Positions 1-64,000 of a DNA stretch of 64,000 bases are shown one piece after another. This DNA is from Flavitalea plasmicola. Lineage in GTDB: Bacteria; Bacteroidota; Bacteroidia; Chitinophagales; Chitinophagaceae. The position numbers and the translations under genes were made by a program. The notes beneath the pieces are model-generated. The model was not told the DNA's origin and did no database searches. It saw only the letters and a program-made list of their open reading frames with translations. Positions within the stretch are counted from its first letter, which is position 1, and the number at the start of each line of letters is the position of its first letter. The stretch lies in assembly GCF_030546645.1 (NCBI RefSeq), contig NZ_JAUOTO010000001.1, positions 992,001-1,056,000 of the forward strand, in the 5' to 3' direction.

Positions 1-29
1 GTAGGGTAATTATTAAATAAACATAAACA

Positions 30-671
30 ATGAGAACGATTACAATCGAAGGACAACTCAGGACCGAAATGGGCAAACAAGCCACCCGCCAACTTCGCTC
101 TGAGGAAAAAGTGCCCGGTGTAATTTACGGGGGTGCAAAGGAGGTGAACTTCTCAGCTCTTGCGACATCTTTTAAATCACTGGTCTACACACCTGATTTC
201 CAGTTAGCCGAGATCAAGGTGGATGGTGCGTCTTACAGGTGCATTTTGAAGGACCTGCAATTTGACAAGGTAACGGATCAGCTGATCCATGCTGACTTCC
301 TGGAGCTGGTGGAAGACAAAAAAGTGGTAGCCACCATCCCTATTAAATTCACCGGCGCTGCAAAAGGCGTGAAAGATGGCGGTAAGCTGATCACCAAGAT
401 GAAGGCTTTAAAAGTGAAGACCCTTCCCAAATTTCTGAAAGAGAATATTGAAGTGGATCTGACCGAGCTGGAATTGAACGGCAATGTGCGGGTGGAGGAT
501 GTAAAAGCGGAAAACTATGAGATCCTGAACTCTCCGCGTATTCCTATCGCTTCTATCGTGCTGACGCGTCAATTGAAACAGGAAGAAGCTGCTGCTGCTC
601 CGGCTGCCGGCGCTGCTCCTGCAGCTGGCGCTCCTGCTGCGGCTAAGCCAGCGGCGGGCGGTAAGAAATAA
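30..671 (+). CDS. rplY: 50S ribosomal protein L25 (long, Ctc-type)
   Basis: Ribosomal protein L25 binds 5S rRNA in the large subunit. The 213-residue product has the N-terminal L25 beta-barrel (about 1-95) and the second, TL5/Ctc-type domain (about 100-180), so it is the long form rather than the short E. coli form. Residues 185-213 form a low-complexity Ala/Pro/Gly tail ending in GGKK, a tail type common in Bacteroidota L25. The ATG at 30 begins MRTITIEGQLR, which matches the family N-terminus. An intrinsic terminator follows 18 bp after the stop, so the gene is separated from pth. Only 29 bp of upstream sequence is visible, so the promoter and any upstream gene lie outside the window. Confidence 0.95.
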   Translation: MRTITIEGQLRTEMGKQATRQLRSEEKVPGVIYGGAKEVNFSALATSFKSLVYTPDFQLAEIKVDGASYRCILKDLQFDKVTDQLIHADFLELVEDKKVVATIPIKFTGAAKGVKDGGKLITKMKALKVKTLPKFLKENIEVDLTELELNGNVRVEDVKAENYEILNSPRIPIASIVLTRQLKQEEAAAAPAAGAAPAAGAPAAAKPAAGGKK

Positions 672-688
672 AGTAATTTATTAGTTGG

Positions 689-717
689 AACCCGGTTATA
701 ATTTTAACCGGGTTTTT
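689..717 (+). terminator. Intrinsic terminator after rplY
   Basis: The inverted repeat AACCCGGTT / AACCGGGTT has an 8-base AT-rich loop and runs into a T tract (713-717 and beyond). It lies 18 bp after the L25 stop codon. Confidence 0.85.
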
Positions 718-751
718 GTTATTTTTAATCCCCCTTGTCTGACCTTCGTTT

Positions 752-1330
752 ATGGCAAAGTTTCTCATCGTGGGATTGGGTAATATTGGGTCCGAATATA
801 CGGGTACCCGGCACAATATTGGTTTTGATGTAGCAGATGAACTGGTAAAGAAGCATGGGGGCGTTTTCGGACTGGATCGCTTAGCCGAAGTCGCAGAGAT
901 CAGGTGGAAAGGGAAGATATTGGTTTGTATTAAGCCCACTACCTTTATGAATCTAAGCGGCAAGGCGGTGAAATACTGGATGGACAAGGAAAAGATCAGC
1001 CTGGAAAATGTACTTGTCGTCCTTGATGAACTGGCCCTGCCTCTGTCAAAGTTCAGGCTTCGTCCCGGGGGAAGCGCAGCTGGGCACAATGGGCTGCGGA
1101 GCATCGAGGAGGTGCTAGGAACCAATGGTTACCCCAGATTACGATTTGGCATAGGTAATAATTTCCCTAAGGGAAAACAGGTCGATTATGTATTGGGAAA
1201 GTGGAAAGAAAATGAATTACCACTGGTAAGGTTGAAAGTAGAGAAGTCTGTGGAATTGATCGAAAGCTTTGCCACCAGCGGAATAGAAAGGACTATGAAC
1301 CAATACAATAATTTGGATTTTACGCTATGA
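752..1330 (+). CDS. pth: Peptidyl-tRNA hydrolase
   Basis: Pth releases tRNA from peptidyl-tRNAs that drop off the ribosome. The 192-aa length is normal for the bacterial family. The N-terminus carries the GLGNIG motif with the substrate-binding Asn11 and the catalytic His21 in the TRHNIG motif. The acidic partner lies in the VVLDELALP segment and the conserved HNGLRSI motif follows. The order rplY-pth is a common bacterial arrangement and fits a translation role for both genes. The ATG at 752 is the only start that gives a normal-length N-terminus. A 155-bp gap follows in which I see no gene. Confidence 0.96.
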   Translation: MAKFLIVGLGNIGSEYTGTRHNIGFDVADELVKKHGGVFGLDRLAEVAEIRWKGKILVCIKPTTFMNLSGKAVKYWMDKEKISLENVLVVLDELALPLSKFRLRPGGSAAGHNGLRSIEEVLGTNGYPRLRFGIGNNFPKGKQVDYVLGKWKENELPLVRLKVEKSVELIESFATSGIERTMNQYNNLDFTL

Positions 1331-1485
1331 TTTATAAAGGGGAATCTTTATTTTCGCATAAATATTGTATTCATCCCTAAGAGTAGATATTTTAATATTC
1401 AATATTCCTGTGTTGTGCCCAGGGTCTTTTCAGGCCAAATGAAAACTGGTTTAAAGAATTTTCTATTTAAAAACCCTGATTGAAT

Positions 1486-2097
1486 ATGAAAATATTCTGT
1501 GTTGGCCGTAACTATGTTGCTCATGCCAAGGAATTGAATAATGAGATCCCGGATGAGCCTATCATTTTTATGAAGCCTAAGAGCGCATTGCTGCAAGCAC
1601 ATACGCCATTTTATTACCCGGAGTTTACCAATGAGTTGCACTATGAATGCGAGTTGGTGCTGCGCATATCCAAGAACGGTAAATATATCCAGGACCGCTT
1701 TGCCAGCAAATACTATGATGCGGTGACGGTAGGCATTGATTTCACCGCCAGGGACATCCAGAATGAGCTAAAGGAGAAAGGGCTTCCATGGGAAAAAGCG
1801 AAGGCCTGGGACAATTCTGCAGCCATCGGCAAATGGATACCTCTTCAGAACGTAAAGAACAAGAAGGATCTTAACTTCTGCCTTTACAAGAACAAGGAGC
1901 TGGTGCAGCAAGGCAATTCAAGCCTGATGATCAATAGCTTTGATAAGGTCGTTGCTTATATTTCCAATTATTTCTCCGTCAACATCGGCGATCTTGTATT
2001 CACGGGCACACCGGCGGGTGTAGGTGAATGTGTGGTAGGAGATGAGCTGGAGGCATTTATTGAAGACGATAGCTTACTGACCATAGAAATAAAATAA
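1486..2097 (+). CDS. Fumarylacetoacetate hydrolase family protein
   Basis: This 203-aa protein is a single-domain member of the FAH superfamily, which contains metal-dependent hydrolases, decarboxylases and isomerases acting on 2-oxo acids (for example acylpyruvase, oxaloacetate decarboxylase). The start MKIFCVGRNYVAHAKEL is the family signature (GRNYxxHAxE). The paired acidic metal ligands are seen in HYECELVLRI and in VGIDFTARD, and the C-terminal VFTGTPAGVG motif is present. Family and size suggest a FAHD1-like acylpyruvase or oxaloacetate decarboxylase, but the substrate cannot be read from sequence. The ATG at 1486 is preferred over one at 1480 because family members start with MK-[IL]-hydrophobic. 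A terminator follows. Confidence 0.9.
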   Translation: MKIFCVGRNYVAHAKELNNEIPDEPIIFMKPKSALLQAHTPFYYPEFTNELHYECELVLRISKNGKYIQDRFASKYYDAVTVGIDFTARDIQNELKEKGLPWEKAKAWDNSAAIGKWIPLQNVKNKKDLNFCLYKNKELVQQGNSSLMINSFDKVVAYISNYFSVNIGDLVFTGTPAGVGECVVGDELEAFIEDDSLLTIEIK

Positions 2098-2115
2098 TTC
2101 AATCGTCGTTAGATC

Positions 2116-2152
2116 AATGCCATTCTGTATTTCGCAGGATGGCATTTTTTTT
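2116..2152 (+). terminator. Intrinsic terminator between the FAH gene and the E1 gene
   Basis: AATGCCAT (2116-2123) pairs with ATGGCATT (2139-2146), with an inner CTG/CAG extension, and runs into a T tract. It ends only 11 bp before the next start codon, so the E1 gene must get its transcript from read-through or from a promoter overlapping this hairpin. Confidence 0.8.
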
Positions 2153-2163
2153 ATAAAACCTAC

Positions 2164-4230
2164 ATGATAACTGTTGAAATATTGTTGCGCGCCTATCGCC
2201 TTATGTGCATCGCCCGCGAGATGGCCGCCACCTATGAAAATAACCGCTCTATCTGCAAATATGTCCACTCCACTTCAAGGGGGCATGAGGCCATTCAGCT
2301 GGCTGCCGCCTTTCATCTTCAACCCTATGATTGGGTGAGCCCTTACTATCGGGACGAGAGCATCCTGCTGGGACTGGGGTTCGAGCCTTACGAGCTCATG
2401 CTGCAATTGCTGGCAAAGGGAAATGATCCGTTCACGGGCGGACGCGAATATTATGGTCATCCCAATCATCGGGAAAAAGATAAACCAGGGATCATTCATC
2501 AGAGCAGCGCTACGGGTATGCAGGTTATTCCTACAACGGGGATAGCGCAGGGGCTTCGTTACCTGGAGCGTATTGACTCCCCTTTATTCAAAAAGGGGGC
2601 GGAGGGCGAGGCGCCCGTGGTTATTTGCAGCCTGGGAGATGCCAGTGTGACGGAGGGAGAGGTCAGCGAGGCTTTCCAGTTTGCCGTATTAAAGGAGCTG
2701 CCGATCATCTACCTGGTGCAGGACAACGATTGGGGCATCAGTGTCCGCAGCGAAGAGTCCCGGGCGATGGACGCTTATGAATATGCTGCCGGTTTTAAAG
2801 GAATGGGGCGCATACGTATCGATGGCAGCGACTTCCAGGAGAGCTTTGAGGCAATGGACCGGGTGATCCGGGATGTTCGGCAGGGCAGGCGCCCCTATCT
2901 GGTGCAGGCGAAAGTACCCTTGCTGGGCCATCATACCAGCGGCGTACGCAAAGAGTTTTACCGGAGTGCGGAAGACCTGGAAGAGCATGCCAGGCAGGAT
3001 CCCTTTTACAAACTCAGGGCACGCATGCTGGGTTTAGGAATGGAAGAAACTCAGCTATCCGACATGGAAAAAGCTGCCGCCGACTTTGTTGCCAGGCAAT
3101 TCCAGTCCGCAGTGGCCGCCCCCGATCCGGACCCGGCCACGGTGGAAAACTTTGTTTTTGTTCCTTCGCCTGTGACGGAAGAGAAGGGGCAGCGCAGCCC
3201 GGCTGATGGAGAAAAGGTGATTATGGTGGACGCTGCCTTATTTGCCATCCGCGAGATCATGGAGGATCATCCGGAGGCATTGCTATATGGACAGGATGTG
3301 GGCAGGCGCCTGGGGGGAGTCTTCAGGGAAGCAGCGACCCTGGCCGAGCAATTCGGGGATCACCGGGTTTTCAATACGGCCATCCAGGAAGCTTATATCA
3401 TCGGGTCCACGGTGGGAATGAGCGCAGTGGGTGCCAAGCCTATCGTGGAAGTACAATTTGCCGACTATATTTACCCGGGATTCAATCAGCTGGTGACTGA
3501 GATCTCCAAGTCCTGTTATCTGAGCGCAGGAAAATTCCCCATACAAACGCTGATCCGTGTGCCTGTAGGCGCCTATGGAGGAGGCGGGCCTTACCACAGC
3601 GGCAGCATTGAATCCACACTTTTATCCATCAAGGGTATCAAGGTTGTCTATCCCTCCAATGCGGCCGATATGAAAGGATTGATGAAGGCTGCTTTTATGG
3701 ACCCCAACCCCGTGGTGATGCTGGAGCACAAGGGCCTGTACTGGAGCAAGGTGCCGGGTACGGAGGACGCGAAATGCGTCGAGCCTTCCAGGGACTATAT
3801 CCTTCCATTGGGAAAGGCGGGCATCGTGCTGAACGCGGATGAAAGCGCTACCCGCAAGGGAGAGACCTGCTGTGTCATTACGTATGGCATGGGAGTGTAC
3901 TGGGCAAAGGCCGCCGCCAAATATTTTCCCGGCTGCGTGGAGATACTGGACCTGCGTACCCTTTATCCCCTGGACGAAGAGCAGATATTTGCCACCGTAC
4001 GCCGGCACGGCAAATGCCTGGTACTGACGGAAGAACAACAAAACAATTCTTTTGCCGAAGCATTGGCCTGGAGGATCTCCGGTAATTGCTACGCTTACCT
4101 GGACGCCCCGGTGGAAGTAAAAGGCGCTCTCAACCTGCCTGCTGTACCCATGAACATGGCGCTGGAGAATGCCATGCTCCCCAATGCTTTCAAAGTCAGT
4201 GAAATAATCGAAAAGTTACTGGATTATTAG
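2164..4230 (+). CDS. Fused E1 alpha/beta thiamine-diphosphate 2-oxo acid dehydrogenase
   Basis: This 688-aa protein joins both E1 subunits of a 2-oxo acid dehydrogenase complex, which decarboxylates a 2-oxo acid and passes the acyl group to lipoyl-E2. The alpha part (about 1-320) contains the ThDP/Mg motif GDASVTEGE..(to)..ND near residues 155-185. The beta part (about 350-688) contains the transketolase-like pyrimidine domain (LYGQDVGRRLGGVF, VEVQFADYIYPGFNQL) and the transketolase C-terminal domain (DLRTLYPLDEE). The domain order resembles branched-chain 2-oxoisovalerate dehydrogenase fusions common in Bacteroidota. No E2 or E3 gene lies in the window, so substrate choice is an inference. 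The ATG at 2164 follows a terminator hairpin closely. Confidence 0.92.
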   Translation: MITVEILLRAYRLMCIAREMAATYENNRSICKYVHSTSRGHEAIQLAAAFHLQPYDWVSPYYRDESILLGLGFEPYELMLQLLAKGNDPFTGGREYYGHPNHREKDKPGIIHQSSATGMQVIPTTGIAQGLRYLERIDSPLFKKGAEGEAPVVICSLGDASVTEGEVSEAFQFAVLKELPIIYLVQDNDWGISVRSEESRAMDAYEYAAGFKGMGRIRIDGSDFQESFEAMDRVIRDVRQGRRPYLVQAKVPLLGHHTSGVRKEFYRSAEDLEEHARQDPFYKLRARMLGLGMEETQLSDMEKAAADFVARQFQSAVAAPDPDPATVENFVFVPSPVTEEKGQRSPADGEKVIMVDAALFAIREIMEDHPEALLYGQDVGRRLGGVFREAATLAEQFGDHRVFNTAIQEAYIIGSTVGMSAVGAKPIVEVQFADYIYPGFNQLVTEISKSCYLSAGKFPIQTLIRVPVGAYGGGGPYHSGSIESTLLSIKGIKVVYPSNAADMKGLMKAAFMDPNPVVMLEHKGLYWSKVPGTEDAKCVEPSRDYILPLGKAGIVLNADESATRKGETCCVITYGMGVYWAKAAAKYFPGCVEILDLRTLYPLDEEQIFATVRRHGKCLVLTEEQQNNSFAEALAWRISGNCYAYLDAPVEVKGALNLPAVPMNMALENAMLPNAFKVSEIIEKLLDY

Positions 4231-4298
4231 GCGTTGCTTTTCGCCCGCCTGCGACGCTGTAGATCAGCAGGAACGGAGAGGTGGAAATTTATTTTTAA

Positions 4299-4319
4299 AG
4301 TCTACAAAATTAGTGGACT
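4299..4319. promoter_or_regulatory. 21-bp imperfect palindrome, candidate operator
   Basis: The half-sites AGTCTAC and GTGGACT flank an AAAATTA centre and match in nearly all arm positions. The site sits 6 bp upstream of the -33 element of the promoter at 4325-4356. The TACA..TGTA-like core resembles BlaI/MecI-family operators, but no such repressor gene is in the window, so the identity of the regulator is a guess. Confidence 0.4.
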
Positions 4320-4324
4320 ATTTA

Positions 4325-4356
4325 TTTGGAGTTCCGGAGGGGTGGTGCTATCTTTA
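4325..4356 (+). promoter_or_regulatory. Bacteroidota-type promoter
   Basis: TTTG at 4325-4328, a 20-bp spacer, then TATCTTTA at 4349-4356, which fits the Bacteroidota consensus TTTG-N19-21-TAnnTTTG with one mismatch. Transcription would start near 4363, about 160 nt before the small ORF at 4526. Confidence 0.6.
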
Positions 4357-4385
4357 TTTGGTGAAAATGAGGATAGAGAAAATTT

Positions 4386-4472
4386 CCTGATACCCTGGTT
4401 AGCAGGCTTGATTAGACGAGACGGCAGGTGGTTGCTTAGTCCTGTACGGTCAGCGGTTGCCAGGGCATCAGG
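4386..4472 (+). ncRNA. Structured RNA element in a 5' leader, unidentified
   Basis: Bases 4386-4398 pair with 4460-4472 in a 13-position stem with 12 Watson-Crick pairs and one A/C mismatch, closing a 61-nt internal region. An A/T-rich outer helix (about 4379-4385 with 4496-4503) could extend it. It lies downstream of a good promoter and upstream of a 56-aa ORF. It may be a leader element, a small RNA, or a rod-like 6S-type RNA. I do not recognise a riboswitch family. Confidence 0.35.
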
Positions 4473-4525
4473 AACTGAGTGGTCAAGCTGTTGGAGAATT
4501 TTTCGCTTATTATAAAATCAAGTAT

Positions 4526-4696
4526 ATGCAACGGTTAGCAATTCTTTCATTTGTCGGGGTGCTGCTCCTGCTTTTCGCCTTTACGGCGCGGGAAACAAAA
4601 AAGCCGGCTCCCGTGTGTAAGGTTGCCGGCCAATCGATTGCATTCACCATGCCTGCCGGACATTGTGCCGGGGCATCGGGCGCTCCGCAGCGATAA
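4526..4696 (+). CDS. Small exported peptide, 56 aa, unknown
   Basis: The predicted 56-aa product starts with MQRLAILSFVGVLLLLFAF, a basic start plus a hydrophobic stretch like a signal peptide or membrane anchor. It continues into a short polar tail with two Cys residues (about 31 and 47). I do not recognise the family. Support comes from context: a promoter, a palindrome and a stable RNA stem precede it, and it lies convergent to the cysteine operon with 12 bp between them. An in-frame start further upstream at 4457 is possible, but it would bury the signal-like segment and overlap the RNA stem. The coding call is moderate to weak. Confidence 0.4.
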   Translation: MQRLAILSFVGVLLLLFAFTARETKKPAPVCKVAGQSIAFTMPAGHCAGASGAPQR

Positions 4697-4708
4697 CAAT
4701 TCGCCGTT

Positions 4709-6136
4709 CTAGTATTTTGTCAGTTCGGGTTGTACCTCGTCAATATAGGAGAGGATGCCCCCTTTAAGATTATAAAGGTTAGTGAATCCGAATTTTTCTT
4801 CCAGCTCACGAATGGCTTTTGCGCTTCTGCCGCCCATTTTGCAATGAATGACAACATGCTGCTGTGTATCGATCCTGCCTGCGTTGTCGGCTACCGTAGC
4901 CAGGGGGATCAGCTCGCCTCCGATGTTGACGATATCGAATTCATGGGGTTCCCGCACGTCGATAAGCTGGAATTTTTCTCCTCTCACCTGCCAGTCGTAT
5001 AGTTCCTTCGCCGTGATCTCTTTCAGGGGTTTTTCTTCGACGGCTCGCATGCCGCAGAACTGCTCATAATCGATGAGAGCTGTGATCGTCGGATTTTTTC
5101 CGTTGATGGGATTGTCTTCCCTTCTTTTGATATTAAAGGTCCTGCTTTCAAAATTCAGGGCATCGAAGATATAGAAGCGACCGGAAAGGGTTTCACCCAC
5201 GCCTGTAATGACCTTGATTACTTCCAGTGCCTGGAGGCTGCCGATGATGCCTGGCAATACGCCCAGGACGCCGCCTTCCGCACAGCTGGGGACCAGTCCG
5301 GGAGGAGGGGGGGTGGGATAGAGGTCACGGTAGTTGGGCCCGGTGTTGCCGCTGGCATCCGTATAATTGAACACGGACACCTGTCCTTCGAACTGGAAGA
5401 TCGACGCGTAAATGTTGGGCTTGCCCAGCAGCACCGCTGCGTCATTGACCAGGTAACGGGTGGGGAAATTATCCGTCCCGTCCGCAATGACATCATAGTC
5501 TTTTACGATGTCCAGCGCGTTCTGGGAGTTGATATGGGTGTTGTAAATATTCAACTTTATATGGGGGTTCAGGGCCGCCAGTCTTCTCCTTGCAGCTTCT
5601 ACCTTGGGTTTGCCGATCTCATCGATGCCGAAGAGCACCTGCCTTTGCAGGTTGCTGTCGTCCACCACGTCGAAGTCGACGATGCCGAGCGTGCCCACGC
5701 CGGCAGCCGCCAGGTATAACAACACAGGGCTGCCCAGCCCGCCGGAGCCGATGACCAGGACCTTTGCTTTCTTCAGCTTCTCCTGGGCTTCCATTCCGAA
5801 TCCGGGGATGATGATATGCCTGTTGTAGCGCGCCAGCTCTTCTTTTGTGAAAAGCTGGTCCGGGGCGCCGCCGGCGATGGCGGGAACGATGCTGATGACA
5901 GTGTCTTCTTTAACTGCGGTATGCTCCTGCTGGAGGTCGCGAATATCGTTGTTGCCGACGAAAATGTTGACATAAGAACGGATGCTTCCGCCTTCGTCCA
6001 GGAGATGCTTTTTCAGGTCCGGAAAGTTCTGGGTCAGCTCGTTGACCGTGTCCTGTATCGTGCCAGCCCTGACTTCCAGCCGGGCCGTGTTATTGGTGAA
6101 TTTCCTCAGGGGAGTGGGAATGATCACTGTTGCCAT
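4709..6136 (-). CDS. CysO-like sulfur carrier fused to MoeZ-like activating enzyme and rhodanese
   Basis: This 475-aa protein has three parts. Residues 1-90 are a ubiquitin-like sulfur carrier resembling mycobacterial CysO (IPTPLRKFTNN, SYVNIFVGNNDIR) and ending in VPAIAGG at 84-90. Residues 95-365 are a ThiF/MoeB/MoeZ adenylyltransferase with the nucleotide loop GSGGLGSP (130-137), the PPPPGLVPSCAEGGVLG segment and the MoeZ-type DYEQFCGM ending. Residues 375-475 are a rhodanese domain with active-site Cys432 in HCKMGGRS. By family knowledge the enzyme adenylates the carrier's C-terminal Gly and the rhodanese supplies sulfur to make a thiocarboxylate. Here the carrier's Gly-Gly is internal (89-90), so it must be cut free before it can work. 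The gene is last in the operon, 15 bp after mec. Confidence 0.88.
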   Translation of the reverse strand: MATVIIPTPLRKFTNNTARLEVRAGTIQDTVNELTQNFPDLKKHLLDEGGSIRSYVNIFVGNNDIRDLQQEHTAVKEDTVISIVPAIAGGAPDQLFTKEELARYNRHIIIPGFGMEAQEKLKKAKVLVIGSGGLGSPVLLYLAAAGVGTLGIVDFDVVDDSNLQRQVLFGIDEIGKPKVEAARRRLAALNPHIKLNIYNTHINSQNALDIVKDYDVIADGTDNFPTRYLVNDAAVLLGKPNIYASIFQFEGQVSVFNYTDASGNTGPNYRDLYPTPPPPGLVPSCAEGGVLGVLPGIIGSLQALEVIKVITGVGETLSGRFYIFDALNFESRTFNIKRREDNPINGKNPTITALIDYEQFCGMRAVEEKPLKEITAKELYDWQVRGEKFQLIDVREPHEFDIVNIGGELIPLATVADNAGRIDTQQHVVIHCKMGGRSAKAIRELEEKFGFTNLYNLKGGILSYIDEVQPELTKY

Positions 6137-6151
6137 TTTATTTATATTTTA

Positions 6152-6580
6152 TTATGTGAATTGATAATCGATGATCTTTTCTTCTTCAAATTGCTGGTCA
6201 TCATTCAGCAGCCAGGAACGCAGGGTGATGATCTCGTTGTTTAGTACGGAAATGATCAGGTAGGAGAAAAAGGGCTGCGCGGCCACCCGGTCATGCTCTG
6301 AAGGAATGGCCGGATGATTGGGATGGGAGTGGTATACTCCCAGCAAGGTCCAATCGTGATCCAGCGCATGCTGCTCAGCCGTCATGTAATCCTGCGGAGA
6401 GATAGCAAAGCGTCTGCGTTTGTCCCCTTCCTTTGAGTTGTCCACTACCAATACGTCGAGGATAAGGCGTGTGCCGTCTGTTTCTTCCCGGCCGAACATG
6501 AAGCCGCAACATTCATCGGGGAATGTGCTGACTGCATCTTCTATCATTAATTGCCGGACACGGGGTTCGATGATGATCAT
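6152..6580 (-). CDS. mec: JAMM/MPN-family metalloprotease, Mec-like
   Basis: This 142-aa protein is a stand-alone JAMM (Mov34/MPN) zinc protease. The complete motif is visible: Glu23 in PDECCGF, then His84-Ser85-His86, Ser94 and Asp97 (HSH-x7-S-x2-D). In Mycobacterium, Mec cleaves the cysteine made on the C-terminus of CysO, regenerating the carrier. Its position between cysM and the CysO-MoeZ fusion supports the same role. It may also cut after the internal Gly-Gly of the fusion, which is an inference. It starts 1 bp after the cysM stop codon, so the two are almost certainly co-translated from one transcript. Confidence 0.88.
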   Translation of the reverse strand: MIIIEPRVRQLMIEDAVSTFPDECCGFMFGREETDGTRLILDVLVVDNSKEGDKRRRFAISPQDYMTAEQHALDHDWTLLGVYHSHPNHPAIPSEHDRVAAQPFFSYLIISVLNNEIITLRSWLLNDDQQFEEEKIIDYQFT

Positions 6581-6581
6581 G

Positions 6582-7520
6582 TTATAGAATTTTTTTTATG
6601 ACTTCACTGTATTTATCCGCGTTATCGGGTAGCACGGTGACAACCGTCCCTTCTTCAAGGCCTTCGGCGATGCGGATCGCACCGGCCAGGTTGGCTGCCG
6701 AGGACGGGCTCAGCAGGAGCCCTTCATGTTTGTAGGCCGCCCTGATCAGCTCATGGGCTTCTTCGGTGCTGACCTCGTAGTTGGCATCGGCTACTGTAGG
6801 GTCATAGATTCCCGGGACGACGGCTGTTTCCATGTGCTTCCAGCCTTCCAATCCGTGCAAAGCGAAATCAGGCTGCAAAGAGATCAGGCGGATGGATGGC
6901 TTCAACTCCCGCAGACGACGGCCTGTGCCGATAAACGTGCCGGTGGTGCCCAGCCCTGCTACAAAGTGTGTGATGCCGGGGAGCTCTCCATAGATCTCAA
7001 GCGCAGTGGAATGATAATGTGCTTTCCAGTTATATTGATTCTTGTATTGATCGGCATAGTAGTAGCCGGCGGGAGCGGATGCGGCAAGCTCTTTTGCTAC
7101 CTGCTGGGCGCCGTCCGTGCCTTCAAAGCGGGAGGTGAGGATCAACCTTACGCCCAGCGATTCCAGGATATCCTTTCGCTCCTTAGATGCATTTTCCGGC
7201 AGGCATAGCGCAACAGGAATGCCCAGTTCACTGGCAATATGCGCATAGGCTATACCGGTATTACCGCTGGTGGCGTCCAGCAAGGTTCTTTCCCTGGTGA
7301 GGGCGCCGCTTTCAATGGCTTTTCGGATGATGTTGTATGCGGCACGGGCTTTCACGCTGCCTGACAGCTGCATCCATTCTTTTTTTGCATAGATCCGCAC
7401 ATTGTTTTTATTGAACAGGCGGGTAATAGGCTGCAGAGGGGTATTCCCGATCTTTTTCTCCAGCCCCCGGACGGAGGTGAGCAGGTTGCTGTCGATGGTG
7501 AGGTCCGTTGTTGTTGACAT
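6582..7520 (-). CDS. cysM: PLP-dependent cysteine synthase, CysM-like
   Basis: This 312-aa fold-type II PLP enzyme belongs to the cysteine synthase family. The PLP lysine is Lys57 in SGSVKAR, the substrate loop is TSGNTG (84-89), and the PLP-phosphate loop is GLGTTGT (about 189-195). Context with a CysO carrier, a MoeZ-like activator and a Mec protease points to the CysM type, which adds carrier thiocarboxylate to an aminoacrylate, rather than free-sulfide CysK. Where mycobacterial CysM has an Arg for O-phosphoserine (Arg220), my by-eye alignment puts Lys228, so the acceptor substrate is uncertain. The start at 7520 (MSTTTDLT) was chosen because upstream in-frame codons run through the terminator hairpin. 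It is the first gene of the operon. Confidence 0.9.
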   Translation of the reverse strand: MSTTTDLTIDSNLLTSVRGLEKKIGNTPLQPITRLFNKNNVRIYAKKEWMQLSGSVKARAAYNIIRKAIESGALTRERTLLDATSGNTGIAYAHIASELGIPVALCLPENASKERKDILESLGVRLILTSRFEGTDGAQQVAKELAASAPAGYYYADQYKNQYNWKAHYHSTALEIYGELPGITHFVAGLGTTGTFIGTGRRLRELKPSIRLISLQPDFALHGLEGWKHMETAVVPGIYDPTVADANYEVSTEEAHELIRAAYKHEGLLLSPSSAANLAGAIRIAEGLEEGTVVTVLPDNADKYSEVIKKIL

Positions 7521-7533
7521 AATCATCATAAAT

Positions 7534-7563
7534 AAAAAAAGCTCCACTGGTGGTGGAGCTTTT
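7534..7563 (-). terminator. Attenuator terminator before cysM
   Basis: Reading the minus strand, AGCTCCAC (7560-7553) and GTGGAGCT (7547-7540) form an 8-bp stem with a 5-nt loop, extended by A/T pairs, and followed by a run of seven T. It lies between the leader peptide ORF and the cysM start, 14 bp before the latter. The 5' arm can alternatively pair with GGTGGAG inside the leader ORF (about 7618-7612), which would prevent terminator formation. Confidence 0.85.
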
Positions 7564-7593
7564 ATATGTTGTTTATAACAGTTTTTACTAAGC

Positions 7594-7680
7594 TTATGAG
7601 AGGTCATCCTCCACCCAAATAACCGATATTTGCTTACAACAGCAACAACAACAAGTTATATTTGCAAACGTTTGATTCAT
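7594..7680 (-). CDS. Cysteine-rich leader peptide of the cysM operon (28 aa)
   Basis: The minus-strand ORF from ATG at 7680 to TAA at 7594 encodes MNQTFANIT, six consecutive Cys codons (7653-7636, TGT TGT TGT TGC TGT TGT), then KQISVIWVEDDLS. Six Cys in 28 residues in front of a cysteine biosynthesis operon and an intrinsic terminator is the layout of ribosome-mediated attenuation. A ribosome stalled at the Cys codons would leave GGTGGAG free to pair with the terminator's 5' arm. A ribosome that reaches the stop codon would cover GGTGGAG and let the terminator form. The peptide itself is probably not functional. Poly-Cys regulatory ORFs are known in mycobacteria; I know of none described for this phylum. 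Confidence 0.85.
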   Translation of the reverse strand: MNQTFANITCCCCCCKQISVIWVEDDLS

Positions 7681-7697
7681 GTGGGAGAATGATGACC

Positions 7698-7729
7698 TAA
7701 AAGTAGGGAAATTTACTTTCCCCACCAAA
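7698..7729 (-). promoter_or_regulatory. Promoter of the cysM operon
   Basis: On the minus strand TTTG (7729-7726) is followed by a 20-bp spacer and TACTTTTA (7705-7698), a good match to TTTG-N20-TAnnTTTG. Transcription would begin near 7690, leaving a very short 5' end of about 10 nt before the leader peptide ATG. Confidence 0.6.
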
Positions 7730-7764
7730 AAAGTAGAGTAAACATATATAAACTATTGATAATC

Positions 7765-8460
7765 ATGGAGAATCCTGCCATCAAAGGAAAAAAGCTAGCA
7801 GCCGGGAAAGCAATTGAATACATTCGCGCGGGCATGACCCTGGGTCTGGGGACGGGATCCACCGCCTATTGGGCCATCCAGGGCATCGGGGATATGGTGA
7901 AAGAGGGCTTGTCTATAAAGGCCGTGGCTACCTCTTTGCAATCCGAGGCATTAGCCAGGGAGCTCAATATTCCCATTATCCCTTTTTCGGCCGTGGATCA
8001 TCTGGATATTACCATTGACGGAGCGGATGAGGTGGATAAGGAGCTCAACCTGATCAAGGGTGGGGGCGGGGCGCTGCTAAGGGAGAAGATCGTAGCCGCC
8101 GTGACAAAATTTTATATCATCATTGTGGACGAAAGCAAGCTGGTGGATAAACTGGGTAAGTTCCCTCTGCCTGTGGAGGTAGCGCCTTTCGCCTGGGAGC
8201 TGACGGAGCGTAAGCTGGCGGCACTGGGGTGCACGCCCAAAATGAGGATGGCCGGAGACCAGCCTTACCTGACGGATAATAATCACTATATACTGGATTG
8301 TTCTTTTGGAACGATCCATGACCCGGCGCTCTTACACCGGCAGGTGAGCGACATTACGGGGGTGATGGAGGACGGTTTTTTTATTGGGATGGCCGATGTG
8401 ATCATTTCCGGGGCTCCAGGGGGAGAGGTCAAGGTGATTTCGAAAAATGGAAAGGTTTAA
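7765..8460 (+). CDS. rpiA: Ribose-5-phosphate isomerase A
   Basis: RpiA interconverts ribose 5-phosphate and ribulose 5-phosphate in the pentose phosphate pathway. The 231-aa length is normal. The family motifs are present in order: the phosphate loop GLGTGSTA, the catalytic TIDGADEVD segment and KGGGGALLREK. The ATG at 7765 (MENPAIKGKKLAAGKAI) was preferred to one 9 bp upstream because family members begin close to the KxxAAxxA segment. It is transcribed divergently from the cysteine operon, with the two promoters sharing about 85 bp between 7680 and 7765. Confidence 0.95.
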   Translation: MENPAIKGKKLAAGKAIEYIRAGMTLGLGTGSTAYWAIQGIGDMVKEGLSIKAVATSLQSEALARELNIPIIPFSAVDHLDITIDGADEVDKELNLIKGGGGALLREKIVAAVTKFYIIIVDESKLVDKLGKFPLPVEVAPFAWELTERKLAALGCTPKMRMAGDQPYLTDNNHYILDCSFGTIHDPALLHRQVSDITGVMEDGFFIGMADVIISGAPGGEVKVISKNGKV

Positions 8461-8498
8461 TGTATTGATAATTAGTAAATTGTGTTAAAATGGGGGGG

Positions 8499-8530
8499 CT
8501 TGGAAGGACAAGGGAAAAGTTGTAATTTTG
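8499..8530 (+). promoter_or_regulatory. Strong Bacteroidota-type promoter before a 21-aa ORF
   Basis: CTTG at 8499-8502, a 20-bp spacer and TAATTTTG at 8523-8530, which matches the TAnnTTTG element fully. The predicted start of transcription is near 8537, about 12 nt before the ATG at 8548. Confidence 0.5.
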
Positions 8531-8547
8531 GGAAAATTAGTTGAGTT

Positions 8548-8613
8548 ATGGCAAAACCACGTGTAAGCCCAAAGCCTAATACTCCCCAGATCAGCATCCG
8601 GACTGGCAGTTAA
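8548..8613 (+). CDS. Putative 21-aa basic peptide
   Basis: The ORF encodes MAKPRVSPKPNTPQISIRTG followed by Ser and a TAA stop. It is rich in Lys, Arg, Pro and Ser/Thr, with no hydrophobic segment. I do not recognise it. The reason to list it is the near-perfect promoter spaced correctly upstream. Its stop codon overlaps the 3' end of the opposite-strand membrane protein gene, so the transcript could instead act as antisense RNA to that gene. Confidence 0.3.
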   Translation: MAKPRVSPKPNTPQISIRTGS

Positions 8614-9164
8614 TTATAGATAGCCCTTACTATTATAAATATAGCCATGGCTACCAGCAGGAGGGAGATCTTCAAGGTTGTTCTGTATTGAGCGAACCTT
8701 TTTCTATTCGACTTTATCATTCTCTCGATCTTGTCCTGGATCCTTTCTATTTCGTTGTATAGTACATTTTTCAACCCTTCCTGTTCCGATAAACCGTCAA
8801 ACACCTCTTTGTAGAAGATCTCTTTTGGAGGGCTGCCTTTGTAGAAGACATCTTTAGGATATATCAATTGGAATAAAAGCGTGAATGCGTATATAGATAA
8901 GATTGCAATGAAGATGGAAAAGCAGATGAGCCAGCCATTCCCATGGATAATTTTTGATTTCTCGGAAAAGGCATAGCCCAGTATGCCAGACAGCGCTGCT
9001 ATATAGGAGAGGAGGATGGACATGCCTCTTTTGGTGATTATCTGGGATTCCTCAATGACCTCGTTCAGCTGTTCTTTGGCCTGCTCGATAACGAACTTGT
9101 AGGCGTCGACTGAGACCTTCTCCCAGTCTGTGACATCGGATTCCCATAGCAGTGTTTGCCCCAT
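8610..9164 (-). CDS. Small membrane protein with three predicted helices, unknown function
   Basis: This 184-aa protein has a soluble, acidic N-terminal helix (1-47), two transmembrane segments (about 48-68 and 77-103), a cytosolic charged helical region (about 104-160, with IERIQDKIERMIKSNRKRF) and a last transmembrane segment near the C-terminus (about 163-182). I do not recognise a named family. The layout of paired helices plus a long coiled segment recalls SLATT-like and other small membrane effector proteins, but that is only a resemblance. It stands alone on the minus strand between rpiA and the glycosidase operon. Confidence 0.6.
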   Translation of the reverse strand: MGQTLLWESDVTDWEKVSVDAYKFVIEQAKEQLNEVIEESQIITKRGMSILLSYIAALSGILGYAFSEKSKIIHGNGWLICFSIFIAILSIYAFTLLFQLIYPKDVFYKGSPPKEIFYKEVFDGLSEQEGLKNVLYNEIERIQDKIERMIKSNRKRFAQYRTTLKISLLLVAMAIFIIVRAIYN

Positions 9165-9250
9165 AAATAAGGTTAAGAGCGCTGAAATTACTAAAAAAAT
9201 TGAGGAGTACGGGAGAACTTTGCCTCGGTGATCCTGCGTATATTAGCGCC

Positions 9251-10450
9251 ATGAATTCCCGAAGCCGGATCGTTCAAGGCTGTCTTTCGCTGATGCTCCT
9301 TTTCGGGAGGCTGGCGGTTATCGGGCAGGGGGGCGGAACAGAGATCGTTGTAAGGCAGCCGGGCATTTTGCCGGGGCTGCGGATCGAGCGGGCTATGATC
9401 TACACGCCGCAATCATCGTGGCTGTACAATCATCATCCTTCCATCACAAAATTCAGGAAAAAATATATTGCCGTCTGGTCCGACGGGATGAAGGACGAGG
9501 ACGCTCCCGGTCAGCGGGTGGTGTATGCCGTATCGGATGATTTCTTTCATTGGAGTGTTGCCCGGGTGCTGGCAAGCCCTTCCCTTTATCGTGGGGATAC
9601 GGCGAATGTGCTTACTGCGGCAGGTTTCCACCTGTTTGGCGATTCTTTAGTGGCTTATTACGGCGAATACTCACCTCATCGGCAGCATACGCATCTATGG
9701 GCAAAAGTAAGCGGTGACGGACTGCATTGGAGCGCTCCGCGGGATATGGGCGTACCCGTGAATCCCAATCATGGCCCTCAGCGGGCAGGGGGCGGAAGGC
9801 TGATCATCAGCGGTAACTTTACTTTTCCATATACGGATGACCCGCGTGGGCTTTCGGGCTGGAAGATGAGCAGCTTCTACCCTGATTCTTTATACGAGGA
9901 AGATAATCCGGCGACCTTTTATGCACCTGCTGCAAAGATGGGGTTGCCGCCTTTGTGTGAGGGTTCATTCTTTATGACAGGAGGGAATGCCCGGCAGGGC
10001 GACAGCGTCTTGCATATGTTGCTGCGTGTGACGGGAAAGGGCTGGAAGGGGCGTTTATGGGTGACCGAAAGCCGGGACAATGGCGGGCTTTGGTCTTTCC
10101 CGAAAGAGACTGCGTTCACGGATAATGACAGCAAATTCCATTTTGGGCAACTGCCGGACGGCCGCTGGTATTATGTGGGGATCCCGGACTCTGTGCATCA
10201 CTATGCCCGTACCCCATTGGTGCTGGCCGTTTCGGAAGACGGGCATACTTTCGATGAGTGCAGGCTCATCGCCGACGAGCCTTATACCCTGAAGGCGGAG
10301 GGGTTGTGGAAGGGGGGACAATACGGATATCCCCATTCCATGATCGATGGAGGGTATATGTATGTCATCATTTCACGTCAGAAAGAGTCTATCGAAGTAC
10401 TTAGGTTTTCGCTTGCCCAGCTGAATAAAATAAAAAAAGACAAGCTATGA
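9251..10450 (+). CDS. Exported sialidase/BNR-repeat-like protein
   Basis: The 399-aa product has an N-terminal signal peptide (MNSRSRIVQGCLSLMLLFGR) and then repeated beta-propeller-like blades with S-x-D-x-G-x-x-W type boxes (SGDGLHWSAPR, ESRDNGGLWSFPKE, SEDGHTFDE). That places it in the exo-alpha-sialidase-like or GH33/GH43-like six-bladed propeller group. The catalytic Arg triad of true sialidases cannot be confirmed by eye, so the substrate is open. It is first in a four-gene operon. Its TGA overlaps the ATG of the GH35 beta-galactosidase, so the pair probably acts on the same glycan in the periplasm. The ATG at 9251 gives a clean signal peptide. Confidence 0.72.
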   Translation: MNSRSRIVQGCLSLMLLFGRLAVIGQGGGTEIVVRQPGILPGLRIERAMIYTPQSSWLYNHHPSITKFRKKYIAVWSDGMKDEDAPGQRVVYAVSDDFFHWSVARVLASPSLYRGDTANVLTAAGFHLFGDSLVAYYGEYSPHRQHTHLWAKVSGDGLHWSAPRDMGVPVNPNHGPQRAGGGRLIISGNFTFPYTDDPRGLSGWKMSSFYPDSLYEEDNPATFYAPAAKMGLPPLCEGSFFMTGGNARQGDSVLHMLLRVTGKGWKGRLWVTESRDNGGLWSFPKETAFTDNDSKFHFGQLPDGRWYYVGIPDSVHHYARTPLVLAVSEDGHTFDECRLIADEPYTLKAEGLWKGGQYGYPHSMIDGGYMYVIISRQKESIEVLRFSLAQLNKIKKDKL

Positions 10451-12264
10451 AGGTTATTGGGATCGTTTTAATGGCATTGCTTTTGAGGCAGGAAATGTCA
10501 GCCCAGGAGAAGCATGTATTCTCTTTTGACAATAGTGCGTTCCTGCTGGATGGGAAGCCTTTCCGGATCATCAGCGGAGAAATGCACCCTGCCCGTATCC
10601 CAAGGGAGTACTGGAGACACCGGATCCGTATGGCCAGGGCCATGGGTTGCAATACCATTGCGGTATACCTGTTCTGGAACTATCATGAGTCTGCGCCGGG
10701 TGTGTGGGATTTTAAGACTGGCAATCATGACATAGCGGCTTTTATCCGCATCTGCCGGGAGGAGAAGATGTGGGTGCTGCTGCGGCCTGGACCATATGTA
10801 TGTGCAGAGTGGGATTGGGGCGGGCTTCCTTTCTACCTGTTGAAGATCCCCGACATAAAGATCCGCTGCATGGACCCCCGGTATATGAATGCGGTGAAGC
10901 GGTATATTGCGCGCGTGGCTGTAGAGATGCTCCCGCTGCAGTGTGATCATGGAGGCCCCATTTTAATGACACAGATAGAAAATGAATATGGCAGCTATGG
11001 CAATGACCGGACATACCTGGAGAACCTGAGGCAACTGTGGAGGGCTGCGGGGATCACGGTACCTTTCTATACGGCGGATGGACCGACGGATTTCATGCTG
11101 GAGGCCGGCTCCTTACCGGGCTGTGCTATTGGTCTTGACAGCGGCGGCAGCGATGAGGATTTTGGGCAGGCACAAAAAAAGGACCCTCATGTGCCGGCCT
11201 TCAGCAGCGAGACTTATCCGGGTTGGCTGACACATTGGAAAGAGAAATGGCAGCGTCCGGACACGGCGGGTATCCTAAGGGAAGTGCGCTACCTGCTATC
11301 GCGTCAACGTTCGTTCAATTTATACGTAGTTCATGGCGGGACCAATTTCGGATACACTGCCGGCGCGAATGCATTTACGCCTGTTCAGTTCCAGCCGGAT
11401 GTTACCAGCTATGATTATGATGCGCCTATTGACGAGCAGGGAAACGCCACTCCCAAATACTATGCATTACGGAAGTTGATCGGAGAATATTCCAGAGCTG
11501 CGTTGCCGGAGGTGCCGGCGGCAGTCCCATCAATGGAGGTGGCTCCTTTTACGTTGGCGCCTTTTACGTCGGTATGGGATCATTTGCCTGCGGCGATCCA
11601 TTCGCCACAACCCCGACCCATGGAGGATTATGATCAGCATGGCGGTCTTATTCTCTATAGGACAAAGCTCGTAGGGCATAAAAGCGGGACGCTGACCATT
11701 ACGGAGCCGCATGACTATGCGCTGGTGTTCCTGGATGGTAAGCTCATCGATACGGTATTCAGGGATGGCGGTAACTGGTCGGTGAAATTGCCGAAAACGG
11801 ACGTAAAGGACCCTGTACTGGAGATCCTCGTGGAGGGGATGGGGCATATCAATTTTGCACAGTATATGATCGACAGGAAAGGGATAACAGACCGTGTGTC
11901 GCTGAATGGCATGACGTTGATGAACTGGGAGATCTTCCCGCTGCCATTGAATGAGGGGACGGTGGAAAAGCTGCGGGCTGCGGGGGACGAGCTTCGGGAA
12001 GGGAAGAAAGAAGGGGTCTTTTTTAAGGGAAATTTTGAGTTGACGGCAACAGCTGATACCTATTTCGATATGAGCGGGTATAAGAAGGGGATGGTGTGGG
12101 TAAACGGCCATAACCTGGGCAGATACTGGTATGTAGGACCTCAGCAGCGACTGTACTGTCCTGCTTCCTGGCTGAAGAAAGGACAAAATATCATGATCGT
12201 GCTGGACCTGCATCAACAGGAAGCTGCAAGTGTAAAAGGAAGAAGAACATTAGATAATGAGTAA
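10447..12264 (+). CDS. Exported GH35 beta-galactosidase
   Basis: This 605-aa glycoside hydrolase of family GH35 removes terminal beta-galactose from glycans. It has a signal peptide (about 1-20, ending MSAQ). The catalytic TIM barrel runs about 25-340, with the acid/base Glu in QIENEYGSYG (near 180) and the nucleophile Glu in FSSETYPGW (near 254). Two beta-sandwich domains follow, the last with the GH35 ending VWVNGHNLGRYW. The start overlaps the upstream stop (ATGA) and its own end overlaps the DUF3050 gene by 8 bp, so translation is probably coupled across the operon. Confidence 0.93.
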   Translation: MKVIGIVLMALLLRQEMSAQEKHVFSFDNSAFLLDGKPFRIISGEMHPARIPREYWRHRIRMARAMGCNTIAVYLFWNYHESAPGVWDFKTGNHDIAAFIRICREEKMWVLLRPGPYVCAEWDWGGLPFYLLKIPDIKIRCMDPRYMNAVKRYIARVAVEMLPLQCDHGGPILMTQIENEYGSYGNDRTYLENLRQLWRAAGITVPFYTADGPTDFMLEAGSLPGCAIGLDSGGSDEDFGQAQKKDPHVPAFSSETYPGWLTHWKEKWQRPDTAGILREVRYLLSRQRSFNLYVVHGGTNFGYTAGANAFTPVQFQPDVTSYDYDAPIDEQGNATPKYYALRKLIGEYSRAALPEVPAAVPSMEVAPFTLAPFTSVWDHLPAAIHSPQPRPMEDYDQHGGLILYRTKLVGHKSGTLTITEPHDYALVFLDGKLIDTVFRDGGNWSVKLPKTDVKDPVLEILVEGMGHINFAQYMIDRKGITDRVSLNGMTLMNWEIFPLPLNEGTVEKLRAAGDELREGKKEGVFFKGNFELTATADTYFDMSGYKKGMVWVNGHNLGRYWYVGPQQRLYCPASWLKKGQNIMIVLDLHQQEAASVKGRRTLDNE

Positions 12265-13054
12265 ACAAATCGCTGCGCTGAAAGAGGCGCTTGCCCCCAC
12301 GCGCGATCGCCTGATCGCTCATCCCGTATACCAGCGCATACAAAGCCCGGAAGCGCTTCGGCTGTTCATGCAGCACCATGTGTTTGCCGTATGGGACTTC
12401 ATGTCTTTGCTGAAAGCGCTGCAAGGGGCGTTGACGGGGGTATCTGTTCCCTGGGTACCGGTGGGCAGTGCGAATACCCGGTATCTCATTAATGAGATCG
12501 TTGTGGGAGAGGAGTCCGATGTGGATGAGGAGGGAAGATGTACCAGTCATTTCGAACTTTACCTGCGGGCCATGCGGGAGGCGGGCGCTGCCACCGATGG
12601 GATAGAACGGATGGTGCGGGAGGTGCATGGCGGTATGCCCATCGGGGACGCCATCCAGGGCGTGAAAGAGGATGCAATAAAGGAGTTCCTGGAATTTACT
12701 TTTGACACGATCACAAACGGAGAGGTGCATAGCATAGCGGCTGTTTTCACGTTTGGCCGGGAGGATCTCATTCCTGACATGTTCCTTCGGATCATTGCCG
12801 ACCTTTCTAATGAAATGCCGGGGGCACTGCATATTTTCAAATATTACCTGGAGCGTCATATCGAGGTGGATGGGGATCATCATAGTAACCTTGCCATGGC
12901 CATGGTGAAGGAGCTATGCGGTGAGGATGAAGATAAGTGGGCTTCGGCTACACGATATGCTATCTCTGCCATCAAGGCGCGTATCCGCCTATGGGACGCG
13001 GTGGCAGCAGCTATCGATAAAACGCTGGCAAAGGATGGTCTGAGGATTGCGTAA
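12257..13054 (+). CDS. DUF3050 family protein (haem-oxygenase-like fold)
   Basis: This 265-aa protein matches the DUF3050 family, all-helical proteins thought to share the haem-oxygenase-like fold. Candidate metal ligands are spread as in that fold: His40/His41 in MQHHVFAVWDF, Glu in NEIVVGEESD (about 80-86), His and Glu in SHFELY (about 96-98), and the ERHIEVDGDHH run (about 192-202). No signal peptide is seen, so it is cytosolic, unlike the two genes before it. Its substrate is unknown. The 8-bp overlap with GH35 suggests co-translation, but a functional link to glycan breakdown is not obvious. Confidence 0.8.
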   Translation: MSKQIAALKEALAPTRDRLIAHPVYQRIQSPEALRLFMQHHVFAVWDFMSLLKALQGALTGVSVPWVPVGSANTRYLINEIVVGEESDVDEEGRCTSHFELYLRAMREAGAATDGIERMVREVHGGMPIGDAIQGVKEDAIKEFLEFTFDTITNGEVHSIAAVFTFGREDLIPDMFLRIIADLSNEMPGALHIFKYYLERHIEVDGDHHSNLAMAMVKELCGEDEDKWASATRYAISAIKARIRLWDAVAAAIDKTLAKDGLRIA

Positions 13055-13063
13055 ACAGACAAT

Positions 13064-14074
13064 ATGGATTCAATCACACACATAGCATTAGGCGCCGTTA
13101 TCGGAGATGCAATGTTCGGACGAAGGCTGGGGAAGAAGGCCATGGTGCTGGGTGCAGTGGCTCAGAGCCTGCCGGATGTCGACTTCCTGGCCAGCTTCTG
13201 GCTGGATACGGCCCATGACGTGACGGCGCACAGGGGTATTACTCATTCTCTTTTATTTGTGGCGGCAGTAGGCCTGTTGCTGGCCTTTGTGGGGCGGCGG
13301 CTATGGCGAGGGGCAGGGATGTCCTTGTCCAGGTGGCTGCTGTTTGCTTTCCTGGAGCTTTTTATCCATATTTTCCTGGATGCTTTCAACGCATATGGGA
13401 CGGGGTGGTTCGAGCCTTTCAGTCATTACCGGGTGTCGTTCAACGTGTTGTTCGTGGCAGATCCGTTCTTTTCCATATGGCTTGGTATTTCTTTCCTGGC
13501 CCTGCTGATCCTCAGGAGCGGGAGCCGTCGGCGTGGTTTCTGGATAAGATTTGGATTGATTTTAAGCTGCTGCTATCTATATTATTGTCTGCTGGATAAA
13601 TACCGCATAGACAAGTGGGCAAAGGAGGCTTTGCAGCGGCAGCAGATCCACTATACACGATATTTCACAACACCAACGCCCTTGAATAACTGGCTATGGT
13701 ATATCGTGGCCGAGGATTCGGCGGGCTATCATACTGGTTATTTATCTTTATTAGGGCGGAGCAGGCAGGTGTCATTCAATTATTTTCCCCGTAATGACTC
13801 TCTTTTAGGTGTTTTGCGGGCACGGGAGGACGTCCGGGCGCTCATGCGGTTTTGCCAGGGGTATTATACGGCCGAACAATGGGGGGACACGCTGGTGTTC
13901 AATGATCTGAGGTTTGGACAAATAAGGGGATGGGAGAACGGACAGGCGCGATTCGTGTTTCATTATTACTTACAGCGGCCGGGCGATAATGCCGTGATCC
14001 TGCAAAGGGGGCGTTTTGCGGGATGGAATAAAGAGACCTTTCGGACTTTTATCAGGAAAATAAAGGGGGATTAG
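13064..14074 (+). CDS. YdjM/DUF457-type membrane-bound metal-dependent hydrolase
   Basis: This 336-aa inner-membrane protein starts MDSITHIALGAVIGDA and has the HRGITHS motif near residue 54, both hallmarks of the YdjM/DUF457 family of predicted membrane metal-dependent hydrolases. Four to five transmembrane segments occupy about 60-180 (for example LLFAFLELFIHIFLDAF). A soluble C-terminal part of about 150 residues follows (DKYRIDKWAK onward), which is common in Bacteroidota members. It starts 9 bp after the DUF3050 stop and is the last gene of the operon. Biochemical function is not established for the family. Confidence 0.85.
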   Translation: MDSITHIALGAVIGDAMFGRRLGKKAMVLGAVAQSLPDVDFLASFWLDTAHDVTAHRGITHSLLFVAAVGLLLAFVGRRLWRGAGMSLSRWLLFAFLELFIHIFLDAFNAYGTGWFEPFSHYRVSFNVLFVADPFFSIWLGISFLALLILRSGSRRRGFWIRFGLILSCCYLYYCLLDKYRIDKWAKEALQRQQIHYTRYFTTPTPLNNWLWYIVAEDSAGYHTGYLSLLGRSRQVSFNYFPRNDSLLGVLRAREDVRALMRFCQGYYTAEQWGDTLVFNDLRFGQIRGWENGQARFVFHYYLQRPGDNAVILQRGRFAGWNKETFRTFIRKIKGD

Positions 14075-14075
14075 T

Positions 14076-14112
14076 CAGCTCTGAGCTGCGAGCTACAAGC
14101 TGCAAGCCAGGA
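14076..14112. repeat. Short intergenic repeat, AGCTGCAAGC family (copy 1)
   Basis: Degenerate tandem units of GAGCTGC-[AG]-AGCT lie between the convergent genes that end at 14074 and 14117. The same unit occurs at 42299-42343 between nuoD and nuoH. It looks like a small dispersed intergenic repeat. Confidence 0.6.
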
Positions 14113-14116
14113 AAGA

Positions 14117-15313
14117 TCAAGGAACGGACGAAGTGCCTTTTTCCTGGCGAAAATAAAATGTGAACAGGAAGAAGAGGAACCGTATGATCTGAAAAGCCGA
14201 CCATTGCAGGAACTGCCTGTAGACCGAGTGATTGAAGTTCTCCTCGGTGATCCGGATGCAATGTTCCCTGATGATCTCATCCAGCTCCTGTTCCACTTTT
14301 GTCGCAAACGCGGCATTGCGGACGTCCATGTTCAATTCCACACTGGCATAGGCGCTGATCTTATTTACATTATAGGAACCATTGGTCATCCACTGTCCGT
14401 CATAGACGGCCATCTTGCCGTGGAGGACGGTGTCCTGGTACTCGTATACTTCGATATGGTTGCGAAAGAGCCAACGGTACATGTATTGTTCTGCGAGCCG
14501 GGAGATTTTCACGTCGGAGATACCGCCAACGATTATCCTGATCTTTACACCACGGCGGGAGGCCAGGGCCATGTGCCGGCGGAAGAAGGTGCCGGGCAGG
14601 AAATAGCTGGACAAGATGGTAACACGGGAATGGGCATTCCGGAGCATTTCCAGGTAGCTTTTCGAGATCTGGCTTTTTCCCTGCACCCAATCGTTGCGCC
14701 GCACTCTCACCTGGCATTCTTCCGCGGGGGTGGTGCCGGGCAGCCATGGAAAATTTTCTTTACGGCCTTCATCCTTTTTCCAGTACGCTTTAGTCCACAT
14801 GTCACGGCAGATGATATGGAGCTTCAAGGCAGCCTCTCCTTCGACGAAGAGCGCCCGGTCCAGCCAGGCTTTCTGGCCTCCGATGTCGTTGTACCTGTCA
14901 CTGATGTTGACCCCGCCTGCCAGTCCGCGGGCTCCGTCTGCGACCGCTACTTTATGGTGCATGCGCCGCCCCAGGTAGAAATTCCGGCTTTTGAGCAGAG
15001 GCCAGAACCAGCGGAAACGGATGCCGGCCTCTTTCCACTCTTTGATGAATTGTTTGGGGAGGTCCTGGGAGGCATACCCGTCCAGTAAAATAAAGACCTG
15101 TACGTTACGGCGGGCGGCGCGTATCAGGGCATCGCTTACCATGCGTCCTGTCTCATCGCCCTCGTAAATATAGGTTTGCAGATGGATCAGGGATTGCGCC
15201 TGATCGATCATCTGAACTAGGGTCGTGAAATAGTCCTTTCCGCCATGGACCAGCCTGACCCTATTGTGTTGCGTATAGCCTGCCAGTAACTTAGGAGTTC
15301 TTTTCTTAGACAT
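14117..15313 (-). CDS. Phospholipase D family / cardiolipin synthase-like protein
   Basis: This 398-aa protein has two HKD motifs, HHKVAVADG (near 150-158) and HGKMAVYDG (near 302-310), the catalytic signature of the phospholipase D superfamily. The spacing and the N-terminal GKDYFTTLVQMIDQAQ region resemble bacterial cardiolipin synthases (ClsB-like), which join phosphatidylglycerol to another phospholipid. The long N-terminal transmembrane anchor of ClsA is missing; only a hydrophobic patch near the C-terminus (FQIIRFLFFLFTFYF) could touch the membrane. The start at 15313 (MSKKRTPKLL) lies 31 bp after the lipoprotein gene on the same strand, so the two may be co-transcribed. Confidence 0.88.
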   Translation of the reverse strand: MSKKRTPKLLAGYTQHNRVRLVHGGKDYFTTLVQMIDQAQSLIHLQTYIYEGDETGRMVSDALIRAARRNVQVFILLDGYASQDLPKQFIKEWKEAGIRFRWFWPLLKSRNFYLGRRMHHKVAVADGARGLAGGVNISDRYNDIGGQKAWLDRALFVEGEAALKLHIICRDMWTKAYWKKDEGRKENFPWLPGTTPAEECQVRVRRNDWVQGKSQISKSYLEMLRNAHSRVTILSSYFLPGTFFRRHMALASRRGVKIRIIVGGISDVKISRLAEQYMYRWLFRNHIEVYEYQDTVLHGKMAVYDGQWMTNGSYNVNKISAYASVELNMDVRNAAFATKVEQELDEIIREHCIRITEENFNHSVYRQFLQWSAFQIIRFLFFLFTFYFRQEKGTSSVP

Positions 15314-15344
15314 GGATGCTTTCGATCAGCCTGGCAAAGATCGG

Positions 15345-15929
15345 CTATTTTCCCACTGTACGTCCTTTCAGGGTGCGTGATTTGCGCTCGACCTTGTCCA
15401 GGATACTTTTGCGGACCAGCAGGGTGACGGAGGCTACGTCCTGGCAGGTACCGCAGCGGGCCCTGAACTTATTGGAATCGTAGGTCACCGCGGTGGTGCC
15501 GTTCCGCCATTCTGTCCCATATAATGAATATTCATTAAATGTATAGCCGCTGCCCGGCCCAAAAGGAAGGTTGTTATTACCTTTTTCAAAGCTGATCATC
15601 AGCTTGTCGCCTTCAGCGCTCTCACAAACGCCGGGGGTAAAGGCGGGGACGATGACCTGGTTGATATATTTCCCGTTCTCCAGCTTAACGATGCCGGATG
15701 TCACCTGTATTTTCTGGTCTCCTAGGTTGCGGTCCAGGATAAGCTTCTGGTCAACATAGAATTGCACCTGCTTCAGGTCGATGTTCTCTTTTTCCAGTTT
15801 TTGCCTCAGGTCTTTTGTAAAAGGTACAAGGTTGGCCCTGGATACCTTCGAGCTGCTGCAGCCCGTCATGGTCATACTTAAACAAAACATGCAACCGAGC
15901 GTAACCATTACACCATAGATTCGTCTCAT
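15345..15929 (-). CDS. Outer-surface lipoprotein, unknown function
   Basis: The 194-aa product begins MRRIYGVMVTLGCMFCLSMT and has a lipobox ending MTGC, then SSSK, so it should be lipidated. The mature part is mostly beta and includes a Cys pair in ARCGTCQD that could bond or bind metal. No domain is recognised with confidence. It lies directly upstream of the phospholipase D-like gene on the same strand and is divergent from the FtsX permease gene, with 141 bp between that should hold both promoters. Confidence 0.75.
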   Translation of the reverse strand: MRRIYGVMVTLGCMFCLSMTMTGCSSSKVSRANLVPFTKDLRQKLEKENIDLKQVQFYVDQKLILDRNLGDQKIQVTSGIVKLENGKYINQVIVPAFTPGVCESAEGDKLMISFEKGNNNLPFGPGSGYTFNEYSLYGTEWRNGTTAVTYDSNKFRARCGTCQDVASVTLLVRKSILDKVERKSRTLKGRTVGK

Positions 15930-16070
15930 AATATAGTTGTTATGGGGGATTAGACTATTTTTCAGGGAGATGGTTTAGTTGCCGGAAGATTTTTTTTAAG
16001 CTGATATGCAACAAATATAGGATCCGGGCGCCTTTATCCGGCAGGAAAATAGATATTAAAAAAGGGGCAT

Positions 16071-18440
16071 ATGATAAAGAATTTCTTCAAGATCGCAGTG
16101 CGCAATCTCCGGAAGCACAAGGGGTATAGTTTTCTGAACATTTTCGGACTGGCAATGGGCATGACTTGCAGCCTGCTGATCCTGCTGTGGATCAGGGACG
16201 AACAAAGCGTGGACGGCTTTCATGCGATGGGCGACAGGATCTATCGGGTGTATGAGCGGCAGTATTATGACGGGAAGGTCGAGGCGGGCTATTACACGCC
16301 GGGAGTCCTGGCTGCGGAGATGAAGAAGGTGCTGCCGGAGGTGGAAATGGCTTCGGGGTTTACCTGGGAGGACAATAGTACTTTCCAGGTGGGGGATAAG
16401 ATCCTGAAAGAAAAAGGCAGCGCTGCCGGAGGAGATTATTTTCAGATGTTCAGCTATCCTTTGTTGCAGGGCAGCCCGGCCTCGGCCCTGGCCGGCCCGT
16501 CCAGCATTGCCATTTCCCGGAAGATGGCTGTCGACTTTTTCGGCAGCCCCCGGGAGGCCATCGGCAAGCCCATCCGTTACCAGAACAACAAGAATTTCAC
16601 AGTGGCGGCAGTATTTGAGGACCTGCCGGAGAATGTTTCGACTAAATTTGACTACCTCCTGAACTGGGATGCTTTCCTGGAGGATAACAGCTGGGCAAAA
16701 GAGTGGGGGAACAACGGACCTTCGACCTTCTTGCTCTTGCGCAAGGACGCCAATCCCGCCCTGGTGACGAAAAAGATCGCCCGGTTCCTGGATAATTACA
16801 ATAAAGAGCAGGGCAAAGGGTTCCACATCGAGCTGGGCATGCAGCGTGCTGCGGATGTTTATTTGCATGCCAGCTTCAAGGATGGTGCGATAGCAGGCGG
16901 CCGCATCGAATACGTCAGACTATTCAGCATCGTAGCCATTTTTATCCTGCTGATCGCCTGTATCAATTTTATGAACCTAACGACGGCGCGTTCGGTGAAC
17001 AGGGCCAAGGAGATCGGCATCCGTAAAGTAGTTGGCGCGGTACGTCCGGCCCTGATCCGGCAGTTCATCAGCGAGGCCGTGCTTTTATCTTTTTTTTCGA
17101 TGATCTTTGCGCTGGCGATGGTGATCCTGCTGTTGCCGGCCTTTAACCAATTGACCGGCAAGCATATCCATTTTCCTTATGGCTCCACTTCCTTCTGGTT
17201 GTGGATGGCGGCGCTGACGCTGATGACGGGCGCCATTGCGGGTTCTTACCCTGCCTTGGTCCTTTCTTCCTTCCAACCTATCAGGGTATTGAAAGGATCC
17301 CTGAAATTTACCGCGGGAGCTGCCTTATTCAGAAAAGGTCTGGTGGTCTTTCAGTTTGTCTTATCCATCGTGCTGATCATCGGAACGATCGTGGTAGCGG
17401 GCCAGATCAACTATGTCCGGACGATCAACCTGGGATTTGACCGGGAAGACCTTTTATATATACCGTTGGAAGGAGATCTAACGGCCAAGTATAAACTTTT
17501 CAAGGAGCAGGCCGCTCGACTGCCGGGTGTCAGTGACGTCACACGGATCAGCCAGGTCCCTACCAGTATCGAGAACTCCACGTTTGGCGTGGATTGGGAT
17601 GGCAAGGACCCGAACACCAAGCCCATGTTCACGCAGGTGTCCGTAGGTTATGACCTGGCCAGGACGCTGCACCTTCAGCTTGCAGCCGGCAGGGACTTCT
17701 CAAAGGATTTTCCCACGGACTCTGTGGGATACATCCTCAACGAAGCAGCCTTGAAGAAAGTCGGATATAAGGACCCCATCGGGCGGCGGCTGACCTTTTG
17801 GGATAAGAAGGGGCAGATCGTGGGTGTGCTCAGGGATTTTCATTTTAATTCGCTGCATTCCCCCATTTTGCCCCTGATCATCCGGCTGAGAGAGGAGGAG
17901 GGGTGGGGCGAAGCGATGGTCCGGACAAAGGCGGGCCAGGCTAAACAGGCCCTGGCGGGGCTTGAGCGGCTATGTAAACAACTGAACCCTAAATTCCCCT
18001 TCAGCTACCGTTTTGCAGACGAGGAATACCAGAAATTGTATAAGAGCGAATCGATCGTCCAGCGTCTTTCGAATTGTTTTGCGAGCCTGGCGATCTGTAT
18101 CTCCTGCCTGGGTTTGCTGGGGCTGGCCATGTTCACGGCTGAGCAGCGGACGAAGGAATTCGGCATCCGGAAAGTGCTGGGCGCCAAGGTCGGTACTTTA
18201 TTCGGGCTTTTGTCGCGGGAGTTCCTGCTGCTGGTGCTGGTCGCCTTTCTCCTGGCGTCTCCCCTGGCCTGGTGGGCTATGCACACCTGGCTGCAGAACT
18301 TTGCATATCACATTGCCGTGCAATGGTGGGTATTCTTACTGGCGGGCGGGGCGGCCCTGCTGATAGCGCTGCTGACGGTGAGCTTCCAGGCGATGAAGGT
18401 GGCGGTGGCTAACCCTGTGAAGAGCCTTAGGGCCGAATGA
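16071..18440 (+). CDS. MacB/FtsX-type ABC transporter permease
   Basis: This 789-aa protein has two FtsX-like units, each with periplasmic MacB-type core domains and transmembrane helices. It starts MIKNFFKIAVRNLRKHKGYS, the standard Bacteroidota opening. Helix 1 lies near 20-40, further helices near 285-305, 335-360, 380-400 and 425-445, and the last three near 675-700, 725-750 and 760-780. It ends VANPVKSLRAE, also typical. Such permeases act with a separate ATPase in mechanotransmission or export of small molecules. No ATPase gene is adjacent, as is usual for these dispersed Chitinophagaceae copies. It is convergent with the helicase gene. Confidence 0.92.
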   Translation: MIKNFFKIAVRNLRKHKGYSFLNIFGLAMGMTCSLLILLWIRDEQSVDGFHAMGDRIYRVYERQYYDGKVEAGYYTPGVLAAEMKKVLPEVEMASGFTWEDNSTFQVGDKILKEKGSAAGGDYFQMFSYPLLQGSPASALAGPSSIAISRKMAVDFFGSPREAIGKPIRYQNNKNFTVAAVFEDLPENVSTKFDYLLNWDAFLEDNSWAKEWGNNGPSTFLLLRKDANPALVTKKIARFLDNYNKEQGKGFHIELGMQRAADVYLHASFKDGAIAGGRIEYVRLFSIVAIFILLIACINFMNLTTARSVNRAKEIGIRKVVGAVRPALIRQFISEAVLLSFFSMIFALAMVILLLPAFNQLTGKHIHFPYGSTSFWLWMAALTLMTGAIAGSYPALVLSSFQPIRVLKGSLKFTAGAALFRKGLVVFQFVLSIVLIIGTIVVAGQINYVRTINLGFDREDLLYIPLEGDLTAKYKLFKEQAARLPGVSDVTRISQVPTSIENSTFGVDWDGKDPNTKPMFTQVSVGYDLARTLHLQLAAGRDFSKDFPTDSVGYILNEAALKKVGYKDPIGRRLTFWDKKGQIVGVLRDFHFNSLHSPILPLIIRLREEEGWGEAMVRTKAGQAKQALAGLERLCKQLNPKFPFSYRFADEEYQKLYKSESIVQRLSNCFASLAICISCLGLLGLAMFTAEQRTKEFGIRKVLGAKVGTLFGLLSREFLLLVLVAFLLASPLAWWAMHTWLQNFAYHIAVQWWVFLLAGGAALLIALLTVSFQAMKVAVANPVKSLRAE

Positions 18441-18464
18441 TTGCTGCCCGCATTGCTGGCGCTT

Positions 18465-20765
18465 CTAATATTGGCCGCTATCGCGTCCTCCGGGCCGAAT
18501 GGCCTGCGGGGGGGAGGGCTGTGCATGTTGGTCATTGTGACGAATATACTGCAGGACGGCCCGTATTTCCCCGAAGCTGTAGTCCGTACCCAGTTTGGCT
18601 TTAAGAGCATTCAGGGTGGTGTTGCCCAACTCCTTGAAAGTACTATGGATGGTTTCTATTTTGTTTTCGGGGACCAGCTCCTTTATGTCGATCTCTCCGG
18701 TGGGGATGAAGGAAGCCAGGTGCCCTTCTACGGTAGTGGTTGCCATGTTACGCCGGGCGGCGATCTCTGCAATGGAGATGCCGGCCTTATAGAGATGAAG
18801 GCTGATGCGATGGGTCTCGCCCTTGGGCGTTTTGCTTTTCGCTGTAGCAGTGGGCGGTTCCGGGGCGGTGTCCTCTACGGAAGGAGTTTCCCGGCTTTTT
18901 CTGGCGTCCTGCAGGCCAGTGAGGAGCTGGGTCGTATCGACACCTTTTTGCAGACCTTCCACCATTTGCAGGGCATCTTCCAACTGCTGTTTTTTGCGGA
19001 AGAGGATGGACTTCAATTCTTTTAATTCCGTGAGATACTTCTTGATCTTCTTCTGAATTTTTACTTCTTCCATGTGCCGCTGCAAAGGTTGCAGCTGCTC
19101 TTCTTCCAGGGAGCGTATGAAGTAGGTTGCTGCTGCATATATGCGCTGGTGCAACTGTGCGTAGCCGTCGTTTTGTGCGGAGGAGAGCAGGTGGTCCAGC
19201 TGCCGGGAGAATTTGATAGCTGTCTCGTGCTGATGCACGGCTTTCTCCAGCCAGGATACCGACAGGCTAATGGCCTTTATTTTGTTCGGCACTTGCCGGT
19301 GATCATACCCTGCGTGGTGATCGCGCAAGGCCTCGGTGATACGGGACCATTCGAAGGTTTTTTGCAACGAGCCATGAATATAGGCGTGCTGTTCCTGCTG
19401 CAGATGGGCCCTGGCCTCGTGGTCCGACATCCTGCTGTCCGTGTAGTCAATGACCCTGGGGTCCGTGCTGATGGAAGAAGGGAGGATGCGGGACTGCAGC
19501 ACCAATCCGTCGATGGACCGGAGCCGGCTGAGCGCAACGTATACCTGTCCCGGTGCAAAGGACGCGCCTGCATCTATAACGGCTTTGTCGAACGTGAGCC
19601 CCTGACTTTTGTGGATGGTGATGGCCCACGCAAGCCGGATAGGGTATTGAGAGAAGGTGCCTAATTCTTCTTCTTCTATCTTGTCCTTTTCCCTGTCATA
19701 TTGATAGCGGATGTTTCTCCAGATCTCCTTTTCCAGGACCAGGTCCTCCGGCTCATTGGGAAATTGGATGGTGATCTTTTCTCCTATCTTTTTGATGACG
19801 CCGATCTTGCCATTGAAATAGCGCCGGGTCTCCCCTTTGTCATTTTTGATCAGCATGATCTGGGCGCCTTCCTTGAGCTGCAAGGTTTTTTCGGCCGGGA
19901 AGGCCTTGTCGTTGAACTCGCCGGTAACGGTGGCTTCGAATGCGTGCAGCTTGCCTTGCAGCCGGCCCAGCTCGGCCTGGTTAATGTGCTCGGCGCGGGC
20001 ATTATGGGAAGTAAGAGTGATGTAGTTGCTGTTTTTCGGTGGGGTAAAGTCGGGTTCATAGTGATCGTGCAGCTTTTCAAGGTCATAGGGCGTTGCGCGA
20101 TTGTTACGGATGTTGTTGAGGATGTCGATGAAAGCCGTCTCCTGCTGACGATAGATCTTTTTTAATTCGAGGTAGACGGGCGGCTGTTCCCGGATGACCT
20201 TTGCGTCAAAGAAGAAGGGGCTGTTGTAATATTCCTTCAGCAGGCGCCATTCTTCCTGGGATACGACGGGAGGCAATTGGAACAGGTCTCCGATATAGAG
20301 GACCTGTACGCCTCCGAAAGGGACCAGGGATTGCTGGCGGAAATGGCGGAGGATGGTGTCTACGGCATCCAGCATGTCTGCCCGGACCATACTGATCTCA
20401 TCGATGATCAGTAGCTCCAGCTCCTGCAGCAGCTCACGCTTATTGGCAGTCAGACGGATGTTGGAAAAGAGGCTGTTGGGGTCAGAGACATTAGACCGGT
20501 CGAGATTCCATCCATATTGAGGTGTGGGAATGAAGGGCCCGAAAGGCAGCTGGAAGAATGAGTGCATGGTGGTGCCGCCTGCATTGATGGCTGCTACGCC
20601 GGTGGGCGCCACGACGGCCAGCTTTTTGAAAGCATTATCCCTGATGAATTGCAGGAAGGTCGTTTTGCCTGTGCCGGCCTTGCCGGTGAGGAATACAGAC
20701 CTGCCGGTCTGGTTGACAAACCGGGCCGCCAGCTGAAAATCGGGATTGTTATGATCGGGCTGCAT
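18465..20765 (-). CDS. Pif1/RecD-like helicase with C-terminal HTH domain
   Basis: This 766-aa superfamily 1B helicase unwinds DNA with ATP. Seen in order are a Walker A loop GKAGTGKTT (near 29-37), a Walker B LLIIDEISMV, the GGVQVLYIGDLFQLPPV segment, and the SF1B ending with AITIHKSQGLTFD and VYVALSRL. That order matches Pif1-like helicases. After a coiled region (about 560-640) comes a helix-turn-helix part (AGISIAEIAARRNM, then TTVEGHL), like the HTH_40 domain of some RecQ/Pif1 proteins. The first codon in frame is a TTG at 20777; I prefer the ATG at 20765 (MQPDHNN). Likely role is DNA repair or replication-fork maintenance. Confidence 0.9.
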   Translation of the reverse strand: MQPDHNNPDFQLAARFVNQTGRSVFLTGKAGTGKTTFLQFIRDNAFKKLAVVAPTGVAAINAGGTTMHSFFQLPFGPFIPTPQYGWNLDRSNVSDPNSLFSNIRLTANKRELLQELELLIIDEISMVRADMLDAVDTILRHFRQQSLVPFGGVQVLYIGDLFQLPPVVSQEEWRLLKEYYNSPFFFDAKVIREQPPVYLELKKIYRQQETAFIDILNNIRNNRATPYDLEKLHDHYEPDFTPPKNSNYITLTSHNARAEHINQAELGRLQGKLHAFEATVTGEFNDKAFPAEKTLQLKEGAQIMLIKNDKGETRRYFNGKIGVIKKIGEKITIQFPNEPEDLVLEKEIWRNIRYQYDREKDKIEEEELGTFSQYPIRLAWAITIHKSQGLTFDKAVIDAGASFAPGQVYVALSRLRSIDGLVLQSRILPSSISTDPRVIDYTDSRMSDHEARAHLQQEQHAYIHGSLQKTFEWSRITEALRDHHAGYDHRQVPNKIKAISLSVSWLEKAVHQHETAIKFSRQLDHLLSSAQNDGYAQLHQRIYAAATYFIRSLEEEQLQPLQRHMEEVKIQKKIKKYLTELKELKSILFRKKQQLEDALQMVEGLQKGVDTTQLLTGLQDARKSRETPSVEDTAPEPPTATAKSKTPKGETHRISLHLYKAGISIAEIAARRNMATTTVEGHLASFIPTGEIDIKELVPENKIETIHSTFKELGNTTLNALKAKLGTDYSFGEIRAVLQYIRHNDQHAQPSPPQAIRPGGRDSGQY

Positions 20766-20840
20766 AAGGGGATGCAAGTTAAAAAAAAGCCGGATGGTAT
20801 TTTTTTAAAGTATTGCACAGCGGGTGTGGGCAAGGTGGGG

Positions 20841-21506
20841 CTATTTTTCGAAGACGATGCTTTCGGGGTTGGCGCCCAGCTCCGTGAGGACCTGACCAAT
20901 ATCAGCCACCATTTTGTCGGGTCCGCAGATATAGAAAGGTTTGCTGAAGTCTTTTATTTCGCGCAGGAGAAATTCCTTATTGATGGGGCCTTTCGCGTAG
21001 GCGGGATTATCTTCCCGTGTCACGATGTAATGGGCATTGGGTCCCAGGATGGTGTCGAATTCCTCTTTGAGGATGATGTCCATGCTGGTCTTATTGGAGA
21101 AATAGAGCTGATTGTCTTTTATATTGCCTTCTTTGTGCAATTGCCGGAGAATGGCAATAAAGGGGGTGATGCCTGCTCCCCCGGCGATGAAGCAGCCCTG
21201 GCCTTTATAGGAAATGGCCCCCCAAACGTCACGGAGGATCAGCTCGTCTCCTGCCTTTAGTTTGCTCAGCTCATTAGTGACGCCTTCGTGGTCGTGGTAG
21301 GATTTGATGGTGAATTCCAGGAAAGGCCATTCGTTGAGGCTGGTGAAAGTGAACGGGCGTCGCTCGTCCTTCCATTTGTCTTTGTTGATGGAGACCTCCG
21401 TTGCCTGGCCCGGCTCAAACTTATAGTCATCGGGCTTTTCGATCTGGTAAGACCTTACGTCATGTGTCACATCCCGGATGGACAGTATTTTAACGATTTT
21501 TTCCAT
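20841..21506 (-). CDS. Flavodoxin/ferredoxin reductase-like FAD-NAD(P) protein
   Basis: The 221-aa product has the two-domain ferredoxin reductase layout: an N-terminal FAD barrel (about 1-100, with ERRPFTFTS near the flavin site) and a C-terminal NAD(P) domain (GGAGITPFIAILRQL, FYICGPDKMV). It lacks an Fe-S domain, so it passes electrons to a separate carrier protein. The partner is unknown. The start at 21506 (MEKIVKILSIRDV) is preferred because the longer frame has an unrelated N-terminus. The gene is divergent from nudK with 75 bp between them. Confidence 0.88.
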   Translation of the reverse strand: MEKIVKILSIRDVTHDVRSYQIEKPDDYKFEPGQATEVSINKDKWKDERRPFTFTSLNEWPFLEFTIKSYHDHEGVTNELSKLKAGDELILRDVWGAISYKGQGCFIAGGAGITPFIAILRQLHKEGNIKDNQLYFSNKTSMDIILKEEFDTILGPNAHYIVTREDNPAYAKGPINKEFLLREIKDFSKPFYICGPDKMVADIGQVLTELGANPESIVFEK

Positions 21507-21581
21507 GATACAATTTACGAAGATTGGTGTGGAACTTTCACCGGGAGGGGAAGTGGCGGCGGAAAAACTTACATTTGAAGC

Positions 21582-22160
21582 ATGAAAAATGCAAATGTGC
21601 GCATTATTAAGACAGAAGTTCTTTCCGACAATTGGTACACGTTGCGCAAGGTGACGTATCAAATGGAGAAGAAGGACGGCTCCTGGCAGACGCAGAGCAG
21701 GGAAGCATATGACAGGGGCAATGGGGCGGCGATCCTGCTGTATCATGTAAAGGAAAGAAAGGTGATCCTCACACGTCAGTTTCGTCTGCCGACCTTTGTA
21801 AATGGAAATGCTTCAGGGATGTTGATCGAAGCTTGTGCAGGGTTGTTGGACAAGGACAACCCCGAGGATGCCATCCGGCGCGAAACGGAAGAGGAGACGG
21901 GATATAAAGTAGCTCATGTGCGTAAAGTCTTTGAAGCTTATATGTCGCCGGGCTCCGTGACGGAAATATTGTATTTTTTTGTGGCGGAGTATGAGCGCAG
22001 CATGAAGGTGCATGAAGGAGGTGGTGTCGATGAAGGGGAAGACATTGAGGTGCTGGAGCTGGATGCAGACAAGGCGATCGGGATGATGGAGAGCGGGGAG
22101 ATCCGGGACGGTAAGACGATCCTGCTCCTGCAGTATGCGAAGCTGCAGGGATTAATATAG
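21582..22160 (+). CDS. nudK: GDP-mannose pyrophosphatase NudK
   Basis: This 192-aa NUDIX enzyme hydrolyses GDP-mannose and other nucleotide sugars. The NUDIX motif is visible as REtEEETGY after AGLLDKDNPEDAIR. The sequence around it (FEAYMSPGSVTE, GGGVDEGEDIEVLEL, MMESGEIRDGKT) matches E. coli NudK almost position by position from memory, giving a confident subfamily call. The start at 21582 (MKNANVRIIK) fits the family length. It is separate from its neighbours; the permease remnant lies convergent 23 bp downstream. Confidence 0.92.
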   Translation: MKNANVRIIKTEVLSDNWYTLRKVTYQMEKKDGSWQTQSREAYDRGNGAAILLYHVKERKVILTRQFRLPTFVNGNASGMLIEACAGLLDKDNPEDAIRRETEEETGYKVAHVRKVFEAYMSPGSVTEILYFFVAEYERSMKVHEGGGVDEGEDIEVLELDADKAIGMMESGEIRDGKTILLLQYAKLQGLI

Positions 22161-22183
22161 GAAACGACCCCGGCAAGCGCTTT

Positions 22184-22318
22184 TTATTCCGAACGAAGGC
22201 TGTCCACGGGATTGACCACGGCGGCCTTCAGGGATTGCATCAATGTGGTGGCCAGTGCGACAAGGAGCACGTTCCGCCTCAGTTGACGAAATGCAAGTTT
22301 AGCGTGGGTGCTGAGCAT
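22184..22318 (-). pseudogene. Internally deleted remnant of an FtsX-type permease
   Basis: The 44-residue frame joins a permease N-terminus (MLSTHAKLAFRQLRRN) directly to a permease C-terminus (SLKAAVVNPVDSLRSE). Full relatives in this window are about 790 residues long, so roughly 745 residues are missing in frame, including every complete helix. This is best read as a deletion scar of a once complete gene. It lies 8 bp after the end of the C45-like hydrolase gene on the same strand, so it may still be transcribed. Confidence 0.75.
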
Positions 22319-22326
22319 GGTCCGTA

Positions 22327-23727
22327 TTATTTTTGAGCTTCGAATAAAGTCCAGGGATAGGCTTTCAGCGTGGCGAGGTATTTCGCCTGCCAGCCGTATT
22401 CGGGATGCAGTTTGTAAAATGGTGCGGCCACGAAGTCCTGCCCGCAGGGGTGTCCCATATGTGCCCATATTTTGAGGTCTTTTGCCAGATCGGCCGTCGT
22501 CAACTTGCTTTGTACGGTACCTCCGGGATAGAAGGGGGCCCAATCCCATTCCATGCAGCCTGATCTATCTTCATCGACGTGTCCGCAGACCACACATTTG
22601 TTATTGGCTTTCGTACGATGGATGGCGTCGTAATGGTCCGATTCAATCAACTTGCCCTGGTCTAAGTCAATTTTACCTTTGAGGTCGGTGACCAGTTGCT
22701 CCATTCTCCTTTTGCGGGCATTGGGTGAGGTAGTTGTATCGGATATCGAAAAGGTGGTCTCTTCCGCGATCAGCTTCGGGTCGCTGGCAAAATTGGATCC
22801 GATGATCGCCGTGTCCTTTGACCGCCATACTTTGTGGTCTTTCAAGCCTAATTCCAGCTTGGCCACTTCATTTGTCTTTATATCGCCGATGAGCCAGTCG
22901 TTGGCATAGCCGCCATTGTTCCCTGTAACGAAGAGCCTGATGACATCGTCGATGCTATTCGAATATTGGGCTGATTTTCTTGCCCTGACGAATTCCGGAA
23001 TTTGGGTGGAGTCGAAGCCTTTGAACTGGGTAATGGTCGTTTCGGTGATCAATATCCCATTGCCGGTGATGACAAAGTCGTCGCCGCTGTGGATGAAGCC
23101 CGGCATACAATCCATCAGCATCCGGCTTCCTTTTTCCGGGACGATGTCGGCAATTACATTCCAGTGCTGGCCTACGAGGTAGGAGGTCCAGTTGTTATGG
23201 CCGATCACTATTTTACCGTCCTTTGTATAGCTGCCTGTGGCGATGAATGCGCTGCAATTGCCCGGGGTTTTGTTGTCACCGCTGCCGGGCTTTTGCTTAT
23301 CCATCAGTTGGGGAATGTAATAATATGCCAGCTCTTCCATCGCATTGAGCGCGGTGATGTCGAGACTGTCGTAATCCTTATGCCGCGCTTTCAGCCCTGC
23401 CACGATGCCGTTGATCTCGTCTTTATATTCACGATCGACCTTATCCCATAGGAAATTGGCGGCGCATTGCCGGTAAAACTGCCAATCCTTTTTTGTCTCG
23501 TGCTCCAGAAAGTAAGCCATAGACCGGATATTGGTGTCGATCTCCGGAGCGAGCAGGTATCCGTGCTGATAGCCGATGGAAGCAGGCGTACCTTCCAGGT
23601 GGACATAGATCCACCCGTTATTGTCGTGCCTGGATGCTTCGGAGAGGAGATCTTCCTTCTTAGCCGTCTGGCAGGCGAAGGCAAACAGGGAGATGAATAG
23701 CAGGCATTTTGGCGTGTAGTAGTGCAT
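22327..23727 (-). CDS. C45/phospholipase B-like Ntn-hydrolase lipoprotein
   Basis: This 466-aa protein has an N-terminal lipobox (LFISLFAFAC, Cys19), so it is probably a lipoprotein. The body resembles the C45 acyltransferase and phospholipase B-like Ntn-hydrolases. Features are TPASIGYQHGYLLAPEI near 50 (the family GxxxG start), the PGNCSAF motif near 166-172 with the likely Cys nucleophile, KIVIGHNNW near 186, and FVTGNNGGYANDWLIGD near 275. Such enzymes cut amide bonds after self-processing. The substrate is unknown. Two Cys-rich segments (NNKCVVCGHVDEDRSGC) near 390 may bind metal or form disulfides. It is divergent from the fucosidase gene. Confidence 0.75.
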   Translation of the reverse strand: MHYYTPKCLLFISLFAFACQTAKKEDLLSEASRHDNNGWIYVHLEGTPASIGYQHGYLLAPEIDTNIRSMAYFLEHETKKDWQFYRQCAANFLWDKVDREYKDEINGIVAGLKARHKDYDSLDITALNAMEELAYYYIPQLMDKQKPGSGDNKTPGNCSAFIATGSYTKDGKIVIGHNNWTSYLVGQHWNVIADIVPEKGSRMLMDCMPGFIHSGDDFVITGNGILITETTITQFKGFDSTQIPEFVRARKSAQYSNSIDDVIRLFVTGNNGGYANDWLIGDIKTNEVAKLELGLKDHKVWRSKDTAIIGSNFASDPKLIAEETTFSISDTTTSPNARKRRMEQLVTDLKGKIDLDQGKLIESDHYDAIHRTKANNKCVVCGHVDEDRSGCMEWDWAPFYPGGTVQSKLTTADLAKDLKIWAHMGHPCGQDFVAAPFYKLHPEYGWQAKYLATLKAYPWTLFEAQK

Positions 23728-23792
23728 GTTTAAAGTTAATGAAAATGTCTCTGTATATATGTACTTTAGGGCCCTGAAAAATAAAGCATTTC

Positions 23793-25916
23793 ATGAAGCG
23801 ATTTTTTTTGCTGTCCGTGTTGGTCAGCGGGATGGGTTATGCCCAGGAGCCTCCCAAACCTTACGGTGTATTGCCTTCGAAGGCCCAGCTCAACTGGAAT
23901 GAGACGGAAATGTACTGCATCGTTCATTTCGGCGTAGATACGTATACGGATAAGGAATGGGGGTTCGGAGACGAGGACCCCGCGTTGGTGAACCCGGCGC
24001 ATTTTGATGCCTTGCAGATCGTCGGCGCCGCCAGGGCGGGGGGATTCAAGGGAGTGGTGATCGTTGCCAAGCATCACGATGGCCTTTGTCTCTGGCCGAC
24101 AAAGACGACGGAGCACAATATCAGCAAAAGTCCCTGGAAGGAGGGGAAGGGGGATATGATAAAGGAATACCAGCTGGCCTGCAACAAGCTGGGTATGCGG
24201 CTGGGGCTGTATTGCTCACCCTGGGACCGGAACAATCCGCAGTATGGTTCGTCTGCTTATGTACAGACTTACCGGGCGCAGCTGAAGGAGCTATGCACGC
24301 AGTATGGTCCGCTGTTCATGTCCTGGCATGATGGGGCTAATGGAGGCGATGGTTACTATGGGGGCGCCAGGGAAATAAGAAAAATTGACCGCACGGTCTA
24401 TTATGGATGGGATACGACCTGGGGCATTGTGCGGACGCTGCAGCCCATGGCGGCGATCTTTGGAGACGTAGGTCCTGATGTGCGATGGGTGGGCAATGAA
24501 GAGGGGCATGCCGGCCTTACCTGCTGGGCCACCTATACACCACTGGCTCCTGACACGGGCAACAAGCCTTCCAATGGTTATAGTAAATACTGGGAGGCTA
24601 CGGAGGGTACAAGAAATGGCGAATATTGGATGCCCGCGGAGTGCGATGTGCCTTTGCGTCCGGGTTGGTTCTATCATGCTTCGCAGGACGATCAGGTGAA
24701 AACGCCCTATCAATTGCTGGATCTCTATTACCAGAGCGTGGGTAGGGGAGGCAGCCTCGATCTGGGTATTTCGCCGGACAGGGAAGGCAGGCTGCATCCG
24801 CAAGATGTGACCTCGCTGGAGGCGTTTGGTTCGTTGCTGCAACAGATCTTTGCCGTCAACCTGGCGAAGGGGGCAAGATTCACTGCCAGTAATACCAGGG
24901 GCAATAATCCGAAAAAATACGGTCCTGGGTTTTTGACAGACAATGACCGTTATAGCTACTGGGCTTCCGATGACGCCGTCATTACGCCGCAGCTGGTGGT
25001 AGATCTGGGTAAGCCGAAGACCTTCAATGTCATCCGGCTGCGGGAGAATATCAAGCTGGGCCAGCGTATCAGCTCTTTTACGATAGAGGTATTGAAGGGT
25101 GGAACCTGGCGGCAGATAGGAGCTGGCACCAGTATTGGCGCCAATCGTTTGATCCGCCTGCAGCAGAACGTGACGGCCAGCCAGGTACGGCTGCGGATCA
25201 CGGGTTCCGGTGCTTGTATTGCGTTGAGCGACTTTGGCTTGTATAAGGAGCCCCCGCACTTGGTGCAGCCTTCCATCGGCAGGGACAAGACAGGCATCGT
25301 AAGCATTCGTACGGCAGCGCCCGTGGCCAGCATTCACTATACGCTGGATGGCAGGGAGCCGGGGCTTGCATCGCCTGTCTATACGGGACCTTTCCCATTC
25401 GTGGATGGAGGTGTGGTCAAGGCGCGCAGCTTTGAAGAGGGCCAAAAGGCCAGTGAGGTTGTCACACGGGAACTGGGGCTGTCAAAGTCGGGATGGCGGG
25501 TGATGGGGGAGGTTGCCACCGGTGACGGCCAGGGAAGGCGGGAGAGCGCTATCGATGAAGACGAAGGGGCGGTGTGGAGTACCCTGTCAAAGGATACTGC
25601 GGCCGGGGTGAAATTTCCGCAGGACATCAGCATAGATATGGGCAAGGTGCAGAGCATCAGGGCTTTTACTTATTTACCCCGGCAGGATAAACAGACGGAA
25701 GGCATTGCCGACCGTTATATTTTTTATACAAGCGAGGATGGTGCGAGCTGGCAAAAGGCAGCTGAAGGAGAATTTGCCAATATCAGGTCCAACCCGCTGG
25801 AGCAGGTAGTGCGGCCGGATCACCCGGTGTCCGCCCGCTATTTCAAATTCTCCATCCTGCACGTCGTTGCGGGCAACGGGGTGACGGTGGCGGAAGTGGG
25901 TGTACGCATACATTAG
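23793..25916 (+). CDS. Exported GH29 alpha-L-fucosidase
   Basis: This 707-aa enzyme cleaves alpha-L-fucose from glycans. It has a signal peptide (MKRFFLLSVLVSGMGYAQ). The GH29 barrel occupies about 30-350, with family motifs HFGVDTYTDKEWGFGDE, KHHDGLCLWPT and FMSWHDGANG, where Asp is the likely nucleophile (near 178). A discoidin/F5-8C-type sugar-binding domain follows (about 365-480), then a FN3/chitobiase-like linker (HYTLDGREPG, near 510-520) and a second discoidin-like domain to the end. The multi-domain layout suits binding complex host or plant glycans. It is divergent from the C45-like gene, with a TACTTTAG -7-like box near 23762. Confidence 0.93.
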   Translation: MKRFFLLSVLVSGMGYAQEPPKPYGVLPSKAQLNWNETEMYCIVHFGVDTYTDKEWGFGDEDPALVNPAHFDALQIVGAARAGGFKGVVIVAKHHDGLCLWPTKTTEHNISKSPWKEGKGDMIKEYQLACNKLGMRLGLYCSPWDRNNPQYGSSAYVQTYRAQLKELCTQYGPLFMSWHDGANGGDGYYGGAREIRKIDRTVYYGWDTTWGIVRTLQPMAAIFGDVGPDVRWVGNEEGHAGLTCWATYTPLAPDTGNKPSNGYSKYWEATEGTRNGEYWMPAECDVPLRPGWFYHASQDDQVKTPYQLLDLYYQSVGRGGSLDLGISPDREGRLHPQDVTSLEAFGSLLQQIFAVNLAKGARFTASNTRGNNPKKYGPGFLTDNDRYSYWASDDAVITPQLVVDLGKPKTFNVIRLRENIKLGQRISSFTIEVLKGGTWRQIGAGTSIGANRLIRLQQNVTASQVRLRITGSGACIALSDFGLYKEPPHLVQPSIGRDKTGIVSIRTAAPVASIHYTLDGREPGLASPVYTGPFPFVDGGVVKARSFEEGQKASEVVTRELGLSKSGWRVMGEVATGDGQGRRESAIDEDEGAVWSTLSKDTAAGVKFPQDISIDMGKVQSIRAFTYLPRQDKQTEGIADRYIFYTSEDGASWQKAAEGEFANIRSNPLEQVVRPDHPVSARYFKFSILHVVAGNGVTVAEVGVRIH

Positions 25917-25944
25917 GGTGGGGGGAACCATTTATTATTACAAA

Positions 25945-26610
25945 ATGCCTACAGTCGAAGATATTCTCTCTCAACTTCGGGAACACGGCACGCCGGCAGG
26001 CAGGAGCGGGATGCAACGCTTTGGCATCGACATTACCCATGCCTTAGGTGTGTCCATTCCTGTGTTGCGGGGAATAGCGAAAAAAATGAAAAAGGACCAT
26101 GCGCTTGCGCTGACGTTGTGGGCCACCGGGATCCATGAGGCCCGGATACTGGCGTCCATGATCGACGATCCTGCGCAGGTGACGGCGGGGCAGATCAATT
26201 CCTGGGTAAAGGATTTCAATTCATGGGACCTTTGCGACCAGGTCTGCGGGAATCTTTTTGACAGAACGCCGTTTGCGGTGACGAAGGCGAAAGAGTTCAG
26301 TAAGCATAAACAGGAATTTATCAAGCGGGCGGGGTTTGTGCTGATGGCGGAGTACGCTGTACATGATAAAATAGCGGAAGATAAGGTGTTCCTTTCTTTT
26401 CTGCCCCTGATCGAGAAAGAAGCTGATGACGGGCGCAACTTTGTAAAGAAAGCGGTGAACTGGGCCTTGCGCCAGATCGGAAAAAGGAATCCGCGTTTAT
26501 GCGATGAAGCGATTCGCACGGCAGATCGCATATTGAAGCAGGATAATAAGGCTGCCCGCTGGATAGCGCAAAATGCATTGCAGGAGCTGAAGGCCCGGAA
26601 GTGGAAGTAA
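25945..26610 (+). CDS. DNA alkylation repair protein, AlkD-like
   Basis: This 221-aa all-helical protein belongs to the AlkD/HEAT-like repeat glycosylase family that removes alkylated purines. Family features are GVSIPVLRGIAKKMKK, the WxTGIHEARILA repeat, the FNSWDLCDQVCGNLF segment with the conserved Trp-Asp, and KKAVNWALRQIGKRN near the C-terminus. The ATG at 25945 (MPTVEDILSQLRE) is preferred over an in-frame start at 25900, which lies inside the fucosidase 3' end. It stands 28 bp after the fucosidase stop and may share its transcript. Confidence 0.9.
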   Translation: MPTVEDILSQLREHGTPAGRSGMQRFGIDITHALGVSIPVLRGIAKKMKKDHALALTLWATGIHEARILASMIDDPAQVTAGQINSWVKDFNSWDLCDQVCGNLFDRTPFAVTKAKEFSKHKQEFIKRAGFVLMAEYAVHDKIAEDKVFLSFLPLIEKEADDGRNFVKKAVNWALRQIGKRNPRLCDEAIRTADRILKQDNKAARWIAQNALQELKARKWK

Positions 26611-26612
26611 CG

Positions 26613-27035
26613 TTATTTTACCGGACGTTCTTTGTCGTCCAGCAGGATGATGAATTCTTTCTCTTTGTCCATCAGATAGTTCAGAATAAATTTTGCAGGC
26701 ATGTCGCCGGATGCATTGTCAAAATGGGAGATGACTGCGCCTTCCGGCTCATAGAAGGGATCGCCGGCTTTCAGGATGATGGCCGAATCGCCTTTGACCT
26801 GGAAAAGTATTGAGCCTGAAACAATGTAACCTACGACGGGACAAGGGTGTTTGTGCAGCGGGCCTTTCTGTCCGGGCGCCAGGTTGATCTCGCGTATATC
26901 TACTTTGGACACCGGCCGGCTATTAAATTCTGCCAGCTTCAGCTGCTTTCTGACGATCGGGCCTTGTGCATGGCCATGAGTTGATTGGATCAGCAGAAGC
27001 ACGGCTAAAAATGGAATGAGGTGTTGGCGAATCAT
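26613..27035 (-). CDS. Exported cupin-domain protein
   Basis: The 140-aa product starts MIRQHLIPFLAVLLLIQSTH with a signal peptide ending near HGHAQ. The mature part is one cupin barrel: the first motif has KGPLHKHPCPVVGYIVSG with two His, and the second has GDPFYEPEGAVISHFDNA. Small exported cupins often bind a metal and a small ligand; nothing more can be said of the substrate. It lies 37 bp after the FabH-like gene on the same strand and is probably co-transcribed with it. Confidence 0.82.
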   Translation of the reverse strand: MIRQHLIPFLAVLLLIQSTHGHAQGPIVRKQLKLAEFNSRPVSKVDIREINLAPGQKGPLHKHPCPVVGYIVSGSILFQVKGDSAIILKAGDPFYEPEGAVISHFDNASGDMPAKFILNYLMDKEKEFIILLDDKERPVK

Positions 27036-27072
27036 CACATGTAAGTTTTGGGTAAAAGTACTGATCTTCAAA

Positions 27073-28146
27073 CTAATTTGGGAGCTTGTAAATGACGGCA
27101 TTGATATTCATGCCGGCGCCTACGGAGGCAAAGAGGACGATATCACCGGGACATAAAGTATGGCCGGGCAAGCGGCCTTTTCTCACCATATCGAACAAGG
27201 TGGGGATGGTGGCTACGGAACTATTGCCCAGCTCCCGGATGTTCATGGGTAAAATGTCATCGGGTATCTGCTGTTTGCCATATAGCTGGTAGAAAGCTTT
27301 TATAATAGCGACATCCATTTTTTCGTTGGCCTGGTGGAGGAAGATCTTTCTTATCTCGTTTATTTCAATCCCATTTTTGTCCAGGCAGGCTTTCATGGCG
27401 GCGGGAACGGTCCTAAGGGCAAATTCATAGACTTTACGTCCCTGCATTTTGAGATATTGCCTATTGGAAGCAGAGGGTCTATAGGAGGGCCCCATGGAGA
27501 TATATTGGCTTTCTCCGTACGTATGGGATTGACTGACAGCGCCAAGGATGCCGTTGGTGGCGGCAGGGGCCGTTTGGGCTTCGAGGACCACCGCGCCGGC
27601 GCCATCGCTGTAGATCATGCTGTCGCGGTCATAGGGGTCGATGACGCGGCTGAGGGTCTCCGTGCCAATGACAAGACATTTCCTGGCCAGTCCCACCCGG
27701 ATATAGGCGTCCGCCTGGATCAATCCCTGGAGCCAGCCGGGACATCCGAACAGCAGATCATAGGCTACGCAGTCGGGGTTCCTGATACGCAGGGCGCCTT
27801 TCACCCGCGATGCGAGGCTGGGGACTGCCTCGGACTGGCATGCATGCTGGTGGGTGTCGCCAAAGTTATGGGCGACAATCATCTGGTCGATGGTTTCGGG
27901 ATCAACAGCCGCATCCCGGATGGCTGCGATGGCCGCCTGAGTGGCCATATCGGACGCGTTCAGATCATCCGTTGCATACCGCCTTGCGGCAATGCCTGTG
28001 ATCTGCTGAAATTTTTCTATGATCTCGGCAGTGTGGACCTTGATACGCTCCTTTTGTTCATTGTAAAATTCAGTGGTGGCAAAATCCTGGTTTGACCTGA
28101 TCCCGGCCGGAATAAAGCTACCTGTTCCAGATATAAAGGCTCGCAT
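27073..28146 (-). CDS. 3-oxoacyl-ACP synthase III-like thiolase
   Basis: This 357-aa condensing enzyme is of the FabH (KASIII) type. The catalytic triad is visible: Cys in LLFGCPGWLQG (near 140), His in FLHQANEKMD (near 290) and Asn in ELGNSSVATIP (near 319). KASIII joins an acyl-CoA to malonyl-ACP, and many Bacteroidota carry extra copies that prime branched fatty acids or specialised metabolites. It is not next to other fatty-acid genes, so this is probably an accessory copy. The start MRAFISGTGSFIP is the family N-terminus. The AraC-type regulator lies 71 bp upstream on the same strand. Confidence 0.9.
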   Translation of the reverse strand: MRAFISGTGSFIPAGIRSNQDFATTEFYNEQKERIKVHTAEIIEKFQQITGIAARRYATDDLNASDMATQAAIAAIRDAAVDPETIDQMIVAHNFGDTHQHACQSEAVPSLASRVKGALRIRNPDCVAYDLLFGCPGWLQGLIQADAYIRVGLARKCLVIGTETLSRVIDPYDRDSMIYSDGAGAVVLEAQTAPAATNGILGAVSQSHTYGESQYISMGPSYRPSASNRQYLKMQGRKVYEFALRTVPAAMKACLDKNGIEINEIRKIFLHQANEKMDVAIIKAFYQLYGKQQIPDDILPMNIRELGNSSVATIPTLFDMVRKGRLPGHTLCPGDIVLFASVGAGMNINAVIYKLPN

Positions 28147-28217
28147 GAGAGATGCTACTTTGGAAAGATCCTAAAGATACCGAAAGCCTCGCTTTGAAGT
28201 TTTACATGATTTACAGG

Positions 28218-28775
28218 TCAGAAGCTCCACATGGCATATTTTTTCTCCTGCAGCTGTTTGAAGCGGGAGGGCGTCAGGCTGGTGACTTTTTTGAATTGAT
28301 TGGAGAGGTGGGCTACGCTGCTATAGTGCATCTTGTAGGCGATGGCGGTAAGTGTAAGCCCGTCCTCGATGAGCAGCTCTTTTACTCTTTCGATCTTGCG
28401 GACAATATAGAATTTTTCAATGGTGGTACCCAGTTTTTCCGAGAAAAGATTGGACATGTAAGTATAATCGTGGCCGAGCAGGGAACTCAGGTGTACGCTT
28501 AGGTTGTACACCAGGGGCTCGTCGGAGCAGCGGACGACATCGCGGATGGTATTGATTATTTTTTGGACGAGGATGCTTTTTTTGTCATCCAGCAGCTCAA
28601 GGCCTGTCTTACGCAGGGCCGATCGGACCAGCTGTTGCTGTGCGACCGAAAGCGTCTCCTCAATATCAGCTACACCCAGGTCCACATATCTCAGGTGAAA
28701 GCCAAGTCTAACCAGCTCAGACTCCACCACCCTCTGGCAGCAGGGGCAGACCATATTTTTTATATAGAGTTCCAA
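28218..28775 (-). CDS. AraC-type regulator with N-terminal HMA-like domain
   Basis: This 185-aa regulator couples an N-terminal ferredoxin-like domain resembling heavy-metal-associated domains (about 1-70, with MVCPCCQRVV near 8-17) to a C-terminal AraC DNA-binding domain (about 80-185, with two HTH units ending TSLTPSRFKQLQ). This pairing is frequent in Bacteroidota. Many relatives have lost the Cys pair, but here CPCC is intact, so metal or thiol sensing is plausible. The only start upstream of MVCPCC is TTG at 28775, directly after an in-frame stop; the next ATG is at 28754. Target genes are unknown. Confidence 0.82.
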   Translation of the reverse strand: MELYIKNMVCPCCQRVVESELVRLGFHLRYVDLGVADIEETLSVAQQQLVRSALRKTGLELLDDKKSILVQKIINTIRDVVRCSDEPLVYNLSVHLSSLLGHDYTYMSNLFSEKLGTTIEKFYIVRKIERVKELLIEDGLTLTAIAYKMHYSSVAHLSNQFKKVTSLTPSRFKQLQEKKYAMWSF

Positions 28776-28970
28776 TCAGTGCATTTTATGGGAACGATCA
28801 ACCCATTTTGTTGGTAAAAGCTGTAACCGCCTGATGGTAATTTACTGAAATTTTCCGAAAATAACTTCAATTTGAGGGCAGGGGATCTTTAATGAAGGTA
28901 CTGCAGGAAATAGACCGTATATGTGTACCTTAGTCGGCGACATTTTGTCCATCAAATCGAGCATTGAATA

Positions 28971-31900
28971 ATGGCTAATTCTAAAAAAGAAGATGTTAGC
29001 CTGCCGTTTTTGCCGGGTCTTTTCCCTGTGGTGGGGGTAGGAGCATCCGCGGGCGGGCTGGATGCCTTCAGGAGAATGCTAAGGGCTATCCCTGAGCACC
29101 CGGCGATGGCTTTTATCCTGGTACAGCACCTGGAGCCGACACATGAAAGCCTGTTGCCCGACATTCTCCAAAGAGTAACTTCCACACCGATACTGGAGAT
29201 CACGGACAATGTGCTGATGGAGCCCGGTCGTATTTATATCATTCCATCCAACAAATTGTTGACGGTCAGCGAAGGCAGGCTGCAGTTAAGCCCGCGGTTA
29301 TCTGACAATGCCAGGAACAGGCCTATAGATCTCTTTTTTACTTCCCTGGCAGAGGTATACCAGGGGCAGGCCATCGGCATCGTGTTGTCGGGCACGGGGA
29401 CGGATGGCACGCTTGGATTGAAGGCGATCAAGGAGCATGGCGGCTTCACTTTTGCGCAACAGCCATTATCCACTGCTTCACCGGGGATGCCTCAGAGCGC
29501 GATCGATGCCGAGGTGGTGGATTTTGTGCTTGCACCTGAAGAGATCCCTTTGCAGCTGGTACGGCTGGCGGAAACCTCTAGGAATGGCCTTGCAGAAGGC
29601 ATCCAGGAGGTGCCGCACACCAGGGAGAATGCCTTTCGCGAGCTGTTGTATATTTTGCGTGCCAGAAAAGGGACGGATTTTGCTTACTATAAGCAAACTA
29701 CGGTCCGCAGACGGATCATCCGGAGGATGGGCCTGAATAAGATACAGGATGTGGAGGCTTACCTTGCCTTTTTCAAAGAGAATACGTCGGAGCAGGAACT
29801 TTTATACCAGGACCTGCTGATCCCGGTGACGAGCTTTTTCCGGGATCCGAAGGTCTATAGCTTCTTGTGTGAATCGATTTTTCCGCAATTGTTGAAAGAG
29901 AAGGATATGGCCAATCCTTTGCGGATCTGGATTGCAGGTTGTTCAACGGGAGAGGAACCCTATTCCATGGCGATCTGCCTGTGTGAGTATTTGGGCGCCC
30001 GGACGGCAGACGTCAAGATACAGATTTTTGCTACGGACATTTCCGAGCGGTCTATAGCAAAAGCCAGGAGCGGGCTATATTCCCGCCGGGACGTCGAAGG
30101 GCTCTCTCCAGCCAGGCTACAGCAATATTTTACCAAGGTGAACGGAAGTTTTCAGATCAACAAATCCATCCGGGACATGTGCGTGTTCGCGTGTCACAAT
30201 TTTTTGAAGGATCCGCCATTTGCCAGAATGGATCTCATCAGCTGCCGGAATGTGCTGATCTATATGGATCCTATTTTGCAGAAGAGGGCGTTGAAGACGT
30301 TTCATTACGCTTTGAAAGCGAACGGGTATCTTCTGCTGGGAAATTCTGAGACCATAGCTCCTACCGCCGATCTGTTCACAGTGATAGGGAAGCACGAGAA
30401 ATTATATATTCGCAAGGCGGTGGCGGGGCGAACGATGCCTTTGACTGCCGAACGCGCCACAAATGCGCCTGGTAATATGGCCAATATGATAAGAAAAGAA
30501 CCGTCCCGTGACGATTTTCAGAAAAGCGCCGATGAGGCGATACTTACGAAGTACGCCCCTCCGGGTGTCGTTGTGAATGAGCACTTTGATATCGTTCAGT
30601 TCCGGGGGTCTACGGGCACCTGGCTGGAGCCGTCTCCGGGCAAACCCAGCCATAATGTCCTGAAAATGGCAAGGGAGGGGCTCGCTTTTGAGCTGAGGAA
30701 TGCCCTGCACAAAGCAAAAACTAATAATAAGGCAGAGGTTAAGGGGCATATACCTTTCCTGTTCATGGGGAAAAAGCAATCGGTGACGATAGAGATAGCT
30801 CCCCTGTCAAATACAGTGGAACCTTATTACCTGATCCTTTTCCGGGAGGAGATGGTTTTACAGGGCAGCAGCGGCCATCCGCAGACAGGGGTGGAAGCAG
30901 ACCCTGCGATGCAGCAGCACAGTGTGGAGGGGCTGCGTATCGAACAGCTGGAAAGGGAGCTGGCCCAGCTTCGGGAAGATATGAGGAGCATAACGGAAGA
31001 CCAGGAGGCGGTGAATGAGGAATTGCAAAGCGCTAATGAAGAGCTGCTGTCCGGAAGCGAGGAGCTCCAAAGCCTGAACGAAGAGCTGGAAACTTCGAAA
31101 GAGGAGATACAGAGCACTAACGAAGAGCTCACGACCCTGAACCAGGAGCTGGTGGACAGGAACGAACAGTTGATCTTAGCCCGTCAGTATGCAGAGTCCA
31201 TTGTGGCTACTATTCGCGAGCCGTTGGTCGTACTGGATAAGCAGATGAGGGTAAAGACGGCGAACCGGGCCTACTATGATAAATTCAACACTTCGGAAGA
31301 GGATACAGAGGGGAAATCTTTTTTTTCGCTGGGTAAGGGACAATGGGACCTGCCAGGTCTGCATGCAATGCTGGACGGGATACTCACGGTCAAGGGAAGG
31401 ATCACGGACTTCGAGGTCAGACATCGCTTCGACGGAGCCGGAGATAGCATCCTGTATCTGAATGCCAGCCGTATCTTTCAGAATGATACGGCCGAGCCGA
31501 TGATCTTACTGGCGCTGGAGGATGTTACACAGGTCAGGCGGAGGGAGGACGAATTGGAAAGAAAAGTAAAGGAACGTACGAGCTCCCTTATGGATGCCAA
31601 TATCTCCCTTACGCATTCCAATAACAGCCTTGAGCAATATGCGACCATTGCTTCCCATGACCTGCAGGAACCATTGAGGAAAATAAGGACTTTTGCGGCT
31701 ATTTTGAATAAGCAGCATAGCCGGGAGGTAGGGGATGAAGCCAGGCTGTTGCTGCAAAAGATTAACGCGTCGGCCGAACGGATGTCGGCGCTGATCCAGG
31801 ACGTGCTCAATTTTGCAAAGGTCCTGGATTCGAGCATATTTGAAAACGTCGACCTGAACCTGGTCCTTGAAAATGTTATTAATGATTTTGACTTGCTGAT

Positions 31901-32333
31901 CGAACAGAAAGAGGCGTTGGTTCATCACGATCCCCTGCCCGTCATCCAGGCGGTGCCCCTTCAGATGAATCAGTTGTTCTATAACCTCCTGAGCAATGCA
32001 CTTAAATTCGCGAAAGCGGAAGTACCGCCGCTGATCAATATTTCTTCAAGGATTCTGACGGAAGAAGAGACCGGGAAGCATGCCGGGTTAAAAGGAAAGA
32101 AACCTTACCTTGAGATCGTTTTCCGGGATAATGGCATTGGATTTGAGCCACATTTCAGGAAGCAGATATTTGAGATATTTCAGCGATTGAATGCAATTTC
32201 ACATTTTGAAGGAACTGGTATTGGTCTGGCCTTGTGTCAGCGGATTGTGTCCAATCATCGCGGTGAGATCACCGCGGAATCCAGACCGGGAGAAGGTGCA
32301 AGCTTCCAGATCATCCTGCCTATGGAACAATGA
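28971..32333 (+). CDS. CheB-CheR-PAS hybrid sensor histidine kinase
   Basis: This 1120-aa cytosolic protein fuses several signalling units. A CheB-like methylesterase comes first (about 15-200, with VGVGASAGGLDAF and GTGTDGTLG). A CheR-like methyltransferase follows (about 215-480, with WIAGCSTGEEPYSMA). A long heptad-repeat coiled coil (about 650-735, NEELQSANEELL-type repeats) leads into a PAS domain (about 740-860). The end is a HisKA domain (phospho-acceptor His in IASHDLQEPLRKI, near 895) and a HATPase_c domain (FRDNGIGFEP, GTGIGLALCQRI). Such fused kinases are common in soil bacteria and are not classic chemotaxis proteins. The response regulator starts 32 bp downstream. Confidence 0.92.
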   Translation: MANSKKEDVSLPFLPGLFPVVGVGASAGGLDAFRRMLRAIPEHPAMAFILVQHLEPTHESLLPDILQRVTSTPILEITDNVLMEPGRIYIIPSNKLLTVSEGRLQLSPRLSDNARNRPIDLFFTSLAEVYQGQAIGIVLSGTGTDGTLGLKAIKEHGGFTFAQQPLSTASPGMPQSAIDAEVVDFVLAPEEIPLQLVRLAETSRNGLAEGIQEVPHTRENAFRELLYILRARKGTDFAYYKQTTVRRRIIRRMGLNKIQDVEAYLAFFKENTSEQELLYQDLLIPVTSFFRDPKVYSFLCESIFPQLLKEKDMANPLRIWIAGCSTGEEPYSMAICLCEYLGARTADVKIQIFATDISERSIAKARSGLYSRRDVEGLSPARLQQYFTKVNGSFQINKSIRDMCVFACHNFLKDPPFARMDLISCRNVLIYMDPILQKRALKTFHYALKANGYLLLGNSETIAPTADLFTVIGKHEKLYIRKAVAGRTMPLTAERATNAPGNMANMIRKEPSRDDFQKSADEAILTKYAPPGVVVNEHFDIVQFRGSTGTWLEPSPGKPSHNVLKMAREGLAFELRNALHKAKTNNKAEVKGHIPFLFMGKKQSVTIEIAPLSNTVEPYYLILFREEMVLQGSSGHPQTGVEADPAMQQHSVEGLRIEQLERELAQLREDMRSITEDQEAVNEELQSANEELLSGSEELQSLNEELETSKEEIQSTNEELTTLNQELVDRNEQLILARQYAESIVATIREPLVVLDKQMRVKTANRAYYDKFNTSEEDTEGKSFFSLGKGQWDLPGLHAMLDGILTVKGRITDFEVRHRFDGAGDSILYLNASRIFQNDTAEPMILLALEDVTQVRRREDELERKVKERTSSLMDANISLTHSNNSLEQYATIASHDLQEPLRKIRTFAAILNKQHSREVGDEARLLLQKINASAERMSALIQDVLNFAKVLDSSIFENVDLNLVLENVINDFDLLIEQKEALVHHDPLPVIQAVPLQMNQLFYNLLSNALKFAKAEVPPLINISSRILTEEETGKHAGLKGKKPYLEIVFRDNGIGFEPHFRKQIFEIFQRLNAISHFEGTGIGLALCQRIVSNHRGEITAESRPGEGASFQIILPMEQ

Positions 32334-32365
32334 ATGCACTTTTCATTGTACGAAAAGAATAAGCT

Positions 32366-32752
32366 ATGATCATTATGCTGGTGGATGACGATGAGGATGA
32401 CAGGAAATTATTCCTGGAAGCCACAAAGGAGGTGGATGATACGATCTCCTGTATTACCACCGGCAATGCCCCGGAAGCCTTGCTATATTTAAGGAATACC
32501 GACAATCCATTGCCGGATTATATCTTTCTGGACCTCCGGATGCCAGGCCTGAGCGGAAAGGATTGCCTTGTTGAGTTAAAGAAGGACGCACGGCTTATGC
32601 CTATTCCTGTTATCGTCTATACGACCTCCCGGGATGTAAAGGAATCAATAGAATTAAAAAGATTGGGCGCTACGCATTTTATGACCAAGCCGGTCTTCCC
32701 GGATGACGTGTATTATATGGTATCTTTTGTGCTGGGGGAGAAATGGGAGTAA
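32366..32752 (+). CDS. Single-domain response regulator
   Basis: This 128-aa protein is one receiver domain with no output domain. The acidic pocket is in VDDDEDD, the phospho-acceptor Asp is in FLDLRMPG (near 54), the switch Thr is in IVYTTS, and the conserved Lys is in MTKPVFP. It follows the hybrid kinase with 32 bp between, so it is its likely partner and would pass the signal by protein-protein contact. Its closest type is the cyanobacterial Rcp1-like group often paired with phytochrome or PAS kinases. Confidence 0.93.
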   Translation: MIIMLVDDDEDDRKLFLEATKEVDDTISCITTGNAPEALLYLRNTDNPLPDYIFLDLRMPGLSGKDCLVELKKDARLMPIPVIVYTTSRDVKESIELKRLGATHFMTKPVFPDDVYYMVSFVLGEKWE

Positions 32753-33034
32753 TCAGTCAGAGAATGAGCGGCCAGGAATGACCGCTCGTGATGGTCTTCG
32801 AAAAATTAAACCGACTTTCCCGGCTTGACGGGATTGCTAATCAGCGCTAACACTAAAACAGTTAAAGGCAAAATTAGAAGGGAAGAAATCTACAATTGTT
32901 ATATGTTTCCAGGCAAATCTTACATAATTCACATATTTCGACGGCATGAGTGACCGGCTGCCGCGCAGAGATCACGGAATTCAGTAAATTGTTGAGGAAT
33001 GGTTATTTAAGTCGTCAGTAACACCGGGAGTAGG
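32753..33034. other. Gene-free gap between convergent genes
   Basis: The 282-bp stretch holds no convincing gene. A hairpin with arms GAGCGG (32766-32771) and CCGCTC (32782-32787) lies 13 bp after the response regulator stop but lacks a T tract. The rest is AT-rich. Confidence 0.5.
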
Positions 33035-35644
33035 TCATTTGGCGATGTGCTCATCCATAGTGCGCTGCAGGATGGCGGCGAATGCCTGATCGTTTGGCGA
33101 TAGAAGAAAGGTGCTGTGATCACCCGGTACTTCATGAATAGTGATCTCCTTGCTAACAAAAGGTCTCCATCCCATATATTCCAGGTCATCGAGGAAATAG
33201 AGGCGGATCTTTACCCTGAAGAGATCGATGCTGCCATCATAGAGGCGCATGCGATAATTTTCATACGCTTTGACATACTGGTCATCTATCCTTTCTTCAG
33301 GCGTACTCGGGCCGCGGGAGGAGCGAAAAAGGTCGAGGAAGGCCCTGATCTTGCGGGTAAAGAAATCACGCTGGTATGCGATGGTTGGCTTTGGGTATTT
33401 GCGCAGATTCTTCAGCACAAACCTGAATTTGGGAAACTGCCGGAAGACCTTTCGTAGTAAGGCGGCTGCCCATCCCCGTTCGTTTTTCATGTTATTGGTA
33501 TAGGTATCGATGATTGCAAGCATGCCGATCTGTTTGCCCCTGGCCACCAATTGCTGCGCCATCTCAAATGCCACCACCCCTCCATAGGAGTATCCCGCGA
33601 GGTAATAAGGGCCGTCGGGGTTTACCCGGAGGATCGCCTCTACATATTCCATGGCAATGGCTTCAATGGTGCCATGGGGCTCATCGATGCCATTGAGGCC
33701 TTTTGGCTGAAAGCCATAGACTGGCTGATCAGGATGCATGTACCGCGCAATATTATTAAACCCAATGACATTCATGCCATATCCCTGCAGGATGTAGAGA
33801 GGAGGTCTCTCCACTCCAGGTCGTATAAGCACCAGCGGTTCCCATGATATGGAAGGCTTATCGGCATCCAGCAAGGCAGAGAGTTTTTCTACGGTGGGGG
33901 CCCGGAAGAGCGTGGACAGCGGTAGTCTTTTACCGGTGTTTTTTTCCAGGAAGGTCATGATCTGCAGGCCGGAAACCGAGCTGCCGCCCAGATCGAAATA
34001 ATCGTCGTGGAGGCCTATCTGGTCCTGGGAAAGATAGGTGGACCAGGCATGGGCCACTAATTTTTCGGTCGCCGTCCGGGGAGGGGCATAAGTCGTATCC
34101 CTGGCCACCTCGGGCGAAGGGTCCGGTAAGGCATTTCTGTCGATCTTGCCATTGGACGTCAGGGGAAATTTGTCCAGGATGATCACATACTGCGGTATCA
34201 TATGCTCCGGCAACAGCTCTTTCAGCATTTGTCGAAGGTCACGCGACAGCGATGAAGCGATCATCGGGATTTCGGATGCAGGCTGTTGCAAAATGACGTA
34301 AGCGATCAACTGATCGTCTTTGCCTTTTATCACGGCCTCTTTGACAGCCGGATAGGAGACCAGCGCGGCTTCAATTTCTCCCGGCTCTATCCGAAACCCT
34401 CTTATTTTGATCTGGGCATCGACCCTTCCGTGGAGCAGGATCTGCCCATTGGGAAGCCAGGTACCCAGGTCGCCCGTGCGATACATTTTAGAGCTGTTGT
34501 CTTTTGAAAAGGGATTGATGACAAATCTTTCGGTATTTAGTTCGGGCCGGCGGAGGTATCCTCGCGCCACTCCTTCACCTGCTATATAAATCTCTCCGGC
34601 CATTCCTTCGGCCACCGGAAGGAGGTTTTCATCAAGGATATAGATCTGTGTATTGGCAATGGGCCATCCAATGGAGATGACCTTGTCCGAAGGCTTTATT
34701 TCTTTGATGGCCGACCAAATAGTGGTTTCGGTGGGGCCATACAGGTTCCATACCTTTTGTCCCAGGGTAGTCAGTCTTTCGGCCAGGGGTTTTGTCATGG
34801 CCTCGCCGCCGCACAATATCTTCAGCGGAAGCGGTGTATCCCAGCCTGCGTCCAGCATCAATTTCCAGGTGGAAGGGGTGGCCTGCATGATACTGATTTT
34901 TTCAGCCCGGATCATATCCAGCAGGAGCCGGGCGTCTTTTGCCGTCGTCCTGTCCGCCAGGACCAGCGCTGCGCCGGCAACCAGGGGCAGGTAAAGCTCG
35001 AGGCCCGAGATATCAAAGCAGACGGTGGTGACGGCGAGGAGGCGGTCGCCGGGCCTGATCCCCAGTAGCTGCTGCATGCTGACCAGGAAATTAAGCAGGC
35101 TATGATGCTCTATCTGAACACCCTTGGGGCGGCCCGTAGAGCCGGAGGTATAAAGAGTATAGGCCAGGCTATGGCCTTCAATGACAGTATTAGGATCTTC
35201 ATCGGAATAGTCCTGCAGCTTGTTCCTGCAGTCCTCCATATATAGCTCTTTTGTGCTGCTATGGAAGCGGTTAGCGTATTTGCGGGAAGTAAACACGAGA
35301 CTGGCGGAGGAATCTTCCAGCATGAATCTTATGAAGCTTTCAGGGTATTCAGGATCGATGGGCAGATAGGATGCGCCAGTGCGCATGATGGCCAGCATGG
35401 CTATCAGCATATCGGGCGACCGGTCCATGATCAGCGCTACGATGTCCTCCGGCTGGAGGTTCCGGGCAAGCAATAATCCGGCTAATTGATTGGCCTGGCC
35501 GATCAGCTGTCGATAGGTAAAGGCCTGGCCATTGAATTCGAGGGCGGTTTTATTGGGATATTGCCGGGCTGTGCGGCTGATGAGTCCCTGACAGGAATAC
35601 GGCCACGTATTGGAGGATATGGCGATGTCGTTTGTTAAAGTCAT
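33035..35644 (-). CDS. Single-module nonribosomal peptide synthetase (A-T-TE)
   Basis: This 869-aa protein contains an adenylation domain (about 20-510, with TLYTSGSTGRPKG near 165, NLYGPTETTIW and NGKIDRNALP), a thiolation domain (phosphopantetheine Ser in LGGSSVSG, near 553) and a type I thioesterase (GYSYGGVVAFEM near 682; His near the C-terminus in PGDHSTF). No condensation domain is present. Reading the ten specificity positions by eye gives D-I-L-Q-L-G-L-I-W-K, the published glycine code, so Gly is the predicted substrate. The A-T-TE layout resembles single-module synthetases that release a small acid or dimer. No other synthetase, transporter or phosphopantetheinyl transferase is near, so the product is unknown. 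Confidence 0.9.
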   Translation of the reverse strand: MTLTNDIAISSNTWPYSCQGLISRTARQYPNKTALEFNGQAFTYRQLIGQANQLAGLLLARNLQPEDIVALIMDRSPDMLIAMLAIMRTGASYLPIDPEYPESFIRFMLEDSSASLVFTSRKYANRFHSSTKELYMEDCRNKLQDYSDEDPNTVIEGHSLAYTLYTSGSTGRPKGVQIEHHSLLNFLVSMQQLLGIRPGDRLLAVTTVCFDISGLELYLPLVAGAALVLADRTTAKDARLLLDMIRAEKISIMQATPSTWKLMLDAGWDTPLPLKILCGGEAMTKPLAERLTTLGQKVWNLYGPTETTIWSAIKEIKPSDKVISIGWPIANTQIYILDENLLPVAEGMAGEIYIAGEGVARGYLRRPELNTERFVINPFSKDNSSKMYRTGDLGTWLPNGQILLHGRVDAQIKIRGFRIEPGEIEAALVSYPAVKEAVIKGKDDQLIAYVILQQPASEIPMIASSLSRDLRQMLKELLPEHMIPQYVIILDKFPLTSNGKIDRNALPDPSPEVARDTTYAPPRTATEKLVAHAWSTYLSQDQIGLHDDYFDLGGSSVSGLQIMTFLEKNTGKRLPLSTLFRAPTVEKLSALLDADKPSISWEPLVLIRPGVERPPLYILQGYGMNVIGFNNIARYMHPDQPVYGFQPKGLNGIDEPHGTIEAIAMEYVEAILRVNPDGPYYLAGYSYGGVVAFEMAQQLVARGKQIGMLAIIDTYTNNMKNERGWAAALLRKVFRQFPKFRFVLKNLRKYPKPTIAYQRDFFTRKIRAFLDLFRSSRGPSTPEERIDDQYVKAYENYRMRLYDGSIDLFRVKIRLYFLDDLEYMGWRPFVSKEITIHEVPGDHSTFLLSPNDQAFAAILQRTMDEHIAK

Positions 35645-35791
35645 TAGACTAGATAAGGCAGGTATGTAAAAGGGTAGATCAGTTCAGCCTTCTATTAAAA
35701 TTAGGAAAAATCGTAATAGAAATAGGGAGAAATGAAGCCTTTTTTTGGGTATATTTAGAACCATCCTTTCACCTGATCCAGAACGAAGACT

Positions 35792-36916
35792 ATGAAATTG
35801 ACTATACCAGGATCTATATTCTATCGCAGGCTGACCATATTCTTTCTTCTCATTGGCGCCTGTCGGCTGGTGAAGGCACAAAGCCCGGCTGCAGCAGAGA
35901 AACAGTATCTGTATGTGGCAACACCCGGTATTCGTGATTACCTGGGATACGGCGGGCATGGCGTTCTTGTTTTTGACATGCGCGATCACCATCGCTTTAT
36001 AAAAAGGATCAGGACCGGGGGGCTTCATCCGGACGGCAAGCCTTCCAATGTGAAGGGGATCGCTGTGAGCATCCCCCTCAACAGCATCTATATAAGCACG
36101 CTCGAAGGGCTTCAGCGCATTGATCTGACGACTGATGAGATCTTATGGGAGAGAAAATTCGAAGGGGGCTGCGATCGGATGGCTATCTCACCGGATGGAC
36201 TTACCATGTACCTGCCATCCCTGGAGAATACTTTCTGGAATGTGGTGGATTGCCGGACGGGCGACGTCCTTAAAAAGATCACTGTGTATAAAAGGGCGCA
36301 CAATACCATTTACGGACGGATGGGGAACGTGTACCTGGATGATATTGGCAGTCGCTGGCTATACATTGCGGACGCAAATAAACATGTATTGACTGGAAAG
36401 GTGGGGCCTTTTGAAAACAATGTCCGGCCCTTCACCATCAATGGCAAAGAAACCCTGGTCTATGCCACGGTGGATAGTCTGCTGGGTTTTGAGGTCGGTG
36501 ATCTGAAAAGTGGTACAAAGGTCGCCCATGTGGTGGTGGAGGGATGGGAGCCGGGGCCGGTGAGGAGACACGGCAATCCCAGCCATGGCATCGGTCTTAC
36601 GCCGGATGAAAAGGAATTATGGGTCTGCGATGGGCATAATATGCGATTGCACGTATTTAGTGCCATACCGCCTTATCAGCAGCTGACCACGATCCCTCTA
36701 CAGGATATGCCCGGATGGATCACCTTTAGTATAGATGGCAGGTATGCATACCCATCCAGCGGCGAGGTAATAGATGTAAAAACGCGTAAAATCCTTTTGA
36801 CGTTGAAGGATGAGTTCAACAATAATGTGGCCAGCGAAAAAATGGTGGAAGTCCGGTTCAATAAAAATAAGGCGGTGCGTGCGGGGAACCAGTTTGGCGT
36901 TGGAGATGTACGTTAG
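35792..36916 (+). CDS. Exported YncE-like beta-propeller protein
   Basis: The 374-aa product has an N-terminal signal peptide (ends near residue 30, RLVKAQ) and a seven-bladed propeller body with repeated SPDG or TPDE turns (AISPDGLTMYLPS, GLTPDEKELWVCDGHN, SIDGRYAYPSSG). This is the YncE/SMP-30-like surface repeat fold found in lactonases and in carrier proteins. No catalytic residues can be assigned. It is divergent from the synthetase gene with 147 bp between and a TATATTTA -7-like box about 40 bp upstream of the ATG. A function in handling the synthetase product is possible but unsupported. Confidence 0.8.
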   Translation: MKLTIPGSIFYRRLTIFFLLIGACRLVKAQSPAAAEKQYLYVATPGIRDYLGYGGHGVLVFDMRDHHRFIKRIRTGGLHPDGKPSNVKGIAVSIPLNSIYISTLEGLQRIDLTTDEILWERKFEGGCDRMAISPDGLTMYLPSLENTFWNVVDCRTGDVLKKITVYKRAHNTIYGRMGNVYLDDIGSRWLYIADANKHVLTGKVGPFENNVRPFTINGKETLVYATVDSLLGFEVGDLKSGTKVAHVVVEGWEPGPVRRHGNPSHGIGLTPDEKELWVCDGHNMRLHVFSAIPPYQQLTTIPLQDMPGWITFSIDGRYAYPSSGEVIDVKTRKILLTLKDEFNNNVASEKMVEVRFNKNKAVRAGNQFGVGDVR

Positions 36917-36930
36917 CCCGATTGCCTTCA

Positions 36931-37710
36931 TCAAGTCCAACTGTAACCATATCCATCAGAGATCTTAATAACTTTCCACACAGACGCGTCTTCGTTGGCC
37001 AAATAGAAATGATAGCCGGGTGCGATTCTGTTGACGGTGAAATGCTGATCCTGGTGCGGAGTCTTATCCATTTTGATAGTACCCCTCTTCAAGCCATTCA
37101 CAATGTCAATAATTTTCCTGTTGAGGTGACTATCGGGTATGTAAGGATACTGGGCTGCCCTCGCCTTGGCATTAAAATCGGTCCCCGGTTGAAAGGCCGG
37201 CATCGATGGATTTCCGCCGGGCGGCATGATCGGTCCAAAGAATCTCTTCGGTGCAGTATCTACAGGTCTTACAGCAGGAGACGACTCCACCGGGAATTCC
37301 TGAACAGGGCCGAATATCCCTTCGTCGTCGACCTCTTTTCCTCCTACTTCCTTCTCCCTGTCCTCAGTTTTCGCCTTTTTGGGCGTGTCGGCTTCCTCGT
37401 CCGACCGGTCCCGCTTTTTTTTGGCAGGTAAGTCCTTCTTGAAATAGAGCTCGCTTTTATTTACTTTTTTTTCATTCTTGCCCTTCCTCTTCACATAGTA
37501 ATAATCCGGGTCCGACTTGGACTGCCTCTTAATCTTATACTTATGCCTGTTCAGCATATACACGGTCGTCCCTTTTTCCACCCCTCGAGGGATCATCATC
37601 TGTATGACGGGAGCAGCCCGCCGTTGCATGAGCGCCCGTGATCCTGTATTTTCCGCATTGGAAATGCTACGGCCTGGGCTTGTAAAGCGTTCCAAGGATT
37701 TTTCGCGCAT
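36931..37710 (-). CDS. Lysine-rich protein with toxin/effector-like leader, unknown
   Basis: This 259-aa protein has three regions. The N-terminal 40 residues (GSRALMQRRAAPVIQMM near 23-39) resemble leaders with a P-V-[IV]-Q motif seen before eCIS-associated and polymorphic toxin proteins of Bacteroidota. Residues 50-125 are very rich in Lys, Glu and Asp and are probably disordered. The C-terminal 60 residues (DQHFTVNRIAPGYHFYLANE and the SDGYGYSWT end) look like a small folded domain. No enzyme motif is recognised. No immunity or contractile-system gene lies beside it. The stop is 15 bp from the convergent YncE-like gene. Confidence 0.55.
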   Translation of the reverse strand: MREKSLERFTSPGRSISNAENTGSRALMQRRAAPVIQMMIPRGVEKGTTVYMLNRHKYKIKRQSKSDPDYYYVKRKGKNEKKVNKSELYFKKDLPAKKKRDRSDEEADTPKKAKTEDREKEVGGKEVDDEGIFGPVQEFPVESSPAVRPVDTAPKRFFGPIMPPGGNPSMPAFQPGTDFNAKARAAQYPYIPDSHLNRKIIDIVNGLKRGTIKMDKTPHQDQHFTVNRIAPGYHFYLANEDASVWKVIKISDGYGYSWT

Positions 37711-37781
37711 ATGACGAGGATAAGGTAACTAAAAATGTAATAGATTCAATGTTTTTCCGATGCTCTCTAAATTTACAATTT

Positions 37782-37789
37782 TATATTTG
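37782..37789 (+). promoter_or_regulatory. -7 promoter element before the VF530 gene
   Basis: TATATTTG matches the Bacteroidota TAnnTTTG element exactly. It sits 12 bp before the ATG at 37802, so the transcript would be nearly leaderless. A weak T-rich -33 region lies about 20-25 bp upstream. Confidence 0.4.
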
Positions 37790-37801
37790 TAATTCAAACA
37801 G

Positions 37802-38044
37802 ATGAATATGCAGCAACAAAAGCCCTCGAATGATCCTTTACATGGATTGACCCTGGAAAAGATCATCAACCACCTGGTGGAAAGCTATGGCTGGGAGGCA
37901 TTGGGCATGCAGATCCGGATCAGGTGTTTTACGGATAATCCATCGGTGCAATCCAGCTTGAAATTCCTGCGCAAGACGCCCTGGGCCAGGACAAAGGTGG
38001 AGGATTTTTATAAATATTCGCTCCGGAAGAATAAACTGAAGTAG
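37802..38044 (+). CDS. VF530 / DUF2132 family protein
   Basis: This 80-aa protein matches the DUF2132 (VF530) family from its start [15 protein letters not shown] through [14 protein letters not shown] to [18 protein letters not shown]. The family is short, helical, and has a DNA-binding-like fold (named after the Vibrio protein), but its role is unknown. It is encoded alone between a divergent effector-like gene and a convergent RNA helicase gene. The ATG at 37802 has an in-frame alternative at 37808; both lie just after the promoter element. Confidence 0.88.
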
Positions 38045-38047
38045 GGG

Positions 38048-39385
38048 CTATTTCTTTTTCGCGCCTCTTGTCTTAGGCTTGCCATATTTCTTTTGCATGC
38101 GGTCGGCATGGCGCACGACGACATTGACCTTTTTATTCTTTTCCAGCTTTTCATGGAATGCTCCGCCTGCAAATTCAGGTTTGGGGATATTTAAGGGGAT
38201 GGCCTTGGTATACTGCTTTGGCTTTTCGTCTTCGGTCAGGATGTCGGAGATCTCCAGTGCATCCGGCAAGGGAATGACAGGAATTTTAAAGTTCATCAGG
38301 TGCTCTATCCCGGCGCGGATCTCTTTATCTCTTTCCGTAATAAGGCTGATGGCGATTCCTTTCCGATCGGCTCTTCCCGTCCTTCCGATCCGATGAATAT
38401 AGTCTTCGGGAACATCAGGCATATCGAAGTTAATGACATGGGACACCTCGGTTACGTCGAGGCCTCTTGCTATAATGTCGGTGGCGATCACCGTATTAAA
38501 TTCTCCGGTCTTGAATTTATTGACCGTATTAAACCGGTGATTCTGATCTTTATTGGAGTGGATAACGCCTGTTTTGCCGGGAAATTTTCCAGACAGTTGT
38601 TCATAGAGCTGATCCGCCAATTGTTTCGTCGAGACGAAGACCAGGACCTTGTTCATGGCAGGATCCTTGTTAAGGAGGAGTTCCAGGAGGTTGATCTTGG
38701 TGTTGAAGTTGGGGACTTCATATGCTTTTTGATCGATATTTTCCACCGGGGTGCCGGTGGGCGCCGCTTCGATCCGCTGCGGGTTGTTGAAATAATCATC
38801 CATCAGCCTGTCCACTTCATCTGTAATGGTGGCAGAGAACAGCAGGTTTTGCCTTTTGGCTGGCAGCAGATCCAGGATATTGCGTAATTGGGTACGGAAT
38901 CCCAGATTAAGCATTTCGTCCACTTCGTCGATCACCAGCTTTTTTACCGTATTCAGTCGTAAAGAGCCGCTGAGGACCAGATCGTATAATCTGCCAGGGG
39001 TAGCCACCAGTATATCAAGTCCCTTTTCTACTTCCGTTCTTTGTGTATTGGTATTCACTCCTCCATAGATCCCCACCGTCTGAAGGGTCATATAGGAGGT
39101 CAGCGCCTTTATTGTTGTTACGACCTGTAAGACCAGTTCGCGGGTGGGGACAATGATCAGGAACTGCGGGGTCCTGCTCTTTGAAAAAGTCAATTGCCGG
39201 AGGCAGGGCAGTAAATAGGCGATCGTCTTGCCCGTCCCTGTTTGGGCTATGCCGCATACATCCCGTCCGGACATGATCACGGAGAAGGTCTTTTGCTGAA
39301 TAGAGGTAGGGTACTGATAACCCTGCTCTTCTAATGCTTTCAGTAAAGGTTTGGTCAGATTAAGATCGCTAAAGGTCATTACCAT
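38048..39385 (-). CDS. DEAD-box RNA helicase
   Basis: This 445-aa protein carries the full DEAD-box set: Q motif (YPTSIQQKTF), motif I AQTGTGKT, motif Ia VPTRELVLQ, motif II DEVD in place of DEAD, motif III SAT, motif V ATDIIARGLDV and motif VI HRIGRTGR. The C-terminus ends in a short basic tail (TRGAKKK) like RhlE-type proteins. It remodels RNA in ribosome assembly or cold growth. The second helix position of motif II is Glu-Val-Asp, which is a common natural variant. It is separated by 30 bp from the VOC gene on the same strand. Confidence 0.93.
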   Translation of the reverse strand: MVMTFSDLNLTKPLLKALEEQGYQYPTSIQQKTFSVIMSGRDVCGIAQTGTGKTIAYLLPCLRQLTFSKSRTPQFLIIVPTRELVLQVVTTIKALTSYMTLQTVGIYGGVNTNTQRTEVEKGLDILVATPGRLYDLVLSGSLRLNTVKKLVIDEVDEMLNLGFRTQLRNILDLLPAKRQNLLFSATITDEVDRLMDDYFNNPQRIEAAPTGTPVENIDQKAYEVPNFNTKINLLELLLNKDPAMNKVLVFVSTKQLADQLYEQLSGKFPGKTGVIHSNKDQNHRFNTVNKFKTGEFNTVIATDIIARGLDVTEVSHVINFDMPDVPEDYIHRIGRTGRADRKGIAISLITERDKEIRAGIEHLMNFKIPVIPLPDALEISDILTEDEKPKQYTKAIPLNIPKPEFAGGAFHEKLEKNKKVNVVVRHADRMQKKYGKPKTRGAKKK

Positions 39386-39415
39386 TGATATTGAGAGACA
39401 AAGGTAGGGTATACT

Positions 39416-39781
39416 TTAGTCAAAAAACTCGCCAAAGTGCCAGAGGATCCCCGATGGGTCGTGCATAAAACATTCTCTGCCCCAATCATATTCCCGGATG
39501 GGGGTTAGTTTTACGCCTTTGTATTTAGCTGTCAGATCCAAAGCCAATAGTTCTTTCCAGTAACGGCCTACATCTTCCACTTCCAAAAAGATCATTGAAT
39601 TATCTATCCAATCCCGGACGTAAGCATCCTGTAAGTAGAATCCTATACCCTCTGTGGTGAATAAGGACATATTATGGCCCAAAATACTTTCCTGGAAGCC
39701 CAGGTCCCTGTAAAAGCTGCGGGACAGTTCGAAATCTTTGGCTCCGATGAATGGTCGGATCGATCTGGCTTTATGTTCCAT
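39416..39781 (-). CDS. VOC-family (glyoxalase/bleomycin resistance-like) protein
   Basis: This 121-aa protein has the paired beta-alpha-beta-beta-beta units of the vicinal oxygen chelate superfamily. It opens with SIRPFIGAKDFELSRSFYRDLGF and ends with WGRECFMHDPSGILWHFGE, where the His and Glu could be metal ligands. Such proteins act as dioxygenases, glyoxalases or resistance binders; the substrate cannot be read. It lies just upstream of the DEAD-box gene on the same strand and is divergent from nuoA. Confidence 0.82.
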   Translation of the reverse strand: MEHKARSIRPFIGAKDFELSRSFYRDLGFQESILGHNMSLFTTEGIGFYLQDAYVRDWIDNSMIFLEVEDVGRYWKELLALDLTAKYKGVKLTPIREYDWGRECFMHDPSGILWHFGEFFD

Positions 39782-39810
39782 TGGTTGCTATTTCGAAGTT
39801 ATTTGATTTT

Positions 39811-39844
39811 TTTCGATTTAACCAGGTAAATATCGGTATATTAG
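39811..39844 (+). promoter_or_regulatory. Possible promoter of the nuo operon
   Basis: A T-rich -33 region (TTTCG at 39811-39815) is followed after about 21 bp by TATATTAG at 39837-39844, similar to TAnnTTTG. It would place transcription start about 18 bp before nuoA. Confidence 0.35.
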
Positions 39845-39868
39845 TACAGGGCAAATAAACCTTTACCC

Positions 39869-40219
39869 ATGGGAAGCGCTTCATTAATTGTCCTTTTTTT
39901 CGCGGGGGTTGCCTTTGCAGCCGGGGGAATTGCTGTTGCCCGGTTTTTCGTAAAAGGGACAAAAAATCTGCAGAAAGGCCAGGCCTATGAGTGTGGCATC
40001 CCAACCACGGGCACTCCCTGGAACCAGTTCAATATCGGATATTATCTGTATGCGCTCATCTTCCTCATTTTCGATGTGGAGCTTGTCTTTATGTATCCCT
40101 GGGCGGTGGCGGTGAAAAAAGTAGGAATGGCGGCGCTGGGAGAGATCGTGATATTCCTGTTCATCCTGTTTATGGGATTCTTGTATGCGCATAAAAAGGG
40201 AGCGTTGAAATGGATGTAG
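39869..40219 (+). CDS. nuoA: NADH-quinone oxidoreductase subunit A
   Basis: This 116-aa subunit has three transmembrane helices (about 5-25, 60-80, 90-108). It carries the conserved loop [20 protein letters not shown] between helices 1 and 2, which lines the quinone channel of complex I. Length and motif are normal. It is first of an eleven-gene operon and overlaps nuoB by 10 bp. Confidence 0.95.
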
Positions 40220-40725
40220 TTCCTCAAAATATGGCGGATAAACCTTTTCCCGGAGAAGTGCACCCGACGGCGGGGGGAGGCATCCTCGTAACCAAATTGG
40301 ATGAAGTGATCAACTGGGCGCGATCGAATTCGCTCTGGCCGCTTGTATTTGGCACCTCTTGCTGTGCAATTGAAATGATGTCTACGGCTGCGGCGAAATA
40401 CGACTGGTCGCGCTTTGGATTTGAAGTGGCGAGAGCTACACCCAGGCAGGCGGACGTGATCATCATCGCCGGGACGATTGTAAACAAAATGGCGCCTGTT
40501 CTGAAAAGACTCTACGACCAGATGGCCGATCCGAAATATGTGATAGCCATGGGCGCCTGTGCCACGAGCGGAGGGCCATTCTTCTACAACACTTATTCCG
40601 TAGTAAAGGGCGCGGATCATGTGATACCGGTAGACGTCTATGTCGCGGGATGTCCGCCCCGTCCGGAAGCTTTGCTGCATGCATTGATCGCTTTACAGAA
40701 AAAAATAAGGGAAGGCGTTTCATGA
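40210..40725 (+). CDS. nuoB: NADH-quinone oxidoreductase subunit B
   Basis: This 171-aa peripheral subunit holds the terminal iron-sulfur cluster N2 that reduces quinone. The four Cys ligands are present: adjacent Cys in [10 protein letters not shown], Cys in [11 protein letters not shown] and Cys in [10 protein letters not shown]. The gene overlaps nuoA and ends in an ATGA overlap with nuoC. Sequence is typical and complete. Confidence 0.96.
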
Positions 40726-41177
40726 ACAAGGAAGAACTAAAAGTCAGATTGGAAGCGCTGCTGCTTCCCCCAACCTTCGAAGAAGGCGCGGAATGGACGA
40801 CGGCAGTCGTCGACCCGGCCGGGTGGGAAGGGTTCGCACGACATCTCCGGTCGGACGCGGGGTTGGAATTTGACTTTTTGTTTTGTGTGACGGCGGTTGA
40901 TTGGCGGACACATTTCACGATGGTCTACCATCTGACATCGACTCTCCATCGTCATACGATGGTGGTGAAGGTGAAGCTCGACCACGATCATCCATCGCTT
41001 CCGACGGTATCCGACATCTGGCGTACTGCTGAATTTCATGAACGGGAGGCATTCGACCTTTTCGGTGTGGTGTTCACGGGCCATCCCGACCTCCGGAGGT
41101 TGTTCATGACGGATGAATGGAATGGATGGCCGTTGCGGAAGGACTACGAGGACCCGGTCAATATGATTAAACTATAA
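40722..41177 (+). CDS. nuoC: NADH-quinone oxidoreductase subunit C
   Basis: The 151-aa product is the stand-alone 30-kDa-type subunit of the connecting module. The signature [20 protein letters not shown] appears near 105-125, followed by the LRKDYEDPV end. The ATG at 40722 overlaps the nuoB stop. An in-frame start further up at 40650 lies inside nuoB and was rejected. nuoC is not fused to nuoD, unlike in E. coli. Confidence 0.95.
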
Positions 41178-41178
41178 A

Positions 41179-42294
41179 ATGATCCAGGAAGTAGGCACGA
41201 CCGAGCAAGGGGAACTGGTGATCAACCTGGGCCCGCAACATCCATCTACACATGGCGTGCTGCATCTTGTCATTACGCTCAGCGGAGAGACGATCAAAAA
41301 GGTCGAACCTCACCTCGGGTATATTCATCGCAGTATCGAGAAGATGTGTGAAAGCCTGTCTTACCGGCAATTTATTTATGTCACCAGCCGTATGGATTAC
41401 CTTTCTTCACATATCAACAATCACGGCTGTGCCTTGTGTGTGGAAAAAGGAATGCAGATCGAAGTGCCTCCCCGGGCTAAAGTGATCCGCGTTCTGATGG
41501 ATGAATTGACCCGGCTGGCTTCCCATCAGCTATGGTGGGGGGCAATGGCCATGGATGTAGGCGCCCTCACACCTTTTTTTCATGCTTTCCGGGAGCGGGA
41601 GGCCATCAACGATATCATGGAGGAGACCTGCGGGGCCAGGTTGACCATGAATTATATGGTACCCGGCGGGGTAATGGCCGATCTGCACCCTGATTTTCAG
41701 AAAAAAGTGAAGGAATTCATCCGCTTTTTCCGTACCAAGATAGACGAGTATGATGAGCTGGTGACGGGAAATGTTATCTTTAAGAGCAGAATGGAGGGCA
41801 TCGGCTACCTGTCTGCAGAGAGTGCTGTCTCCTACGGCTGCACGGGGCCTACCGCCAGGGGCAGTGGCGTGAGCTGTGATATACGGAAATTATATCCCTA
41901 TGAAGTGTATGGGCAGTTGCAATTTGAAGAGGTGACTGCGACGGGGGGAGATTGTTTCGCCCGTTATATGGTCCGCATGCAGGAAATGCGCCAGTCGCTG
42001 TCCATAATAGAACAGCTGATCGATAATATCCCCGAAGGGGAATTCCAGGCAAAGACGAAAGCAGTGCTGAAATTGCCCAAGGGAGAATTTTATTCAAGGG
42101 TGGAGACGGCAAGGGGTGAATTCGGCGTATACATCATCAGCGAAGGTGGAACGACGCCTTACCGGATCAAATTCCGAAGTCCCGGGTTTTCCAATCTCTC
42201 CGCACTGGACCACATGGCGAGGGGATATAAGATAGGGGACCTGGTAGCGATCATGGGGACGTTGGATCTGGTGATACCGGACATAGACAGATAG
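41179..42294 (+). CDS. nuoD: NADH-quinone oxidoreductase subunit D
   Basis: This 371-aa subunit is related to the large subunit of NiFe hydrogenases and forms much of the quinone pocket. Typical segments are NLGPQHPSTHGVLHL with the pocket His, GYIHRSIEK, and the GRGYKIGD-like end (ARGYKIGDLVAI). The usual NiFe-binding Cys are absent, as in all NuoD. Only one base separates it from nuoC. It is followed by a 68-bp spacer containing a repeat, then nuoH, so nuoE, nuoF and nuoG are missing here. Confidence 0.96.
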   Translation: MIQEVGTTEQGELVINLGPQHPSTHGVLHLVITLSGETIKKVEPHLGYIHRSIEKMCESLSYRQFIYVTSRMDYLSSHINNHGCALCVEKGMQIEVPPRAKVIRVLMDELTRLASHQLWWGAMAMDVGALTPFFHAFREREAINDIMEETCGARLTMNYMVPGGVMADLHPDFQKKVKEFIRFFRTKIDEYDELVTGNVIFKSRMEGIGYLSAESAVSYGCTGPTARGSGVSCDIRKLYPYEVYGQLQFEEVTATGGDCFARYMVRMQEMRQSLSIIEQLIDNIPEGEFQAKTKAVLKLPKGEFYSRVETARGEFGVYIISEGGTTPYRIKFRSPGFSNLSALDHMARGYKIGDLVAIMGTLDLVIPDIDR

Positions 42295-42298
42295 TTTT

Positions 42299-42343
42299 GA
42301 GCTGCAAGCTGCAAGCCTCAAGCTGCAAGCCTCAAGCTGCAAG
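42299..42343. repeat. Tandem AGCTGCAAGC repeat between nuoD and nuoH (copy 2)
   Basis: Units of AAGCTGCAAGCCTC occur in tandem (about three), starting 5 bp after the nuoD stop. A related degenerate copy lies at 14076-14112. The repeat fills most of the nuoD-nuoH spacer, where nuoEFG would be expected. It would also be translated if nuoH began at the upstream in-frame start, which I reject. Confidence 0.75.
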
Positions 42344-42362
42344 GAGAGAGAATATTAACGAT

Positions 42363-43439
42363 ATGCTTAGCATAGAAAATATAACCCATTCCATTGATGC
42401 CTGGCTAAACAGCATGTTCCATCCGACAGTTGTCCTGCTGGTGGAGTCCCTGATCGTGGGGATTTGTGCGATCAGCCTGTTTGCGGTGCTGGGCCTGGTC
42501 CTGGTGCTGATGGAGAGAAAGGTCTCTGCCTATATGCAGATCCGGCTCGGACCCAACCGGGTTGGACCGGGCGGAACCCTGCAAACGGTGGCGGATACGC
42601 TGAAGCTGGCGATGAAGGAAGGACTGACTCCCGACGGGGCGGACAAGTTCCTGTTCAACCTGGCGCCCTTCGTGGTCATTATCGTAGCGATGTTGATACT
42701 GGCCCCGGTGGCCTTTGCCAAGGGAACGCAGATCTGGGACCTCAATATCGGGGTGTTATATATTTCCGCCGTTTCCTCTCTTTCCGTGATCGGCATACTC
42801 ATGGCCGGCTGGGCCAGCAATAATAAATATTCGCTGTTGGGCGCCATGCGCAGCGGCGCCCAGATCGTCAGCTATGAATTGTCCGCGGGGATCTCGGTGA
42901 TCTCTATCGTGGTGCTGACAGGAAGCCTGCGTATCCAGGATATCATCGCGTCCCAGCAGGATGGCTGGTGGCTGTTCAAAGGTCATATCCCTGCCCTTCT
43001 ATCGTTTGTGATTTTCATCATCGCTGTCACGGCGGAGACTAACCGTGCGCCTTTCGACCTGGCCGAGGCGGAATCGGAGCTCACCGCCGGGTTTCATACG
43101 GAATATTCCGGGATGAAATTCGCGCTGTTCTTCCTGGCCGAGTATGTGAACATCTTTATCGTGTGCGCGATAGCCGCCACTTTGTACCTGGGGGGCTGGA
43201 TGCCCCTGCACATTGGTCATTGGACGGGGTTCAACCAGGTGATGGATTATATCCCATCCTCCCTATGGTTTATGGGCAAGACCTTTTTCCTGATCTTCGT
43301 GATCATGTGGTTTCGCTGGACTTTTCCCCGGCTGCGGATCGACCAGCTGCTGAACCTGGAGTGGAAGTATCTGTTGCCGATCAGCATGGTCAACCTGCTG
43401 TTGATGACTTTGATCGCCATCGAAGGATGGCATTTTTAA
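42363..43439 (+). CDS. nuoH: NADH-quinone oxidoreductase subunit H
   Basis: This 358-aa membrane subunit has eight or nine helices and links the quinone site to the proton-pumping arm. Diagnostic segments are LMERKVSAYMQIRLGPNRVG (about 50-69), the AETNRAPFDLAEAESEL motif (about 222-238) and the TEYSGMKFALFFLAEY segment. The ATG at 42363 gives the normal family length; an upstream start at 42297 would add residues encoded by the repeat. nuoI starts 4 bp after its stop. Confidence 0.95.
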   Translation: MLSIENITHSIDAWLNSMFHPTVVLLVESLIVGICAISLFAVLGLVLVLMERKVSAYMQIRLGPNRVGPGGTLQTVADTLKLAMKEGLTPDGADKFLFNLAPFVVIIVAMLILAPVAFAKGTQIWDLNIGVLYISAVSSLSVIGILMAGWASNNKYSLLGAMRSGAQIVSYELSAGISVISIVVLTGSLRIQDIIASQQDGWWLFKGHIPALLSFVIFIIAVTAETNRAPFDLAEAESELTAGFHTEYSGMKFALFFLAEYVNIFIVCAIAATLYLGGWMPLHIGHWTGFNQVMDYIPSSLWFMGKTFFLIFVIMWFRWTFPRLRIDQLLNLEWKYLLPISMVNLLLMTLIAIEGWHF

Positions 43440-43443
43440 TAAA

Positions 43444-43920
43444 ATGTTCTTAAAGAAATATATATCGGATGTGTTTGGCGCGGTGCGTTCCCTATTAAAA
43501 GGGATGCGGCTGACAGGCTACTATTTCACCCATCGCAAGGAGATCATTACGCAGCAGTACCCGGATAACAAGGAGGAAATGAAGCTGCCGGAGCGGTTTC
43601 GCGGGGAAGTGGTCATGCTGCATGACGAGAAGAATGAGCATGCCTGCACGGGCTGTACGGCTTGTGAGCTGGCCTGCCCCAACGGGACCATCAAGATCAT
43701 CACTAAATTCGATATGACGCCGGAAGGGAAAAAGAAAAAGGCGCTCGATACTTTTATTTACCACCTGGAGCTTTGCACGATGTGTAACCTATGTATCGAG
43801 GCTTGTCCCACCGACGCCATCAAGATGGCGCAGAATTTTGAGCATAGTGTGTATGACCGCAGCGAGCTGACTAAAAAATTAAATAAACCGGGTTCTAAAA
43901 TCAGAGAGGGCGTTGAATAA
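43444..43920 (+). CDS. nuoI: NADH-quinone oxidoreductase subunit I
   Basis: This 158-aa subunit carries two [4Fe-4S] clusters (N6a, N6b). Both CxxCxxCxxxCP motifs are intact: CTGCTACELACP (near 61-72) and CTMCNLCIEACP (near 112-123). It sits between nuoH and nuoJ, and its TAA overlaps the nuoJ ATG. The presence of nuoI with its clusters shows that the connecting module of complex I is complete even though the NADH module is absent. Confidence 0.96.
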   Translation: MFLKKYISDVFGAVRSLLKGMRLTGYYFTHRKEIITQQYPDNKEEMKLPERFRGEVVMLHDEKNEHACTGCTACELACPNGTIKIITKFDMTPEGKKKKALDTFIYHLELCTMCNLCIEACPTDAIKMAQNFEHSVYDRSELTKKLNKPGSKIREGVE

Positions 43921-44438
43921 TGAGTGCGTCTGCTGTCGTTTTTTATATACTTTCCTTTTTTATCCTGGCAGCAGGCCTGTTGGCCGTGGCCTCCAGGAAA
44001 ATATTCCGTTCGGCTATCTGGCTGTTGTTCTCCCTTACGGGCATTGCCGGATTGTATTTCTGGCTGCAGATGGAATTTATTGCGGCCGTCCAGATCGTGG
44101 TCTACGTCGGCGGAATCGTCGTGCTGATCATCTTTTCCATCTTTCTCACACAACAATCGGGGAAGGACTTGCCGGCGCCGGTGCGTAGCAGGGCTATATT
44201 CTCCGTCCTGGCAGCCGGCGCGGGTTTTATGCTGACCTGGCTTATGATACGGCGATATGGTTTTCACCCTGTCGGGCAAGGGACCATCGATGCAAGTGTG
44301 GGGAATATCGGGGCGCAAATGCTCAGCACTTCTGAGCATGGCTACGTATTGCCATTCGAGGTGATCAGCATCCTGTTGCTGGCAGCCATGATCGGCTGCA
44401 TCGTCATTGCAATTAAAACAAAACCGGAAGACAAATGA
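43920..44438 (+). CDS. nuoJ: NADH-quinone oxidoreductase subunit J
   Basis: This 172-aa membrane subunit has five helices (about 6-26, 33-52, 58-80, 92-112, 145-165). The conserved VVYVGGIVVLIIFSIFL segment in helix 3 contains the pi-bulge region involved in coupling. It overlaps nuoI by one base and nuoK by four. Sequence is typical and complete. Confidence 0.94.
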   Translation: MSASAVVFYILSFFILAAGLLAVASRKIFRSAIWLLFSLTGIAGLYFWLQMEFIAAVQIVVYVGGIVVLIIFSIFLTQQSGKDLPAPVRSRAIFSVLAAGAGFMLTWLMIRRYGFHPVGQGTIDASVGNIGAQMLSTSEHGYVLPFEVISILLLAAMIGCIVIAIKTKPEDK

Positions 44439-44749
44439 ACCAGGTGCCATTGAGCCATATCCTGTTTGTAAGCACTGCGCTCTTCTTCATCGGCATGTAC
44501 GGCCTGTTTACGAGACGAAATATGATCACGATGCTGATGTCAGTGGAATTGATCCTGAACAGCGTGAATATCAACTTTATCGCTTTTAATAAATACCTGT
44601 ACCCGGAGAAACTGGAAGGTGTTTTTTTTTCCTTGTTTATCATCGCCATTGCCGCTGCTGAAGCGGCGGTGGCTATTGCGATCATTATCAATCTATACAG
44701 GAACCTTCGGTCCATCGATGTGGAGGATGCCAATGAAATGAAATTCTGA
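44435..44749 (+). CDS. nuoK: NADH-quinone oxidoreductase subunit K
   Basis: This 104-aa subunit has three helices and carries the two conserved membrane Glu residues used in proton transfer, one in SVELILNSVNINF (near 36) and one in AAAEAAVAIAI (near 71). It begins at an ATGA overlap with nuoJ. Normal length and complete. Confidence 0.95.
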   Translation: MNQVPLSHILFVSTALFFIGMYGLFTRRNMITMLMSVELILNSVNINFIAFNKYLYPEKLEGVFFSLFIIAIAAAEAAVAIAIIINLYRNLRSIDVEDANEMKF

Positions 44750-44760
44750 ATGTTGCGAAT

Positions 44761-46692
44761 ATGCCAAACGATGCTTATATAGCCTTGATCCCTTTGTTGC
44801 CGCTGGCCGCCTTTGTTGTTCTGGGGCTGTTCGGTAGGAAGTCTCTCCTGCGCCTTTCCGGCATAATCGGAACAGGCGCGGTGCTGATCTCCACCGGCTT
44901 GTCGCTGTGGACGGCTTACCGGTACTTCGCTGCATGCCTGTCAGATGGGGCCTGCCGGCTCATCACTCCGCTGAAGGTGACCTGGCTGACTTTTTCCCCG
45001 GGGCTTTCTATCGACCTGAGCGTTATCCTCGACCCTATTTCGGTGATGATGATCGTGGTGGTCAGCTTCGTTTCGCTGATGGTGCATGTATTTAGCCTGG
45101 GGTATATGAAAGGGGAGACGAGATTCGGCACTTACTATGCTTTTCTCGGTCTCTTCACTTTTTCCATGCTGGGGCTGGTGCTGTCAGGGAATATCTTCGA
45201 GATCTATATTTTCTGGGAACTGGTGGGTTGCTCATCCTTCCTGCTGATTGGGTATTATTTCGACCGGCCATCGGCTGTCGCCGCGGCTAAAAAGGCCTTT
45301 ATCGTCACCCGTTTTGCCGACCTGGGTTTTCTTGTCGGGATATTGATCCTGTCTTTCCACGCGGAGACGCTGGATTTTCATACGTTGATCCAGCGGCTCA
45401 CCGGTCCTTCCCCGCAGCTGGCAAGTATTACCAGGGCGTCTTTCCTGGGCATTTCCCTGCTGTCCTGGGGGCTGGTGCTTGTATTTATCGGAGGGGCGGG
45501 CAAGTCGGCGCTCTTCCCCCTGCATATCTGGCTGCCGGATGCGATGGAAGGACCTACGCCTGTTTCAGCCCTGATCCATGCCGCAACGATGGTAGTGGCC
45601 GGCGTATATCTTGTGGCGCGGCTGTACCCGGTGTATATGTTCGCTGATCCCGCAGTGTTACGGGTCGTCCTTTATGTGGGAGCCTTCTCTGCGTTGTTTG
45701 CGGCCATCGTCGCCTGCGTGCAGACGGACATCAAGCGGGTGCTTGCTTATTCGACGATGTCGCAGATAGGGTATATGATGTTTGCATTGGGTACTTTTCA
45801 GGCTGCCGGAGAAGAGAACACATTGGGATATACGGCTTCCATGTTCCATCTTTTTACCCATGCTTTTTTCAAAGCCTTGCTTTTCCTCTGCGCGGGTGTG
45901 ATCATCCATAGGGTCCATAGCAATGAAATGAAGGATATGGGAGGATTGAGGAAGCTTCTCCCGCTGACGCATGGCTGCTTTTTGATCGCCTGCCTGGCGA
46001 TTGCCGGCATTCCGCCTTTCTCGGGGTTCTTTAGTAAGGAAGAGATCCTGCTGGCGGCCTTTCATGCCAATAAATTCGTGTTTGCCGTCGGATTGTTTAC
46101 TTCGGGGCTGACGGCTTTTTACATGTTCAGGCTTTACTTTTCCGTTTTTTGGCGCCGGCAGTCACAAGATGTTGGCAGTCATCATGGGGAAGCGCCTCTT
46201 ACGATGAAGATCCCGCTGGTGATACTTGCTGCGGGTGCGATATTCGCCGGATTCGTCCCATTCTCCCGATGGGTGACCTATGATGGCGCGCCGGGGAAAG
46301 GCCAGGGAATTGGTGGTTTTGCGATCGCCCCGGTAATGCTTGCATTACTGGGTATGCTGCTGGCCGGCTTTTTCTACCAGAAAGAGAGCGCCCGGCCTGC
46401 AAAGGCGGCAGCCGCGCTTGGCGGTCTGTATAAATTTGCTTACCATAAATTTTATATCGACGAAGTATATTCCTTTATTACGAAAAAAATTATTTTCAAT
46501 TTCATCGGCAGGCCTGCGGCGTGGATCGACAGGAATATCGTGGACGGGTTTATGAATCTCCTTGCAGGGGTGACTGCAAGGATCTCTGCCCGGATAAAGG
46601 GATTTCAATCGGGGAGGGTACAGGACTATGCCTTGTACTTTTTTGCCGGAGTAGCGGCATTAGCGGTTTTATTTATTTATATATACACATGA
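44761..46692 (+). CDS. nuoL: NADH-quinone oxidoreductase subunit L
   Basis: This 643-aa proton-pumping subunit is an Mrp-type antiporter homologue with about 16 helices. Key features are FWELVGCSSFLLIGY with the channel Glu, LPDAMEGPTPVSALIHAATMV (with the conserved Lys region before it, AGKSALFPLH), and the lateral amphipathic helix near the C-terminus that follows IGRPAAWIDRNIVDG. It begins 11 bp after nuoK and ends in an ATGA overlap with nuoM. Confidence 0.95.
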   Translation: MPNDAYIALIPLLPLAAFVVLGLFGRKSLLRLSGIIGTGAVLISTGLSLWTAYRYFAACLSDGACRLITPLKVTWLTFSPGLSIDLSVILDPISVMMIVVVSFVSLMVHVFSLGYMKGETRFGTYYAFLGLFTFSMLGLVLSGNIFEIYIFWELVGCSSFLLIGYYFDRPSAVAAAKKAFIVTRFADLGFLVGILILSFHAETLDFHTLIQRLTGPSPQLASITRASFLGISLLSWGLVLVFIGGAGKSALFPLHIWLPDAMEGPTPVSALIHAATMVVAGVYLVARLYPVYMFADPAVLRVVLYVGAFSALFAAIVACVQTDIKRVLAYSTMSQIGYMMFALGTFQAAGEENTLGYTASMFHLFTHAFFKALLFLCAGVIIHRVHSNEMKDMGGLRKLLPLTHGCFLIACLAIAGIPPFSGFFSKEEILLAAFHANKFVFAVGLFTSGLTAFYMFRLYFSVFWRRQSQDVGSHHGEAPLTMKIPLVILAAGAIFAGFVPFSRWVTYDGAPGKGQGIGGFAIAPVMLALLGMLLAGFFYQKESARPAKAAAALGGLYKFAYHKFYIDEVYSFITKKIIFNFIGRPAAWIDRNIVDGFMNLLAGVTARISARIKGFQSGRVQDYALYFFAGVAALAVLFIYIYT

Positions 46693-48194
46693 ACTTATCA
46701 TTGCTGGTCCTGGCGCCATTGATCACGGCGGTAGCCGTACTGTTTTGCAGGGGTCTCAACCGGGTGCGTTGGGTATCCCTTGCCGGAGCTTCGGTGCAAT
46801 TGGTGCTGTCCTTCGGGTTATTGGCCTTATACTGGAAAGAACGCGCTGCCGGCAACGATGCTGCTATGCTGTTCGAGTATCGGCATGCCTGGTACCTGCC
46901 GTTGAATATCTGGTATCACATCGGCGTGGATGGGATCTCCGTTGCTATGATCCTGCTGACGGCCATAGTCATGGAGGCGGCGATATTAGTATCCTGGAGC
47001 ATTAAAACGATGAGCAAGGAATTTTTTACTTTACTGCTCTTTCTAAGTGCAGGCGCTTATGGCTTTTTTCTTTCGCTCGACCTTTTTACGCTTTTCTTTT
47101 TCCTGGAGGTTTCGGTGATCCCGAAATTTTTGCTGATAGGCGTGTGGGGCAGCGGCAAAAAGGAGTATAGCGCCATGAAGCTGGCGTTGATGCTGACGAG
47201 TGGATCGGCACTGGTGTTCATCGGGTTGCTGGGGTTGTACTATCACACAGGTGGCGCAGGCGGGCCGCATACTTTTGATTGGGTAACCATCTCGCAAATG
47301 CAGTTTCCGGCGGAAGTGCAACGGGTCTTCTTTCCCTTCTTATTTGCCGGCTTCGGCATTTTTACGGCTTTGTTCCCCTTTCATACCTGGGTGCCTGACG
47401 GTCACTCGTCCGCGCCGACGGCCGCGTCGATGTTCCTGGCGGGTATTTCGATGAAGCTGGGAGGTTACGGTTGTCTGCGGGTGGCGGTGTTCCTTATGCC
47501 AGACGCTGCGCGGGAATATTCACCCCTCATCATCCTGCTGGCGACGATAGCAATCGTGTATGGCGCCTTTGCGACCATGATGCAGAAAGACCTGAAATAT
47601 ATCAACGCGTATTCGTCCATCAGCCATTGCGGCTTTATCCTGCTGGGGATTGGCATGCTGACGAGGACGGCAATCGCAGGCGCTGTTATGCAGATGATCT
47701 CTCACGGGCTGATGACGGCGCTTTTCTTTGCCGCCATTGGGATGATCTATGACCGGACGCATACGAGGCTGGTCGGTCGGTTGGGCGGCCTGCTGAAAAT
47801 AATGCCCTTCATTTCCACCATATTCGTGATCGCAGGTCTATGTTCACTGGGATTGCCCGGCCTCAGCGGTTTTGTGGCCGAGATCACTGTTTTCATGGGA
47901 TCCTGGCAGCATGCCGGCGAAATGTATCGCCTGGCGACGATATTGGCCTGCGCTTCCATAGTGATCACGGCGGTGTATATCCTTCGGGCGACAGGGCAAG
48001 TGATCATGGGGCCCGTGAGAGAACCGCAATATAACGGACTTGCCGACGCGACATGGAATGAGAAACTGGCGGGCATCTTGTTGGGTGCGGGCATTATTGC
48101 CATCGGCGTTGCGCCTTTCTGGCTGAACGACCTGCTGGCATCCGGCGTTGGATCGATCATGGATCATGCCGAAAAAACATCCATCATTAAATGA
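46689..48194 (+). CDS. nuoM: NADH-quinone oxidoreductase subunit M
   Basis: The 501-aa product is the second antiporter-like pump. It has the GVDGISVAMILLTAIV opening region, a FFFLEVSVIPKFLLIGVWG channel segment, the TAASMFLAGISMKLGGYG motif with the buried Lys, and MISHGLMTALFFA with the conserved His. About 14 helices are expected. The ATG at 46689 overlaps the nuoL stop; a longer frame upstream lies inside nuoL and was rejected. Confidence 0.95.
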   Translation: MNLSLLVLAPLITAVAVLFCRGLNRVRWVSLAGASVQLVLSFGLLALYWKERAAGNDAAMLFEYRHAWYLPLNIWYHIGVDGISVAMILLTAIVMEAAILVSWSIKTMSKEFFTLLLFLSAGAYGFFLSLDLFTLFFFLEVSVIPKFLLIGVWGSGKKEYSAMKLALMLTSGSALVFIGLLGLYYHTGGAGGPHTFDWVTISQMQFPAEVQRVFFPFLFAGFGIFTALFPFHTWVPDGHSSAPTAASMFLAGISMKLGGYGCLRVAVFLMPDAAREYSPLIILLATIAIVYGAFATMMQKDLKYINAYSSISHCGFILLGIGMLTRTAIAGAVMQMISHGLMTALFFAAIGMIYDRTHTRLVGRLGGLLKIMPFISTIFVIAGLCSLGLPGLSGFVAEITVFMGSWQHAGEMYRLATILACASIVITAVYILRATGQVIMGPVREPQYNGLADATWNEKLAGILLGAGIIAIGVAPFWLNDLLASGVGSIMDHAEKTSIIK

Positions 48195-48202
48195 ACTAAT
48201 CT

Positions 48203-49615
48203 ATGTGGGCTGGCTTTATTTTCTCGTTGCGGCAGGAATTGATCGTCACCGGCATCATCTTCCTTCTGTTATTCATAAAAGTAGGGGCGACGGAGTATAA
48301 GACCGCCGTCATTCTCAACCTCGTTAACGGGCTGCTGTTGGCGAATTTTATCCTGGGGTTCATTGGCTGTCAGGACTCCATTTTGTTCAGTGGCATGTTC
48401 CATACAAATAAGCTGCTGGTCCTGGAAAAGAATATACTCAACCTGGGAACGCTTATCATCTCGCTTCAGGCATATGACTGGCTGAAGGGCCACCGGCAGG
48501 TGCTGGAATTCTATCTGTTATTGCTGGCTACCCTGGTAGGGTTTTTCTTCATGATCTCGGCGGGCAACCTGCTGATGTTCTATCTTGGACTTGAGCTATC
48601 CACCATCCCCCTGGCTGCCCTCTCCAGCTTCGATCTGGAAAAAAGGCAATCTTCGGAAGCCGCAATGAAATTTATTATGTCCTCTGCCTTTTCCTCCGCC
48701 CTGCTTTTATTTGGCATTTCCCTGCTTTATGGCGCCACAGGGACCCTGGACTTTGATACCATCGGCCAACGCCTCGATGGCAGCGCCTTCCAGCTCTTTG
48801 CCTTTATTCTTCTCTTATCAGGCTTTGCTTTTAAGATCTCCGTCGTCCCCTTCCATTTATGGACGGCCGATGTCTATGAAGGTTCTCCCGTTACGGTCTC
48901 CGCCTACTTATCCGTCATCTCCAAGGGCGCGGTGTTCTTCGTATTTATCCAGGTGCTGTATACCGTCTTTAAGCCATTGGCCGCCAACTGGTACAGGATA
49001 TTGGTCCTTTTATCGATACTGACCATGGTGACAGGCAACCTGTTCGCCCTGCGCCAAGACAAGCTCAAGCGGCTGCTGGCCTTTTCTTCCATTGCACAGT
49101 CAGGGTTTATACTTGCCGGCATCACCGGCAGTTCCCGGACAGGAGATGCGTCCGTGATCTATTTTATCCTTGTCTATATTTTTTCCAACCTGGGCGCTTT
49201 TGGCGTCGTATCGCTCATCAGCGCGCAGACGGGGAAGGAAGGCATCGACGACTACAAAGGACTATACGCCACCAACCCTTTGCTATCCTGGGTAATGGCG
49301 ATCTCATTGTTCTCCCTGGCGGGCATTCCCCCTACGGCGGGTTTTTTTGGTAAATTCTTTTTGTTGATGGCAGGGGTGGGGAAAGGCAATTATGTGTTTA
49401 TCGGCATTGCCGCGCTGAATATGGTCATTTCACTGTATTACTATTTGCGGGTGATAAAAGCTATCTTCATGGAAAGCCAGCCGGAGCCGATCGGAAAACT
49501 AACAATCCCTTTTTTGCCCAATCTAGCCTTCCTGATTTGTGTGGCGGGGATCATCATGACAGGACTGATGGGATGGGTCTACGACTACATTTATTCATTG
49601 AGCATAGGATTATAG
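48203..49615 (+). CDS. nuoN: NADH-quinone oxidoreductase subunit N
   Basis: The third antiporter-like subunit is 470 aa with about 14 helices. Typical segments are MFYLGLELSTIPLAAL with the channel Glu, KISVVPFHLWTADVYEGSP, and SLFSLAGIPPTAGFFGKF. It begins 8 bp after nuoM. It closes the conserved part of the operon; a small lineage-specific gene follows after 3 bp. Confidence 0.95.
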   Translation: MWAGFIFSLRQELIVTGIIFLLLFIKVGATEYKTAVILNLVNGLLLANFILGFIGCQDSILFSGMFHTNKLLVLEKNILNLGTLIISLQAYDWLKGHRQVLEFYLLLLATLVGFFFMISAGNLLMFYLGLELSTIPLAALSSFDLEKRQSSEAAMKFIMSSAFSSALLLFGISLLYGATGTLDFDTIGQRLDGSAFQLFAFILLLSGFAFKISVVPFHLWTADVYEGSPVTVSAYLSVISKGAVFFVFIQVLYTVFKPLAANWYRILVLLSILTMVTGNLFALRQDKLKRLLAFSSIAQSGFILAGITGSSRTGDASVIYFILVYIFSNLGAFGVVSLISAQTGKEGIDDYKGLYATNPLLSWVMAISLFSLAGIPPTAGFFGKFFLLMAGVGKGNYVFIGIAALNMVISLYYYLRVIKAIFMESQPEPIGKLTIPFLPNLAFLICVAGIIMTGLMGWVYDYIYSLSIGL

Positions 49616-49618
49616 GAT

Positions 49619-50014
49619 ATGGCTATCAATCAAAATCATTTATTCGAGGAGCTGAACGGGGTCAAATGCGCCATCGTGGAGAAGAATGTTCCCCCGGAGA
49701 GGGTGGATTTCCTGCGGCGCATCCTGGAGTACAACAGGTATACGGTGATCGTGGTAGTGAGCCCTCCCCCCAAGGGAGCTGTGGCGGCAGCTGTGCCAGG
49801 AGAGGTGGCTGCTCCGGTGGAGGGGGCTGCTCCGGCGGCTGCGTCCCCGCCAGCGACTTTTACTGTCGGTGTGACGGACGTGATGTTCAACCCGGTGAAT
49901 GCCATCTTCGGAAGATTGTTGAAGACGCCGGAAGGGCATACTGTGACGCTGGCCTACTGGCAGCAGAAGGAAAAGGAGGCGGATGATGAGAAGCCATATT
50001 TCGAGGGGAGGTAA
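49619..50014 (+). CDS. Small protein linked to the nuo operon, unknown
   Basis: This 131-aa protein has an N-terminal alpha/beta part (about 1-45, ending YTVIVVVS), an Ala/Pro/Val-rich linker (about 50-80, low complexity) and a C-terminal folded part with VGVTDVMFNPVNAIFGRLLK (about 86-105). No named family is recognised. It begins 3 bp after the nuoN stop, so it is almost certainly part of the operon. The layout of a short folded end on a flexible linker suggests a binding or adaptor role, but this is a guess. A small GC hairpin (50016-50031) follows its stop. Confidence 0.7.
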   Translation: MAINQNHLFEELNGVKCAIVEKNVPPERVDFLRRILEYNRYTVIVVVSPPPKGAVAAAVPGEVAAPVEGAAPAAASPPATFTVGVTDVMFNPVNAIFGRLLKTPEGHTVTLAYWQQKEKEADDEKPYFEGR

Positions 50015-50046
50015 GCGCCGGTCGGTCGGCGAAAAATATTAAAAAA

Positions 50047-53000
50047 ATGAAAAGACTGACTGCTCTGATAATTTTGTTATTCCGTGCGGGTTTGGCTTTT
50101 TCCCAGCAGGAGGCAAGCGTGAGGGAGTATATGAAAATGTTCACCACATATCCCTACTCGGATCCCAATCCGGTGGCATTGCTTTCTCCAGTTTACCCTT
50201 ATTTTAGATTTGACGGGTTTACGAATAAGCCTGTTCAGAAGCAATGGAAGGTGGTGGAGCTGCGTAATGATCTAATTACGGTGTTGATATTGCCGGAAGT
50301 AGGCGGAAAGATCTGGGCGGCCATCGAAAATAAGACTGGCAGGTCATTTATCTATTATAATGGTGCAGTGAAATTCAGGGATGTGGCAATGCGCGGTCCC
50401 TGGACGAGCGGGGGGCTGGAGGCGAATTATGGCATCATCGGACACGCGCCCAGCTGCGCGGCGCCGGTGGATTATGCCACGTATAAGAACAATGATGGCA
50501 GCGTCAGCTGCGTCATAGGTACGCTGGATCTGCTGACGCGCAGCGAGTGGAGAATTGAAATAAACCTGCCTAAGGATAAGGCATTTTTTACCACCCGGTC
50601 ATTTTGGTACAACCATACTCCTTTGTCGCAGCCTTACTACCATTGGATGAACCTTGGCATGAAGTCAAAAGGGGGGCTTGAATTCATTTTTCCCGGAACG
50701 CATTACATCGGTCATGAGGGCGAATATGCGGACTGGCCCATAAACAAAGACAATGGTAAAAAAATTAATTTTTATGAGCAGAATGATTTCGGCGGCTATA
50801 AGTCCTATCACGTGTTGGGGAAGCTTACGCACTTTTTCGGGGCCTACTATCATGACGAGGATGATGGGATGGTGAGATATGGTACTTATGATGACAAGGC
50901 GGGGAAAAAAATATGGATATGGGGATTGTCGCAGCAGGGAATGATCTGGGAGAAAATGCTTACGGATACAAATGGGCAATATGTGGAAATGCAGTCCGGG
51001 CGGCTGTTTAACCAGAATGCGCCTGGAAGCAGTTTTACACCGTTCAAGCATATCGGCTTTGCCCCTTTTGCGACAGATACCTGGACGGAGTATTGGTATC
51101 CTGTATCCGGCATTAAAGGGATGGTAGAAGCGAATGCTTATGGGGCTTTGAATATAAAAAATGAAAATGGCTGGCTGAAGGTCTATCTTTCTGCAGCGCA
51201 AAAGATTGACGATTCCCTGCAGGTGAGCGTGGGGGACAAGCTGGTTTATAGCAGCAAGGTCCGGTTAGAGCCGTTGCAGACATTTGGAGATTCCGTCAGG
51301 TTTGAGGGCGGTGTTTTCCGTGCGACGTTGGGTGGTAACAGGATGGTCTATGACGCAGATCCTTCGGCGGGGGTATTACGCCGTCCCTTGGAGACACCTA
51401 AGGATTTTAATTGGAACGATGCGTACGGGGAATATATACGGGGAAGGGAACTGATGGATCAGAAGTTGTATGCGGAGGCAGGACAGCATTTGCAGAAAGC
51501 GCTGGAAAAGGATGGGAATTTCTTGCCCGCTTTGGTGGAAATGGCGGTGCTCCGGTACAGGAAAATGCAATACGAGGATGCATTGGCGACAATAAGGCGG
51601 GCGTTGCAGGTAGATGGAGTTTCCGGGGAAGCTAATTATTATTATGGGGTGATCAACGATCAGCTGAACCATACAGCTGATGCAAAAGACGGGTACAGCA
51701 TCGCCGCACTGACGCAGGAATACAGGAGCGCGGCATATACGGGCCTGGCCAAATTGACCGGGAAGGAAAAACTGTACGAACAATCGATCCGGTATGCTCA
51801 AAAAGCAACCGATTTTAACCGTTTTAATATGGATGCGTTGATGCTGGAAGCGGTGGCTTACAGGTATCTGGGGGATACTTTAAATGCATCGGAGCGCTTG
51901 CGTATTATCCTTGGGTGCGATCCACTGAATCATTTTGCGAGGTTTGAAGGGTACCTGGGAGGGCGAACGGAAGCCGGCAAAGCGCAGTTCAGGTCTTTAA
52001 TTAGAAGTGAGCTTCCCCACGAAACTTACACGGAACTGGCCGTATGGTACTATAATGCGGGCTATATACGGGAGGCGGAAGAATTATTTGCTATGGACAC
52101 AGGCTCGACTGAAGCTGCGTACTGGTTGGGCTTTTTACGGGGGCAGAAGGTGGATTGCTCCCGGATCGATCCTGCGCTTGCATTCCCTTTCCGGAGCGAG
52201 ACGGGGGCTGTATTGGAAGCCCTCCTGAAAAGCCAGGACGACTGGTGGTTGAAATATCAATTGGCGTTGATTTACAAAGACAGGAACAGGGTGGATGAAT
52301 GCAGGCATCTGTTGATGGCTTGTGGGAGCTCGCCGGACTACGCTCCTTTCTATGCTGTACGGGCTGCGATCTTTAAACAGGATAGTGCCCAGTGCCTCCA
52401 GGATCTTCAGCGTGCGTTGTCATTGGACAAGGAACAATGGAGGTATCATAAATTGCTGGCTGAATATCATATGGACCACGGCCAGCCTGCGGAGGCGTTG
52501 GCAATTACCAGGGCATTCTATAGGGGGCACCGGGATCAATATATAATGGGTATGGTATATGCCAAAACCCTTTTACTGAATAAAAGGTACAGGGATGCGG
52601 ATGGGGTACTTTCAAAGTTGGAGATCATTCCTTTCGAGGGCGCAACGGAAGGCCGGACATTATACCGTGAAACCAAACTGATGCAGGCGGTAGAGGCGCT
52701 TGGCAGTAATGATCATAAAAAAGCGGCGGAGTACATAAAAGCGGCGAGGTTGTGGCCTGAAAATTTGGGTGTGGGGAAGCCATATGACGATGAGATTGAC
52801 AGTCGCCTGGAAGACTGGATGGAATATATTTCCGGCGGAAGGAAGTCCGGGGAACTATTGCGCAGGATCCTCGTCTTCGTGCCGCGGGTGGATAATACCG
52901 TCAGAAATTTTATCCCTTCGAATGCATTGGTAACTGCCTGGGCGATGGAGAGGATACAAGGCAGGGATAAAGCGATCGCCTGGCTGGACGAACAGATTGC

Positions 53001-53136
53001 TGCATATCCTGCTTTTGGAAAAGTGCTGCAATGGTGTAAAGATAGATTTGTGGGCAGGCATGAGGTCCAACTTGCCGGCGGGGAAAAAGATGCGAATGTA
53101 GAGGTGCTGGAAGCTTTGACTGAGAAACCTGCTTAA
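50047..53136 (+). CDS. Exported DUF5107 and TPR-repeat protein
   Basis: This 1029-aa protein starts with a signal peptide (MKRLTALIILLFRAGLAFS). The N-terminal half matches DUF5107 (about 50-420, with NDLITVLILPEVGGKIWAAI and YYHWMNLGMKSKGG), a fold like aldose epimerases and galactose mutarotases and probably sugar-binding. From about 450 on there are TPR-like helical repeats (YAEAGQHLQKALEKDGNFLP, YEDALATIRRALQVDG and more). Such proteins are frequent beside glycan-use genes in Bacteroidota. It starts 32 bp after the nuo-linked gene and may be transcribed with it or from its own promoter. Confidence 0.82.
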   Translation: MKRLTALIILLFRAGLAFSQQEASVREYMKMFTTYPYSDPNPVALLSPVYPYFRFDGFTNKPVQKQWKVVELRNDLITVLILPEVGGKIWAAIENKTGRSFIYYNGAVKFRDVAMRGPWTSGGLEANYGIIGHAPSCAAPVDYATYKNNDGSVSCVIGTLDLLTRSEWRIEINLPKDKAFFTTRSFWYNHTPLSQPYYHWMNLGMKSKGGLEFIFPGTHYIGHEGEYADWPINKDNGKKINFYEQNDFGGYKSYHVLGKLTHFFGAYYHDEDDGMVRYGTYDDKAGKKIWIWGLSQQGMIWEKMLTDTNGQYVEMQSGRLFNQNAPGSSFTPFKHIGFAPFATDTWTEYWYPVSGIKGMVEANAYGALNIKNENGWLKVYLSAAQKIDDSLQVSVGDKLVYSSKVRLEPLQTFGDSVRFEGGVFRATLGGNRMVYDADPSAGVLRRPLETPKDFNWNDAYGEYIRGRELMDQKLYAEAGQHLQKALEKDGNFLPALVEMAVLRYRKMQYEDALATIRRALQVDGVSGEANYYYGVINDQLNHTADAKDGYSIAALTQEYRSAAYTGLAKLTGKEKLYEQSIRYAQKATDFNRFNMDALMLEAVAYRYLGDTLNASERLRIILGCDPLNHFARFEGYLGGRTEAGKAQFRSLIRSELPHETYTELAVWYYNAGYIREAEELFAMDTGSTEAAYWLGFLRGQKVDCSRIDPALAFPFRSETGAVLEALLKSQDDWWLKYQLALIYKDRNRVDECRHLLMACGSSPDYAPFYAVRAAIFKQDSAQCLQDLQRALSLDKEQWRYHKLLAEYHMDHGQPAEALAITRAFYRGHRDQYIMGMVYAKTLLLNKRYRDADGVLSKLEIIPFEGATEGRTLYRETKLMQAVEALGSNDHKKAAEYIKAARLWPENLGVGKPYDDEIDSRLEDWMEYISGGRKSGELLRRILVFVPRVDNTVRNFIPSNALVTAWAMERIQGRDKAIAWLDEQIAAYPAFGKVLQWCKDRFVGRHEVQLAGGEKDANVEVLEALTEKPA

Positions 53137-53144
53137 ATTTGGAT

Positions 53145-53501
53145 ATGCTGAAGCGTGTAAAACCCTCCGGTAAGGAGGATGACTCTTTCTTCGACCTCGT
53201 CCATGATCTTGTACGACAGATACCTAAGGGCAGAGTATCGACCTATGGCGCTATTGCTGCAGCCTTGGGCACAAGGCTGTCTGCCCGGATGGTGGGGTGG
53301 GCTATGTTGTCAGGCGCCAATGCCCCGGATCCGGTGCCTACTTACCGGGTGGTGAACAGGCAGGGGCTGTTGTCCGGCCGGCATCATTATAACCCTCCGG
53401 AGAAAATGCAGCAGATGCTGGAAAAGGAAGGAGTAGTGGTAAAGGACAACCAAGTGGTGGATTTTAAACAATTGTTTTGGGATCCGTTAAAGGAATTGTA
53501 A
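53145..53501 (+). CDS. Alkyltransferase-like protein (MGMT fold, no catalytic Cys), first copy
   Basis: This 118-aa protein has the MGMT DNA-binding domain: IPKGRVSTYGAIAAALG (the wing and helix contacting DNA) and MVGWAMLSG. In active O6-alkylguanine transferases the core motif is PCHRV, but here it reads PTYRV, with Cys replaced by Thr. It is therefore an alkyltransferase-like (Atl) protein that would bind alkylated guanine and hand it to nucleotide excision repair rather than repair it itself. The ATG at 53145 was chosen over the TTG at 53139. Its stop overlaps the start of the second copy. Confidence 0.86.
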   Translation: MLKRVKPSGKEDDSFFDLVHDLVRQIPKGRVSTYGAIAAALGTRLSARMVGWAMLSGANAPDPVPTYRVVNRQGLLSGRHHYNPPEKMQQMLEKEGVVVKDNQVVDFKQLFWDPLKEL

Positions 53502-53890
53502 TGAAAAAAATAGCAAAGGACAAGCCGGTGTCTAAAAAGGCAAGGTTGGTTGCTGTAAAACCATCCGGGGAAAAAGAAGCAGCCGGATCCATGATCGATC
53601 TCATTCATGATCTCGTAAGGCAGATACCAAAAGGAAGGGTTACTTCATATGGGGCGATCTCCAAGGCACTGAACCTTCCGAATCCCAGGATGGTGGGAAG
53701 GGCCATGGGGCTCCCGGTCAAAGGAGGGAAAACGATACCCTATCAACGGGTGGTTAACAGTACCGGACATTTATCTGGCGGGCATCAAAGTTTCCGCCGG
53801 CAGCTGCTGATAAAGGAGGGTGTCGAGGTGGTTGGAGACAAGGTTGTCGGGTTTAGAGATCTATTCTGGGATCCGGTGCGGGAGCTGTGA
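53501..53890 (+). CDS. Alkyltransferase-like protein (MGMT fold, no catalytic Cys), second copy
   Basis: This 129-aa paralogue follows with a TAATG overlap. It has a basic N-terminal extension (KKIAKDKPVSKKARL) and the same domain (IPKGRVTSYGAISKALN, RMVGRAMGLP). The core motif reads PYQRV, again without the Cys. The two copies are clearly related but diverged (substituted core residues, differing loops), so they are an old tandem duplication. The last 30 bp overlap the convergent kinase gene. Confidence 0.86.
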   Translation: MKKIAKDKPVSKKARLVAVKPSGEKEAAGSMIDLIHDLVRQIPKGRVTSYGAISKALNLPNPRMVGRAMGLPVKGGKTIPYQRVVNSTGHLSGGHQSFRRQLLIKEGVEVVGDKVVGFRDLFWDPVREL

Positions 53891-56143
53891 AGGGGACGTC
53901 GCGGCTACACTGGAATATTCGGTCATTGACATGGTATCAAATGGATCTGCCGGGAATTTGAACGTTATCCTGGTGCCCTGGTCGGTCTCAAAACGGACAT
54001 GACCTTTCAGGTCCCTGGCCAATCCCATTATCAGCTTGATCCCCAGTGATTCGGTATTGGTATGGACAGGATCATGGCTGAGGCCGATGCCATTGTCTGC
54101 CACCATCAATTGTACCAGGGGCCCCGTTTGTGAAAGTTCGATCGTGATGGTTCCGTGCATGTCGAAAGGGAAAGCGTATTTAAAGGCGTTGGTCACCGTT
54201 TCGTTGATGATAAGACCGATCGGGACGGCCTGCGCGACATCCAGTGTCAACGGTTGTATATGCGTCCGGATTCGAACATTGGCGGGAGGTCCGAAGCTAT
54301 CGGATAAATATTGTATCAGGTCAGAGAGATAGTGGGAGATCTCAATGGTTTTGATGTCATCGGATTGATATAGTCTTTGATGGATCATTGACATGGCATA
54401 GATGCGATGCTGGCTGTTCTCGATGGCTTTTAGTGCGTCGTTCTTCAGATAGGCCGCCTGGGACCTCAAAAGGCTGATGACGGTGTGGAGATTGTTCTTG
54501 ACCCGGTGGTGCACTTCTTTCAGAAGCCATTCCTTTTCCGTCACCAGGTGTTCAAGCAATTCGTTCTTATGGAGTATGATCCGGTTGTTCTTTTGCTTCA
54601 GCCTGTTTTGCCGGAACAGCAGACCTGCAATGACCAGCGTCAGCAGGATCCCGCATAAGGTAAAATCTTTCACGAGGTTGGCCTGCTTTACATGGGCTTT
54701 CTCAAGCATCGCTTCTTTATTGAGCAGGGCGATCTGGTCTTCTTTTTTCTTCGTATCGAACTCGACCTGTAATTCTTTGATTGCGCGATCTTTAGCCTGC
54801 GTATATATGGTTCCATACAACGCGTCGTACTGCAGCATATGGTCTACGGCGGACTTATAGTCACGTCGTGATGTGTCGTAGGAAAACCAAAGTTTATGAA
54901 GCCTGGCCAGATTTCTGGGATTTCCGTAAGCTTTTGCCACGACCTCATCCTTTTCTAAATAGGGCAGCATACGGATGTATTGTCCTGAAGCCAAAAGATA
55001 ATCCAGGATGTCTACATAGAAATCGCTGAGGTTGTTTTTGGGAAATTGATCTTCATTCTTTATGCCGGCCAGTTGACGATAGTAAGGTTCGGCGCGCTGG
55101 AATTGTTTCGATAAAGTGTATACTTTTAGAGCGTCGCTGACAAACTGGTAGTAGGTGATGACGGATCCTTTATCCGGTGGGCCGTATCTTTCCTGAATAT
55201 GCTGGAGGAGGTCCCTGGCAGGAAGGGGCTGCTGCAGGTTGAAATAGATACTGGCTATATTATGCGTCAGCAGGTAGATGGTTTGCTTGTCGTCGAACCT
55301 TTCTGCTATTCGAAGGGCCTCCGTAAAATATTTGATGGCATTGACTGAATCGCGGTGAAGCTCATAAATGATGGCGATGTGATTGTTGATCGTGCACAAT
55401 TGCATCGAGGAGTCCCCAACTGTTTCGGCCGTTTTCAAAGCTTTCAATCCCCATTTCAAGGCTTCCGGAAAATTACCATTGAATATATAGAGTGAGGCAA
55501 ACAGGTCATATACCCCCTGCAGCTGGGTGTAATGGATGGAATTATAAAGCGACAGCGACTGGTTGAGCGCCTGCTCTGTCCCCTCAACAGACGAATCTGT
55601 CTCAGCCAGCATCTTATATGCGTAGGCTTCCTCCATGATGTAGCCTCCATCTTTGAAAGCTGCGATAGCCTGCTTGAATGCACGCATTCTGTCGGGGACC
55701 TCCAGTGAGTTGTTGATGTCAAAATAGCCGGCCAGGGCAGAATAGGCTTTTCCCCGCAGAAAATGGTTATTCCCTTTATCCAATATCCGGATAGCCTCTT
55801 CCAGCAGCTGCCTTCCTTTTGCCCGGTCTTTATATTCATTTGCCAGATAAGATTGTTCCAGGATAATATATCCGTCGTCTTCCGGGGACTTTACAACGGC
55901 ATTCAGCGCCCTGGCCTGGCGGATAAACCCGTCAGCGCTGTCCAGGTCAGCCTTGCGCTCACCGGGCTTGAACATTTCGAATTCTGCCAGCCGTAATAAC
56001 AGGCGGATATGGGCAGTGTCCTCACCCGCCGTTCTCAGTGCATGCAACATCGAGTCGGCGTCGCGCCGGCTCAGGTCCTGGGCGGTGGCTGAAAAGACGA
56101 TCAGGTTAAATAAGAAGATGTAAAAAAAAAGTTTGTTCCTCAT
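53861..56143 (-). CDS. TPR-containing HisKA_2/HATPase sensor kinase
   Basis: This 760-aa membrane kinase has a signal sequence (ends near 22, SATAQ), a long tandem of TPR-like helical repeats in the periplasm (about 30-470), one transmembrane helix (FTLCGILLTLVIAGLLF, about 503-520) and a cytosolic kinase. The phospho-acceptor His sits in KEVHHRVKNNLHTVISLLR (near 560), the HisKA_2/HWE type, followed by a HATPase_c domain (NETVTNAFKYAF, ADNGIGLS). The pattern is common in Bacteroidota and usually signals to a LytR-type or other regulator encoded elsewhere. The 3' end overlaps the second Atl gene by 30 bp. Confidence 0.9.
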   Translation of the reverse strand: MRNKLFFYIFLFNLIVFSATAQDLSRRDADSMLHALRTAGEDTAHIRLLLRLAEFEMFKPGERKADLDSADGFIRQARALNAVVKSPEDDGYIILEQSYLANEYKDRAKGRQLLEEAIRILDKGNNHFLRGKAYSALAGYFDINNSLEVPDRMRAFKQAIAAFKDGGYIMEEAYAYKMLAETDSSVEGTEQALNQSLSLYNSIHYTQLQGVYDLFASLYIFNGNFPEALKWGLKALKTAETVGDSSMQLCTINNHIAIIYELHRDSVNAIKYFTEALRIAERFDDKQTIYLLTHNIASIYFNLQQPLPARDLLQHIQERYGPPDKGSVITYYQFVSDALKVYTLSKQFQRAEPYYRQLAGIKNEDQFPKNNLSDFYVDILDYLLASGQYIRMLPYLEKDEVVAKAYGNPRNLARLHKLWFSYDTSRRDYKSAVDHMLQYDALYGTIYTQAKDRAIKELQVEFDTKKKEDQIALLNKEAMLEKAHVKQANLVKDFTLCGILLTLVIAGLLFRQNRLKQKNNRIILHKNELLEHLVTEKEWLLKEVHHRVKNNLHTVISLLRSQAAYLKNDALKAIENSQHRIYAMSMIHQRLYQSDDIKTIEISHYLSDLIQYLSDSFGPPANVRIRTHIQPLTLDVAQAVPIGLIINETVTNAFKYAFPFDMHGTITIELSQTGPLVQLMVADNGIGLSHDPVHTNTESLGIKLIMGLARDLKGHVRFETDQGTRITFKFPADPFDTMSMTEYSSVAATSPSQLPHRIPE

Positions 56144-56315
56144 TGACTCGGATTGATAGATGGCAGGGTGCTGATTAATGAGATAGTTTCCTTAGCAGTA
56201 GTGGATTGAAGGATCGATGGGAGGTATAACAAAGATAGGCGGAAATGAAGGCATCAAAAGCGATTTCACCGTTTTCACATTTCGTCCATAGCATTATGTC
56301 ATTAGGAGGGTGACT

Positions 56316-56825
56316 TTAGTTTAGGGGCATGGCAGCCTGCCCGTCTACCTTTTGTTGATCTACGGTCTTTTTAAGATGAATAAGAGCGCGAACTGCCACC
56401 TTGTTCAGTTGCCTCAATTCCTTTATCATTTGGGATTGCTGTTCCACCAGTGAATCCATCCGTACTGCCTCGGCTTGCATGTCCATTTGCTTTTGTGCCA
56501 GCGCCTGGTAACTGGTGAAGGCAACACTGGCTGCGTGTGAAGCTTCCTCGTTCCGGTCGAGGGACACCCGTAGGCTGTGTGAAAACTGGAAGGAATGCCA
56601 AACCAGGAGAACGATCATGATGGTTCCCAGGCCGGCAATGAAAAGGGTAGCAGTCAATAACCTAAGTGATGTTCTGGAACGCTTTCGGGATAATATGCTG
56701 GAATTGATGGTTTCCAGCTGTTCACTCATCTTTCCTGCCCATTCTTCGGCATGCAGAAGCGTATTCTTAGAATTTTGCGTATTACGATTTATCTCTTCGA
56801 GGTGGTTGTATAATTTTTGGAACAT
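56316..56825 (-). CDS. Small coiled-coil membrane protein, unknown
   Basis: This 169-aa protein starts MFQKLYNHLEEINRNTQNSK, has one transmembrane helix (about 57-76, LLTATLFIAGLGTIMIVLL) and a long helical coiled segment after it (about 85-155, SYQALAQKQMDMQAEAVRM and onward). No family is recognised. The topology resembles anchored scaffold or mobilisation-type relaxosome helper proteins, but nothing nearby supports either. It stands alone on the minus strand. Confidence 0.6.
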   Translation of the reverse strand: MFQKLYNHLEEINRNTQNSKNTLLHAEEWAGKMSEQLETINSSILSRKRSRTSLRLLTATLFIAGLGTIMIVLLVWHSFQFSHSLRVSLDRNEEASHAASVAFTSYQALAQKQMDMQAEAVRMDSLVEQQSQMIKELRQLNKVAVRALIHLKKTVDQQKVDGQAAMPLN

Positions 56826-57021
56826 GGTTGCGTTTAGCGAACATATGAAAAAATCATACCATGGGACAGAGGGCGTAGCAGGGGCATATAATTCTTTTTT
56901 ATTATTAATATTTTTCGTAATTTAATAATTCTTCAGGTGCTTTTCTCTTAGACCTCAATTCCCCGGCTTGTCGCTGGAATCCGCCCCACTAATCTATTTC
57001 AAACCTCAAAAATGCACTCTT

Positions 57022-57732
57022 ATGAGCACAATCCATCAAAACAGGTTGGCAAACAGGCGTGATTTCCTGGGAAAGCTGGCCGGCACTGCTGCGCTTATTG
57101 GGATAAGTAATCTACCGCTAGCGGCAGCCCCTGGGGTTCTTAACGAAAACGACTCTCCGGGTATGGGTTTATCGGACCCGGATGAGTGGTTCAAGAACAA
57201 CATCAAGGGGAAGCATAGGATCGTCTTCGATGCTACGGAGCCGAAAGAGATGTTGACCTTTGCATGGCCGAAAGTATATCTGCTGACGAATAAAGGCACC
57301 GGGACGGACGAAAAGGACTGCAGCGTCGTCGTTGTATTACGTCACGACACCGTACCCTACGCCCTTGGAGATAGCTTATGGTCAAAGTACAAACTGGGGG
57401 AGATGTTCAAGATCAATGATCCGCGCACTTCTGCGCCCGCCACCCGAAACCCCTTTTGGGAGACAAAGCCGGACGATTTCAAAGTGCCGGGTCTAGGTGC
57501 TGTACAGATCGGTATTCGGGATCTGCAAGCCAGCGGGGTATTATTTTGTGTCTGTGACGTAGCCCTCACGGTCTATAGCGCTGTTGCCGGAACGAAATTC
57601 AACCAGGATGGCGCTGCTGTCAAGAGTGAATGGGTTGCCGGCATACTTCCGTCCATTCAACCTATGCCTTCGGGCGTCTGGGCAGTAGGTAGGGCGCAGG
57701 AGCATGGCTGTACGTACTGCTTTGCTGGCTGA
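57022..57732 (+). CDS. Tat-exported DsrE-like protein
   Basis: The 236-aa product has a twin-arginine signal (NRRDFLGKLAGTAALIG, about 11-27) and is therefore exported folded. The mature part looks like a DsrE/DsrF-type alpha/beta domain: DCSVVVVLRHDTVPYALGDS with the strand-turn, SKYKLGEMFKIND, and VLFCVCDVALTVYS with a conserved Cys pair typical of sulfur-relay proteins. It ends in a TGATG overlap with the cytochrome gene, so the two are co-translated. The fold call is by resemblance; a role in binding a sulfur intermediate is inferred from context. Confidence 0.68.
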   Translation: MSTIHQNRLANRRDFLGKLAGTAALIGISNLPLAAAPGVLNENDSPGMGLSDPDEWFKNNIKGKHRIVFDATEPKEMLTFAWPKVYLLTNKGTGTDEKDCSVVVVLRHDTVPYALGDSLWSKYKLGEMFKINDPRTSAPATRNPFWETKPDDFKVPGLGAVQIGIRDLQASGVLFCVCDVALTVYSAVAGTKFNQDGAAVKSEWVAGILPSIQPMPSGVWAVGRAQEHGCTYCFAG

Positions 57733-58742
57733 TGAAAAACAGTACAATGGCTGCCGCAGTCTCCATTATGCTGGCAACATTGGTAGGCGGGGAGCTGGTG
57801 GTCAGGAGAAATGATGCCCAAATCAGGAAAATGCAGGAGACGACACCGGTGAACGTTCCTGCAAATGCCGATGCTCCTAAGCTCTGGCGGGGGCCGGATA
57901 GTGCTATGATGCCGGCAGGACCCAGTGGTGAATTGATTCGCTATGGGATGGCCCTCATCACCCGGACGTCGTGGTATTTCGGACCTGTCGGCAGCATCAG
58001 CCGGAAACAGAACGGGATGAATTGCCAGAACTGCCATTTGAAAGCCGGCAGGGAACCTTGGGCCAATAATTTTGGGGGTGTTGCGTCCTCTTATCCCAAA
58101 TTCAAGGAGCGGCGTGGCGCCGTGGAAAGCATCTCGCAACGCATCTCGGATTGTTTTCAACGCAGCCTTAACGGGGAAGCTCCCGACAGCGGGTCGAAAG
58201 AAGTACGTGCCATGATCGCCTACATACAATGGTTGGGAGCAGGTGTACCCAAAGGGCAAAAGCCGGCAGGCAGCGGCATTGCCGCCCTTCCCTACCTGGA
58301 ACGTGCCGCCGAGCCGGCCAGGGGCAAACTAATATACGCCGTGAAATGTCAGCGCTGTCATGGTCCGGAAGGGCAGGGCCTGAAGGATAAGGACGGGAGA
58401 AACTATATTTATCCGCCACTCTGGGGTAACCATAGCTACAATACAGGTGCAAGTTTTTTTCGGCTGTCCCGCCTTGCAGGATTTATACGCAATACCATGC
58501 CGTGGGGGGTGGATTACCGGAGGACGGAACTACAGGATGATGAGGCCTGGGACCTGTCGGCTTTCATCAATTCGCAGCCCAGGCCTGTCGGGCATTTCAG
58601 GCAGGATTGGCCGGACATTTCCCTGAAACCGGTGGATCATCCCTTTGGTCCCTTCGCAGATGGCTTTCCTTCCCGGCAACATAAATTTGGCCCCTTCCTC
58701 CCGATGGTGCAGGCACGGACTGCCCGTTTGCAGCATCATTGA
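57732..58742 (+). CDS. Dihaem c-type cytochrome, TsdA-like thiosulfate dehydrogenase
   Basis: This 336-aa protein has an N-terminal hydrophobic export signal and two CxxCH haem sites, CQNCH (98-102) and CQRCH (206-210). The stretch NGMNCQNCHLKAGREPWANN, and RISDCFQRSLNG with Cys141, match TsdA, whose Cys is the unusual axial ligand of haem 1. TsdA oxidises thiosulfate to tetrathionate, or the reverse. The Cys141 ligand is kept. An AcrC-type Met or His second ligand cannot be assigned by eye. It lies between two DsrE-like genes, supporting a thiosulfate or tetrathionate role in the periplasm. Confidence 0.85.
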   Translation: MKNSTMAAAVSIMLATLVGGELVVRRNDAQIRKMQETTPVNVPANADAPKLWRGPDSAMMPAGPSGELIRYGMALITRTSWYFGPVGSISRKQNGMNCQNCHLKAGREPWANNFGGVASSYPKFKERRGAVESISQRISDCFQRSLNGEAPDSGSKEVRAMIAYIQWLGAGVPKGQKPAGSGIAALPYLERAAEPARGKLIYAVKCQRCHGPEGQGLKDKDGRNYIYPPLWGNHSYNTGASFFRLSRLAGFIRNTMPWGVDYRRTELQDDEAWDLSAFINSQPRPVGHFRQDWPDISLKPVDHPFGPFADGFPSRQHKFGPFLPMVQARTARLQHH

Positions 58743-58774
58743 GGGATAGGGTTTAACCATAAAAATTGCTTTAT

Positions 58775-59188
58775 ATGCAAAAGTATCGTTTAATGCTGTT
58801 TTTGTTGCTGGGCTCACTTTCACTGGCGGCCCAGCGTTCCGATTACAAGGTGGTCTTTGACCTCACCAGCCGGGATACCGTCGATCAGAAAAACCTGGTC
58901 CGATGGCTGACGGAGATCAGTAACGCCAATCCCAATGCGAAATTGGAAGTGGTCATGTATTCCAAAGGGCTGGAATTGGTGGTGAAGGATAAGTCCTATG
59001 TGGCCGAAGAGATCGGACGGCTAAGCGCCAATAAAAATATTGCCTTTAAGGTTTGCGCAATTGCCATGACAAACAATAAGATCAGCCAGGACCAACTCCT
59101 TACAGGCGTCGAGATCGTCCCGGACGGGATCTACGAGATCATAAGCCGACAAAAAGAGGGGTGGGGGTATATTAAGGCGGCGAGGTGA
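58775..59188 (+). CDS. Exported DsrE-family protein
   Basis: The 137-aa product has a signal peptide (MQKYRLMLFLLLGSLSLAAQ) and a single DsrE-like domain with YKVVFDLTSRDTVDQKNLVRW, LEVVMYSKGLELVV and FKVCAIAMTNNKI, where the Cys aligns with the sulfur-carrying Cys of DsrE/TusD. It follows the TsdA-like gene by 32 bp on the same strand, so it probably works with it in periplasmic sulfur chemistry. The start at 58775 gives a cleaner signal peptide than one at 58766. Confidence 0.8.
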   Translation: MQKYRLMLFLLLGSLSLAAQRSDYKVVFDLTSRDTVDQKNLVRWLTEISNANPNAKLEVVMYSKGLELVVKDKSYVAEEIGRLSANKNIAFKVCAIAMTNNKISQDQLLTGVEIVPDGIYEIISRQKEGWGYIKAAR

Positions 59189-59228
59189 TGTCGCATTCAT
59201 CAACCCCCGGGGAGCCTGGTTTCGAGGA

Positions 59229-60116
59229 TTAGAAATAAATTCCTGACGCCAGGTCTTCCAGCAAAGCGGCCTGTCCCGGCTGCCAGTCCAACGTCTTCTG
59301 GCTTTTTGCGCCAGACGCCGGGCAGTCAAGGGAAGCAAAATGTGTAAACCATTTGAAATGAGCTTCCGCATCTTTGCCGGCCTTACCCACTACAGGTAAA
59401 TGCAACCCCTGGCCAATAGCACCTGCAATATCCCGGAACGCGATGCCTTCCTCAGCAACGGCATTGTACACCTTTTGCGAAGGCCTCCGCTCTGCGATCA
59501 GGCGATACATTACCGCTGCGTCCAGCCGGTGAACAGCCGGCCAACGGTTGCTCCCCTCTCCGATATATGCAGATTCACCATTCTGCTTCGCCATGTTGAT
59601 GATCATCGGCACAAACCCGTGGTCACCCTCGCCGTGTACAGTCGGCGGCAGCCGCACTATATATACTTTGGCGCCATTGGCGGCTGCGGCTGTTGCTGCT
59701 TCTTCCGAAGCGGCACGGGGGATAACGTCAGAACCTGCAGGAACATCATCTTCTGTAACAACACGCCCGTAGTTCAGCAGGCCAATGCCGGAGGTGATGA
59801 TCAGCGGGCGGTCTGAACCTGCCAAAGCCGTCCCCAGCGCTTCAATCACCCGGCGGTCAGCTTCGCAGTTTACTTTAAATTGAGAAAAATCATGGTTGAA
59901 AGCCGTATGGATGACAGCTTCGCATTGGGCTGCGCCTTGCTGAAGACTTGCCAGGTCGTCAAGGTCCCCACGATGCGCCTGGCCACCAGCCTTCATTATC
60001 CGTTCGGCAGAACTGTCCGAGCGGGCCAGCCCGAGCACCTGGTGACCAGCCCCAATTAATTCATTGACAACGGCGGAGCCTACGAACCCCGAGGCACCTG
60101 TAACAAATACACGCAT
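59229..60116 (-). CDS. NAD-dependent epimerase/dehydratase family protein (extended SDR)
   Basis: This 295-aa protein is an extended short-chain dehydrogenase. It begins MRVFVTGASGFVGSAVV with the GxxGxxG cofactor loop. The catalytic Tyr/Lys pair of classical SDRs is replaced: the usual YxxxK position reads ASEEAATA, so it may be an atypical SDR acting as a reductase or binding protein. Related NAD-dependent epimerases of soil bacteria are often annotated only broadly. The gene follows the Crp/Fnr regulator by 75 bp on the same strand. Confidence 0.82.
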   Translation of the reverse strand: MRVFVTGASGFVGSAVVNELIGAGHQVLGLARSDSSAERIMKAGGQAHRGDLDDLASLQQGAAQCEAVIHTAFNHDFSQFKVNCEADRRVIEALGTALAGSDRPLIITSGIGLLNYGRVVTEDDVPAGSDVIPRAASEEAATAAAANGAKVYIVRLPPTVHGEGDHGFVPMIINMAKQNGESAYIGEGSNRWPAVHRLDAAVMYRLIAERRPSQKVYNAVAEEGIAFRDIAGAIGQGLHLPVVGKAGKDAEAHFKWFTHFASLDCPASGAKSQKTLDWQPGQAALLEDLASGIYF

Positions 60117-60191
60117 AGACGATTGATTTTGTATCAAACAAAATTGGGTGGAAATCTCCCCGGAAAAAAGGTCATTTGACCATATTTTCGG

Positions 60192-60770
60192 TCAACGCCG
60201 CAATTGTGCCTGCCGGATGCGCGTCAGCGTTTTTATGGAAATGCCGAGATAGGAGGCGATCATGTGCAGCGGCAGCCGGGCCAGCAAACCAGGGAAAGAT
60301 TGGACAAACTCGTGGTATTTCTCTTCCGGTGTCGCGCTCAGCGCGGTCAATAAACGCCGCCGGCCGCTGTAAATATTACGCGAGATGAGTTGTTCGGCTA
60401 AAGATTTTAGCTCCGGGATGTCCGCCAGCAAGCCGTCAAAATCCGCTTTCGACCAAAGCAGGACCTCACTGTTCTCTATTGCTGCAATGTTATAACTGGA
60501 AGGCTGCTGGTGGTCGTAGCTCTCTGCATCCAAAGTCCAGCTGTGTTCGGGCGAAAACTGCAGGATATGCTCGTTGCCGTCAGCTGTTTTACCAAAAGTC
60601 CGCAGCAGCCCATTCATCACGAAAGTCTTGTGACGGCATATGTCGCCCTCGCGCAGCAAAAATTCATTGCGGCGCACGGCTTTCGGTACCGCCAGCGCCC
60701 AGATACGATCCAAGTCTCCGCCGTTGAGATTGATATAAGCACGAAGATATATTTCAAATTCATGCATCAT
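60192..60770 (-). CDS. Crp/Fnr-family transcriptional regulator
   Basis: This 192-aa regulator has a cyclic-nucleotide-binding-like N-terminal barrel (about 20-120, with RRNEFLLREGDICRHKTFVMNGLLR) and a C-terminal HTH (LPLHMIASYLGISIKTLTRIR, about 165-185). The Fe-S Cys of Fnr are missing and the Crp cAMP Arg cannot be confirmed, so the ligand is unknown. It is upstream of the SDR gene on the same strand and may control it, a frequent arrangement in Bacteroidota. Confidence 0.88.
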   Translation of the reverse strand: MMHEFEIYLRAYINLNGGDLDRIWALAVPKAVRRNEFLLREGDICRHKTFVMNGLLRTFGKTADGNEHILQFSPEHSWTLDAESYDHQQPSSYNIAAIENSEVLLWSKADFDGLLADIPELKSLAEQLISRNIYSGRRRLLTALSATPEEKYHEFVQSFPGLLARLPLHMIASYLGISIKTLTRIRQAQLRR

Positions 60771-60807
60771 GGTAATTCAAAGATAAATAATGAATGGCTT
60801 ATTCTGA

Positions 60808-63186
60808 TCACTCCGTTCTCAAGCTCTTGGCCGGACTTGCTATTGCCGCTCTTATCGACTGATAACTTACTGTCAGTAATGCTATCGTTACGGATAAAAA
60901 GCCTGTCAGTGCAAACACCCACCATTCAATACCAACCCGGTAAGTATAACTTTCCAGCCATTTATGCATGCCCCACCATGCCAATGGTGCTGCTATTATA
61001 AAGGAAATAATAACCAGTTTTATAAAGTCTTTTGACAATAATGTAGTAATACTGGTGACAGATGCACCTAATATTTTTCGTACACCAATTTCTTTAATCC
61101 TGTTTTCCGCCATATAGGTGGCGAGGCCAAATAAGCCAAGACAGGAAATAAAGATGGTGAGGCCGGCAAATAGGCTGGCGAATATGCCCTGGCGATCTTC
61201 GTCCTCAAATTTCCTGGCATATTCTTCATCCACAAACCTTGCATCAAACGGATATTCAGGGTTGTATTTTTTGAAAATAGCTTCTGCCTTTTTCAGATTG
61301 CCTGCAGTAGAATTATCCCCATTTAATTTTATCTGCACGACGTTGAAACTCATGAAGCGACTCTTCGCGCCGCAGATCAAGATCGGCCTTGTGGGTTCAT
61401 ATGGACTTGTGAGGATAAAATCTTTGATGACTCCTACAATATGCCAGTCAATGCCAAGATCACTTACTTTCTTTCCAATCGGGTCCTTGAACTTCATTAC
61501 TTTCAGCGACGATTCATTTATGATCAGCCCTGTTGAATCGGTGGGGAATTCCTTCAGGTCGAAATCACGACCTTGTGTGAATTGTAATCCTGCAGTAGCA
61601 CCCAGCCCTTCGTCAGATAAATACCGATCGAATGTTGTTTTATCATTCGGATCCTTTCCTTCCCAATCCTGCCCCCATCCGTCGCTCCATCTTTGAGTGA
61701 GGGGGGAATTTGTCCTGGTAACTGATCTCGCAACGCCGGATGCCAACAATTCGTTCTTTATCAATGCGTAGTTCCTGGAGATATCACCCGTCATGAAATG
61801 GTAAACGAGATTGTCTTTGTTATACCCTGCTGATCGGTGACGGGCAAAGTCTATCTGCTGTTTTACGATAATAGTGCAGATGATAAGCACGGTGGCAAAT
61901 GTGAACTGCAGGACAACCAGGACTTTTCTGGGCGTTACCAATGCATTTGCTTTTTTAAAAGTGCCCTTTAGTACTTTCACAGGCTGGAAAGATGAAAGAA
62001 AGAATGCGGGATAACTGCCGGCTAACAAGCCCGTCAACAGGATGAACCCGGTGAATGCCATCCATGTATAGATATTGCCAAAGTCTATGAATAAGTTTTT
62101 CTCAGTAAGCTGGTTGAAGCCGGGCAGGCTTATCTGAACAATAAGGAGGGCCAAAATACCCGCCAGAAGGGCGAGACAAACGGATTCCCCGATGAACTGG
62201 GTGATAAGGGAGCTTTTCTGAGCACCCGCAACTTTTCGTATTCCCACTTCCTTCGCCCTTTTTTCACTTCGTGCGGTACTCAGGTTCATAAAATTGATGC
62301 ATGCGATCAATAATATAAACCCTGCGATGATGGCCAGGAGGCTTACGAATGTGCTACGGCCTCCGCCGTCTTCTACACCATTGGTGAAGCTTGAATATAA
62401 GCGCCAGCGGTTGAGCGGGTAAAGAAAGAGCTCCCATTTCATTTTTTTTGCTTCATCAGCGTATTTCTGTTTTAATCCTTTTATTTTAGGAGCTATGGCA
62501 GCGTAGCTTGCATTTGGTTTCAGCAATACATAGGTAGGGGTGCTGTTGTCGTTCCACCCCAGATCCTGTCCCTCCCCGTATTTTACATTTGACCAGGGCA
62601 ACAGGTACTCAAAATTGAATCTTGTATTGTTAGGCAGATCTTTTAGCACACCCGTGACGGTAAAATTCTCTTTATTCTCAATCTTTATGATTTTTCCCAT
62701 CGCCTCTTCATCGCCGAATAAACTCTTAGCAGTTTTTTCGGTAAGTACCACCGAATGCATATCGTTCAGCGCCGTGGAAGGGTTGCCTTTCAGCATCGGG
62801 AAGCTGAACATTTGCAGAAAACCAGTATCAACCATACATCCCGACCTCATCATTTTCTTATCACCCACTGAAAAGAGAAAAGTACTATTCCAATTTACTC
62901 TTACTGCACGCTCTACTTCAGACAAATCTTTTTCCAGTGTGCGGGCCAGTGGTGCGGATACAGTATTCCAGCACGAGACCTGGCCATCTTTTGGAACGCG
63001 ATTCCATACCTGGTAGATCCTGTCCTTGTTCTTATGGAACTCGTCGAAGCTGCGTTCGTTCTGGATCCAGAGAAAAATAAGCATCGCAGCGGCCATGCCG
63101 ATGGCCAGTCCTGTAATATTGATAGCTGAATAGGTTTTGCCTCTCATAAGGGTGCGCCAGGCGATGGTGAAATAGTTCTTAAGCAT
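60808..63186 (-). CDS. MacB/FtsX-type ABC transporter permease
   Basis: This 792-aa permease has the same double FtsX layout as the gene at 16071: start MLKNYFTIAWRTLMRGKTYS, helix 1 near 22-42, groups of helices near 285-305, 335-440 and 675-780, and end SPAKSLRTE. It acts with an ATPase encoded elsewhere. The start at 63186 was chosen because the residues before it have no similarity to the family. It is upstream of the Crp/Fnr gene on the same strand, with 37 bp between. Confidence 0.91.
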   Translation of the reverse strand: MLKNYFTIAWRTLMRGKTYSAINITGLAIGMAAAMLIFLWIQNERSFDEFHKNKDRIYQVWNRVPKDGQVSCWNTVSAPLARTLEKDLSEVERAVRVNWNSTFLFSVGDKKMMRSGCMVDTGFLQMFSFPMLKGNPSTALNDMHSVVLTEKTAKSLFGDEEAMGKIIKIENKENFTVTGVLKDLPNNTRFNFEYLLPWSNVKYGEGQDLGWNDNSTPTYVLLKPNASYAAIAPKIKGLKQKYADEAKKMKWELFLYPLNRWRLYSSFTNGVEDGGGRSTFVSLLAIIAGFILLIACINFMNLSTARSEKRAKEVGIRKVAGAQKSSLITQFIGESVCLALLAGILALLIVQISLPGFNQLTEKNLFIDFGNIYTWMAFTGFILLTGLLAGSYPAFFLSSFQPVKVLKGTFKKANALVTPRKVLVVLQFTFATVLIICTIIVKQQIDFARHRSAGYNKDNLVYHFMTGDISRNYALIKNELLASGVARSVTRTNSPLTQRWSDGWGQDWEGKDPNDKTTFDRYLSDEGLGATAGLQFTQGRDFDLKEFPTDSTGLIINESSLKVMKFKDPIGKKVSDLGIDWHIVGVIKDFILTSPYEPTRPILICGAKSRFMSFNVVQIKLNGDNSTAGNLKKAEAIFKKYNPEYPFDARFVDEEYARKFEDEDRQGIFASLFAGLTIFISCLGLFGLATYMAENRIKEIGVRKILGASVTSITTLLSKDFIKLVIISFIIAAPLAWWGMHKWLESYTYRVGIEWWVFALTGFLSVTIALLTVSYQSIRAAIASPAKSLRTE

Positions 63187-63451
63187 GGACATTTCCTTTA
63201 AAATATGTTGAATGTAAAGTGTTTTCTTTATCCATATCGTGGGGGACGATACTTTGAACCAAGAAGGTGCCATTCCTGTATTGGTTTAATATTCAATTAA
63301 TTGTAGTGTGGTCGGGGTGCCAACTGTTCGTTATTGATACACGAGGTGTTTGTTTTTGTCGCCTTTTGGCGAAATTGCTGGTGGCAAGGCAGTAAATAGT
63401 ATATTGTTAAGCGGATCCCGTTGGGAAAACCTAAACCCAAAGATCAGGAAC

Positions 63452-64000
63452 ATGAAAGGCATATACATATGTTTATTATTCCCAATTGTATGGGCTGCTT
63501 GCGATTTCAGAAGCAAATATCATAAGGCTGCTGATGAAATGGCGGCCAAATTGCCCGAATCCACCAATATGAATGTCGGTAAGCAAAATTATAGCCTTTA
63601 CATTCCAAAAGGTTGGACAACTGAACATCGAAGTGCCTATGGGATCGACTATTATTATTTATTGGCGCCCAAAACTGAGGAAGACCGTAATACAAGCATC
63701 AACGTGATTACTGAATTCATGCAAAACCTAAGTTTGGAAGTCTTCAAAACAAAAGCAATTGAATCTGTGAAAAGGGGCATCCCAAGTGCGTCAAATTTTG
63801 AAGAGGGGGGATTGACCGCAAATGGTTTACAGGGCGCCTGGTACAGTTATACAATGGAACCACAAGGAATAAAGGCCGCGTTGGTTAGTTATATTTTCCC
63901 AAAGGATGGCATTGCTTATACAATCACTGCGGGAACGGAAGTCAAAGATCCATCACGGTACAGGAGTCTCTTCGATTCAATAGCCAGGTCTTTAAAATTT
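63452..64000 (+). CDS. Lipoprotein, PsbP/DcrB-like domain, truncated by the window
   Basis: The frame opens at ATG 63452 and runs to the last base without a stop (183 codons seen). It begins MKGIYICLLFPIVWAACDF, with a lipobox ending WAAC, so it is probably lipidated. The remainder has the pattern of PsbP/DcrB-like domains (YSLYIPKGWTTEH near 47-59, then SIARSLKF at the window edge), which in Bacteroidota are often stress-related lipoproteins. It is divergent from the FtsX permease, with 265 bp between that hold a short TCGCC/GGCGA hairpin near 63360. The C-terminus is outside the window. Confidence 0.7.
   Translation, partial: MKGIYICLLFPIVWAACDFRSKYHKAADEMAAKLPESTNMNVGKQNYSLYIPKGWTTEHRSAYGIDYYYLLAPKTEEDRNTSINVITEFMQNLSLEVFKTKAIESVKRGIPSASNFEEGGLTANGLQGAWYSYTMEPQGIKAALVSYIFPKDGIAYTITAGTEVKDPSRYRSLFDSIARSLKF

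Follow-up and report, generated by a model that had tools for sequence, protein, structure and literature searches.

Organization of the cysM locus

We analyzed a 64,000-nucleotide (64 kb) stretch of the Flavitalea plasmicola genome, referred to here as the window. On its minus strand lies a gene cluster that, by domain profile matches, belongs to the cysteine pathway (Table 1). It opens with a cysM-like gene, whose ATG start is at 7520, and continues with a mec-like gene and with a gene in which a CysO-like (ThiS) domain is fused to ThiF/MoeZ-like and rhodanese domains, a Gly-Gly preceding the ThiF part. The neighboring JAMM peptidase might release the fused CysO-like domain.

Upstream of cysM is a short ORF that runs from an ATG at 7680-7678 to a TAA stop codon at 7596-7594 and contains six consecutive Cys codons (TGT TGT TGT TGC TGT TGT, 7653-7636). 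It is followed by an intrinsic terminator with a stem of 11 pairs and a loop of 5. The leader segment GGTGGAG (7615-7609) and the 5' arm of the terminator, CTCCACC (7558-7552), can form 7 contiguous Watson-Crick pairs. A first-pass annotation of this DNA had described a 28-aa ORF with six Cys codons, a terminator behind it and the pairing between these two segments; our reading and folding of the sequence confirmed each of them. In the whole window, the pattern TGYx4 matched only at 3 overlapping positions, all from the Cys run of the leader, while shuffled windows gave a mean of 0.12 matches and reached three in 0/100 shuffles.

The promoter was named from a Bacteroidota consensus that we take to be TTTG / TAnnTTTG. 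From its position, the transcript would start at about 7695-7693, some 13-15 nt 5' of the leader ATG, and because the predicted promoter precedes this ATG, the leader ORF should lie within the transcript. A transcript starting downstream of the leader ORF, which the first-pass annotation had named as an outcome that would speak against its proposal, is therefore not favored by the promoter prediction. Among the 26 loci listed, 18 had an exact TAnnTTTG whose end lay 14-28 nt ahead of the leader start, and one had its first match at 55 nt; 7 were without an exact match, including Flavitalea plasmicola, whose promoter is a one-base variant. By eye, an inverted repeat (TAGGAAA-N-TTTCCTA) was seen to overlap the promoter in several Chitinophagaceae loci, for example L007 and the Puia dinghuensis locus L011, and its counterpart in the window is GGGGAAA-N-TTTCCC at 7723-7706. 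This repeat is possibly a transcription-factor operator, in which case the locus would be under dual control.

Table 1. Features of the cysM locus of Flavitalea plasmicola (positions in the window).
Feature	Position	Strand	Basis
CysO/MoeZ-like fusion, ThiS + ThiF + rhodanese	4709..6136	-	PF02597, PF00899, PF00581
mec-like JAB/JAMM peptidase	6152..6580	-	Prok-JAB PF14464; name mec from context
cysM-like cysteine synthase, PALP fold, 312 aa	6582..7520	-	best match cysM TIGR01138, 271 bits, below the model cut-off of 394
Intrinsic terminator stem-loop, T tract to 7534; 5' arm CTCCACC 7558-7552	7537..7563	-	scan and fold
Putative antiterminator segment GGTGGAG (Trp-Val-Glu codons)	7609..7615	-	complementarity to CTCCACC; co-variation with terminator arm
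Leader ORF, 28 aa, MNQTFANITCCCCCCKQISVIWVEDDLS	7594..7680	-	read from sequence; Cys-run ORF kept upstream of relatives' cysM
Six consecutive Cys codons (codons 10-15 of 28), putative sensing site	7636..7653	-	sequence
5' segment AGGUCAUC, able to pair with leader end GAUGACCU	7690..7697	-	fold; helix z -2.7
Predicted Bacteroidota-type promoter: TTTG (7729-7726), 20 nt, TACTTTTA (7705-7698)	7698..7729	-	sequence; assumed consensus

Conservation of the leader upstream of cysM

Relatives were collected by a scan of one genome per species, which yielded 92 related cysM loci, the nearest in Chitinophagaceae; the best 80 of the 92 were taken. Upstream Cys runs were counted in the 65 loci of L001-L069 that had at least 350 nt upstream (L070-L080 and four shorter loci were excluded). 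Of these 65 loci, 54 had a short ORF with at least 3 consecutive Cys codons in the 350 nt before cysM, compared with 24 of 3,234 other 350-nt windows from the same loci. Runs of at least 5 Cys codons were found in 39/65 loci versus 2/3,234 other windows, and on the antisense of the 350-nt upstream window the corresponding counts were 1/65 (at least 3) and 0/65 (at least 5). Where the run was missing there was often no room for it, since in 7 of the 11 run-less loci the aligned start of cysM lay 2-61 nt behind another ORF of at least 80 codons. In L053 a Cys run is located farther up, at -424, and the start codon of its ORF lies beyond the region inspected; L022 has a weaker CC..C leader with a terminator recognized by eye; L049 and L058 are the remaining run-less loci, without such an account.

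A leader scan was performed on 106 upstream regions, four of the best 80 loci having been dropped for less than 150 nt upstream. Leaders were detected in 77 of the 106 regions, with a terminator behind 65 of the 77; the 12 leaders for which the scan gave no terminator count against reading these leaders as attenuators. Both the Cys-run ORF and the terminator are therefore conserved across Chitinophagaceae and relatives, as the first-pass annotation had expected of a functional leader. Of 55 related cysM loci that had a leader and an upstream region of 350 nt, 53 were followed by mec as well as by the ThiS-ThiF gene.

A further sample comprised 395 genomes drawn from the phylum. The same cysM occurred in 46 of them at E <= 1e-60, and a run of at least 3 Cys codons was found within 450 nt upstream in 21 of the 30 loci listed of those 46, distant families included. 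Another set of relatives, in which 20/24 cysM loci had a run of at least 3, overlaps the best 80 loci and was kept out of the totals. Among ten loci of other or uncertain phyla (L070-L080 minus L072), a run was detected only in the Chloroflexi locus L076. The ORF that precedes cysM in this Chloroflexi MAG, MVCLCCCLKQGR, resembles a leader, so the arrangement may extend beyond Bacteroidota; the terminator scan was negative at this locus.

Outside the Cys run the peptide varies, from MNQTFANITCCCCCCKQISVIWVEDDLS in the window to MPYHFCSCCCCCCCSSCLAG.. in a Saprospiraceae MAG (L029) and MYKSFLCCCCNCCCLRYHGG.. in Agaribacillus (L064). Poly-Cys peptides could bind metals, and N- and C-terminal residues of the leader are conserved among near relatives, as would suit a short ORF that encodes a working Cys-rich peptide for metal or redox binding, followed by an ordinary, unregulated terminator. 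We consider this explanation extremely unlikely, as there is no cross-lineage conservation outside the Cys run (7 to 36 residues; L001, with an uncertain start, aside), the ORF is absent in the 7 loci with cysM close behind another ORF, and a segment of the leader RNA co-varies with the terminator, as described below.

The commonest Cys runs of cysM leaders have a single TGC amid TGT codons, which perhaps avoids repeat slippage: TGT TGT TGT TGC TGT TGT occurs in 15 leaders and TGT TGT TGC TGT TGT TGT in 14 (same-genome duplicates counted). Inspection of an alignment by eye also suggested a local hairpin at the leader end, either GAGG-ATGA-CCTC or, in other relatives, GGC-GATA-GCC; this alignment, in which the row L187 stands on the wrong strand, entered none of the counts. 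In L027, L030, L034 and L035, two Cys leaders with their own terminators stand in tandem, in the 360 nt upstream of cysM, as an apparently doubled attenuator. The first tandem leader of L034 has a degenerate Cys run, and the first unit of L027 has, by eye, a matching antiterminator, TGTATCGG with CCGGTACA.

Co-variation and spacing of leader and terminator

Pairing was assessed in 61 distinct loci (the 77 leaders minus the 12 without a terminator and minus four duplicate pairs), with the sequence that extends from the Cys run up to the terminator set against the terminator 5' arm. The mean pairing energy over the 61 loci was -13.7 kcal/mol for native combinations versus -10.2 kcal/mol for leaders swapped to dissimilar terminators. 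On average, 18% of swaps were as good as the native pairing. Two observations from this comparison count against an attenuator: this share was 5% or less in just 22/61 loci, and relative to shuffled leaders z was below -2 in only 27/61 loci.

The terminator arms were then grouped into 10 classes by average linkage, single linkage having lumped all 61. The large classes are GGTGGAG:CTCCACC with 33 loci and GGAAAGG:CCTTTCC with 12. The longest Watson-Crick helix had a mean of 5.47 in native pairs versus 4.65 in swapped ones (class permutation p = 0.0013), and the difference was weaker with G-U pairs allowed (6.61 versus 5.71, p = 0.031), all permutation p values given for these loci being optimistic because the loci are related to each other, several of the CCTTTCC class as close-relative pairs. 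The native pair was favored in 8 of the 10 classes; the 2 that did not beat swapped pairs count against an attenuator, as does L023, whose terminator arm is poorly matched by its leader (longest helix 4).

In the CCTTTCC class, which comprises 12 loci, pairing extends locus-specifically into the terminator apex, and the leader tracks it (GTGG:CCAC, CGG:CCG, ATGG:CCAT, CAGG:CCTG and GTGCGG:CCGCAC). The extension had a mean of 2.08 in native versus 0.76 in swapped combinations, and 0/3,000 permutations were as good (p = 0.0003, likewise optimistic). L041 and L042 showed no apex extension in this within-class test, which counts against an attenuator. Compensatory change between the leader segment and the terminator arm, which the first-pass annotation had proposed looking for, was thus upheld both between and within classes. 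The idea that the apex extension bases are free in the terminator was rejected: about half are also paired atop the terminator stem (12/25 unpaired, with the run-on of L066 limited), so the within-class test stands as co-variation only.

The spacing of the elements was determined for the same 61 loci. Median distances were 20 nt from the last Cys codon to the antiterminator, 22 nt from the antiterminator to the end of the stop codon and 28 nt from the stop codon to the start of the terminator. The footprint of a ribosome at a stop codon reaches about 20 nt upstream. A ribosome at the leader stop codon would cover most of the antiterminator, and one at the Cys run would leave it free.

A proposed cysteine attenuator

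The locus is very probably a ribosome-mediated transcription attenuator that senses charged tRNA-Cys. The parts, their conservation, their co-variation and their spacing were all observed: a short leader ORF rich in codons for the pathway product, an intrinsic terminator and a co-varying antiterminator pairing. From these we infer that the leader would be translated, that ribosomes would stall in it, and that read-through would occur at low cysteine.

In the proposed sequence of events, RNA polymerase would start about 13-15 nt 5' of the leader ATG, with a ribosome behind it. When Cys-tRNA is ample, the ribosome would pass the six Cys codons and reach the stop codon. From the first letter of GGTGGAG to the end of that codon is 22 nt, so the ribosome would cover most of the segment there. 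CTCCACC, left unpaired, would then form the terminator, and transcription would halt ahead of cysM. When Cys-tRNA is scarce, the ribosome would stall within the run of Cys codons, some 20 nt short of GGTGGAG, so that this segment would pair with CTCCACC, no terminator would form and cysM-mec-cysO/moeZ would be transcribed. The minimal switch would consist of three segments: the antiterminator, the shared arm and the terminator arm.

Folding of the Flavitalea plasmicola leader with a masked ribosome gave results that depended on the position of the mask. With the ribosome masked at the first Cys codon, GGUGGAG:CUCCACC was paired at the decision point. With the mask at the 3rd or 6th Cys codon, the minimum-energy fold paired GGUGGAG with the 5'UTR and not with the terminator arm, because the free 5'UTR captured it; these folds count against the attenuator and suggest that, in this species, read-through may require a ribosome that stalls early among the Cys codons or another that queues at the start codon. 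A mask at the stop codon hides GGUGGAG, so the absence of the antiterminator from that fold follows from the set-up.

A four-segment attenuator of the trp type would make a conserved part of this 5' pairing. The 5'UTR (AGGUCAUC..CCCAC) would form a protector helix with the antiterminator, an untranslated leader would terminate, and stalling or queuing of a ribosome on the leader would disrupt the helix. The window species fits this arrangement well (z of -4.3 for the whole-leader minimum-energy fold and -2.7 for the protector helix) and is one of 16/61 loci in which the 5'UTR:antiterminator helix has z < -2. The helix is not general, however, with a mean z of -0.9 over the 61 loci and z < -2 in 6/26 of the subset L001-L026 plus the window's own locus. 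The 5' segment belongs to the 5'UTR, ahead of the stalling codons and probably in part ahead of the transcript start, and the predicted start would remove 2-4 nt of the 8-bp helix. We therefore regard the four-segment arrangement as rather unlikely. A conserved trp-type 1:2 protector or pause hairpin was looked for in the 61 loci and was absent, and the doubt that the first-pass annotation had expressed about a classical 5' pause hairpin proved justified: the helix is strong here and unconserved elsewhere. In the three-segment attenuator that we prefer, a 5' protector helix is possible in Flavitalea plasmicola but would not be a conserved part.

Relation to known leaders

The classical enterobacterial trp, his and leu attenuators have stalling codons for the pathway product and mutually exclusive antiterminator and terminator structures. 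The proposed cysM attenuator shares both properties; unlike them, its segment 1 is unconserved and, in Flavitalea plasmicola, lies outside the sensing codons. In Bacteroidota, the Bacteroid-trp RNA is a Trp leader attenuator. Mycobacterial poly-Cys short ORFs are reportedly cysteine-responsive, to go by the title of the 2020 work of Canestrari et al.

In mycobacteria, poly-Cys short ORFs lie upstream of sulfur and cysteine genes (PMC4633059, PMC1262725), and in this the cysM leader resembles them. According to the accessible parts of these sources, the Mycobacterium cys operons have no conserved terminator hairpin upstream (PMC1262725), the Cys codons are near the ORF end and the mRNAs are leaderless (PMC1262725, PMC4633059). 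The cysM leader, in contrast, has an intrinsic terminator, a mid-leader run (codons 10-15 of 28) and a predicted 5'UTR of 13-15 nt. The uORFC-8-2 motif upstream of cysS in Rhodobacterales is, in the accessible part of its description, a short ORF with tandem Cys codons and a terminator stem with a U-tract, for which ribosome stalling at low charged tRNA-Cys has been proposed (PMC8632094). The cysM leader is similar in its Cys-codon short ORF, its terminator and the proposed stalling at low tRNA-Cys. As far as that description extends, uORFC-8-2 belongs to an aminoacyl-tRNA synthetase gene of Alphaproteobacteria and has a pair of Cys codons that usually occupy positions 14-15, within the first stem, whereas the cysM leaders of Bacteroidota precede the cysM operon, typically have a run of 5-7 and place the antiterminator downstream of the run. 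For Bacteroidetes, the accessible part of PMC2864571 lists the Bacteroid-trp motif (RF01692), which is likewise a cis-regulatory leader motif of this phylum and differs in concerning tryptophan.

None of 4227 Rfam families matched the window or eight related loci at the gathering score. For Flavobacterium psychrophilum, one study describes, in its accessible part, clues that amino-acid operons are controlled by leader-peptide attenuation (PMC9723704). The first-pass annotation knew of no Cys attenuator of this type in Bacteroidota, and we likewise found none described in the accessible open-licence literature, where a listing in the supplementary table of PMC9723704 is possible. Because Cys leaders are known in Actinobacteria and, with an intrinsic terminator, predicted before cysS in Rhodobacterales, and neither a Bacteroidota description nor an Rfam match was found, the ribosome-mediated cysteine attenuator is a kind already known, and its cysM-leader family in Bacteroidota appears to be new.

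If the proposal is true, Bacteroidota gain a direct cysteine sensor that responds to charged tRNA and stands in front of a CysM/Mec/CysO-type pathway. The sensing codons, the switch and the terminator would all fall within 150 nt, which makes for an easily tested sensor. The family, tandem duplication included, also forms a natural data set for attenuator evolution, because the antiterminator sequence shifts between lineages while the Cys run stays.

Cys-run leaders without a visible terminator

The Flavitalea plasmicola genome contains 14 distinct runs of at least 5 Cys codons. The context of 8 runs beyond that of the cysM leader was inspected, and only one, at L098, precedes sulfur genes. 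This second Cys-run leader (..SLSCNNSCCCCC, L098:1498-1587 on the minus strand, equivalent to C13:526640-526729) stands before cysH and cysD. It ends SCCCCC-stop, with the stop codon directly after the run, and thus differs in design from the cysM leader; no intrinsic terminator was visible at the cysH leader in this genome. As far as the accessible descriptions of mycobacterial poly-Cys leaders go, it resembles these more than the cysM leader does. Upstream of three cysteine-synthase paralogues of the same genome (L168, L171 and L172), no Cys-run leaders were found.

Among relatives, cysH was present in 33/58, and a short ORF with a Cys run of at least 3 lay upstream in 25 of the 30 loci listed of those 33, the window species' own included. 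Of the other five, two are truncated where the contig stops, one carries only a Cys-codon pair and two carry none. A helix test was applied to 26 cysH loci, after removal of four: two truncated by the contig end lacked a promoter box, and two had no Cys run ahead of a stop codon. In about 9 of the 26, the 5'UTR contains GTAGAC or a variant of it, which can form a helix with the complementary sequence immediately behind the stop codon. The Watson-Crick helix between 5'UTR and post-stop segment was 5.65 in own versus 4.96 in swapped combinations (p = 0.0002; p = 0.0005 with G-U; both uncorrected for relatedness).

These results can be joined in a tentative model, plausible though short of probable, of a Bacteroidota cysteine-leader regulon that uses two RNA mechanisms. 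One would be the intrinsic-terminator attenuator at cysM-mec-cysO/moeZ, in places in tandem. The other would be the terminator-free leader of cysH-cysD, in which the run ends at or near the stop codon, a 5'UTR segment pairs just past the stop and a stalled ribosome holds this helix open. Under this model, one signal would govern both sulfate reduction (cysH-cysD) and cysteine synthesis, through a different leader at each.

Cys runs at the leader end also occur upstream of cysM, in L113-L118, which belong to one family (f24). Their leaders read MSCCCCCCS, VCCCCCS or are longer ones ending CCCCCCS, and the terminator scan found no terminator at these loci. Leaders of this design, with the run at the stop codon and no terminator seen, here and at the cysH gene of the window species, would be compatible with action mainly through translation coupling or Rho, a possibility considered for the mycobacterial poly-Cys leaders, the hairpin of the cysM leader being secondary. 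For the cysM leader itself we judge this very unlikely, given the T-tract intrinsic terminator in the window and behind 65/77 leaders, with its co-varying antiterminator. The leaders of L113-L118 perhaps use a different mechanism for the same gene.
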